The notes beneath the pieces were generated by a model. The model did no database searches. It saw only the letters and a program-made list of their open reading frames with translations, and was not told where the DNA came from. DNA of 34,306 nt from Alicyclobacillus sp. (GTDB lineage Bacteria > Bacillota > Bacilli > Alicyclobacillales > Alicyclobacillaceae): positions 1-34,306 of the forward strand of contig NZ_JAIMAV010000023.1 of assembly GCF_023511815.1 (NCBI RefSeq), read 5' to 3'. Made by a program: the position numbers and the translations under genes. Every line of letters begins with the position of its first letter. The stretch's first letter is position 1. This document shows, piece after piece, positions 1-34,306 of the stretch.

Positions 1-569
1 TGGCAGCGGTCGGTGATGCCCTCGAGGATCTCGTACACTTCCTTCAGCTTGATGACCTCCAGCACGTCGCGATCCCGGTCCTGGAACAGCGCCCGCAGCG
101 AGTCGCGCAGCAACTCGTCTCCCGTTTTCTCGAGGTGGTTGATGCGCAGCGTGTGCTCGCGGATGTCCAACAGCCGCCGCGCGTTGAGCTTGGCGATGGC
201 CTCGTACACCTCGCGGGCGCTCTCCACGATGTTTCTCGCGAAATCGAACATCGGCGGGGTGGCGGAGGTGACCCGGTAGAGATCGAAGCGGACGGTGCAG
301 GCCTCCAATCCATCGACGACATCGTCCATCTTCATCGCCAGCGCGAGAAAGTCCTCCCGTTCCAACGGCGTGATGTAGGTCGCGTTGAGGGCGGACACCA
401 TGTCGCTCGTCAGATCGTCCCCCCGCACCTCCATGTGCTTGATGGACGCCGCCAGCGCTTCTGGATGGGACAGGTTCTGCAGGCCCCGCTCGAACTCGGC
501 GGCCGCGTTGCGGACGTTGTCCGCGATCTGGACCAGGTAATCGAACAGCTGCTGGTTGCGTTTTGCCAA
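1..569 (-). CDS. DUF47 / PhoU-like protein (3' end beyond window)
   Basis: The leftward reading frame begins with TTG at 569-567, preceded by GGGAGAGG at a suitable distance, and runs off the left edge after about 189 residues. The product is almost all alpha helix. It reads like the DUF47 family of PhoU-like proteins: an early segment with DNVRNAAAEF, then HMEVRGDDLTSDMV, LEREDFLALAMKMDDVVDGL and HLEKTGDELLRDSL, which are the paired acidic helices of the fold. Family members are cytoplasmic and usually sit directly beside a Pit-type low-affinity phosphate transporter, so a pit gene could follow to the left of the window; that is inference. The full family length is about 205 residues, so only a short tail is missing. 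Other long frames here are codon-bias shadows. Confidence 0.85.
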   Translation of the reverse strand, partial: MAKRNQQLFDYLVQIADNVRNAAAEFERGLQNLSHPEALAASIKHMEVRGDDLTSDMVSALNATYITPLEREDFLALAMKMDDVVDGLEACTVRFDLYRVTSATPPMFDFARNIVESAREVYEAIAKLNARRLLDIREHTLRINHLEKTGDELLRDSLRALFQDRDRDVLEVIKLKEVYEILEGITDRC

Positions 570-591
570 CGATATCCTCTCCCAGCGTGGA

Positions 592-640
592 TTGGGCAGT
601 CCGTCCACCAGGCTGCCCAAACGGGTTCGTCTCCATTATA
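592..640 (-). promoter_or_regulatory. -10 box and leader hairpin before the DUF47 gene
   Basis: On the minus strand TATAAT lies at 640-635, about 65 bases before the DUF47 start codon, with no convincing -35 box at normal spacing. The transcript leader would contain a perfect 8-bp inverted repeat, TTGGGCAG (592-599) and CTGCCCAA (613-620), with a 13-base loop. The hairpin could be a leader element or a weak terminator for the upstream glycosyltransferase gene. Confidence 0.35.
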
Positions 641-664
641 GCGAATGCGGACGGGCCGGGCCCA

Positions 665-1867
665 TCAAATCGACGGGGCGCTTGGGGCACGGGCTGCGTG
701 CCGGTCCGGCCCGTGGTTGACCAGTTCCAGCACGCGCGCGACCCGGTCCTGCCAGGTGTGCGCCTGTGCGTACGCCCGGCGTTCGGCGCGCAAGGAGGGC
801 AGGTCGCCCTGCGCCTCGGCGATGGCCTGGCGAAGGGCACCCGTCAGGTCCCCCGGGGATGCGCTGTACACCAACCGTGCCACATCGGCGGGCACCGGGA
901 TCCCGCTTGTCACCACCGGGCGGCCGACGGCCAGGTACTCGTACAGCTTGAGCGGGCTCGACGCGGTGCTGGCCGGGGACGGGATGCGCGGGAGGACGAG
1001 GACGTCCATGGCGTGCAGGTGGGCCGGCAACGCTGCGTAGGGGACGGGCCCGAGGGCGTGCACGCGCGGGTGGGACAGGAGGGCGTCGAGGGCCGAGCGT
1101 TGATCGGGATCGTCGATGTGGCCGCGACGGCCCATCAGAAAGAGATGACACGCCGGATCCGCGTCCATCACCTTGGCCAGCGCCCGAAAGTCGATCCAAT
1201 GGTTCATCGTCCCCGCGAATCCGACGCGAACATGGCCCGGCGGGACGGGGGGCAGGCCGGGCGCTGGCGCCGCCTGCTGAAAGTGAGCCGCGTCCACGCC
1301 GTTGGGCAGGACGTGGACGGGGTGTCCCAGGTGCGCCGCGCTCCATGCCCGCAGCGCGTCCGAGACGGCGATCACGGCGCCTGCCTGACCGGCGAGCCGG
1401 CGCCAGCGCGCCAGCACCCGCTCCCGGTCGAACGAATAGGGAAAGGCGAGGACGTCGTCGACGAGATCGAAGACCAGGTGGACTGGGCGAAGCAGGCGGA
1501 CGAGGGGTTCCTGCGCGTACGACCAGTTGGTGATGTATAGGACGGTGCTCGTCCGCCAGTCGTTCCCCCACGCCTCGCGAAGGACACGATCCAGGGCCCG
1601 CGCCTGGGTTCGCAGTGCGATGCGGCCCACGTCGAGCCGGCTCGGGACCGGAAGCGGAGGGGTCAGGATCCAGGTGTCGTGGGTGCGGCGGGATCGCCAA
1701 CGGAAAAGAGGGGCCGATCCGCTTCGCCATGCGCCGAAGGGCGGCGGAGGTTCCACATAGGCCCGCGAGCCGGGCGCGTGGGCGGTCATCAGTCGGGACG
1801 TGTCGTGGAATCCGGGGGTGTCAAACCCCGACATGCCGATGGTCAGCCACTGCTGAATTGCGGCCAT
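665..1867 (-). CDS. Glycosyltransferase, GT4-like (TuaH-like)
   Basis: The product is a 400-residue cytoplasmic glycosyltransferase that probably transfers a nucleotide-sugar residue during synthesis of a surface polysaccharide or spore glycan. The start at 1867 was chosen because AGGAGG lies nine bases upstream; an in-frame ATG at 1876 abuts that site and longer frames lack support. Visible landmarks are FDLVDDVLAF (about 133-142), AVIAVSDAL (164-172), VHVLPNGVDAAHF (184-196), VRVGFAGTMNHW (213-224) and the C-terminal donor-site region with SPLKLYEYLAVGRPVV (304-319). These match the GT-B fold of GT4-type enzymes. The N-terminus (SGFDTPGFHDTSRLM) and FDLVDD block resemble Bacillus TuaH. It lies 95 bp upstream of the DUF47 gene on the same strand. 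The acceptor and donor are unknown. Confidence 0.8.
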   Translation of the reverse strand: MAAIQQWLTIGMSGFDTPGFHDTSRLMTAHAPGSRAYVEPPPPFGAWRSGSAPLFRWRSRRTHDTWILTPPLPVPSRLDVGRIALRTQARALDRVLREAWGNDWRTSTVLYITNWSYAQEPLVRLLRPVHLVFDLVDDVLAFPYSFDRERVLARWRRLAGQAGAVIAVSDALRAWSAAHLGHPVHVLPNGVDAAHFQQAAPAPGLPPVPPGHVRVGFAGTMNHWIDFRALAKVMDADPACHLFLMGRRGHIDDPDQRSALDALLSHPRVHALGPVPYAALPAHLHAMDVLVLPRIPSPASTASSPLKLYEYLAVGRPVVTSGIPVPADVARLVYSASPGDLTGALRQAIAEAQGDLPSLRAERRAYAQAHTWQDRVARVLELVNHGPDRHAARAPSAPSI

Positions 1868-2176
1868 CCGCGCCATCCTCCTCTGGGGGTGTCCGAATCC
1901 TTGCGCACTGCATGGAATATACCGCATCGCGGGGTTGGCTGCACCTCTTTTCTTGCGGATGATGTCGATCCGAGGGTGAGGATGACGAAAATCGTTATTT
2001 TTCGAGAAATCCTGTCCGGAGTGGGGGCGCCGTGCGCTTGGGTGGAGCCGGGTGGCTCCAACGGGGTGCGGAGGCGCGCGGCGGCTCGGGGTTTCATCGG
2101 GGCGGGGTCGGCTCCGTTGACGCGGTTGACGCATGGGGACGGGGCGAGAGGCGGACACTGAGTCGAAAGGGTGTCG
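1868..2176. other. Intergenic region without a recognised gene
   Basis: This stretch separates the leftward glycosyltransferase gene from the rightward MarR gene. It holds the AGGAGG ribosome binding site of the glycosyltransferase at 1877-1882 and a leftward TATATT (1921-1916) with no good -35 box. I see no credible coding sequence here. Confidence 0.5.
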
Positions 2177-2205
2177 TTGTCGACAAATACTTCAATTGCT
2201 AAAAT
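2177..2205 (+). promoter_or_regulatory. Promoter and probable operator of the MarR gene
   Basis: TTGTCG at 2177-2182 and TAAAAT at 2200-2205 are 17 bases apart, a reasonable sigma-A promoter. The -35 box is the left half of the perfect palindrome TTGTCGACAA (2177-2186). A palindrome on the -35 box upstream of a MarR gene is the usual arrangement for autorepression; the binding is inferred. Confidence 0.6.
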
Positions 2206-2241
2206 GGGTGATGAGAGGACGAACTACGGGAGTGACGCGCG

Positions 2242-2721
2242 TTGCAGCACGGAGAGTCCCAGCGTACGCTGCCGGATGGCGGGATGTCGGAACACCTGCG
2301 TCAGATGGAGGAGTTATTGGCGCGATTGCAGCGCGTGATGTCCGCCTCCAAGGCGCTGATGAATGAACACGGGCTCACGGGAAGTCAGGTGTTCATCCTG
2401 CGCTTTCTGGACCACTGCGAACAGGCCAAGGCGTCCGACATCGCCCGGTTCGCGGGGTTGAGCCCGGGCGCGGTGACGCAGGTATGCGACGATCTGGTGC
2501 GCATGGGATTGGTGGAGCGGCTTCGGTCCAACGATGATCGGCGCGTGGTGTACATTCGCATCACCGAAGAGGGCCGCCAGCGTTTGGAGAAGGTCCGCTT
2601 CATCCGCGGCCGGCGCATCCTCTCCATCCTGAATAAGCTGGGACCGGAGGACACCCGGGAGTTCGTGCGGTTGATTGGACGGTTTGTCGAGATTGCCGAA
2701 TCCGAATTGACGAAGGGATGA
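2242..2721 (+). CDS. MarR-family transcriptional regulator
   Basis: A winged helix-turn-helix repressor of the MarR family, which binds palindromic DNA as a dimer and releases it on ligand or oxidant. The body reads LTGSQVFILRFLDH, AKASDIARFAGLSPGAVTQV (recognition helix region), then the wing SNDDRRVVYIRITEEG, followed by long C-terminal helices. The TTG start at 2242 has GGGAG upstream and gives 159 residues; an ATG at 2284 would give 145, the usual family length, so the true start is uncertain. A promoter with an overlapping palindrome lies at 2177-2205, suggesting autoregulation. The dehydrogenase gene begins 52 bp downstream on the same strand and may be part of its regulon. The ligand is unknown. 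Confidence 0.88.
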   Translation: MQHGESQRTLPDGGMSEHLRQMEELLARLQRVMSASKALMNEHGLTGSQVFILRFLDHCEQAKASDIARFAGLSPGAVTQVCDDLVRMGLVERLRSNDDRRVVYIRITEEGRQRLEKVRFIRGRRILSILNKLGPEDTREFVRLIGRFVEIAESELTKG

Positions 2722-2773
2722 CGACGCAGTGCGCCGGGGGCGATCCCGGCGCCCTTGCTGTGGGGGGATGACG

Positions 2774-3637
2774 ATGCGCGTGGGCTTTGTCGGGCTCGGG
2801 GCGATGGGCGCGCCGATGGCCTCCCGGATGGCTCGGGCGGGATTCGAAGTGTTGGCGTACAACCGGACGCGGCGGGAGGTGGCGGTGGATCCGGCGCGCG
2901 TGGTGGCGCGCCTGGACGACGCGGTCGCCGACGCGGACGTGGTGTGCCTGATGGTGTCGGATGCAGAGGCGGTCGAGAGCGTCTTGTTTGACCAGGGCGC
3001 CGCCCAGAGGATGCGGCGCGGGGCGGTGTTGGTCAACTTCAGCACCATCGGCGTCAGCGAGACGGAGCGCTTCGCGCTTCGCATGGCGGATCTGGGGGTG
3101 GAATGGGTGGACGCGCCCGTGTCGGGGTCTGTGCAGCCGGCGCGGGAGGGGAAATTGGTGGTGTTGGCCGGCGGATCGGAGGCAGCCGTTCGGCGGGTCC
3201 GGCCTCTGCTGGACGCGGTGGCGCGTTCGGTGCATCACCTGGGTCCGGTCGGCTCCGGCGCCGCGATGAAGCTGCTCGTCAACGGGTATCTCGCTCTCGT
3301 CGTGGCGGGGGCCAGCGAGTGCCTGGCGATGGCCGACAAGCTGGGCCTCGGGCGCGAACGGCTGCTCGCGGTGTTGTCCGAGACGAGCACCTGGTCGCCC
3401 GTGCTCGGCGGCAAGCGGGAGATGTGGGAGCGGGACGAGTTTCCGGCGTCGTTTGCGCTGAAGCACATGGCCAAGGACCTGAACCTGTTGCGGACGCTCG
3501 CCCACGAGCGGACGGCGGCGTTGCCGCTGGCGGCGGCGGCGCACACGCTGTATCTCGCGTCCTGCGCCCACGGGCTCGCGGATGCGGACATGGCGGCGGT
3601 GTTCCGTCAGCTGGCGGAGACGGTGGGCAGCCGGTGA
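2774..3637 (+). CDS. NAD(P)-dependent beta-hydroxyacid dehydrogenase (3-hydroxyisobutyrate dehydrogenase family)
   Basis: A 287-residue oxidoreductase of the beta-hydroxyacid dehydrogenase superfamily, which oxidises 3-hydroxyisobutyrate, tartronate semialdehyde or related substrates with NAD(P). The N-terminal Rossmann motif is VGFVGLGAMG (3-12). The substrate-binding signature DAPVSGSVQPAREGKL lies at about 113-128, and the catalytic lysine is K166 in GSGAAMKLLVNGYLA. The start ATG at 2774 has GGGGGG six bases upstream; ATG 2768 is in frame but too close to that site. Its stop overlaps the next start by four bases (GTGA), so it is translationally coupled to the phosphatase gene. Sequence alone does not decide the substrate. 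Confidence 0.87.
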   Translation: MRVGFVGLGAMGAPMASRMARAGFEVLAYNRTRREVAVDPARVVARLDDAVADADVVCLMVSDAEAVESVLFDQGAAQRMRRGAVLVNFSTIGVSETERFALRMADLGVEWVDAPVSGSVQPAREGKLVVLAGGSEAAVRRVRPLLDAVARSVHHLGPVGSGAAMKLLVNGYLALVVAGASECLAMADKLGLGRERLLAVLSETSTWSPVLGGKREMWERDEFPASFALKHMAKDLNLLRTLAHERTAALPLAAAAHTLYLASCAHGLADADMAAVFRQLAETVGSR

Positions 3638-4149
3638 AGCGGGCAGTGTTCCTGGACCGCGACGGGGTGATCAACGATAACCGGCGGCCGGTCAACCGTC
3701 CCGAGGAGCTGGTCCTCTTTCCGTTTGCAGGTCGTGCCATCCGCCTGCTCAACGAGGCGGGATGGAGGGTGTTCGTTGCGACGAATCAGGGCGGCGTCGG
3801 CTTGGGGTACATGACCGAGGCGGACCTGGCGGCCGTCCATCGCCGGATGCAGGCGCTGCTTTCCGACCAGGGGGCCCGAATTGACGACATCGCCGCGTGC
3901 ACCCATCGGCCAGACGCGGGGTGTGGGTGCCGCAAACCGCGCCCCGGCATGCTCCTCGAGCTGGCCCGGCGTCACGGGATTGATCTGACCGCCAGCTACA
4001 TGGTCGGCGACCGGGATACGGACGTCGAGGCGGGGCGGGCGGCGGGGACGCGAACCGTCTTCATCGGCGAGGGTTCGGTCGACGCCGACATCCGAGCCAA
4101 AGACCTGTGGGAGGCAGCATGCCAAATTGTGGGTAACTCCAGCCGTTGA
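3634..4149 (+). CDS. gmhB: HAD-family phosphatase, GmhB type
   Basis: A 171-residue HAD phosphatase of the D-glycero-D-manno-heptose 1,7-bisphosphate 7-phosphatase/HisB-N subfamily. Motif I is LDRDGVIND (nucleophile D8, acid-base D10), motif II is ATNQGG, motif IV is VGDRDTDVEAG. The zinc-binding insertion CTHRPDAGCGCRKPRPG contains the motif III lysine. The enzyme would dephosphorylate sugar bisphosphates in the cytoplasm. The GTG start at 3634 overlaps the stop of the dehydrogenase gene. No other heptose genes are visible here, so the physiological substrate could differ from heptose bisphosphate; the symbol marks the subfamily. Confidence 0.85.
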   Translation: MKRAVFLDRDGVINDNRRPVNRPEELVLFPFAGRAIRLLNEAGWRVFVATNQGGVGLGYMTEADLAAVHRRMQALLSDQGARIDDIAACTHRPDAGCGCRKPRPGMLLELARRHGIDLTASYMVGDRDTDVEAGRAAGTRTVFIGEGSVDADIRAKDLWEAACQIVGNSSR

Positions 4150-4227
4150 ACCGGGACGCATCGGCCGGCGCCAGCATACGTTGCCCTGACACCATCCTTT
4201 GCGGGTGCGGAGCGAGGGGGTGAGGGC

Positions 4228-4566
4228 ATGGAGGAGAGGATGCAGACGCCGCCGTGGGTGGACGGGGAGCTGGAGGTCCTGTGGGACCCGTGGGTGCGGA
4301 TCCCATGGACGGCGCGGCCCGTCGCGCTGATGCCATGGTGGATGCGGGCCGGTTGTGCGTGGGGACCGTCTTGGAAGGGTCGCATGTACACCGGGCCCGA
4401 TGGCGCTTGGGTCTGGGATGTCGACGGCGCGTGGTGGGAGCGCGGTCAGGCCCCCTGGTGGGCCGCGGCCTATCCGGTCCTGGCGCCTTGGCACGCGTTT
4501 TCCGTCCCCGATCCCGCGTGGTGGGACCCGTGGGCGCTTCAGAGTCACCACGGGTACTGGGCCTGA
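4228..4566 (+). CDS. Tryptophan-rich small protein of unknown function
   Basis: A 112-residue frame starting with ATG after GAGGGGGTGAGGGC, a plausible ribosome binding site. By eye it contains 19 tryptophans, about one residue in six, often as WW or W-x2-W pairs in a proline- and glycine-rich background (WDPWVRIPWTA, PWWMRAGCAWGPSW, PAWWDPWALQ). No signal peptide, membrane segment or catalytic motif is seen, and I do not recognise a family. The WDPW motif occurs near both ends. A short hairpin followed by TTTTT lies at about 4575-4590. The regular Trp spacing and good start favour a real gene, but random GC-rich frames can also be Trp-rich (TGG codons), so confidence is moderate. Confidence 0.55.
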   Translation: MEERMQTPPWVDGELEVLWDPWVRIPWTARPVALMPWWMRAGCAWGPSWKGRMYTGPDGAWVWDVDGAWWERGQAPWWAAAYPVLAPWHAFSVPDPAWWDPWALQSHHGYWA

Positions 4567-4626
4567 TCCAATTGGGTTGGGCCCATTTTTCTGATTACGG
4601 GCCGATGTGCGGTTGCCTCGGCGCGT

Positions 4627-4656
4627 TTGCCGGAAGGAACCTGGCCAGGGTACAAT
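4627..4656 (+). promoter_or_regulatory. Sigma-A promoter of rocA
   Basis: TTGCCG (4627-4632) and TACAAT (4651-4656) are separated by 18 bases and lie about 70 bases before the rocA start. No sigma-54-type GG-N10-GC element was seen, although B. subtilis rocABC uses SigL. Confidence 0.6.
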
Positions 4657-4723
4657 ATCCTTGGGGAATCGCGGGCGATTCAGGGCTTCGCCCGGATCCG
4701 CATCGTTCGAAGGGGGAATTGAG

Positions 4724-6271
4724 ATGGTTCAACCGTTCGTCAATGAACCGTTGACCGATTTTTCCGTTCCCGAACACCGCAGCGCTTTCGAACAGGCGTT
4801 GGCCGAGGTCGGGGCGCAGTTGGGACGGACGTATCCACTCTACATAGGCGGGCGCGAGGTGGTCACCGAAGCCAAGACGCCCTCCATCAACCCGTCGCAA
4901 AAGGACCAGGTGGTCGGCTACGTGTCCAAGGCGGACCGGGCGTTGGCGGAGGAGGCCATGCAGGCGGCGCTGGCCGCGTTTGAGACGTGGAAGCGCAAGT
5001 CCTTCGCCGAACGGGCGCGGTACCTGCTCAAGGCGGCGGCCATCATGCGGCGGCGCAAGCACGAGATGTCGGCGTGGATGTGTTACGAGGCCGGAAAGAC
5101 CTGGGCGGAGGCGGACGCGGATACGGCCGAGGCGATTGACTTCCTCGAATTTTACGCCCGGGAAGCCATCCGACTGGGAGAGGTCCACCCGCTGGTGCGC
5201 ATCCCCGGGGAGGACAACGAACAGCACTACATCCCGCTGGGCGTGGGCATCATCATCCCGCCCTGGAATTTCCCGCTCGCCATCCTGACGGGGATGACCA
5301 GCTCCGCGGTGGTGGCCGGCAACACCGTGCTTTTGAAGCCGGCGACGCCCACCCCGGTGATTGCGAGCAAGTTCCTCGAGGTCATGCGCCAGGCGGGCAT
5401 CCCGGCCGGGGTGATCAACTTCGTGCCCGGCAGCGGCGCCGAGATCGGCGATTATCTGGTGGATCATCCCAAGACGCGGTTCATTTCGTTCACCGGATCG
5501 AAAGAGGTCGGGATCCGCATCTATGAGCGGGCGGCCAAGGTTCATCCCGGTCAGATCTGGTTGAAGCGCGTCGTCGCCGAGATGGGCGGAAAGGACGCCA
5601 TCGTGGTGGACCGGGACGCGGACCTCGAGGAGGCGGCCCGCCAGATTGTGGGATCGGCCTTCAACTTCTCCGGGCAGAAGTGCTCCGCCTGCTCTCGCGC
5701 CATCATCCACCAGGACGTGTACGACACGGTGGTGGAACGGGTTGTCTCGCTGGCCCGGTCGCTTCGGGTCGGACCGGCCACGGACGGGGCGAGCCAGGTG
5801 GGTCCCGTCATCGACGAGGCGGCGTACAATAAAATCCTCGAGTACATCGAAATTGGCAAAGGGGAGGGACGGCTGCTGGCGGGCGGCGGCAAGGCGCCGG
5901 GGAATGGATTTTACATCCAACCGACGGTGTTCGGGGACGTCGATCCGCACGCACGCATCGCCCAGGAGGAGATCTTTGGGCCGGTGGTGGCGCTCATCCG
6001 CGCCAAGGACTTCGAGGACGCCATCCGCATCGCCAACGACACGGAGTTCGGGTTGACCGGGTCGGTCTTCAGCAACGACCGGGAGCACCTGGAGTACGCG
6101 CGCCGAGAGTTTCACGTCGGCAATCTGTACTTCAATCGCAAGTGCACGGGGGCATTGGTGGGTGTGCACCCGTTCGGCGGGTTCAACATGTCGGGGACGG
6201 ATTCGAAGGCCGGCGGGCGCGACTACCTGCTCTTGTTCACGCAGGCCAAGGCGGTGTCGGAGAAACTGTGA
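4724..6271 (+). CDS. rocA: 1-pyrroline-5-carboxylate dehydrogenase (L-glutamate gamma-semialdehyde dehydrogenase)
   Basis: Oxidises L-glutamate gamma-semialdehyde to glutamate with NAD+, the last step of proline and arginine catabolism, in the cytoplasm. The 515-residue length equals Bacillus RocA. Landmarks are the NAD-binding [12 protein letters not shown] (177-188), FTGSKEVG (256-263), the general base E286 in [11 protein letters not shown], and the catalytic C320 in [23 protein letters not shown] and the C-terminal [17 protein letters not shown] complete the aldehyde dehydrogenase pattern. The ATG at 4724 has AGGGGG upstream. The gene has its own promoter at 4627-4656, and the next gene overlaps its stop codon by three bases. 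No proline dehydrogenase gene is visible in the window. Confidence 0.96.
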
Positions 6272-7155
6272 GCGCCCCCGCATCGCGCATTCTGTGCGGG
6301 ACGTGCGCGTGGGCCGATCACGAGCGCTTCTATCCGAAGGGGCTGCGGCCGCAGGCGCGTCTGGCGTACTACGCCCGTTACTTCCCGGTCGTGGAGGCGG
6401 ACGCGCCGTACTACCACATCCCCACGCCCGGCGTCACGGCGCGCTGGGTGCAGCAGTCGCCCGACGGGTTTGTCATCGACGTCAAGGCGCACCGGACGCT
6501 GACGCTGCACGACCGCGGGCAGGCGGGTGCCGGCCAGCGGGCGGCGGATTTCGCCGCGTTTCTCGCGGCGCTGCGGCCCCTGGCGGAGGCGGGGCGGCTC
6601 GGGGCGGTTCTGTTTCAGTTCCCGCCGTGGTTCGTCGCCTCGGACGCGAATCGCCGCTATCTCGACGAGGTGGCGGAGCGTATGGCGGGGCATCTGCTCG
6701 CCGTGGAGTTCCGCCACCGCAGCTGGTGGCAAGACGACCATGCCCCCGAGACGCTGGATCAGCTGCGGCGCCTGGGGGCGGTCAACGTGGTGTGCGACGA
6801 GCCCCAGGTCGGGCAGGGGACCATCCCGTTCGTCCCGGATGTCACCCAGCCGCGCCTGGTGGTCTTTCGGTTGCACGGCCGCAATGACAAGACGTGGTAC
6901 CAGAAGGGGCTGACGTCGTCCCAGCAGCGGTTTGACTATCTGTACACGCGCGAGGAGCTCGCGGCGTTTCTGCCGCACGTCCGCCGTTGGGCGGAGGAGG
7001 CGAGCGCGGTGCACATTCTGATGAACAACAACCAGGGCGATTACGCCATTCGCAACGCCCTGGACTGGCTGGATCTGTTGGGTTTCACGGTGCGGGAGAA
7101 CCCTCTGCGCCGGGAAGAGCCGGCCGAGCAGCTGCGGTTGTTCGATTTCGACTGA
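6268..7155 (+). CDS. DUF72 domain protein (YecE-like)
   Basis: A 295-residue protein of the DUF72 family, predicted TIM-barrel proteins of unknown biochemical function. Family features seen are the N-terminal [18 protein letters not shown], the [19 protein letters not shown] block, [50 protein letters not shown] and near the C-terminus [17 protein letters not shown]. The GTG at 6268 overlaps the rocA stop, so translation is probably coupled to rocA. A link to proline or arginine catabolism is only positional. The C-terminal LRLFDFD matches the common tail of this family. Confidence 0.88.
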
Positions 7156-7171
7156 GTCGCAGGGGGCAGAT

Positions 7172-7396
7172 ATGAACTACGGGTGGCCCGATTGGATGTT
7201 CGCCGCCTTCGCCATCGGCGGGTGGGAACTGTTTGACCTCATCGCGCGCCGATTCGCGTGGCCCAGGGCGCGCTGGATCGGAGGCGCGGTCGTTGCGCTG
7301 TGCCTGCTGGTGCTGGCGGTGCGGTACGTCCTGCGCTGGTGGCGGCGGCGGAAGCATCCGCCGGTGGAAGATCCGGACGAGTGGAAGCGGTATTAG
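7172..7396 (+). CDS. Small membrane protein
   Basis: A 74-residue protein beginning with ATG after AGGGGGCAGAT, 16 bp downstream of the DUF72 gene. It has a short amphipathic or hydrophobic N-terminal segment (PDWMFAAFAIGGWELFDLIA, about 6-25) and one clear membrane helix (WIGGAVVALCLLVLAVRYVL, about 35-54), followed by an Arg-rich RWWRRRKH stretch and an acidic tail. The positive residues after the helix suggest a cytoplasmic C-terminus. No family was recognised. It lies between genes on the same strand and is probably co-transcribed with them. Confidence 0.7.
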   Translation: MNYGWPDWMFAAFAIGGWELFDLIARRFAWPRARWIGGAVVALCLLVLAVRYVLRWWRRRKHPPVEDPDEWKRY

Positions 7397-7425
7397 GAAA
7401 CGGACGTGTGAGGGGAGGAATTTCC

Positions 7426-8202
7426 GTGGCGGAAGTGCGGGTGCAGGTCGTGGACCAGGTGGCGGTGTTGACGATGGACAACCCGCCGCTCAACGTGCTG
7501 TCGCGGGAGATGGGAGCCAAGTTGCGCGCCGCGGTGGAAGAGGCGGCGGGGCGTGAGGACGTGGTGGCCCTGGTGGTGACCGGCGCGGGCGATCGGGCGT
7601 TCGTCGCCGGCGCCAACATCAAGGAGTTCCCGCCGTTGTTGGCGGAGGGTGGAGCGGAGGAGCTGGCGTTGGAGCTGGACGCCTCACTCGATGCGCTGGC
7701 CGCCTGCCGCAAACCGACCATCGCCGCGCTCAACGGGGTGACCCTCGGCGGCGGATTGGAACTGGCGTTGGCGTGCGACTTCCGCATCGCCGAATCGCAG
7801 GTCCAGCTGGGATTTCCCGAGGTGAAGCTGGGATTGTTCCCGGGCGCGGGCGGGACCCAGCGGTTGCCGCGCCTCGTCGGGGTGAGCCGTGCGAAGGCGA
7901 TGATCTTCACCGGGGAGCCGATCTCGGCCGAGGAGGCCCACCGCATCGGCTTGGTGGACCAGTTGGTGGAGACGGGCCAAGCTGTGGAGGCCGCGGTGCG
8001 CTTTGCGCAGGTGTTTCGATCCCGCAGCTTGACCACGCTGGCCCTGGCGAAGGAGGCCATCGACCGCGGCCTCGACATGACGCTCGCCGATGGGATCCGC
8101 AACGAGGCGCACCTGTTCGGCGAGGTGTTCCGCACCCAGGACGCCGCGGAGGGGGTGCGGGCGTTTCTGGAAAAGCGCCCGCCCCAGTTCAACAACCGTT
8201 AG
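7426..8202 (+). CDS. Enoyl-CoA hydratase/isomerase family protein
   Basis: A 258-residue crotonase-fold protein. The oxyanion hole is formed by AFVAGANIKEF (58-68) and NGVTLGGGLELALACDF (103-119), and FPEVKLGLFPGAGGTQRLPR (130-149) is the family signature. The first catalytic Glu is present (E132). The second, which in classical hydratases sits in the helix after GGTQRL, aligns with A158 in RAKAMIFTG, so true hydratase activity is uncertain; an isomerase or other crotonase reaction is possible. The GTG at 7426 follows a good GGGGAGGAA site. Beta-oxidation of acyl-CoA is the likely context, but no acyl-CoA dehydrogenase or thiolase is nearby. Confidence 0.88.
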   Translation: MAEVRVQVVDQVAVLTMDNPPLNVLSREMGAKLRAAVEEAAGREDVVALVVTGAGDRAFVAGANIKEFPPLLAEGGAEELALELDASLDALAACRKPTIAALNGVTLGGGLELALACDFRIAESQVQLGFPEVKLGLFPGAGGTQRLPRLVGVSRAKAMIFTGEPISAEEAHRIGLVDQLVETGQAVEAAVRFAQVFRSRSLTTLALAKEAIDRGLDMTLADGIRNEAHLFGEVFRTQDAAEGVRAFLEKRPPQFNNR

Positions 8203-9095
8203 GTGCGGCGCCGGGCGGGTTGCACGCCGTCCCACCACGTGCCGTCGGCCGCACGCACCGGGGCGTGGCGGGTGGCGGGCGGCAGACCCGCCCGCCGCGC
8301 CTCCTGTGGGTGCAGAATGGCGAACAGCTGCTCCAACCCGTCGATGATCCGCGGCGACGGCCGGCAGTACAGCCCCTCCGACAGCACCAGAACGCGGCCC
8401 TCCCGGATGGCGGGGACCTGTTCCCAACCGGGGCGGTTCAGGAGTTTCGGCAACGGCACCCGGTGCTGGGGGACGCCGGTCCACACGGCGAGCAGGTAGT
8501 CCGGTTGGGCCTGAATCACGGCGGTGCCGTCGTCCTGCACCTGGTCCCCGGGGCGGTCCGCGAAGACGTTTTCCGCCCCGGCGAGCCGGGAGATCTCCGT
8601 CAACCAGTTGTCTGCGGCGGGGGAGAACACCGGATGCGGCCACCATTCCCAGTACAGCCGCGGCCGGTGCGAAACGGTGGCCGACGCGCGCTGAACACGC
8701 TCCACGCGGGCGCGAAGCCTGTCGACGACGGCTTCGACGTCAGCGGGTGCGCATACGCCCGGCAGGGCGTCCGCGATTCGGCGAAGATCCGCCAGAATAT
8801 CCTCGATCCGATGAGGAGAGAGCACCACGTGCGGCAGACCGGCGGCGGCCACCTGGTCGACGACGCGCTCCATGCCCGGTACGGACAGGGAGCACAGGAC
8901 GAGGTCTGGGCGAAGTTCGGCGACCCGCGCCACGTCGATGTTCAGGTCCGGCCCCACGCGGGGAAGCCGTTCGACCACCTCCGGAGGATGGTCGGAGTAC
9001 AGGTCCACGCCCACCAGGCAGTCCCCGAGGCCGAGCGCGGCGGCCAGTTCGGTGTTGCTGGGGCAAAGCGATACAATGCGCGGGCGATGCGGCAT
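8199..9095 (-). CDS. Cobalamin/Fe3+-siderophore-type substrate-binding domain protein without signal peptide (BtuF-like)
   Basis: A 298-residue protein of the periplasmic-binding-protein type III fold used by BtuF/FhuD. It starts PRIVSLCPSNTELAAALGLG, then LVGVDLYSDHPPEV, LRPDLVLCSLSVPGMERV and RLYWEWWPHPVFSPAADNWL, all typical of cobalamin-binding BtuF-like proteins. There is no signal peptide or lipobox, so this version is predicted cytoplasmic, as in several Firmicutes and archaeal homologues. The ATG at 9095 has an excellent GGAGGTGAT site. No btuC or btuD genes are seen, so an uptake role is not supported by context; a cobalamin-chaperone or sensing role is speculation. It converges with the crotonase gene, overlapping its end by four bases. 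Confidence 0.8.
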   Translation of the reverse strand: MPHRPRIVSLCPSNTELAAALGLGDCLVGVDLYSDHPPEVVERLPRVGPDLNIDVARVAELRPDLVLCSLSVPGMERVVDQVAAAGLPHVVLSPHRIEDILADLRRIADALPGVCAPADVEAVVDRLRARVERVQRASATVSHRPRLYWEWWPHPVFSPAADNWLTEISRLAGAENVFADRPGDQVQDDGTAVIQAQPDYLLAVWTGVPQHRVPLPKLLNRPGWEQVPAIREGRVLVLSEGLYCRPSPRIIDGLEQLFAILHPQEARRAGLPPATRHAPVRAADGTWWDGVQPARRRT

Positions 9096-9128
9096 CGGAT
9101 CACCTCCACGGGAAGGAGTGAAACCGGG

Positions 9129-9389
9129 ATGTTCGCGTACTGGTTCATGCTGTCGGTCCTCGCCGCGGTGACGTTTTTCGGCGGCGGGATGGCGTTGAAC
9201 ATGATCTTCAGGCGGTGGTGGGCATCGCTCGTGCCGTTCCTCGCATTCACAGTGTATCTCATCGCGGCGGTGGGTGCGCACATGATTTGGCCGGAGTGGG
9301 TCCTGTTCGGCGTCGCGGCCCTCGGCGTGGCGCTGTCGTGCTGGACGGCCCGCGTCCTCGGCCGCCGCGGTTATCCGCTGTTTTCGTAA
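9129..9389 (+). CDS. Small membrane protein, YuiB-like
   Basis: An 86-residue protein with three predicted membrane segments (about 2-22, 31-50 and 55-74). The FFGGGMALNMIFRRWW segment and the C-terminal GRRGYPLF resemble Bacillus YuiB-type membrane proteins of unknown function; this resemblance is from memory of the family. ATG 9129 follows GGGAAGGAGTG. The start lies only 33 bp from the divergent BtuF-like start, so the promoter of each gene must lie within the other's 5' coding region. TACAAT at 9072-9077 is one candidate -10 box. Confidence 0.7.
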   Translation: MFAYWFMLSVLAAVTFFGGGMALNMIFRRWWASLVPFLAFTVYLIAAVGAHMIWPEWVLFGVAALGVALSCWTARVLGRRGYPLFS

Positions 9390-9488
9390 GGAACTTCCGG
9401 GGGGCCTTCGGCGCCGGCGCTTGACGGGTTCGATCCGCCGATCGATCCCCCTTGGGAACAACGGCCTTGATGTAGGAGGAATGAGAGG

Positions 9489-10565
9489 TTGCGCCGATGG
9501 GTGTGGCCGCTGACGGCGGCCCTGTTGATCATCGCGGGATATGCGCACATGGTGGAAGCGCCGGGCGTTCTCGTGTTTCTGTTCTCAGCGCTCGCCATCA
9601 TCCCGCTCGCAGGTCTGATGGGACGGTCCACGGAGGCCATCGCCGCGCACGCGGGGCCTCGGGTGGGCGGGCTGTTGTCGGCGACCTTCGGCAACGCCGT
9701 GGAGTTGATCATCGGCATCATCGCCCTGAACGCCGGGATGTCCACCCTGGTGAAGGCGTCCATCACCGGCTCCATTCTCGGAAACCTTCTGTTCGTCCTC
9801 GGAGTGAGCTTCTTCGTCGGCGGCATCCGCCATCCGATCCAGCGCTTCAACATCCGCGCCGCGCGCAGCAACGCGTCGATGCTGATGCTGAGCGTCGGGG
9901 TGGCCTTCATCGTGCCGGCGATCTTCAGCACCACCCAGGATGTCGGAACCACCCAGGACGCCGCAAGCCTCACCTTGTCGACGGTGGTCGCCCTGGTGTC
10001 CCTGGTGCTGTATCTGTCCGGGTTGTATTTCGCTCTCTTCACGCACCGCGAGGTGTTTGAGTCCATCAACCAGTATTCGGGGGAAGACGAGGCGCACTGG
10101 CGGCTGTGGCCGGCCATCGGGGTGTTGCTGGTCACCACGGTGTGCGTGGCGCTGGCCAGCGAGTGGTTGGTCGGAAGCATCGAGGAGCTGGCGACGCGGA
10201 TGGGGTGGAGCGAGGTCTTCATGGGCGTGGTGATTGTCGCCATCGTCGGGAATGCGGCGGAGCACGCTTCGGCCGTGTGGATGGCGTGGAAGAACCGGAT
10301 GGACCTCTCCCTCGAGATCGCCGTCGGCAGCACGCTGCAGGTGGCGATGTTCGTGGCGCCGGTGCTGTTTCTGGCCAGCCTTGTCCTCGGGCACGCGATG
10401 CCCCTCATCTTCTCCTGGCCGGAGCTGGCCAGCATGGGCGCGGCCGTCCTTCTGGTGGTGGTTTTGATGATGGACGGGGAGTCCAACTGGCTGGAGGGGG
10501 CGCTGGCCCTGGGGGCGTACCTGGTGATGGCGGTGGGCTTTTACACGCTGCCGTCGATGCTCTGA
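9489..10565 (+). CDS. Calcium/proton exchanger, CaxA/ChaA type
   Basis: A 358-residue polytopic inner-membrane antiporter of the CaCA superfamily that exports Ca2+ (or another cation) in exchange for H+. Both alpha-repeats are visible: GGLLSATFGNAVELIIGIIA (about 54-73) and VVIVAIVGNAAEHASAVWMA (about 246-265). Their acidic residues E in GNAVE and E in GNAAEH bind the cation. About eleven hydrophobic segments are present. The TTG start at 9489 has AGGAGGA eight bases upstream and leads directly into the first membrane helix. It follows the YuiB-like gene by 99 bp. A GC-rich hairpin follows the stop. Confidence 0.9.
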   Translation: MRRWVWPLTAALLIIAGYAHMVEAPGVLVFLFSALAIIPLAGLMGRSTEAIAAHAGPRVGGLLSATFGNAVELIIGIIALNAGMSTLVKASITGSILGNLLFVLGVSFFVGGIRHPIQRFNIRAARSNASMLMLSVGVAFIVPAIFSTTQDVGTTQDAASLTLSTVVALVSLVLYLSGLYFALFTHREVFESINQYSGEDEAHWRLWPAIGVLLVTTVCVALASEWLVGSIEELATRMGWSEVFMGVVIVAIVGNAAEHASAVWMAWKNRMDLSLEIAVGSTLQVAMFVAPVLFLASLVLGHAMPLIFSWPELASMGAAVLLVVVLMMDGESNWLEGALALGAYLVMAVGFYTLPSML

Positions 10566-10566
10566 A

Positions 10567-10587
10567 GGGCGGGGACAGGCCCCGCCC
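10567..10587 (+). terminator. GC hairpin after the antiporter gene
   Basis: GGGCGGGG (10567-10574) and CCCCGCCC (10580-10587) form a perfect 8-bp stem with a 5-base loop three bases after the stop codon. There is no T tract, so efficiency as an intrinsic terminator is uncertain. Confidence 0.5.
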
Positions 10588-10712
10588 GACGGGGCACCCC
10601 GGGGTCGTGCGCCGACGGCCGTCCTGGCGCCGGATCGGCAGGCGAAGCCGAGGCGCTCGGACGAGCGGTCGATGAACCCGGGGCACCTCGGCGCGCGGGG
10701 CGGGTGGCCCGA

Positions 10713-10787
10713 GCGCCCGGGTGCCCGATGCCCAAAGCACCCGAGCGCCCGATGCCCAAAGTGCGCGAGTGCTCGAGTGCCCGAGGA
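10713..10787. repeat. Short degenerate tandem repeat between caxA-like gene and ilvA
   Basis: The 15-base unit GCCCGATGCCCAAAG occurs at 10723-10737 and exactly again at 10747-10761, a 24-bp period. It is flanked by related CGAGCGCCCG, GCGCGAGTGCTCGAGTGCCCGAG variants, giving a patch built from GCCCGA/GTGCCCGAG words. No reading frame of interest covers it. It lies just past the ilvA stop and may be simple replication slippage. Confidence 0.6.
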
Positions 10788-10804
10788 CCGGGCGGACGAT
10801 GCGC

Positions 10805-12031
10805 TCAGCGCAGCTTCGGCGTGTAGCCCTTCGCAGTGAGGCGCTCGAGGATGGACTCGACGTGCCGCGGGTCCCGCGTCTCCAGATCAATCTCCACCTC
10901 CGTCTGCCCGAGCGAGATCCCGGTGCCGACACGGTGATGCTGAATCGAGACGACGTTGGCGCCGAGAGCCGCGAACACGTCCAACAGGTCGCGCAGGGCG
11001 CCGGGGCGGTCATACAGGTGCACCGCCAACCGCAGGTAGCGCCCGGCCTCCGCCAGCCCGTGTTCAATCACCCGCGACAACACCGTCACGTCGATGTTGC
11101 CCCCGGAGAGCACGACGACCACGTTGCCGAGGGCGGCGGGCAGTTTCTTCGCGACACACGCCGCCAGCGCGGCCGCCGCGGCGCCCTCGACGACCAGCTT
11201 GCTGCGCTCCAGGAGCAGCACCAGCGTCCGCGCGATCTCCTCCTCCTCCACCGTGACGATGTCATCCACATACTGCTGCACCAAGGAAAAGGTCAGCTCG
11301 CCCGGCCGGCGGACGGCGATCCCGTCGGCGATGGTGGGCTGAGCCGGGATGGTCTCGACGCGGCCGCTGTCCAGCGCGTGGCGAAAGCAGGCCACGTTCG
11401 CGGCCTCGACGCCGTACACCCGCACCCGGGGCTGGACCGACTTGACGGCGAGGGCGATGCCCGCGGCGAGCCCCCCGCCGCCGACGGGCACCACGATGGC
11501 GTCGACCTCGGGCAGCTGTTGCAGGATCTCCAGGCCGATGGTGCCCTGGCCGGCGATGACGAGCGGATCGTCGAACGCGTGAACGAAGGTGTACCCGTGC
11601 ACGCGCTGCAGGTCGAGGGCGTGCTGATAGGCGTCGTCGTAGCTGTTGCCGGAGAGGACCACGGTGGCGCCGTAGCCCTGCGTGGCGGCGATCTTGGCGA
11701 GGCTCGCGGCCTCCGGCATGACGATGACGCACGGGCTTTGGTGGCTTGCGGCGGCAAACGCCACGCCCTGGGCGTGGTTTCCCGCCGAGGCGGCGATGAC
11801 GCCGCGGGATCGTTCCTCGTCGCTCAACTGCGCGATCTTGTTGTAGGCGCCGCGCAACTTGAACGACCCGGTCTTCTGCAGGTTCTCCAGCTTGAGAAAG
11901 ACGCGGTGGCCGGAGAGCGCGGAGAAGGTGTGCGACGGGTCGAGCGGCGTCGGCTGCACGATGCCGGCGAGGCGGGCCTGCGCCGCCTCGATGTCGCGCA
12001 GCGTCGGCCGCTGCAAGGGTTCAACCGACAT
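10805..12031 (-). CDS. ilvA: Threonine ammonia-lyase (threonine dehydratase), single-ACT form
   Basis: PLP enzyme that deaminates L-threonine to 2-oxobutanoate, the first committed step of isoleucine synthesis (or threonine catabolism). The 408-residue product has the PLP lysine in GSFKLRGAYNKI (about 55-66), SAGNHAQGVA (about 84-93), the glycine-rich phosphate loop VPVGGGGLAAG, and a C-terminal ACT domain (about 330-408; RLAVHLYDRPGALRDLLDVF). Having one ACT domain places it with the 400-residue class rather than the two-ACT E. coli IlvA. The ATG at 12031 has AAGGAGT upstream. It is divergent from hisC. The ACT domain predicts allosteric control by an amino acid. Confidence 0.93.
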   Translation of the reverse strand: MSVEPLQRPTLRDIEAAQARLAGIVQPTPLDPSHTFSALSGHRVFLKLENLQKTGSFKLRGAYNKIAQLSDEERSRGVIAASAGNHAQGVAFAAASHQSPCVIVMPEAASLAKIAATQGYGATVVLSGNSYDDAYQHALDLQRVHGYTFVHAFDDPLVIAGQGTIGLEILQQLPEVDAIVVPVGGGGLAAGIALAVKSVQPRVRVYGVEAANVACFRHALDSGRVETIPAQPTIADGIAVRRPGELTFSLVQQYVDDIVTVEEEEIARTLVLLLERSKLVVEGAAAAALAACVAKKLPAALGNVVVVLSGGNIDVTVLSRVIEHGLAEAGRYLRLAVHLYDRPGALRDLLDVFAALGANVVSIQHHRVGTGISLGQTEVEIDLETRDPRHVESILERLTAKGYTPKLR

Positions 12032-12100
12032 GGGCCGGACTCCTTTCCGAAATTCGCGGTGGTTGTGTTTCCGATGGGCCTCGTTTAAGCTAAGGTCAGC

Positions 12101-12162
12101 CCGGCGGAGCGGCGCCCGCCGGAAGCCGATGTCATTGTATCAGAGCGGACTGGGTGCGAGAA
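12101..12162 (-). promoter_or_regulatory. Probable ilvA promoter and leader hairpin
   Basis: On the minus strand TTCTCG (12162-12157) and TACAAT (12139-12134) are 17 bases apart. The leader then contains CCGGCGG (12122-12116) and CCGCCGG (12107-12101) around an 8-base loop, a stable hairpin. I saw no T-box (GGTGG antiterminator) sequence and no attenuator T tract. Confidence 0.45.
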
Positions 12163-12198
12163 ATGCGGGCGGACGGCCGCCCTGGGGGAGGAGCGGGC

Positions 12199-13296
12199 AT
12201 GGTGAACGTGGCAAGCCGGGTGAGGCCGGGGATCGATCGGATTGACCCGTATCAGCCGGGCCTGACGGACGACGAATTGAAGCATCGGTTCGGGTTGACC
12301 CGGGTCATCAAATTGAACGCGAACGAAAACGCGCTCGGACCGTCGCCGCTGGCGCTGGAGGCCATCCGGCGCGAGTTGGAGACGTTGCACCACTATCCGG
12401 ATGGATCGAGCGAGCTGCTGCGCGAGGCCATCGCGGCCTTCCACGGTGTGTCCAAGGACATGGTGCTGGTGGGCAACGGGTCGGACGATCTCATCAAGTT
12501 GGTCTCAGAGACGTTTCTCGATCCGGGCGACGAGGTGGTCGTGCCCAAGCCCTCCTTCTCGCAGTACGGCTTTGGTGCCGCCATCATGCGGGCGACGGTG
12601 GTCCCCGCGCCCCTTCGGCCGGACTTCTCGTACGACGTCGAGGCGGTGCTGGAGCGGGTCGGCCCACGGACCAAGCTGGTCTATCTGTGCACGCCGAACA
12701 ACCCGACCGGGACCATCCTGACGCGCCGGGAACTCGATTGGCTGCTGGAGCGGCTGCCGCAGGACGTGCTGGTGGTGCTGGATCTGGCGTACAACGATTA
12801 CTCGGAGCACCCGGAGCGCGTGGTGGAGGATGAGCGGCTTTTGGCCGACGGCCGGATCATCGCGCTGCACACCTTCTCGAAGCTGTACGGCCTCGCGGGC
12901 CTGCGCGTGGGCTACGGGTTGGCCCATTCGGACGTGTGGTCCTTCGTCAACCGCGTCCGCGAGCCGTTCAACGTCAACCGGGTGGCGCAGCGGGCGGCGG
13001 TCGCGGCGCTGGCCGACGAGGAGCACCGGCGCCGTTCGCGGGCGCACGCGGCGGCGAGCCGGGCGTTTTACGCGCGGGCGCTGGCCGATCTCGGTGTCAG
13101 CGCGCCGCCGACGGAGGCGAACTTCGTGCTGGCGAAGACCGGGGACGCCAAGGGGACGGTCGCGGCCCTGATGGCGCGCGGCGTCATGGTGCGCGCGGGC
13201 TTCGGGCTGCCGGAACACGTGCGGATCACCTTCGGCACGGAGGAGGAGAACGCCGCCTGCATCGAGGCGATCGCCGCGTTTCTGGGACGGCGGTGA
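12199..13296 (+). CDS. hisC: Histidinol-phosphate aminotransferase
   Basis: A 365-residue class-I/II PLP aminotransferase that converts imidazole acetol phosphate and glutamate to histidinol phosphate; Firmicutes HisC often also serves tyrosine and phenylalanine synthesis. Landmarks are KLNANENALGPSPLALEA, HYPDGSSELLREAIA, VGNGSDDLI, TPNNPTGTIL, DLAYNDY and the PLP lysine in HTFSKLYGLAGLRVGYG. C-terminal HVRITFGTEEEN matches the substrate-phosphate-binding arginine region. ATG 12199 has GGGGGAGGAG upstream. It is alone, without other his genes, a common arrangement in the Bacillales where hisC may lie with aro genes. Confidence 0.92.
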   Translation: MVNVASRVRPGIDRIDPYQPGLTDDELKHRFGLTRVIKLNANENALGPSPLALEAIRRELETLHHYPDGSSELLREAIAAFHGVSKDMVLVGNGSDDLIKLVSETFLDPGDEVVVPKPSFSQYGFGAAIMRATVVPAPLRPDFSYDVEAVLERVGPRTKLVYLCTPNNPTGTILTRRELDWLLERLPQDVLVVLDLAYNDYSEHPERVVEDERLLADGRIIALHTFSKLYGLAGLRVGYGLAHSDVWSFVNRVREPFNVNRVAQRAAVAALADEEHRRRSRAHAAASRAFYARALADLGVSAPPTEANFVLAKTGDAKGTVAALMARGVMVRAGFGLPEHVRITFGTEEENAACIEAIAAFLGRR

Positions 13297-13308
13297 CCGA
13301 AGGATTCA

Positions 13309-13345
13309 GAGGGCCGTCTCCGCCCGAATCGGCGGGACGGCCCTC
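13309..13345. terminator. Bidirectional hairpin between hisC and lgt
   Basis: GAGGGCCGTC (13309-13318) and GACGGCCCTC (13336-13345) form a perfect 10-bp stem, extended inside by TCCGCC/GGCGGGA with one bulge. It lies between the convergent hisC and lgt genes. It lacks a T tract on either strand. Confidence 0.6.
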
Positions 13346-13366
13346 GGCGTTCGTGGACGTGCCGGA

Positions 13367-14179
13367 TCACGACTCGGCGGGCGGGGCGGATGCGTCGTCC
13401 TCTTTGGTGCGGCGATGGCGCCAGAACCGGTACACCGCGAGAAGGACGCCGGCGACCACCAGGGGCGCGGCGGTCCACTGGGCCGCGTCCCAATGGAACA
13501 GGTACCGGGGTGAGTCGCCGCGCAGCATCTCCAGCAGGAACCGGACCAGGTTGTAGGCGGTCAGGTAGTACGCGAACAGAAAGCCCTTGGGCCAGCGGCG
13601 CTGCTTCAGGATGAGGAGGATGGCGAACAGGATCACGTCCGCCTGGCCTTCCCAAACCTCCGCCGGCCACAGGGGCTGATCCCCGTACGTCATCCGGGCC
13701 AGCGTCCCCTGCGGGTACAGCAGGCCGAAGTCGTGGTGGGTGGGGTCACCGAACGCGTCTCCGTTCATCAGGTTCGCGTCCCGGCCGATGCTCTGGCCGA
13801 GCAGAAGCCCGGGCGCGACGATATCCGCGACCGTCCACAGATCCAGTCCATGCCGGCGGATGTACCAGATGGCGACGAGGGCGGCTCCGACCACGCCCCC
13901 CTGGATGGACAGCCCGCCGTGCCAGATGGCCGGGATCTCCGCGGGATTGGCGCGGTAATACGGCCAATCGAAGAAGAACACCTGCCAAAAGCGGGCCCCC
14001 ACCAGTCCGCCGATCAGAAGCCCGGGCGCCATGTTCCAAAAGTGAGGAACGTACTCCGATTTGCCGTCCGCCCGTGCGAAGTACAGGACCGCGCCCAGGC
14101 CGAGCAGGAAGGCCGCGGCGAAGATGGTGCTGTACGCGCGGACGGGGAAATGGCCGATCCAAAACCAATATTGATGCAA
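13367..14179 (-). CDS. lgt: Prolipoprotein diacylglyceryl transferase family protein, divergent
   Basis: A 270-residue polytopic membrane enzyme of the Lgt family, which transfers diacylglycerol from phosphatidylglycerol to the lipobox cysteine of prolipoproteins. The family signature reads GRDANLMNGDAFG (132-144), keeping the Arg and both Asn but with Asp141 where E. coli has Glu151. The region around E. coli His103 reads HGGLSIQGG, with Gln93 in place of that histidine. The C-terminal RFLLEMLR (213-220) keeps the Arg and Glu. The TTG start at 14179 has AAGGAGG nine bases upstream and leads into the first helix; promoter at 14224-14252. It is not beside hprK as in Bacillus, so it could be a second paralogue. 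Confidence 0.85.
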   Translation of the reverse strand: MHQYWFWIGHFPVRAYSTIFAAAFLLGLGAVLYFARADGKSEYVPHFWNMAPGLLIGGLVGARFWQVFFFDWPYYRANPAEIPAIWHGGLSIQGGVVGAALVAIWYIRRHGLDLWTVADIVAPGLLLGQSIGRDANLMNGDAFGDPTHHDFGLLYPQGTLARMTYGDQPLWPAEVWEGQADVILFAILLILKQRRWPKGFLFAYYLTAYNLVRFLLEMLRGDSPRYLFHWDAAQWTAAPLVVAGVLLAVYRFWRHRRTKEDDASAPPAES

Positions 14180-14223
14180 CGCGTTTCGCCTCCTTGGTCG
14201 GGCGCGGTACACCCAGCTTGTCT

Positions 14224-14252
14224 ATTATAGCACTGGGTGGACATGGTACAAT
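14224..14252 (-). promoter_or_regulatory. Sigma-A promoter of lgt
   Basis: On the minus strand TTGTAC (14252-14247) and TATAAT (14229-14224) are separated by 17 bases and lie about 45 bases before the TTG start of lgt. Confidence 0.7.
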
Positions 14253-14312
14253 GAAGCCCGGCCGTCCCCCCGGAAGGGGGAGGCGAAACGGTGGCCCCGG
14301 GGCCCAGGAAGG

Positions 14313-14687
14313 TCAATTCTGGCCTTCGATGGATCCCTCCGGCGCATCGTGCGGGGGCTCGTGCCGCGGGCGTTTGCGGTCCGAGAAGGCGGGATTCTGG
14401 TCCCAGTACGGCGAGACGGACGCCTGCCCGGGCTGCCAGGGACCGGATTTGCCGAGGCGTTCCGGATGCGTGGCCGCTCCGTACGGACCGTCCGGGAACT
14501 CCTCCGGCATGAGGTCCTTCTGCTGCGCCTGCACCGTGGCGAGTTCCGCGTTCGGCTCCCCAGACTCCACCATCGGTCCGGGGTTGTAGCGACCGGAGTT
14601 GACACTGGGCGTGACATGTGTCTCATTAGAGATTTGACGGTGTACGTCCACCTCCCGGTGTCCTTCCACCTGACGGTGTGCGTCCAT
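14313..14687 (-). CDS. Hypothetical hydrophilic protein, 124 residues
   Basis: The start ATG at 14687 is preceded by GAAGGAGGTG, one of the best ribosome binding sites in the window. The product is soluble, proline- and glutamine-rich and without membrane segments. It opens with three imperfect five-residue repeats (DAHRQ, EGHREV, DVHRQ), mirrored in DNA by GGACGCACACCGTCA and GGACGTACACCGTCA. The middle part, ETHVTPSVNSGRYNPGPMVE, and DLMPEEFPDGPYG look like short linear motifs rather than a folded enzyme. No family was recognised. A weak TTGACC-15-TATGGA lies upstream. It is divergent from gltX and reads towards lgt. Small acidic, Gln/Pro-rich proteins of this kind are often spore-associated, which is only a guess. 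Confidence 0.68.
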   Translation of the reverse strand: MDAHRQVEGHREVDVHRQISNETHVTPSVNSGRYNPGPMVESGEPNAELATVQAQQKDLMPEEFPDGPYGAATHPERLGKSGPWQPGQASVSPYWDQNPAFSDRKRPRHEPPHDAPEGSIEGQN

Positions 14688-14883
14688 GCTGGCACCTCCT
14701 TCGGCGGATGCGGCCGTGCGGCCGCCCTCCATAGCCTGTCGATCCGCAGGTCAAACTATCCTCGCGGTCTTCGCATGCCAACAGGCGCGGCGGGCCTGGT
14801 CCGGGACCCATGCCTCCGCGAGGGACGCACCGAAGGGCGTCCGGCGTGCGCGTACAGAACGAGCGAGAGAAAGGATGTTTTCC

Positions 14884-16365
14884 ATGACACAGACGGCATC
14901 GGCGCCGGTGCGCGTGCGGTTCGCACCGAGTCCGACGGGATCGCTGCACATCGGCGGCGCGCGGACCGCGTACTTCAACTGGCTGTTCGCCCGCAAACAT
15001 CAGGGCGTGTTCGTCCTGCGCATTGACGACACCGATCTCGAGCGTTCGACGGAAGCGTCGTACCAACAGATTCTCGACGGATTCCGTTGGCTCGGCATCG
15101 ACTGGGACGAGGGTCCCGATGTCGGCGGACCGTACGGACCCTACCGGCAGTCGCAGCGCCTGGAGATCTACCGCGCGCAGCTGCAGAAGCTGTTGGACGA
15201 GGGCAGGGCTTATCCATGCTTCTGCACGCCGGAGCAGTTGGCCGAGGACCGCGCGCGCGCGCAACAGGCCGGGGAGGCGCCCCGCTACGCCGGGCGGTGC
15301 CGGCATCTGCCGCGGGAGGAGGCCGAGCGCCGCATCGCGGCGGGGGAGCGGCCGGCGTACCGGCTTCGCACACCCGAGTCCGGGAAGACGGTGGTGCACG
15401 ACCTCATCCGCGGGGATGTGGTGTTTGACAACGCCGAGATCGACGATTTCATCATCTGGAAGAGCGACGGGATGCCGACCTATCACTTCGCCAGCTGTGT
15501 CGACGATTCTCTGATGCAGATCACACACATCATCCGGGCGGAGGAACACCTCTCGAACACCCCTCGCCACATCCAGCTGTTCGACGCGCTGGGGGCGAAG
15601 GTGCCCGTGTTCGCGCACGTGCCGATGATTCTGGCGCCGGACCGCAGCAAGCTGAGCAAGCGGCACGGGGCGACGAGTGTGCAGGAGTACCGGGATCAGG
15701 GCATCCTGCCCGAGGCGCTCGTCAACTACCTCCTGTTGCTCGGGTTCTCGCCGGGTGAGGACCGCGAGGTGCTGAGCCGGGACGAGGCCATCCAGGTGTT
15801 CGATCTGGAGAAGGTGACCAAGCACGCCGCGGTGTACGACGTCAAGAAACTGGAGTGGTTGAACGCCCACTACCTGCGCGCCATGCCCCCGGAACGGGCG
15901 CTGGAGCTGATCTGGGACACGCTGGTGTCGCGCGGATGGGTGGACGCCGACCCGGATCGCGAACGGCTCGGGTGGTTGCTGCAGGTGGTGCGGGCCGTGC
16001 AGGAGCGCAGCCGCAGTGTGGACGAGCTGGCCGACAGCATGGGGTATTACTTTGTCCGGCCGGCGTCGTACGACGAGAAGGGCGTGCGCAAGCACTTCAC
16101 GGCGCAGGCCGCCGAGCGGCTGGAGGCGGCGGCGCGGGCGCTGGACGAGGTGGCCCCGTTCACCGCACTCCGGGTGGAGGCGGTGTACCGGGAGCGCATC
16201 GCGGCGTGGAACATCAAGGGCGGGGAGTTGATTCATCCGACCCGGCTGGCCCTGACGGGCGTGACGGTGGGCCCGGGCCTGTTCGACGTGATGGCGCTGC
16301 TCGGGCGGGCCGAGTGCCAGGCGCGCATGCGCGCGGCGGCCGATTGGATCCGCGCGAACGTCTGA
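14884..16365 (+). CDS. gltX: Glutamyl-tRNA synthetase
   Basis: Class Ic aminoacyl-tRNA synthetase of 493 residues that charges tRNA-Glu and, in Firmicutes, usually also tRNA-Gln for transamidation. The HIGH motif is SPTGSLHIGGART near the N-terminus, the KMSKS equivalent is SKLSKRHGATSV, and a CxC...YAGRC cluster (CFCTPEQL and YAGRCRHL) is the zinc-binding insertion. The C-terminal anticodon-binding domain follows. ATG 14884 has AGAAAGG nine bases upstream; an ATG at 14875 abuts that site. It is followed by an intrinsic terminator and a tRNA operon that itself encodes tRNA-Gln and tRNA-Glu. Confidence 0.96.
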   Translation: MTQTASAPVRVRFAPSPTGSLHIGGARTAYFNWLFARKHQGVFVLRIDDTDLERSTEASYQQILDGFRWLGIDWDEGPDVGGPYGPYRQSQRLEIYRAQLQKLLDEGRAYPCFCTPEQLAEDRARAQQAGEAPRYAGRCRHLPREEAERRIAAGERPAYRLRTPESGKTVVHDLIRGDVVFDNAEIDDFIIWKSDGMPTYHFASCVDDSLMQITHIIRAEEHLSNTPRHIQLFDALGAKVPVFAHVPMILAPDRSKLSKRHGATSVQEYRDQGILPEALVNYLLLLGFSPGEDREVLSRDEAIQVFDLEKVTKHAAVYDVKKLEWLNAHYLRAMPPERALELIWDTLVSRGWVDADPDRERLGWLLQVVRAVQERSRSVDELADSMGYYFVRPASYDEKGVRKHFTAQAAERLEAAARALDEVAPFTALRVEAVYRERIAAWNIKGGELIHPTRLALTGVTVGPGLFDVMALLGRAECQARMRAAADWIRANV

Positions 16366-16404
16366 GCGGTGGGTACACCCCCGCGCCGATCTTTCGGGGG
16401 AGCG

Positions 16405-16440
16405 AGGCCGCCGGCTTGAACCGGCGGCCTGCGCGCTTTT
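16405..16440 (+). terminator. Intrinsic terminator of gltX
   Basis: AGGCCGCCGG (16405-16414), loop CTTGAA, CCGGCGGCCT (16421-16430) form a perfect 10-bp stem, followed six bases later by TTTT. Confidence 0.75.
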
Positions 16441-16526
16441 CGAGGGGCGGATGGGCAGGAGAACCCGGTCGATCCGCGGGGGTTCCGGAACGCCCGGATG
16501 GTTCAAATTTCCTTGCATCAAACCGG

Positions 16527-16555
16527 TTGACATCCCGGCGGACCCCCGCTATAAT
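16527..16555 (+). promoter_or_regulatory. Consensus sigma-A promoter of the tRNA operon
   Basis: TTGACA (16527-16532), 17-base spacer, TATAAT (16550-16555). Both hexamers are perfect consensus, as expected for a stable-RNA promoter; transcription would start about 45 bases before tRNA-Gln. Confidence 0.92.
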
Positions 16556-16606
16556 GCAAAAGTGTCGGCGGGACGTTCCCGAACGGACGGGACGCCAAGC
16601 GGATGG

Positions 16607-16680
16607 TGCCGAATGGTGTAATGGTAGCACGACTGACTCTGGATCAGTTAGTCTAGGTTCGAGTCCTAGTTCGGCAGCCA
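16607..16680 (+). tRNA. tRNA-Gln (anticodon CUG)
   Basis: The cloverleaf has acceptor TGCCGAA paired with TTCGGCA, an encoded CCA, the T-loop GGTTCGAGTCC and an anticodon loop CTCTGGA, so the anticodon is CUG and reads CAG. U1-A72 is the usual glutamine identity pair. It is first in a three-tRNA operon with a perfect promoter. Confidence 0.95.
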
Positions 16681-16682
16681 AT

Positions 16683-16757
16683 GGCCCTATCGTCTAATGG
16701 TTAGGACGCCGCCCTCTCACGGCGGTAATAGGGGTTCGAATCCCCTTAGGGTCACCA
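16683..16757 (+). tRNA. tRNA-Glu (anticodon CUC)
   Basis: Acceptor GGCCCTA pairs with TAGGGTC (one G-U), CCA is encoded, the T-loop is GGTTCGAATCC and the anticodon loop CTCTCAC gives CUC, reading GAG. It begins two bases after the end of tRNA-Gln. Confidence 0.95.
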
Positions 16758-16760
16758 CCT

Positions 16761-16836
16761 GGGTCATTAGCTCAATTGGCAGAGCATCCGACTCTTAATC
16801 GGCAGGTTGAAGGTTCGATTCCTTCATGACCCACCA
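16761..16836 (+). tRNA. tRNA-Lys (anticodon CUU)
   Basis: Acceptor GGGTCAT pairs with ATGACCC, CCA is encoded, the D-arm is AGCTCAATTGGCAGAGCA and the anticodon loop CTCTTAA gives CUU, reading AAG. It ends the tRNA operon and is followed by a strong terminator. Confidence 0.95.
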
Positions 16837-16856
16837 ACGACAGCCGACGTACATCG

Positions 16857-16885
16857 CGCCGCTGGGGATTCCCGGCGGCGTTTTC
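16857..16885 (+). terminator. Intrinsic terminator of the tRNA operon
   Basis: CGCCGCTGGG (16857-16866), loop GATT, CCCGGCGGCG (16871-16880): a 10-bp stem with one G-U pair, directly followed by TTTTC. Confidence 0.85.
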
Positions 16886-17093
16886 GCGTTCCGGAAAGGT
16901 TTGGCCAAGGGGCGGGGATGCGACCGGGCGGTGGCGGGGGTGGAAGGCGGGCCGACTTTGGGCGAGGGTGGACGCCGGCGGCGGGAGGCCCGCATCGCCG
17001 GGACGCGGGCGGTCAGGCCGGTGTGCGACCGCCCCGCGCACCGTCCTCTGGGTGTTACAATGGAAACACGAAGGACCGGGGGAGGTTCGTGGC

Positions 17094-18899
17094 GTGCGTT
17101 CGATGGAGGAGGGGCTTCGCCTCGTTTCCAACTGGCTCGATGAACAGGGAGACCGGGTGCTTCGGTGGCTTCTGGTCGCCGGTGGGGACCTGGCGCTGGC
17201 GCACGGACGGTTCCAGGAGACGTTCGTGCATTTGTGCCGCAGGCCTCCTCGCGTCGCGGATTTCGCCGAGCCGGCCGACGCGGTCCTCGCGGCGGCCTTC
17301 TCCGTCACGACCCGGGGGGAGGCGGCCGGGATGGACCTGGACGCGGACGCGCCGGACGCGGAGCCGGCCGACGCCGCCCCGGACGGCGATGGGGCTTCCG
17401 AGGGCGGGGAGGCCCGTGACGAGGAGATGACGGAGGCGGCCGCGGTGCTGTGCGAGGTGTTGCGCCCGGTTCGTCCGCTGGATCGCGCGGTGTGGCTGAC
17501 GTCCATCTTCTGTGGTCCGGACCTTGCTCGGCTCGAGCGCGTGGTTCTGCTTCCCGGCCGCAGGATTCAGGCGTGCTGCGACGCGGTGGCGGCGCGAGTG
17601 GCCGAGGGTCTGGCGGCGCGGGGCATCGCGTGGCCGAAGACGGCGCCCGAACAGGCCCGGTGGGTGATGGAGCAGGTGGCGGAGGTGCGCATGCCCGATT
17701 GGCTGCGCACACGGACGGAACAGTGGATCCGGGCGACGCACGCGCAGCTGCAGGCGGAACGGCATCACCGGGGACCGGTCGGATGGACCGTCGGGGTGGC
17801 GGCCCTGGGGGTCTTTGGCCTGGGCGCGGTCGCCTGGGGGGCGCACCGGCCGCCGGTGCCGGCCGCCGCGGCCCCTGCGCCGGTTTCGCATCCGGCGGTG
17901 CCGGGGATACCGGCGCCGCTGCAGGGGTTGCCCGCGACCGTCGACGCGCAGTTTCGGCTGTCGGGCGAGGTGCCGATGGACCGATTGCGGCACGCGGCCC
18001 TGGCCGCGGATGGGCTGTATCTGGCGCAGTTGCAGCTGGAGACGGACCGCTGGCCGGCCATCACCCTGCAGAAGGTGCCGTATTCGGCGTCGGGATCGGA
18101 CCTGAATGCGGCGCTGGAGGACGCGGGCCGGATGGAGATGGTCCCGCCGATGAACGATCTGGCCGGGCAAGCGGTGAACTGGTCGGTGTCGGATTGGTCG
18201 GTGCACATCAGCGGCGACTGGGCGGTGGCGGTGGTGACCTGGAAGCCCTCCACCGGCACCGGGGTGGTGGAGCAGCTGTACGGCCTGTACCGGCCGACGT
18301 CGGCCTCGGGTCTGCTTTTGTCCGTGGGTCCGGTGGGCTCGCCGCCCGCGGTGGCGGTGGGGGGCGGCCGCGTGGTGCTGCAATCGGCGGAAAAGCCCGC
18401 GGGCGCGACCGGAGGACCGCCGATTCAGGTGTACACGCTGACCGGCGAGGCGCCCCTGCGCGCCCTGGTTCCCTCCGGGCAGTTGAACGCGCCGTTCGGC
18501 GTGATGGACGAGCCCGCCATCGTCGGCGGGACCCTCGTCTTCCAGGGGATTCGGGGGCAGTCGGACGGGCCCAATCCGGTGACGACCGCGTGGTACACGC
18601 TTTCCTGGACAGGGCAGCTCGCCCGCTACGTGGGGCCGCCGGTGGACGGGCAGCCGCATTGGCCCGTGCGCGGCCAGGCGGGCAATCTGTGGTGGTGCGA
18701 GACGACGCCGGATGAGGACCGCCCCGGTGAGCTGAGGGTGTGGATGGGCACGCTGTCGGACGCATCCGCGGACCAGGCGAATCAACCCGCGGGGCAGCTG
18801 GAGTCCGCCGTCCCCTGGTTCACAGCCGACGACCAGCGGGTCGCGTGGGTGCAGACCACCGGCGGCGTGACTCAGCTGGTGGTGGCCACCGTCAACTGA
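17094..18899 (+). CDS. Sigma-factor-like N-terminus fused through one membrane helix to an extracytoplasmic domain; function unknown
   Basis: A 601-residue protein with a clear three-part layout. Residues 4-50 (EEGLRLVSNWLDEQGDRVLR, then HGRFQETFVHLCRR) look like region 2 of an ECF sigma factor; 115-170 (a helical stretch ending RLERVVLLPGRRIQACCDAV) resemble a decayed region 4. An acidic, Ala/Asp/Pro-rich linker (80-112) separates them. One membrane helix (WTVGVAALGVFGLGAVAWGA, 231-250) follows, then a proline/alanine spacer and about 340 residues of extracytoplasmic beta-rich sequence with repeated G-x-W/V strands, suggestive of a propeller. The GTG at 17094 has GGGGGAGG eight bases upstream; ATG 17103 is an alternative. 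It precedes uvrC by 93 bp. This could be a membrane-bound sensor derived from sigma/anti-sigma parts; that is inference. Confidence 0.7.
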   Translation: MRSMEEGLRLVSNWLDEQGDRVLRWLLVAGGDLALAHGRFQETFVHLCRRPPRVADFAEPADAVLAAAFSVTTRGEAAGMDLDADAPDAEPADAAPDGDGASEGGEARDEEMTEAAAVLCEVLRPVRPLDRAVWLTSIFCGPDLARLERVVLLPGRRIQACCDAVAARVAEGLAARGIAWPKTAPEQARWVMEQVAEVRMPDWLRTRTEQWIRATHAQLQAERHHRGPVGWTVGVAALGVFGLGAVAWGAHRPPVPAAAAPAPVSHPAVPGIPAPLQGLPATVDAQFRLSGEVPMDRLRHAALAADGLYLAQLQLETDRWPAITLQKVPYSASGSDLNAALEDAGRMEMVPPMNDLAGQAVNWSVSDWSVHISGDWAVAVVTWKPSTGTGVVEQLYGLYRPTSASGLLLSVGPVGSPPAVAVGGGRVVLQSAEKPAGATGGPPIQVYTLTGEAPLRALVPSGQLNAPFGVMDEPAIVGGTLVFQGIRGQSDGPNPVTTAWYTLSWTGQLARYVGPPVDGQPHWPVRGQAGNLWWCETTPDEDRPGELRVWMGTLSDASADQANQPAGQLESAVPWFTADDQRVAWVQTTGGVTQLVVATVN

Positions 18900-18992
18900 C
18901 CCGTCGGCGACCGGCCCCGGAATGCGGGACGGATCGACCGGATGGAGGAGGATTGGGCGGCCGGAGACACAGAGGGAGGGGAGGGAGACGGG

Positions 18993-20768
18993 ATGGACGA
19001 ACACATCCGGGCGAAATTGGGGCTTCTGCCCGCCAAACCGGGCGTGTACATCATGAAGGACCAGGATGGGCGCGTCCTGTACGTGGGCAAGGCGAAGGTG
19101 CTCAAAAACCGGGTCCGCTCCTACTTCACCGGATCGCACGATCGCAAGACGCAGGCGCTGGTCTCGCGGATTCGGGACTTCGAGTACATTGTGACGGACA
19201 CGGTCGTCGAGGCGCTGCTCCTGGAGTGCAACCTCATCAAGCAGCACACGCCGCCTTACAACATCATGCTGCGGGACGACAAGGCCTACCCGTACATCAA
19301 ACTGACCAACGAGCCGCATCCGCGCCTGGAGATTGTCCGGCGGGTGCAGAATGACCGTGCGAAGTATTTCGGCCCGTATCCGAACGCGACGGCGGCGGCC
19401 GAGACCAAGCGGCTGCTGGAACGGCTGTACCCGCTGCGCAAGTGCCGCACCCTCAAGAAGAAGGTGTGCCTCTACTACCACATCGGCCAGTGCCTGGCGC
19501 CGTGCGAGTTTCACGTGCCACAGGAGACCTACGAGCGGATCACCAAGGAGATCACCCAGTTTCTCAGCGGCGGTCACCGGGCGGTGCAGGAAGAACTGCG
19601 CGCGCAGATGGAGCGCGAGGCGGAGGCGCTGCGGTTCGAGCGGGCCAAGGAGCTGCGGGATCTCATCCAGCACATCGACCAGGTGATGGAGACGCAGAAG
19701 GTGACGGTGCTCGACCAGGTGGACCGGGATGTGTTCGGATACGCGGCCGACCGCGGGCTTCTGTGCGTGCAGGTGTTCTACGTGCGGGCGGGCAAGCTGA
19801 TAGAGCGCTCCGTTTCGGTGATGCCGCACTACGGCGATCCGCTGGACGATTTCATGTCGTACGTGGAACAGTTCTACTTCGAGCAACACGACGTGCCCAA
19901 GGAGATTCTGCTTCCGCAGGGGGCCTCCAGCGACGCCCTGGCGGGGTGGCTGCACGCCAAGTGCCTGCACCCGCAACGGGGGCCCAAGCGCCAGCTGGTC
20001 GATCTCGCCTGTGAAAACGCCCGCCTCGCGCTCGAGGAGCGCCTGCGCCTGATGGAGCGGGATCAGGAGAAGACGCTCGGCGCGATCGCCGAGTTGGGCG
20101 ACATCCTGGCCATCCCGATGCCGCGCCGCATCGAGGCGTTCGACAACTCCAACCTGCAGGGCTCGGATCCGGTGTCGGCGATGGTGGTGTTCATCGACGG
20201 ACGGCCGGCCAAATCGGAGTACCGCAAGTACAAGATCCGGACGGTCAAGGGCCCGGATGATTACGCCTCGATGCGGGAGGTGATCCGCCGGCGGTACACC
20301 CGGGTGCTCAAGGAGAAGCTGCCGCTGCCGGACCTCATCGTGATCGACGGGGGAAGGGGGCAGATCGCCGCGGCCCTCGACGTGCTCGAGAATGAGCTGG
20401 ACCTCGACATCCCGGTGTGCGGGCTGGTCAAGGACGAGCGCCACCGCACGAGCCGGCTGATGTTCCGCGACGACCCGGAACCGGTGCCGGTGGACCGGCA
20501 CTCGCAGGCGTTTCACCTGCTCGAGCGGATTCAGGAGGAGGTCCACCGGTACGCGGTGACGTTTCACCGGCAGGTGCGCAGGCGCACGGGACTGGCCTCG
20601 GTGCTCGACACCATCCCGGGCGTGGGGCCGGAGCGCAGAAAGAAGCTCTTGTCCCGCTTCGGCTCGCTGCAGGCGATCCGCGAGGCGCCGCCGGAGGCGT
20701 TCCGGGAGCTTGGCATCGGGGAAAAGTTGGCCGAGCGGATCCGGGAACACCTGTCGGAGCAGTCCTGA
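18993..20768 (+). CDS. uvrC: Excinuclease ABC subunit C
   Basis: The nuclease of nucleotide excision repair, which makes the 3' then 5' incisions around a lesion held by UvrAB. The 591-residue product has the GIY-YIG domain (PGVYIMKDQDGRVLYVGKAK, about 15-34), the UvrB-binding UVR segment (FERAKELRDLIQHI, about 218-231), the UvrC RNase-H-like domain (EAFDNSNLQGSDPV; LIVIDGGRGQ; DERHRTSRL) and C-terminal helix-hairpin-helix motifs (IPGVGPERRKKLLSRFG). ATG 18993 has GGGAGGGGAGGGAG upstream. It stands just before the sdhCAB operon as in B. subtilis. The very long opposite-strand frame over it is a codon-bias artefact. Confidence 0.96.
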   Translation: MDEHIRAKLGLLPAKPGVYIMKDQDGRVLYVGKAKVLKNRVRSYFTGSHDRKTQALVSRIRDFEYIVTDTVVEALLLECNLIKQHTPPYNIMLRDDKAYPYIKLTNEPHPRLEIVRRVQNDRAKYFGPYPNATAAAETKRLLERLYPLRKCRTLKKKVCLYYHIGQCLAPCEFHVPQETYERITKEITQFLSGGHRAVQEELRAQMEREAEALRFERAKELRDLIQHIDQVMETQKVTVLDQVDRDVFGYAADRGLLCVQVFYVRAGKLIERSVSVMPHYGDPLDDFMSYVEQFYFEQHDVPKEILLPQGASSDALAGWLHAKCLHPQRGPKRQLVDLACENARLALEERLRLMERDQEKTLGAIAELGDILAIPMPRRIEAFDNSNLQGSDPVSAMVVFIDGRPAKSEYRKYKIRTVKGPDDYASMREVIRRRYTRVLKEKLPLPDLIVIDGGRGQIAAALDVLENELDLDIPVCGLVKDERHRTSRLMFRDDPEPVPVDRHSQAFHLLERIQEEVHRYAVTFHRQVRRRTGLASVLDTIPGVGPERRKKLLSRFGSLQAIREAPPEAFRELGIGEKLAERIREHLSEQS

Positions 20769-20795
20769 AGGGTGGACGGGGACGGTTCCCTTTTC

Positions 20796-20824
20796 TTGAC
20801 GCTGTCACCCCCAATCAGTACAAT
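20796..20824 (+). promoter_or_regulatory. Sigma-A promoter of sdhCAB
   Basis: TTGACG (20796-20801), 17-base spacer, TACAAT (20819-20824), about 115 bases before the sdhC start. A weak GGGGA/TTCCC hairpin followed by TTTT immediately upstream (20778-20794) may end uvrC transcription. Confidence 0.8.
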
Positions 20825-20937
20825 TTACAAGGGAATCAGGAAGGCCTACCCTGGCGAGGCAGTCGTCCGCGACTGCCATTACATATGTCGTCGGCCACGC
20901 TGTCGGGACCGGGGAGACCTCGAAGGGAGGCACTTAG

Positions 20938-21555
20938 GTGGCACAAGCCCAATCTCACTCGGAGTTCGTACTGCGCCGTCTGCACACGCTGGCCGGGGTG
21001 GTGCCCGTGGGGCTGTTCCTGTTGGAGCACCTGTTCACCAACGCCATGGCGACCACCGGCGCGGCGTCGTTCAACAGCGCGGTCGATACCATTCAGCACA
21101 TTCCGTTCCTGCACTTCATCGAGTTCTTCTTCATCTTCCTGCCGCTCACCTACCACGGGGTGTACGGCCTGTACGTGGCGTTCACGTCCGGGTACAACGC
21201 CGGACAATACTCGTGGGGCCGAAATGTGCTGTTCGTATTGCAGCGGGTGACGGGTGTGATCACGTTTGTGTTCATCATCTATCACCTGTGGACGACGCGG
21301 TTCTCCGGCCGGGCGCCCACGTTTGACATGGTGCACCAGTTGATGTCCAACCCGGCCTACCTGTGGTTCATGGTGATCGGCGTGGTGGCGGCGACGTTCC
21401 ACTTCGCCAACGGCCTGTGGTCGTTCTGCATCCACTGGGGGATCACCGTGGGCCAGCGCGCGCAGCGCGTCACGGCGTACGTGACGATGGTCATCTTCGT
21501 CGTGCTGGCGGCGGTCGGCATCGAAGCGATCTTTGCCTTCACCCGCGCGGCCTGA
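20938..21555 (+). CDS. sdhC: Succinate dehydrogenase cytochrome b558 subunit
   Basis: The membrane anchor of Bacillus-type complex II: 205 residues, five membrane helices, carrying two haem b and the menaquinone site. Conserved histidines lie in RRLHTLAG, LEHLFTN, YHGVYGLY, IYHLWTTRF and FHFANGLW, several of which are haem ligands in the family. The GTG at 20938 follows AAGGGAGG. It is the single-polypeptide type (no SdhD), consistent with Firmicutes. It is followed by sdhA and sdhB on the same strand. Confidence 0.95.
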   Translation: MAQAQSHSEFVLRRLHTLAGVVPVGLFLLEHLFTNAMATTGAASFNSAVDTIQHIPFLHFIEFFFIFLPLTYHGVYGLYVAFTSGYNAGQYSWGRNVLFVLQRVTGVITFVFIIYHLWTTRFSGRAPTFDMVHQLMSNPAYLWFMVIGVVAATFHFANGLWSFCIHWGITVGQRAQRVTAYVTMVIFVVLAAVGIEAIFAFTRAA

Positions 21556-21621
21556 GCGGGCGAGAGGACCATCCGGGCGCGGCCTTCGCTGCGCCTGTGC
21601 TGAGGTAAGGAGGGACCCCAC

Positions 21622-23373
21622 TTGACGACACAACGCGTGATTGTGGTCGGCGGAGGCCTGGCGGGCCTGATGACGACGCTCAAGATCGTCGAGGCCGGCA
21701 TTCCGGTCGACCTGTTCTCCCTGGTTCCGGTGAAACGTTCCCACTCCGTCTGCGCCCAGGGCGGCATCAACGGGGCGGTCAACACCAAGGGTGAAGGGGA
21801 CTCGCCCTGGATCCATTTTGACGACACCATCTACGGCGGCGACTTCCTCGCCAATCAGCGCCCGGTGCTCGGGATGTGCGAGGCGGCCCCCGGCATCATT
21901 CACCTGTTCGACCGCATGGGCGTGATGTTCAACCGGACGCCCGAAGGTCTCCTCGACTTCCGGCGTTTCGGCGGAACCAAGCACCACCGGACGGCGTTCG
22001 CCGGTGCGTCGACCGGCCAGCAGTTGCTCTACGCGCTGGACGAGCAGGTGCGCCGTCACGAGGTGGCCGGCCTGGTGCAGAAGTACGAGGGTTGGGACTT
22101 CCTCGGGGTGATCCTCGACGACGAGGGGATCTGCCGCGGCATCGTCGCGCAGGACCTGCGCTCCATGGAGATCCACACCTTCCGTGCGGACGCGGTGGTC
22201 GCCTGCACGGGCGGGATCGGGCTCATCTTCGGCAAGAGCACCAATTCGATGATCAACACCGGATCGGCCGCCTCCATCATGTACCAGCAGGGGGTCATCT
22301 ACGCCAATCCGGAGATGATCCAGGTGCACCCGACCGCCATCCCGGGCGACGACAAGCTGCGCCTGATGTCCGAGTCGGCGCGCGGCGAGGGCGGGCGCGT
22401 ATGGACGTACAAGGACGGCAAGCCGTGGTACTTCCTCGAGGAGTGGTATCCGGAGTACGGGAACCTGGTTCCGCGCGACGTCGCGACCCGCGCGATCTTC
22501 AAGGTGTGCGTGGACATGGGGCTGGGCATCGACGGCCAGAACCAGGTGTATCTGGATGTGTCGCACATCCCGGCGGATGTGTTGAATGTCAAACTCGGGA
22601 ACATCCTCGAGATCTATGAGAAGTTCGTCGGGGACGACCCGCGCAAGGTGCCGATGCGCATCTTCCCGGCCATGCACTACAGCATGGGCGGCCTGTGGGT
22701 CGACTACGACCAGATGACCAACATCCCCGGCCTGTTTGCCGCGGGCGAGGCGGACTACCAGTATCACGGCGCGAACCGCCTCGGCGCCAACTCGCTTCTG
22801 TCGTGCATTTACGGCGGCATGGTGGCGGGCCCGGCGGTGGTGCGTTACCTCAAGGGCCTCAAGCGCTCCTGCGACAGCCTGCCGGAGACGCTGTACCAGC
22901 AGTATCGCCGCCGCGAGGAGGAGAAGTTCGACGCCATCCTCAAGATGGACGGTCCGGAGAACCCCTATCAGCTGCACCGTGAGCTCGGTCAGCTGATGAC
23001 GGACAACGTCACCGTCGTCCGGTACAACGACCGCCTGAAAAAGACCGACGAGAAGCTGCAGGAGCTCAAGGAACGGTGGAAGCGCATCGGAGTCGTCGAT
23101 AAGTCGCGCTGGGAGAACCAGATGGCGCAGTTCACGCGGCACCTGTACAACATGATTGAGATGGCGCGCGCCATCACCATCGGCGCGCTGATGCGGAACG
23201 AGAGCCGCGGCGCACACTACAAACCGGAGTTCCCGGAGCGGGACGACGAGAACTTCCTGAAGACCACCATTGCGAAGTGGACGCCGGACGGCCCGAGCAT
23301 TTCGTACGAAGATGTCGATGTGTCGTTGATCCCGCCGCGCAAGCGCAATTACGCAGTGGCGAAGGAGGCCTGA
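21622..23373 (+). CDS. sdhA: Succinate dehydrogenase flavoprotein subunit
   Basis: A 583-residue flavoprotein that oxidises succinate to fumarate. The N-terminal FAD-binding motif is VVGGGLAGLM, the covalent FAD histidine is in KRSHSVCAQGGINGA, the active-site block is VHPTAIPGDDKLRLMSESAR followed by GEGGR, and HYSMGGLWVDY with GEADYQYHGANRLGANSLLS completes the substrate and FAD sites. TTG start at 21622 after AAGGAGGG. The length and insert pattern match the B. subtilis type (586 residues) rather than the E. coli type. It lies in the sdhCAB operon. Confidence 0.97.
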   Translation: MTTQRVIVVGGGLAGLMTTLKIVEAGIPVDLFSLVPVKRSHSVCAQGGINGAVNTKGEGDSPWIHFDDTIYGGDFLANQRPVLGMCEAAPGIIHLFDRMGVMFNRTPEGLLDFRRFGGTKHHRTAFAGASTGQQLLYALDEQVRRHEVAGLVQKYEGWDFLGVILDDEGICRGIVAQDLRSMEIHTFRADAVVACTGGIGLIFGKSTNSMINTGSAASIMYQQGVIYANPEMIQVHPTAIPGDDKLRLMSESARGEGGRVWTYKDGKPWYFLEEWYPEYGNLVPRDVATRAIFKVCVDMGLGIDGQNQVYLDVSHIPADVLNVKLGNILEIYEKFVGDDPRKVPMRIFPAMHYSMGGLWVDYDQMTNIPGLFAAGEADYQYHGANRLGANSLLSCIYGGMVAGPAVVRYLKGLKRSCDSLPETLYQQYRRREEEKFDAILKMDGPENPYQLHRELGQLMTDNVTVVRYNDRLKKTDEKLQELKERWKRIGVVDKSRWENQMAQFTRHLYNMIEMARAITIGALMRNESRGAHYKPEFPERDDENFLKTTIAKWTPDGPSISYEDVDVSLIPPRKRNYAVAKEA

Positions 23374-23376
23374 CGG

Positions 23377-24168
23377 ATGACCGAAGCGACGGCAACCCGG
23401 GCCGACGCGACGAAGGCGCCGGCGAAGCGGAAGGTGCACCTGATCATCGAACGGCAGGATAATCCGAACTCGCAGCCGTACACCGAGGAGTTCCTGGTGG
23501 ACTATGTCCCGGGGATGAACGTCATCGCCTGCCTGATGGCGATCCAGCGCAACCCCGTCAACAAGGACGGCAAGCCGGTCGCCCCGGTGGCGTGGGAGAT
23601 GAACTGCCTCGAGGAAGTGTGCGGGGCGTGCATGATGGTGATCAACGGCAAGCCGCGCCAGGCTTGTTCCGCGATCGTCGATAAATTGGAGCAACCCATC
23701 CGGTTGAAGCCGGCCCGGACCTTTCCGGTGGTGCGCGACCTGGTGGTCGACCGCAGCCGGATGTTCGAGGCGTTAAAGAAGATCAAGGCTTGGATCCCGA
23801 TTGACGGCACGTACGACCTCGGCCCCGGTCCGCGGATGCCGGAGCGGGATCGGCAGTGGGCGTACGAGCTCTCGCGTTGCTTCACCTGCGGCGCGTGCGT
23901 CGAGGCGTGTCCGAATGTGAACGAGCGCAGCTCCTACATCGGGCCGTTCGCCATCTCCCAGGCCAGGCTGTTCAACGCGCATCCGACCGGTGCCATGCAC
24001 CGCGAGGAGCGCCTCGAGGCGCTGATGGGCGAGGGCGGCATTCACGAGTGCGGCAACTCGCAGAACTGCGTCCAGGTCTGCCCGAAGGGGATTCCGCTGA
24101 CCACCTCCATCGCGGCGATGAACCGTCAGGTCACGTACTACGCGCTGGGGGCATGGTTGAAGAAGTGA
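23377..24168 (+). CDS. sdhB: Succinate dehydrogenase iron-sulfur subunit
   Basis: A 263-residue electron-transfer subunit that passes electrons from FAD to the quinone site. The 2Fe-2S ligands are in NCLEEVCGACMMVINGKPRQ and the following cysteine, and the 4Fe-4S/3Fe-4S ligands are in CFTCGACVEACPNV and CGNSQNCVQVCPKGIP. The ATG lies four bases past the sdhA stop, so translation is probably coupled. The N-terminal 20 residues (Ala/Thr-rich) extend beyond the usual family start. A 30-bp palindromic terminator follows. Confidence 0.97.
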   Translation: MTEATATRADATKAPAKRKVHLIIERQDNPNSQPYTEEFLVDYVPGMNVIACLMAIQRNPVNKDGKPVAPVAWEMNCLEEVCGACMMVINGKPRQACSAIVDKLEQPIRLKPARTFPVVRDLVVDRSRMFEALKKIKAWIPIDGTYDLGPGPRMPERDRQWAYELSRCFTCGACVEACPNVNERSSYIGPFAISQARLFNAHPTGAMHREERLEALMGEGGIHECGNSQNCVQVCPKGIPLTTSIAAMNRQVTYYALGAWLKK

Positions 24169-24185
24169 CACCGGCCTCGTTCGAT

Positions 24186-24221
24186 TCGGCGAAGAGGGAT
24201 ATCCCTCTTCGCCGATTTGCT
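24186..24221 (+). terminator. Intrinsic terminator of sdhCAB (30-bp perfect palindrome)
   Basis: TCGGCGAAGAGGGAT (24186-24200) is directly followed by its reverse complement ATCCCTCTTCGCCGA (24201-24215), then TTTGCTT. The palindrome has no spacer, so the hairpin loop must be made from the central bases. Confidence 0.85.
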
Positions 24222-24282
24222 TATGGCCAGGTGGGTTTAGTCCGCGCCATTCACGCCGATACTGGGCGTGAGGTGGTGGATT

Positions 24283-25089
24283 GTGCGCAGACTCGAGGCG
24301 GGCCTGGTGATTGCGGTGGCGACCCTGACGGTGATGACGACCGCCAGCGTCCTCACGGGGGGCACCCCGTACGCCCAGCGCGTGGACGGGGTGATTCAGG
24401 ACGGGTGGCATACCATGGTCCGCTGGCTGGAGGCGGAGCCGGCGGACGGGACGTCCCTGAGCGAGGCGGCGGGGAAGAGCGGTCCGCCGGCGCGAGGCGA
24501 GACGCCGGTCGGCGGGACGGCGCCGGAGGTGTCGAACACAACCGGCCAGGACACCCTGCTGCCGGGGCTGGCGGGGCTGTGGCGAGAGGAGGGCGGTGGC
24601 CTGGCGGAGGGTGCCATCGGGCAGGCCGCGAACTCTGAGGCGGATGCGAATGGCGCGGGCCTCGGAGGGCAGACGGGCCTCGGGACCCTGTCCGGTGACA
24701 GCGCCGCGGCCACAACGACCTGGACCGCGGCGGACCTGGCGCGTCTACGGGAGATTGTGACGCGGGCCGCGAGCGAGATGCAGCCGGCGGATTGGCAGCG
24801 GCTCGCGGGGGATCTTCTGTCGGGGGACAGCGCGAAGGCGCAGGCGGATTTCTCGGCATGGGCCGGGGAGCACCTGTCGTCGGAGGAGCTCGCGTGGATC
24901 GCCTCCCGCTTCTCCGGCGCACGCGCGTTCGACGGGGAGGATATTCAATTGTTGCAGCAGGCCATCGCCGATCTGTGGTCGGAGCTGACGCCGCAGGAGC
25001 AGGCGTTGGCGGTGTCCAAGCTGAATGGCTGGGTCACGGCACCGAGCGACGGTGCGGTGAAAGAGAGTGGGCCGGTGCGACCGAACTGA
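24283..25089 (+). CDS. Hypothetical membrane-anchored or secreted protein
   Basis: A 268-residue protein starting at GTG 24283 after GAGGTGGTG (GTG 24268 would add five residues). VRRLEAGLVIAVATLTVMTT is a signal peptide or membrane anchor; no lipobox is seen. The next 100 residues are low-complexity and Gly/Ala/Glu-rich. The C-terminal half is helical, with two Trp-centred helices (MQPADWQRLAGDLLSG, LSSEELAWIASRFSG) and ELTPQEQALAVSKLNGW. It looks like a disordered stalk carrying a small helical domain outside the membrane. No family was recognised. It sits between sdhB and the transporter, where B. subtilis has ysmA, and is ended by its own terminator. Confidence 0.7.
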   Translation: MRRLEAGLVIAVATLTVMTTASVLTGGTPYAQRVDGVIQDGWHTMVRWLEAEPADGTSLSEAAGKSGPPARGETPVGGTAPEVSNTTGQDTLLPGLAGLWREEGGGLAEGAIGQAANSEADANGAGLGGQTGLGTLSGDSAAATTTWTAADLARLREIVTRAASEMQPADWQRLAGDLLSGDSAKAQADFSAWAGEHLSSEELAWIASRFSGARAFDGEDIQLLQQAIADLWSELTPQEQALAVSKLNGWVTAPSDGAVKESGPVRPN

Positions 25090-25110
25090 GCCGGTATCGG
25101 AGGTGGCGCG

Positions 25111-25140
25111 GGGCGCCCCCGTTGACAGGGGGGCGCCCTA
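25111..25140 (+). terminator. Terminator hairpin with a promoter -35 box in its loop
   Basis: GGGCGCCCCC (25111-25120) and GGGGGCGCCC (25129-25138) form a perfect 10-bp stem around the loop GTTGACAG. Only TATCTT follows, so it is a weak T tract. The loop contains the TTGACA of the next promoter. Confidence 0.65.
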
Positions 25141-25151
25141 TCTTGCATAAT
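25122..25151 (+). promoter_or_regulatory. Sigma-A promoter of the MHS transporter gene
   Basis: TTGACA (25122-25127), 18-base spacer, CATAAT (25146-25151). The -35 hexamer is exactly the loop of the upstream terminator hairpin. Transcription would give a leader of about 250 bases before the transporter gene. Confidence 0.65.
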
Positions 25152-25194
25152 TGGGTTGATTTCACGAGAGTTCAAAGGATTTCTGTCGCCGGGT

Positions 25195-25213
25195 ATTGTC
25201 GATCGTCGACAAT
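25195..25213. promoter_or_regulatory. Inverted repeat in the transporter leader, possible operator
   Basis: ATTGTCGA (25195-25202), TCG, TCGACAAT (25206-25213) is a perfect 8-bp inverted repeat about 45 bases past the -10 box. Its half-site TTGTCGA also occurs in the palindrome at 2177-2186 in front of the MarR gene. The rest of the leader, 25214-25395, shows no recognisable riboswitch or gene. Confidence 0.4.
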
Positions 25214-25410
25214 TCGTGGCGCCTGGACACCGCGTTGTCACCGAAAGACCCGGGGGCGCCGGAGGATTCGCCGGTCGGACTGGGGGCGATGACAGCGCTG
25301 TCAGTAAGCGGTTTCCCGCGGCTGGGAGGTGAGCGTTGCGCATCGACGTCGAGGGATGAATTTCCACAAGGTTCAATGACTTTCAAAGAGAAGACAGGAG
25401 GATGGAATGA

Positions 25411-26742
25411 ATGGCGCAGGCACAGGTGGCGACGGAGGTCCGCCAATCGCAGGTCCGGCGGGCGGCCATCGCGAGCACAATCGGCACCGCGATTGAATGG
25501 TATGATTATTTCTTATACGGAACCGCCGCGGCGCTGGTGTTTCCAAAACTCTTCTTTCCCAACTCGGACCCGTTCATCGGGCAGCTGCAGTCGTTCGCGA
25601 CCATGTTCCTGGGGTTTGTGGCCCGTCCCATCGGAGCGGCGATCTTCGGCCATTACGGGGACCGGCTGGGCCGCAAGGCGACCCTCATCATCACGCTCCT
25701 TCTCATGGGATTGAGCAGCGCCGCCATGGGGATCCTGCCGACGTACGCCTCCATCGGGACGTGGGCCGGGGTGATTCTGATCATCCTGCGCATCCTGCAG
25801 GGCATCGGCGTCGGCGGTGAGTGGGGCGGTTCGGTTCTGCTTTCGATGGAGTGGGGGCAGCACAACCGCCGCGGCCTGATGGGCAGCTGGCCGCAGCTGG
25901 GCGTGCCGCTGGGGCTGTTGTTCTCCTCGCTGTTCATGAGCATCTTCATCGCGATCAGCGGCAGCGGTTTCAACACCTGGGGTTGGCGCATTCCGTTCTT
26001 GCTCAGCCTGGTGCTGGTCTTCATCGGCCTGTTCATCCGGCTGCGCGTGATGGAGACGCCGCATTTCCAGGAGGTCGTCAAGAAGCAGAAGGTCGTCAAG
26101 GTCCCTGTTCTCGAGGTCATCAAGTCGCACCCGAAGGAGATCATCCTCTCCGCGCTCGTGCGCATGGCGGAGCAGGCGCCCTTCTATCTGTTCATCACGT
26201 TCATCCTGAGCTACGGAAGCACGGTGATGCACTACAACAAGGGATTCCTGACGAACGCCGTCTCTGCGGCTGCGGTCCTGTCACTCTTCACCGTGCCGTT
26301 CGCCGGGTACCTGTCCGACCGCATCGGTCGCCGCAGGATTTACGCCATCGGTGCCGTGCTCGTGCTTCTGTACGCGTATCCGTATTTTTCGCTGGTGAAC
26401 ACCGGCGTGGCGGCGCTCGCGTTCATCGCCATCGTCATCTCGCTCATTCCGCACGATCTGCTGTACGGCCCGCAGGCCGCGCTCATCGCGGAGAACTTCC
26501 CGTCGCATCTGCGGTACAGCGGCGCTTCGCTCGGGTATCAGCTGGCCAGCGTGATCGCCGGCGGCCCCGCGCCGATGATCGCGACCTGGTTGATGCAAAA
26601 GTACGGCACCTCTTCTGCCATCAGCGCGTACATCGTCTTCAACGCCGTGGTGACCTTGATTGCCCTCGCGTTCCTGAAGGGACGGCCCGAAGACGAGATT
26701 GTGCGCGAGTACCAGAGTGCGGAGCGGACCATTCAGGCCTGA
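25411..26742 (+). CDS. MFS transporter, metabolite:H+ symporter (MHS) family
   Basis: A 443-residue twelve-helix inner-membrane symporter of the MHS branch (ProP, ShiA, KgtP relatives). The branch signature is present: ASTIGTAIEWYDYFLYGTAA at the first helix, then RPIGAAIFGHYGDRLGRKAT (the loop 2-3 motif), LQGIGVGGEWGGSVLL and SDRIGRRRIY in the second half. Substrates in this branch are organic acids, osmolytes such as proline or betaine, or shikimate; the sequence alone does not choose between them. ATG 25411 has AGGAGG upstream. It has its own promoter with a 250-base leader containing an inverted repeat, and its own terminator, so it is a single-gene unit. Confidence 0.9.
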   Translation: MAQAQVATEVRQSQVRRAAIASTIGTAIEWYDYFLYGTAAALVFPKLFFPNSDPFIGQLQSFATMFLGFVARPIGAAIFGHYGDRLGRKATLIITLLLMGLSSAAMGILPTYASIGTWAGVILIILRILQGIGVGGEWGGSVLLSMEWGQHNRRGLMGSWPQLGVPLGLLFSSLFMSIFIAISGSGFNTWGWRIPFLLSLVLVFIGLFIRLRVMETPHFQEVVKKQKVVKVPVLEVIKSHPKEIILSALVRMAEQAPFYLFITFILSYGSTVMHYNKGFLTNAVSAAAVLSLFTVPFAGYLSDRIGRRRIYAIGAVLVLLYAYPYFSLVNTGVAALAFIAIVISLIPHDLLYGPQAALIAENFPSHLRYSGASLGYQLASVIAGGPAPMIATWLMQKYGTSSAISAYIVFNAVVTLIALAFLKGRPEDEIVREYQSAERTIQA

Positions 26743-26852
26743 GTCCGGCGGTCCTGGTGGCTTGCGGATTGGCGGCGAGATGTGACGCGAATGGGTTGCA
26801 GGCCGCGCTCCGGGATACCGGTCGGCGGTTCCAAACTGAATGGAATGCAACA

Positions 26853-26885
26853 AGCAGGCCCCGATGCGGGCCTGCTCGTTTTGTG
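26853..26885 (+). terminator. Intrinsic terminator after the MHS transporter
   Basis: AGCAGGCCC (26853-26861) pairs with GGGCCTGCT (26868-26876) around a 6-base loop, followed by CGTTTTG. It lies 110 bases beyond the transporter stop and just upstream of the gerE promoter. Confidence 0.75.
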
Positions 26886-26906
26886 CCCATGTTTCCGGGC
26901 CGCCGC

Positions 26907-26934
26907 ACACGGGTCAGGCCTCCGACATACTATA
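26907..26934 (+). promoter_or_regulatory. Sigma-K-type promoter of gerE
   Basis: AC (26907-26908), 17-base spacer, CATACTATA (26926-26934) fits the Bacillus sigma-K consensus (AC, 16-17 bases, CATANNNTA). B. subtilis gerE is transcribed by sigma-K in the mother cell, so motif and gene agree. Confidence 0.75.
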
Positions 26935-26985
26935 CCCTGACTGTATCCCATTCTTGTACACCGACCGGCAAGGAGGGATAAAGGG

Positions 26986-27213
26986 ATGTCTTCCGGGAGC
27001 GAGTTGCGAGGGAAGTCGCTGCTCACCAACCGTGAGCGCGAAGTATTTGAATTGCTTGTACAGGACAAGACCACCAAGGAGATCGCCGCTCAGCTGTTCG
27101 TCAGCGAGAAGACGGTTCGAAACCATATTTCGAACGTTATGAAAAAACTGAACGTCAAAGGGCGGTCCCAGGCCGTGGTGGAGCTGGTCCGGCTCGGTGA
27201 ACTGAACATCTGA
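26986..27213 (+). CDS. gerE: Spore germination/coat regulator GerE
   Basis: A 75-residue LuxR-type helix-turn-helix protein that regulates late mother-cell genes, including spore coat genes, after sigma-K. The core LLTNREREVFELLVQDKTTK and SEKTVRNHISNVMKKLNVKG, then RSQAVVELVRLGEL, is nearly identical to Bacillus GerE (74 residues). There is no receiver domain. ATG 26986 follows AAGGAGGG. The sigma-K-like promoter upstream and neighbours (a YsmB-like MarR protein next) support the assignment, and the gene shows that the organism forms endospores or descends from spore formers. Confidence 0.96.
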   Translation: MSSGSELRGKSLLTNREREVFELLVQDKTTKEIAAQLFVSEKTVRNHISNVMKKLNVKGRSQAVVELVRLGELNI

Positions 27214-27253
27214 GGTCGGTGCCCCTACCCCGCCGTAGGGGTTCTCCGTTCCG

Positions 27254-27283
27254 TTGACTCGGCATCGGCGCGGATGATATCAT
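27254..27283 (+). promoter_or_regulatory. Probable promoter of the second MarR gene
   Basis: TTGACT (27254-27259), 18-base spacer, TATCAT (27278-27283), with an overlapping CATAAT three bases later. GTCAC/GTGAC inverted half-sites lie just before the start codon (about 27297-27314). Confidence 0.5.
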
Positions 27284-27319
27284 AATGGGCAACACAGTCA
27301 CGCAGACAGGGGTGACGCC

Positions 27320-27760
27320 GTGGATCCCATGTTCGCCCATCAGGTGGCGGAGATCGAACATCACCTGCGGCAGATTGCGGGCGTAATCCGTCGGCGCGGC
27401 CGGATGTTGCTCGAGCAGTATCAGATCACGCCGCCGCAGTTCGATGCGCTGCTGATCCTGGATCGGAGCGGGGACCTGACCATCGGGGATCTCAGCAGCC
27501 GACTCTATCTGGCCTACAGCACGACGACGGATCTGGTGGATAGATTGGAGCGCTCCGGCTTTGTGGTCCGCGAGCGGGATCAGGCAGACCGGCGCGTGGT
27601 ACGGGTGCGATTGCTGCAAAAAGGGGCGGACATCATCGAGCGGGTGCTTGACGCCAGGCGGGCGTACCTCGCAGGGGTCCTGGAGTCGCTGAACCACTCC
27701 GAGCGGTCGGAAATCCTGAGAGTGTTGGAACTGTTGAACGGGAAGATTTCGGGAGACTGA
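27320..27760 (+). CDS. MarR-family regulator, YsmB-like
   Basis: A 146-residue winged-helix regulator. The DNA-binding part reads ITPPQFDALLILDRSGDLTI, GDLSSRLYLAYSTTTDLVDR, then the wing RDQADRRVVRVRLLQKG, with dimer helices at both ends. The GTG at 27320 is preceded by GGGGTGACGCC. Its place directly after gerE matches B. subtilis ysmB. It is followed by a strong terminator and then rdgB. The regulated genes are unknown. Confidence 0.88.
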   Translation: MDPMFAHQVAEIEHHLRQIAGVIRRRGRMLLEQYQITPPQFDALLILDRSGDLTIGDLSSRLYLAYSTTTDLVDRLERSGFVVRERDQADRRVVRVRLLQKGADIIERVLDARRAYLAGVLESLNHSERSEILRVLELLNGKISGD

Positions 27761-27764
27761 TCCG

Positions 27765-27797
27765 CGCTGTGCGTGTCTGCGCACAGCGTTTCATTTT
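27765..27797 (+). terminator. Intrinsic terminator after the YsmB-like gene
   Basis: CGCTGTGCG (27765-27773), loop TGTCTG, CGCACAGCG (27780-27788): a perfect 9-bp stem followed by TTTCATTTTT. Confidence 0.88.
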
Positions 27798-27823
27798 TCC
27801 CGCAGGGCAGGGTGGGCGGCTGG

Positions 27824-28423
27824 ATGCCAGAGGTTATCTATGTGGCGACGCGAAATCCCCATAAGGTGGACGAGTTTCGGGCTCTGTTGGCCGGTGTGGC
27901 GGAGCGGGTCGAGCCGCTCCCGGACGGGACCGGGGAGTGCCCCGAAAACGGCGTATCCTTTGAGGCCAACGCGGTGGAGAAAGCGGTGTATTACGCCCGG
28001 TTCTGCCCGGGTTGGGTGCTCGCGGACGATTCCGGGCTGTGTGTGGACGCGCTGGACGGGGCCCCGGGTGTGCGGTCGGCTCGGTACGCCGGTGTGCATG
28101 GAGACAGCGCCGCGAACAACCGGAAACTGCTGGCGGCTCTGGCGGACGTGCCGCCCGCGGATCGACGCGCGCAATTTGTCTGCGCCATCGCGGTGTGGCA
28201 CCGAGAGGCGCGGCGCGGATGGGTGGTGCGCGGAGAGGTTCCCGGTTACATCGCGCAGGTGCCCGCGGGCGCTGGGGGATTCGGGTACGATCCGCTGTTC
28301 TGGCTGCCGGAGCTGGGGCGGACATTCGCCGAGCTGTCGGCGGAGGAGAAGAATCGATGGTCGCATCGGGCGCGCGCGGTGCAGGCGCTGCTGGCGGTGT
28401 GGGGGAGGGGGGATGTTCCGTGA
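27824..28423 (+). CDS. rdgB: XTP/dITP diphosphatase (non-canonical purine NTPase)
   Basis: A 199-residue RdgB/HAM1 house-cleaning enzyme that hydrolyses dITP, ITP and XTP to monophosphates and so keeps deaminated purines out of DNA and RNA. Family motifs are VATRNPHKVDEFRALL (6-21), FEANAVEKAVYYAR, the active-site VLADDSGLCVDALDGAPGVR and SARYAG, GGFGYDPLFWLPELGRTFAE and EEKNRWSHRARAV near the end. ATG 27824 is chosen because the family begins three to six residues before VATxNxHK; an upstream extension overlaps the terminator. In B. subtilis the orthologue is ysnA in the same neighbourhood. The downstream phosphoesterase overlaps it by four bases. Confidence 0.93.
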   Translation: MPEVIYVATRNPHKVDEFRALLAGVAERVEPLPDGTGECPENGVSFEANAVEKAVYYARFCPGWVLADDSGLCVDALDGAPGVRSARYAGVHGDSAANNRKLLAALADVPPADRRAQFVCAIAVWHREARRGWVVRGEVPGYIAQVPAGAGGFGYDPLFWLPELGRTFAELSAEEKNRWSHRARAVQALLAVWGRGDVP

Positions 28424-28986
28424 GATTGTGTCTGGTCAGCGACACCCACCGGCACCGGCACGAGCTGTTGACGGCGGTCAAGAGCGCGCAACCGCTGGAT
28501 GCCATTCTGCACGCCGGCGACGAGACCTCCGACGTGCAGTGGCTGGCGGAGCGGGTGGATTGGCCGATACTGGCCGTCTCCGGCAACTGGGATCAGCCCA
28601 CCCCCGCCTTCCCGTTGGAGCGGGTGATCGCCGATTTCGGCCCGGTGATCTATCTGACCCACGGCCATCACCTCCGCGTGAAGGAGGGATTGGCCGGGCT
28701 CGTGGCGCGGGCGCAGGCCTGCGCGGCGCAGGTGGCGGTGTTTGGGCACACCCACATGGCGATGGCGTCGGTTCAGAACGGATGCCTGCTCGTGAATCCG
28801 GGCAGCCTCTCCATTCCGCGCGGCCGCCGGGAGCGGACCTTCGCGCTGTTGGAGGTGGAGCCCGCGACATCCGGGCAAGGGTTCGATGTCCGGGTCTCCC
28901 ACTGGACGGCCGCCGGGGACCTGACCAACACCACGCTTCGGCTCCATCTGCCCGCCCCGTCGCAGCCGCCGACGGGCATGCCTTGA
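28420..28986 (+). CDS. YsnB/YfcE-type metallophosphoesterase
   Basis: A 188-residue calcineurin-like phosphoesterase. Metal-binding motifs are LVSDTHRH (D-x-H), LHAGDETS (GD), SGNWDQ (GN[HW]D), LTHGHHLRV and FGHTHMAM (GHTH). The C-terminal LVNPGSLSIPR is the family signature. It probably hydrolyses a phosphodiester with two metal ions, in the cytoplasm; no natural substrate is firmly known for the family. The GTG start overlaps the rdgB stop (GTGA), so the two are translationally coupled, as with ysnA-ysnB in Bacillus. The promoter of tRNA-Arg overlaps its last codons. Confidence 0.9.
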   Translation: MRLCLVSDTHRHRHELLTAVKSAQPLDAILHAGDETSDVQWLAERVDWPILAVSGNWDQPTPAFPLERVIADFGPVIYLTHGHHLRVKEGLAGLVARAQACAAQVAVFGHTHMAMASVQNGCLLVNPGSLSIPRGRRERTFALLEVEPATSGQGFDVRVSHWTAAGDLTNTTLRLHLPAPSQPPTGMP

Positions 28987-29011
28987 TGCGCATCGGTTTG
29001 TGGGTTACACT
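28983..29011 (+). promoter_or_regulatory. Promoter of tRNA-Arg
   Basis: TTGATG (28983-28988) and TACACT (29006-29011) with a 17-base spacer, overlapping the stop codon of the phosphoesterase gene and about 62 bases before the tRNA. Confidence 0.6.
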
Positions 29012-29073
29012 GAATGCGACGTGTGAGGAACGGTGCGCTCGACGAACGGCGGTTCGGCGAGCCAATCCCACGG

Positions 29074-29150
29074 GTCTCAGTAGCTCAGCTGGATAGAGCA
29101 ACAGCCTTCTAAGCTGTGGGTCGGGGGTTCGAATCCCTCCTGAGACGCCA
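29074..29150 (+). tRNA. tRNA-Arg (anticodon UCU), integration target
   Basis: Acceptor GTCTCAG pairs with CTGAGAC, CCA is encoded, the T-loop is GGTTCGAATCC and the anticodon loop CTTCTAA gives UCU, reading AGA. The tRNA is complete, so the mobile element to its right must have regenerated the 3' end when it integrated. Confidence 0.95.
29118..29150. other. Probable attachment site in the tRNA-Arg 3' end
   Basis: Tyrosine integrases commonly recombine in the T-arm/acceptor part of tRNA genes, and the integrase gene points at this end from 85 bases away. The exact core cannot be set because the second copy (other end of the element) is outside the window. Confidence 0.5.
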
Positions 29151-29160
29151 AGCAGGACAA

Positions 29161-29190
29161 GGCCACTCGGGGTTTTCCCGAGTGGCCTTT
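29161..29190. terminator. Bidirectional terminator between tRNA-Arg and integrase
   Basis: GGCCACTCGGG (29161-29171), loop GTTTT, CCCGAGTGGCC (29177-29187): a perfect 11-bp stem followed by TTTGT on the plus strand. It can end both tRNA-Arg and the convergent integrase transcript. Confidence 0.88.
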
Positions 29191-29234
29191 GTCGTGCTTT
29201 GTGTGCGTATTGTGTGCGGATGTCACGAGTGGTG

Positions 29235-30362
29235 CTATTCGCTCCCGAATAGCATATTCTGCAGCTTGTCCGCTGCGCTCTTTTGCATGTCGGGTAGAAC
29301 ATGACTGTACCGGTCAAGGGTCATGGTCACACTTGAGTGTCCAAGGCGCTCCGATACGATCTTGGGGTTCTCGCCAGCTAAAAGAAGAAGGGTTGCACAG
29401 GTGTGCCGAAGATCGTACAGGCGTATGTCTTCGGGTAGGCCCGCCGCCCGGAGAATGGGTTTGAAGTGACGCTTCACGAGATTGTGGTGATGGATCGGTT
29501 CGCCGTTCTCGGATGTGAACACGAACCCATACTCGTGATAGTTCTCGCCCGCTTTCAGTTTGCGCTGCTCCTGCTCTAAGCGGTACTGTTTGAGGGCGTC
29601 GACAACATCGTGTGGCAATGGCACAGTGCGGCGACTTTGGGGGGTTTTTGGCTCTTTCAAATACCATACGCGGTCCCGGCGCTCCAGGGACCGCTGAATG
29701 CGGATTTTCCCCGCGCGAAGGTCAACATCATCCCACTTCAGGCCATATGCCTCGGCCGGACGGAGGCCTGATGTAATCAGGAGTGCGAACAAGGCGTAGT
29801 ATTGGTCATGCATGGCGGCGTCCAAGAAACGTTTGGCTTCATCCTTTGACATCACTCGCATTTCATTGCGACGCTCTTTTGGCAGGTTGACCATTTCAGC
29901 CGGGTTTCTCGGAATCATGCCCCATTTCACAGCCTGTTTGAGGGCTTGATTCAAGATCATGTGCGTGTAGCGGGTGGTGCGAATAATGCCCCGTTGACTC
30001 ATGTCATTGATGAGCATCTGGATGTCAAGCGGCTTGAGTTGCGATAGACGTTTGTCCCCGATGGCCGGATACACATGACGCGATATTGTCTTGCAGTAGT
30101 CCGTGAATACCCTTTCCGAGACACGCTGTTTTGCAACTTCGACGAGCCACTTTTCCATGTATTGCTGCAGGGTGAGTCGGCTATCTTCAATGGCCAGTCC
30201 GAGATCGCGGTCACGCAAAATCCCTGTCAAATACCGTTCAGCGTCTTTTTTTGTTCCGTGTACCGTCTTATTATGGTATCTTCTCTTGCCGCTCGCATCA
30301 GTGCCCATATAGACGCGCACAAGCCACGTGTTTTTGCCGCGGTTGATGATTTGTCCAGGCAT
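29235..30362 (-). CDS. int: Site-specific tyrosine integrase
   Basis: A 375-residue phage-type integrase. Residues 1-55 form the arm-binding AP2-like domain (NTWLVRVYMGTDASGKRRYH), about 62-160 the SAM-like core-binding domain (LTLQQYMEKWL), and the rest the catalytic domain. Catalytic residues are R201 (TSGLRPAEAYG), K239 (EPKTPQSRRTV), R319 in LYDLRHTCAT (the usual first His is Y316), H342 (RLGHSS) and the nucleophile Y352 (LDRYSHV). ATG 30362 has GGAGG six bases upstream. It reads towards tRNA-Arg, the expected target. Confidence 0.95.
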   Translation of the reverse strand: MPGQIINRGKNTWLVRVYMGTDASGKRRYHNKTVHGTKKDAERYLTGILRDRDLGLAIEDSRLTLQQYMEKWLVEVAKQRVSERVFTDYCKTISRHVYPAIGDKRLSQLKPLDIQMLINDMSQRGIIRTTRYTHMILNQALKQAVKWGMIPRNPAEMVNLPKERRNEMRVMSKDEAKRFLDAAMHDQYYALFALLITSGLRPAEAYGLKWDDVDLRAGKIRIQRSLERRDRVWYLKEPKTPQSRRTVPLPHDVVDALKQYRLEQEQRKLKAGENYHEYGFVFTSENGEPIHHHNLVKRHFKPILRAAGLPEDIRLYDLRHTCATLLLLAGENPKIVSERLGHSSVTMTLDRYSHVLPDMQKSAADKLQNMLFGSE

Positions 30363-30410
30363 TTTGGACCTCCATCGTCCCTTTAAGCCACATTCGATTC
30401 GCTCTTGTCA

Positions 30411-30854
30411 TCATGCGCATCTACGTCGTATTTGTAGACGAATAGCTGCGATCTCAGTGGTCACCCCGAGATAGTCTGCTAACTCCTTAATTGAATTCCA
30501 CTGTTGAGCCAATGCCTCATTCAATTTCTCATCCGAAATGAGAAATTGAGCTGCCCATGTCATGGCTCTTCGCTCATCCCGGCTGAGTTGAATCCGGTCA
30601 CCATAAGACGCGAACGGTTTTGTGAATTTGGAACGCGGAACCGTGAAGTAATGGCCGAGTTCTTCGGCCAGGACACAACGGTGAAGAATGGGATGAAAAT
30701 CGAGCGTGACGTCCAAAACGATGAACGACTTGTCCCGATTCCGGTCATAAAAGTACAATCCGTACAGCTTACGTTCTTCGTAATCTAGATGGTCGTATTT
30801 CAAATAAATACCTTCCCGCTGAACCGTTTCGAGCAGTCTTTCCAATGCTATCAC
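30411..30854 (-). CDS. ImmA/IrrE-like metallopeptidase-fold protein
   Basis: A 147-residue protein in the position of ImmA, the protease that cleaves the cognate phage/ICE repressor after DNA damage. The helix that normally carries HExxH reads LAEELGHYF (62-70), so E64-E65-x2-H68 replaces it: the first zinc His is Glu. This EELGH variant is common in phage-borne members, so activity may be retained with another ligand or lost. C-terminal RDERRAMTWAAQFLIS and LADYLGVTTEIAAIRLQ are typical of the family. The GTG start overlaps the repressor stop by four bases (GTGA), so the pair is co-translated. Confidence 0.85.
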   Translation of the reverse strand: MIALERLLETVQREGIYLKYDHLDYEERKLYGLYFYDRNRDKSFIVLDVTLDFHPILHRCVLAEELGHYFTVPRSKFTKPFASYGDRIQLSRDERRAMTWAAQFLISDEKLNEALAQQWNSIKELADYLGVTTEIAAIRLQIRRRCA

Positions 30855-31393
30855 CCGTTGTTCTTTCGTTTTGCGACTGTCTCGTCGTATTCGCGCAGGG
30901 TGCGGCGAATCACGTTTCGGATGTGCTCGGCAAATCCTGGATCATCTATGCCATACTCACTTTCCAAGTGGGCGGCAATTTCTGTAATGTCAGCGTCCAC
31001 GTCCTCAGAGTCAAGTGCTGCAGATTCCTCCCTGTGCTTGTCCTCCTTGCTCTCCTGCGACTTCAGAAAATCAGCAAACTGTGTAACCTGCCGCTGTTTG
31101 TCCGGAGGAAGGCCCCGGACTGTTTCGAGCAACTTGCGTTCATCCGGCGAAACATACTGATCGTCAGGGATCTTTTCACCGGGTTCTTTGACATCAGAAC
31201 GCCCTAATAGGTAGTCAATAGATACGCCAAATACGTCTGCAATTTTTTGAAGCGTATCAGTGTCAGGCATACGGTTCCCGTTCTCATATCCAGAGACTGA
31301 TACCTTCGTCACATTGATCCTACGTCCAAGCTCTTCTTGAGACCATTTTCTCTCGTTCCTGAGTTGCCGAAGGCGGTCGGGAAATGAGGCCAA
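30851..31393 (-). CDS. XRE-family repressor (CI-like)
   Basis: A 180-residue repressor with an N-terminal Cro/CI-type helix-turn-helix (LRQLRNERKWSQEELGRRIN, VTKVSVSGYENGNRMPDTDT, then LQKIADVFGVSIDYLLG) and an acidic C-terminal half without the S24 autopeptidase residues. Partnered with the ImmA-like protein downstream, it fits the ICEBs1 ImmR/ImmA model, in which the protease inactivates the repressor. TTG start at 31393 after AAGGAGGGGGGTGATTTAA. It is divergent from another XRE gene across a 150-base region holding seven GTTAAC-type sites and promoters in both directions. Confidence 0.92.
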   Translation of the reverse strand: MASFPDRLRQLRNERKWSQEELGRRINVTKVSVSGYENGNRMPDTDTLQKIADVFGVSIDYLLGRSDVKEPGEKIPDDQYVSPDERKLLETVRGLPPDKQRQVTQFADFLKSQESKEDKHREESAALDSEDVDADITEIAAHLESEYGIDDPGFAEHIRNVIRRTLREYDETVAKRKNNG

Positions 31394-31429
31394 TTAAATC
31401 ACCCCCCTCCTTTCAAAGTTCCTTCATCC

Positions 31430-31458
31430 ATTATAGGTTAGCGTTGCGTTAACTAAAG
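31430..31458 (-). promoter_or_regulatory. Leftward promoter of the repressor/ImmA operon
   Basis: On the minus strand TATAAT (31435-31430) has a poor -35 (CTTTAG, 31458-31453) at 17 bases. Two GTTAAC-type sites lie in the spacer and -35 region, a layout that suits repressor-controlled (possibly activated) transcription. Confidence 0.6.
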
Positions 31459-31536
31459 TCTGGTTAGCTAAAAAGAAACACGACACTTGACGTTAACCTA
31501 GAGTTAATTTATACTGTGGTTAACCGGAGGTTAACG
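31436..31536. repeat. Array of seven GGTTAACC-type operator sites
   Basis: GGTTAGC (31436), GTTAACT (31448), GGTTAGCT (31462), CGTTAACC (31491), AGTTAAT (31502), GGTTAACC (31518) and GGTTAACG (31529) are all close to the palindrome GGTTAACC. They cover the region between the divergent XRE genes and overlap both promoters, as expected for repressor binding sites. Confidence 0.75.
31487..31515 (+). promoter_or_regulatory. Rightward early promoter of the element
   Basis: TTGACG (31487-31492), 17-base spacer, TATACT (31510-31515). The spacer contains two GTTAA sites and a GGTTAACC begins three bases after the -10 box, so a repressor there would block polymerase. Confidence 0.8.
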
Positions 31537-31539
31537 GGG

Positions 31540-31779
31540 GTGAGAACGTTGGCGGGAAGACCGCGGACGAAGTTGCGCCAAATGCGTGAGGAACGCGGTC
31601 TCACGCTACAACAGGTGGCGGATGCAGTGGGAATTTCAAAGCCGTATCTCTGGCAGATCGAGAACGGCAAAAGAGGTTTGTCGTATGCATTGGCGGTAAA
31701 GATTGCGTCTGTTTTCGGAACTAACCCTGACGAAGTTTTTTTGGCTGACGAGTTAACCACAGAGGAACACACCGCCTGA
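31540..31779 (+). CDS. XRE-family regulator (Cro-like)
   Basis: A 79-residue single-domain helix-turn-helix protein: RTKLRQMREERGLTLQQVAD, AVGISKPYLWQIENGKRGLS, then ALAVKIASVFGTNPDEVF. It is the first gene of the rightward transcript and stands opposite the repressor, as Cro does in lambda. GTG 31540 was chosen because GGAGG lies nine bases upstream; TTG 31549 and GTG 31516 are in frame, but 31516 would start on the promoter -10 side. Its stop is followed at once by GAGGAGGTGA, the site for the next small frame. Confidence 0.85.
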   Translation: MRTLAGRPRTKLRQMREERGLTLQQVADAVGISKPYLWQIENGKRGLSYALAVKIASVFGTNPDEVFLADELTTEEHTA

Positions 31780-31787
31780 GGAGGTGA

Positions 31788-31880
31788 ATGGTCCGCAAGT
31801 ATACGGCGCGCAACGGATTCACCTACCAGCAAGGGAAAAGCACGGGTTGCCTGAATACTGATCCCGCGTTGGTCAGCTAG
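31788..31880 (+). CDS. Possible 30-residue peptide
   Basis: ATG 31788 is preceded by TGAGGAGGTGA, an ideal ribosome binding site six to eight bases upstream, and the frame closes at TAG 31878-31880. The peptide starts MVRKYTARNGFTYQQG and is basic at the N-terminus with one Cys. No family is recognisable. It may be a real small phage protein or a decayed gene whose start signals survive. Confidence 0.4.
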   Translation: MVRKYTARNGFTYQQGKSTGCLNTDPALVS

Positions 31881-31951
31881 AAGATGCGATCCGTGTCGCC
31901 GAAATAGTGAGCGCTGGATGATCTGAGCAGACCCATTCCTTGGCAATTGAA

Positions 31952-31969
31952 CACCACGGAAAGGTGGTG
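31952..31969 (+). promoter_or_regulatory. Hairpin over the ribosome binding site of the excisionase-like gene
   Basis: CACCAC (31952-31957), loop GGAAAG, GTGGTG (31964-31969). The 3' arm includes the GGTGG that would serve as ribosome binding site for TTG 31977, so the structure could limit translation. Confidence 0.45.
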
Positions 31970-31976
31970 ATGGCGG

Positions 31977-32174
31977 TTGAATCGCCTGCTTACAGCGCAG
32001 GAGGTCTCGAAAATCCTTGGTTTCAAAGAACACGCCATCTACCGCATGGCACGTGAAGGCATTCTTCCCGTGGTACACATCGGGCGGAGTATCCGCTTCG
32101 ATCCCGAAAAGCTGAGAGCCTGGATCGACGGCGGAGGAAAAGCGCTCCCTGGTGGATGGCGGAGGGAGGCATAA
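31977..32174 (+). CDS. Excisionase-like helix-turn-helix DNA-binding protein
   Basis: A 65-residue protein of the excisionase/MerR-type winged-HTH group: LLTAQEVSKILGFKEHAIYR, then MAREGILPVVHIGRSIRFDP and EKLRAWIDGGG. Such proteins act as recombination directionality factors or small regulators that bend DNA at att sites. Beginning with TTG at 31977 and a weak GGTGG site, partly in a hairpin, it would be poorly translated unless relieved. The position early in the rightward operon of a tRNA-integrated element supports an Xis role; that role is inference. Confidence 0.8.
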   Translation: MNRLLTAQEVSKILGFKEHAIYRMAREGILPVVHIGRSIRFDPEKLRAWIDGGGKALPGGWRREA

Positions 32175-32225
32175 GGCGTTCGGCGCTTCACTTTAGGACT
32201 CCGCTCCAAAAAGGAGTTGAACACC

Positions 32226-32534
32226 ATGTCTTCAACTTACCTCGCCTGCGCCTACTGCGGCTGCCAGGACACCGACACGCGCCGCGAATGCCTGTCCGAA
32301 TATGGCATGGGCTGGTACTACGAGGAGTATGCCGTGTGCGCCAATTGCGGAATGGAGTGGGTCGAGGCCGAGTGGTGCAGCGAGTGCAGCCAACGGCTCG
32401 ACCATTGCGACTGCGACCGGTGCGACGAGTGCGGCGAGCTGATCGATGACTGTTCCTGCGCTGACCGTTGCGCTGAGTGCCGCGAATGGATCGAGGACTG
32501 CCGGTGTGAAAAGGCGCAACGCCGTTCGGCCTAG
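32226..32534 (+). CDS. Cysteine-rich protein with three tandem CX2CX6CXC repeats
   Basis: A 102-residue protein with 18 cysteines and almost no basic residues until the last ten. The C-terminal half consists of three tandem modules with identical cysteine spacing: CSECSQRLDHCDC, CDECGELIDDCSC and CAECREWIEDCRC. The N-terminal half has two further CxxC pairs (CAYC, CANC) around WYYEEY. This strongly suggests several zinc knuckles or another metal cluster. ATG 32226 has AAGGAG ten bases upstream; TTG 32217 directly abuts that site. No family was recognised. Acidic metal-binding proteins of this sort may interact with host protein or RNA polymerase, but no function is shown. Confidence 0.8.
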   Translation: MSSTYLACAYCGCQDTDTRRECLSEYGMGWYYEEYAVCANCGMEWVEAEWCSECSQRLDHCDCDRCDECGELIDDCSCADRCAECREWIEDCRCEKAQRRSA

Positions 32535-32690
32535 GCCAGACCCGCCGGGCGCTTGGGAGTGCGCCGCGGGGATGCAGCGGGTCAACGAGCGGGGTGCGAA
32601 TGCTCTGACCATAGAGTACACGCAATCAGGGGTTCCTAGATAGATATGGGAATATTCCAGACCCTACATAATTCGACATGGAGACGGGGG
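32535..32690. other. Intergenic stretch with a 10-bp palindrome
   Basis: No convincing gene; a 23-codon frame from ATG 32571 has only a weak GCGGGG in front. GGAATATTCC at 32649-32658 is a perfect palindrome 38 bases before the next gene and may be a regulator site. Confidence 0.35.
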
Positions 32691-32696
32691 ATGCAA

Positions 32697-32939
32697 ATGG
32701 ACGACTGGGAGATCGGCCGCGCGTTACGGGCGCTGCGTCTAGGCGCTGGCGTGACGCAGGAGTACGTGGCGTATCTTGCTGATACCACCCAGGCGCAGAT
32801 TGCCCGGATCGAGCTGGGTTCGCGCGGGGCGACGCTGCGGATGCTGCGCGGCTACGCGCGGGCGGTCGGGGACCCGGAACCGGTGTTGAGGCTGTGCGAG
32901 TTGGCCATCGCCGAGGACCGGGCGAAGAAGAGCGCGTGA
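32697..32939 (+). CDS. Small XRE-family helix-turn-helix protein
   Basis: An 80-residue protein: DDWEIGRALRALRLGAGVTQ, EYVAYLADTTQAQIARIELG, then SRGATLRMLRGYARAVGDPE. It is a Cro/CI-type HTH with a short C-terminal helix. ATG 32697 fits the GGGGG site better than ATG 32691. It is the third XRE protein of the element and is not next to a divergent partner, so it is more likely a regulator or an antitoxin-like protein than a phage repressor; no toxin gene was identified beside it. Confidence 0.78.
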   Translation: MDDWEIGRALRALRLGAGVTQEYVAYLADTTQAQIARIELGSRGATLRMLRGYARAVGDPEPVLRLCELAIAEDRAKKSA

Positions 32940-32979
32940 GTCAAGGACTTGCAGATCGTGGCGGAGGGATCGAGTTGGG

Positions 32980-33177
32980 ATGAACGCTGGCTTGGTTGCG
33001 TTGTCGGAAGTGTACCGTGAGACGGCGGACAGGCTGCGGCGCGTGGATGTTCGGGAGGCGAGGATCATAGCCCATACCTGCGAGGTCACTGCAGAGATGC
33101 TCTTGGGAACCGCTCCACGTCGCTCGGCATGTCAGCCCAGCGCGTCACGATCAGGCTCCAATCGGCGCCCTGGATGA
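32980..33177 (+). CDS. Hypothetical small protein
   Basis: A 65-residue frame starting at ATG 32980, 40 bases after the XRE gene, with GGAGGG further upstream than usual. The first 45 residues (LSEVYRETADRLRRVDVREA) look like a helical coiled pair of small phage proteins. The last 20 residues, rich in Ser and Arg, are antisense to the C-terminus of the leftward gene 33086-33388 and may not be native. Function unknown. Confidence 0.45.
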   Translation: MNAGLVALSEVYRETADRLRRVDVREARIIAHTCEVTAEMLLGTAPRRSACQPSASRSGSNRRPG

Positions 33178-33388
33178 TGAGCAGTGTTGGGTGGTCGACG
33201 ACCTCGGCGTTGCCGATTTGGATGGCGCCGCCGTCATAGGCCACGAGGACGCCGCCGTCGTCAAGGACGGTGATGTGGTCGATGACCGTATCGAACATGT
33301 TGATGACCTGCTTGTCGTGCAGGACAAGTTGGCAGCGAACGTCGCAGTGGAGGAATTTGGACAGATCGCGTTCGAGCGCCGCGGTCAA
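33086..33388 (-). CDS. Hypothetical protein co-operonic with a repressor, 100 residues
   Basis: TTG 33388 follows AAAGGAGTCCTGACC, and the repressor stop TGA lies inside that sequence, so the two genes are tightly coupled. The product is beta-rich (DHITVLDDGGVLVAYDGG; HPTLLIIQGADWSLIVTRW) with an N-terminal helix containing a Cys pair (CDVRC). It resembles no family I know. It occupies the place of ImmA in the first switch, so it could modulate the repressor; that is an inference from position only. Confidence 0.65.
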   Translation of the reverse strand: MTAALERDLSKFLHCDVRCQLVLHDKQVINMFDTVIDHITVLDDGGVLVAYDGGAIQIGNAEVVDHPTLLIIQGADWSLIVTRWADMPSDVERFPRASLQ

Positions 33389-33390
33389 GG

Positions 33391-33621
33391 TCAGGACTCC
33401 TTTCGGGGAGGGGTGGGATCGTCGGAAAGGCCGACAAGGTAGTCCAGGGAAACGTTAAAGAATTGAGCTAGTTTTACAAGCGTTTCCATTGTCGGTTGCT
33501 TAGTCCCGGCGACGTAATAGCGGATTAGACGCTCAGATACGCCAATCCCGGAGGAGAGTTCGCGATGGGTGATTTGTTTGGAACGCAAAAGTTCCGTCAA
33601 GCGCTGATGAAAAGGCACCAA
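33391..33621 (-). CDS. XRE-family repressor of a second divergent switch
   Basis: A 76-residue HTH protein: PFHQRLTELLRSKQITHREL, SSGIGVSERLIRYYVAGTKQ, then MVKLA-type helix ETLVKLAQFFNVSLDYLVG. TTG 33621 follows AAGGAG ten bases upstream, and GTG 33618 is next to it. It lies 94 bases from a divergent XRE gene across two AGGAAC/GTTCCT inverted repeats, so it is likely to bind those. The YLVGLSDD ending is typical of short Cro/CI-like repressors. Confidence 0.85.
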   Translation of the reverse strand: MVPFHQRLTELLRSKQITHRELSSGIGVSERLIRYYVAGTKQPTMETLVKLAQFFNVSLDYLVGLSDDPTPPRKES

Positions 33622-33641
33622 AAGAAATTACTCCTTAGCCC

Positions 33642-33670
33642 TTGACAGGAACCACAGTTCCTAATAATAT
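33642..33670 (+). promoter_or_regulatory. Rightward promoter of the second switch
   Basis: TTGACA (33642-33647), 17-base spacer, TAATAT (33665-33670). The spacer holds the inverted repeat AGGAACCACAGTTCCT. On the other strand TATTAT (33669-33664) could serve as a leftward -10 with a poor -35. Confidence 0.85.
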
Positions 33671-33692
33671 GGTCATAGGAACTGAAGTTCCT
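33647..33692. promoter_or_regulatory. Paired operators of the second switch
   Basis: AGGAACCACAGTTCCT (33647-33662) and AGGAACTGAAGTTCCT (33677-33692) share AGGAAC...GTTCCT arms and their centres are 30 bp apart, about three helical turns, allowing cooperative binding. The first covers the promoter spacer, the second lies just past the -10 box. Confidence 0.8.
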
Positions 33693-33714
33693 AACACTAA
33701 AGGCGGTGGTGGTG

Positions 33715-33942
33715 ATGAGAAACAGACTCAAACAAGCCAGACAGTCCAAAGGCTGGACTCAAGCCGAGGTTGCACGTCGATTGGGTATGACGGAACGTGC
33801 GTACCGTCACCTGGAGGCCGGTACACGAAACCCGAGCTATGAGACCGTGAAGAAGCTCAGAAAATTGTTCGGCATTCCAGATGAGGAACTTCTAGAACCT
33901 GATCATGATTCTACCGTGGGCGCGGAGGTGAAACAAGCGTGA
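33715..33942 (+). CDS. XRE-family regulator opposite the second repressor
   Basis: A 75-residue helix-turn-helix protein: RNRLKQARQSKGWTQAEVAR, RLGMTERAYRHLEAGTRNPS, then YETVKKLRKLFGIPDEELLE. ATG 33715 has AAAGGCGG upstream. It is the first gene of a rightward transcript controlled by the promoter at 33642-33670 and may act as a Cro-like protein or an early activator. The next gene overlaps its stop (GTGA). Confidence 0.85.
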   Translation: MRNRLKQARQSKGWTQAEVARRLGMTERAYRHLEAGTRNPSYETVKKLRKLFGIPDEELLEPDHDSTVGAEVKQA

Positions 33943-34082
33943 ACGCGGTCGACACCCTGATCTCCCGACTCTGCGACGGCGACCGCCACGACCCGCAGGA
34001 GCGAAGCCAGTACACGATTCACGATGTGGAGGAAATGGCGGAATCGACAAACAGCGAGGAAGAAAAGAAGGTGTCTCTCTGA
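33939..34082 (+). CDS. Hypothetical acidic protein, 47 residues
   Basis: The GTG at 33939 overlaps the stop of the XRE gene (GTGA). The 47-residue product starts VNAVDTLISRLCDGDRHDPQ and ends in an acidic stretch (TNSEEEKKV). No domain is recognised. A 7-bp hairpin (GTGTCTC 34071-34077, GAGACAC 34086-34092) spans the stop codon. Its operon position with the regulator supports it as a genuine early element gene. Confidence 0.6.
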   Translation: MNAVDTLISRLCDGDRHDPQERSQYTIHDVEEMAESTNSEEEKKVSL

Positions 34083-34158
34083 ACGGAGACACAAAAGAGG
34101 TTTGGCAACAACGCCAGTATAACGCGGGTTTCGCGGTGCTGGCAAGGGGGATTGAAAC

Positions 34159-34306
34159 ATGGAAGTATTGACGCATTCGCGGATCATGGCGCGCCAGCAG
34201 TGCCCGATGAAAGAGCACTTGCACTACAGTGAGCGTTTGCGTCCAGTCGAAGTGCAGTGGGCGCTGTCGATTGGAACGGCGTGGCACCGAGGAATTGAGG
34301 AGTTGT
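34159..34306 (+). CDS. PD-(D/E)XK nuclease family protein (5' part, cut by window end)
   Basis: The first 49 residues of a protein starting ATG 34159 after AAGGGGGATTGAAAC; an in-frame TGA lies two codons upstream, fixing the start. The N-terminus (LTHSRIMARQQCPMKEHLHY, then LSIGTAWHRGIEEL) matches the opening of phage RecB/Cas4-like PD-(D/E)XK nucleases, where the Cys and the GTAWHRGIEEL helix precede the catalytic domain. The catalytic residues lie beyond the window. In phages such a nuclease usually works with a RecT-type annealing protein or in DNA end processing. Confidence 0.7.
   Translation, partial: MEVLTHSRIMARQQCPMKEHLHYSERLRPVEVQWALSIGTAWHRGIEEL

Follow-up and report, generated by a model that had tools for sequence, protein, structure and literature searches.

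A membrane-tethered ECF-sigma-like protein with an outer beta-propeller in the Alicyclobacillaceae: a candidate sigma mimic

The analyzed window, a stretch of 34,306 nucleotides from an Alicyclobacillus genome, contains a gene for a 601-aa protein that joins an ECF-sigma-like domain, one membrane helix, and an outer beta-propeller in a single chain. The ECF ancestry and the anatomy of this protein are secure, and it is a new, unnamed, and family-wide variant of single-chain sigma fusions and sigma mimics. As a tentatively preferred explanation, we propose a membrane-tethered, PhyR-like sigma mimic (decoy) that derives from an ECF sigma factor and is controlled by its outer sensor. The main known case of sigma mimicry is the soluble PhyR, and, to our knowledge, partner switching of the PhyR type has not been described outside the Alphaproteobacteria. 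A membrane-spanning mimic, if this reading is true, would let a single chain both receive a signal and switch sigma partners, and the mimic role would also explain the persistence of a degenerate sigma domain across a whole bacterial family. As Alicyclobacillus includes juice-spoilage organisms of hot acid, its envelope signaling is also of practical interest.

Gene, domain layout, and predicted fold

The reading frame begins with a GTG at 17094 and is open through 18899. The same-genus orthologues L002 and L003 have a TTG start at the aligned place and the same Shine-Dalgarno sequence, GGGGGAGG, upstream. A consensus promoter scan upstream of the gene gave no match, a negative result that counts for little in a G+C-rich genome. 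The gene, its parts, and its conserved neighbors are as follows:

16607..16836, + strand: tRNA-Gln, tRNA-Glu, tRNA-Lys cluster, conserved upstream neighbor
17078..17085, + strand: Shine-Dalgarno sequence GGGGGAGG, graded strong, with 8 nt between its end and the GTG
17094..18899, + strand: whole gene, 601 aa, ECF-sigma-like domain plus one membrane helix plus outer beta-propeller
17103..17336, + strand: sigma region 2-like domain, residues 4-81 (AlphaFold; ECF-model matches of orthologues)
17337..17429, + strand: acidic disordered linker, residues 82-112 (pLDDT <50 over most of it; near-neutral evolution)
17430..17621, + strand: sigma region 4-like domain, residues 113-176 (AlphaFold; PF08281 match in orthologue L027)
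17643..17771, + strand: juxtamembrane helices, residues 184-226, with a conserved basic RHHRGP motif at the end (AlphaFold helices 184-194 and 202-226)
17778..17846, + strand: single membrane helix, residues 229-251 (AlphaFold helix, sequence, alignment)
17925..18896, + strand: extracytoplasmic beta-propeller, residues 278-601 (VIA-align matches to sialidases, NHL, and TolB)
18942..20768, + strand: uvrC, conserved downstream neighbor (TIGR00194, 7.9e-196)

A first-pass annotation of the window had assigned residues 4-50 to an ECF-like region 2 and residues 115-170 to a decayed region 4, followed by one helix in the membrane and an outer part of about 340 residues. The AlphaFold model, generated with 27 orthologues and averaging a pLDDT of 85.8 over the full chain, matches these boundaries, with region 2 helices at 4-30, 33-49, and 60-81, region 4 helices at 114-175, juxtamembrane helices at 184-226, the membrane helix at 229-251, and strands at 281-600. 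The juxtamembrane helices were modeled with confidence, and residues 1-224 modeled alone reached a pLDDT of 89.3 and a pTM of 0.84. In the alignment of the 27 orthologues, A214, A221, and G227 are invariant. As basic residues lie on the N-terminal side of the membrane helix, we orient this helix N-in/C-out.

The N-terminal model matched RpoE-NepR with a Z-score of 13.6, anti-sigma-bound SigW (SigW-RsiW) with 13.3 (3.1 Å over 143 residues), PhyR with 12.6 (2.3 Å over 121 residues), and CnrH-CnrY with 11.8. The overall rmsd to polymerase-bound, open sigma factors was about 28 Å. The cytoplasmic part is thus predicted, at high model confidence, to take the closed sigma2-sigma4 form, like anti-sigma-bound sigma factors, with the caveat that AlphaFold may partly lean toward anti-sigma-bound structures from its training. 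For residues 278-601, VIA-align gave Z-scores of up to 12.4 with sialidases, 11.6 with NHL proteins, and 11.2 with TolB, in agreement with the earlier suggestion of an outer propeller, and the likeness to all three is a resemblance of the predicted fold only. The neuraminidases among the top structure matches reflect the common propeller fold at about 7-10% identity and do not imply that the outer part is an enzyme.

ECF ancestry, contact residues, and selection

The window protein alone matched no Pfam or NCBIfam model. With an HMM built from 26 ECF sigma factors of the same family of genomes, orthologues scored up to 53.8 bits, compared to at best 5.7 bits among 540 shuffled N-termini, and the window copy scored -1.8 bits, so that its sigma relationship is provable only through its relatives. 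Judged by its sequence, the window copy is one of the most decayed members, and the orthologue of A. mengziensis is better preserved. NCBIfam ECF sigma models matched 11 of the 27 orthologues (best 1.3e-9), and the region 4 model PF08281 exceeded the Pfam cut-off in L027 (1.2e-6) and likewise in genome G025, with region 4 recognizable by Pfam in several orthologues; the best match to the region 2 model PF04542 among the orthologues was 0.011. With the family profile, ECF sigma factors ranked first in the PDB, which provided the sigma-like profile match anticipated for the N-terminus, and a search across the class returned stand-alone ECF reading frames at about 1e-10. At the family level, ECF-type region 2 and region 4 domains are present; region 4 itself is missing from about half of the family. 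The previously proposed single-chain, membrane-tethered ECF derivative is thus borne out by ancestry and domain order.

Conservation was analyzed using an alignment of the 26 real ECF sigma factors and 12 two-domain orthologues, with each ECF left out in turn for the baseline. The orthologues kept 77% of the conserved hydrophobic positions (real ECFs 89%) and 33% of the conserved polar, tryptophan, and glycine positions (real ECFs 87%; p ~9e-7 for polar), and the best-kept orthologues held just 38% of the conserved polar positions. The invariant glutamine of region 2.2 was retained in 3 of the 12 two-domain orthologues, the region 2 tryptophan was exchanged to alanine in 11 of them, and the arginines of the recognition helix were mostly gone. 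In terms of the aligned sequences, the hydrophobic core of the sigma fold is kept, and the residues that contact RNA polymerase and DNA are largely lost. This loss supports the earlier view that the protein is not a classical sigma factor, and classical sigma activity is likely to be absent. The contact changes are common to the members, as with an 'LLLPxR' form of region 4 that is found in different genera, and for this reason they look like a derived function and not like random wear.

The dN/dS of region 2 was 0.03-0.33 in all nine analyzed pairs, including the group that lacks region 4, and that of the propeller was 0.05-0.13, while the linker was near neutral in same-genus pairs (0.6-1.5). 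Region 4 and the juxtamembrane part were less clearly low, with values up to 0.76 in deeper pairs. Several deeper pairs have high and therefore unreliable dS, and the weight rests on the close pairs L002/L003, L011/L012, and L020/L021. The purifying selection on region 2 makes it unlikely that this domain is a relic. The mean column identity among orthologues was 39% in the membrane and propeller part versus 23% in the N-terminus.

Distribution, locus, and variant forms

A profile built from the membrane helix and the outer part matched once in each of 40 out of 41 Alicyclobacillaceae genomes and not at all in 18 sister-family genomes. The exception, G011, cannot be judged because its uvrC begins at the very edge of the contig. 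In a spread sample of the class, matches were confined to the Alicyclobacillus family, and a sample of the phylum gave only two weak, partial outer-domain matches, both without the sigma part. The two proteins concerned (L170:895-2103, match orientation, in G437, and L169:1-2580 in G605; E-values of 7e-4 and 4e-7 for the propeller part) are membrane-anchored or lipoprotein-like. A stand-alone anti-sigma factor with the same outer domain was not found in the family genomes, which give one match each.

Relatives in named Alicyclobacillus species were found with a nine-sequence outer-domain alignment, and the copy of A. macrosporangiidus, a member of the same genus, is 62% identical and occupies the same locus. 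Of the 16 named loci with flanks, 14 show the gene order gltX, tRNA-Gln, tRNA-Glu, tRNA-Lys, the gene of the 601-aa protein, uvrC, and the sdh genes; for the window, the identities of gltX, uvrC, sdhA, and sdhB were confirmed. In the other two loci, mainly the downstream half is visible, because the contig ends (L043) or genes upstream went undetected (L044). The search for conserved neighbors advised by the first-pass annotation hence led to the tRNA cluster upstream and uvrC downstream. uvrC adjoins the gene in every locus whose flanks were examined, and its ATG overlaps the stop codon in A. shizuokensis, A. kakegawensis, and A. herbarius, so that the orthologue and uvrC are probably co-translated in these three species. 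No ECF sigma gene stands beside the gene in the window or in the named loci with flanks, where the neighbors are the tRNAs and uvrC. Among the sister-family loci listed, there was no ancestral separate sigma/anti-sigma pair at the same place, and NfeD/SPFH-type and other small genes were found upstream of uvrC; in the listed loci of more distant genomes, a thioredoxin gene occupied this position.

The orthologues differ in their parts. Recognizable region 4 was lost in about half of the lineages, and in a tree of the outer part, the two-domain members group nearly together (two changes versus a shuffled mean of about nine; root not resolved), a sequence-based result that fits a single main loss of region 4. 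The 418-aa orthologue of G008 (L028:1498-2754, - strand) begins just before the membrane helix and lacks the sigma part, and its gene still precedes uvrC. The orthologue of G012 (L150:430-1224, uvrC orientation) has the sigma part and the membrane helix, followed by a serine-rich tail without a propeller, and is located directly before uvrC. With two-domain, region 2-only, sigma-less, and propeller-less forms at a fixed locus, the family offers a natural series for dissecting the individual parts.

Three other reading frames of the window were observed. On the - strand, an antisense frame of 1231 codons (17055-20750) spans the gene of the 601-aa protein and uvrC. High G+C codon use most likely produces it incidentally, since relatives also show this antisense opening over uvrC. 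A 455-aa frame without NCBIfam match (10721-12088, + strand) is possibly another fast-evolving family gene; in most of the named Alicyclobacillus loci, a relative of 26-55% identity precedes hisC at the corresponding position. A 90-aa open frame 3' of the sdh genes (27022-27150, + strand) has a region-4/LuxR-type HTH match (PF08281, 40.9 bits) and may be gerE-like.

Candidate role and known systems

The combination of a kept closed fold and lost contacts suggests that the protein probably binds a sigma partner and does not start transcription. The putative partner of the cytoplasmic part would be an anti-sigma factor, or perhaps the core polymerase. The propeller would act as the receptor, sensing or binding a ligand of the envelope, and would in this way change the exposure of the sigma-like face via the single membrane helix; decoy action, sensor role, and partner identity are aspects that we infer. 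A more specific version, in which the mimic domain of such a receptor titrates an anti-sigma factor and releases a real ECF sigma factor upon ligand binding by the propeller, would be a transmembrane counterpart of PhyR-type partner switching and is possible, if doubtful.

PhyR has a correct ECF structure with degenerate core- and promoter-contact regions, and it titrates an anti-sigma factor (PMC8103513). The 601-aa protein resembles PhyR in its ECF-like two-domain fold, which is a predicted one here, and in its degenerate polymerase and promoter contacts. However, PhyR is a soluble alphaproteobacterial anti-anti-sigma factor with a C-terminal receiver domain and NepR as partner, whereas the 601-aa protein has a membrane helix and a propeller instead of the receiver domain and belongs to the Bacillota. 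The sigma mimic is favored because kept fold, lost contacts, and closed form are the pattern described for PhyR, and the ECF ancestry, the selection on region 2, and the single copy at a fixed locus agree with it. Against a mimic, neither end is indispensable, as region 4 is lost in about half of the members and the variants of G008 and G012 lack the sigma part or the propeller, respectively; moreover, the closed arrangement may in part reflect the AlphaFold training bias, and the dN/dS of region 4 and the juxtamembrane part is not uniformly low.

The first-pass annotation had considered ECF sigma factors and membrane anti-sigma proteins to be normally separate and knew no named family for the fusion. 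Single-chain fusions as such are not new, since IutY (ECF243) and ECF48, ECF52, and ECF53 are single-chain sigma/anti-sigma proteins, and an active sigma factor is released by proteolysis from IutY, as is proposed for ECF52 (PMC8999054). Like the 601-aa protein, each of them is a single polypeptide with sigma regions 2 and 4, a membrane helix, and an extracytoplasmic part. In ECF48, ECF52, and ECF53, the stretch from region 4 to the membrane holds an anti-sigma domain of the zinc-finger (ZAS) type, and these proteins and IutY are thought to be working sigma factors. In contrast, the 601-aa protein has lost contact residues, has a propeller as outer domain, and has no zinc finger: none of 27 members matched a zinc-finger model, and residues 177-226 of the window protein contain no cysteine. 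The absence of a named family for the 601-aa variant is confirmed. ECF57, with WD40-like repeats fused to an ECF (PMC8999054), also has a propeller-type repeat extension, a likeness by description, and the searches run found no sequence relation to it.

It was in principle conceivable that the N-terminus is an unrelated helical bundle with a sigma likeness by chance, and the window protein, with no family match and a score below zero on the ECF HMM, would by itself permit this. This candidate is refuted by the orthologues and extremely improbable, given the many independent ECF matches of orthologues and profile and the structural match to two-domain ECFs. It is also quite unlikely that the sigma part is a relic, i.e., that the membrane-anchored propeller works and the N-terminus is a mere anchor being lost. 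The lower identity of the N-terminus, its absence in the G008 protein, and the disappearance of region 4 in about half of the tree would fit such a relic, but region 2 is constrained in all nine pairs while the linker is near neutral in same-genus pairs, and the G012 protein retains N-terminus and membrane helix without a propeller. The selection test on the sequences accordingly disfavors the relic.

The chief rival of the mimic is an autoinhibited, IutY-like true sigma factor, in which the juxtamembrane helices would form a built-in anti-sigma clamp and a propeller signal would trigger intramembrane proteolysis that frees an active sigma2-sigma4 part. We consider it unlikely, although single-chain proteins of this kind have a precedent (PMC8999054), region 4 is recognizable in several orthologues, and the model is closed with confident juxtamembrane helices. 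Furthermore, in Tt-TolB of Thermoanaerobacter tengcongensis, the 39 residues before the membrane helix and TolB-like domain suffice to bind the sigma factor (PMC3397946). The Tt-RpoE1/Tt-TolB system may share with the 601-aa protein the layout of a short cytoplasmic segment, one membrane helix, and a TolB-like outer domain with an ECF link, but it consists of two separate genes with a working sigma factor and not of one chain with a decayed one. The outer fold fits this layout (TolB Z-score given above), and stand-alone anti-sigma-like proteins encoded next to ECFs in these genomes likewise carry a short basic segment ahead of their membrane helix. However, the hhalign match of the juxtamembrane part to the N-termini of these anti-sigma-like proteins was insignificant (41% probability), even the best-kept orthologues have lost most conserved polar positions, the region 2 tryptophan and the recognition-helix arginines are largely missing, and about half of the members have no recognizable region 4.

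The anti-sigma-like proteins are encoded in L131, L127, L143, and L129, where an ECF gene is followed by a gene for a protein that spans the membrane once, starts with a short basic segment, and has a beta-rich outer part. These membrane proteins are probably the anti-sigma factors of the respective ECFs, and some of these ECFs count among the closest relatives of the sigma-like part that stand alone.
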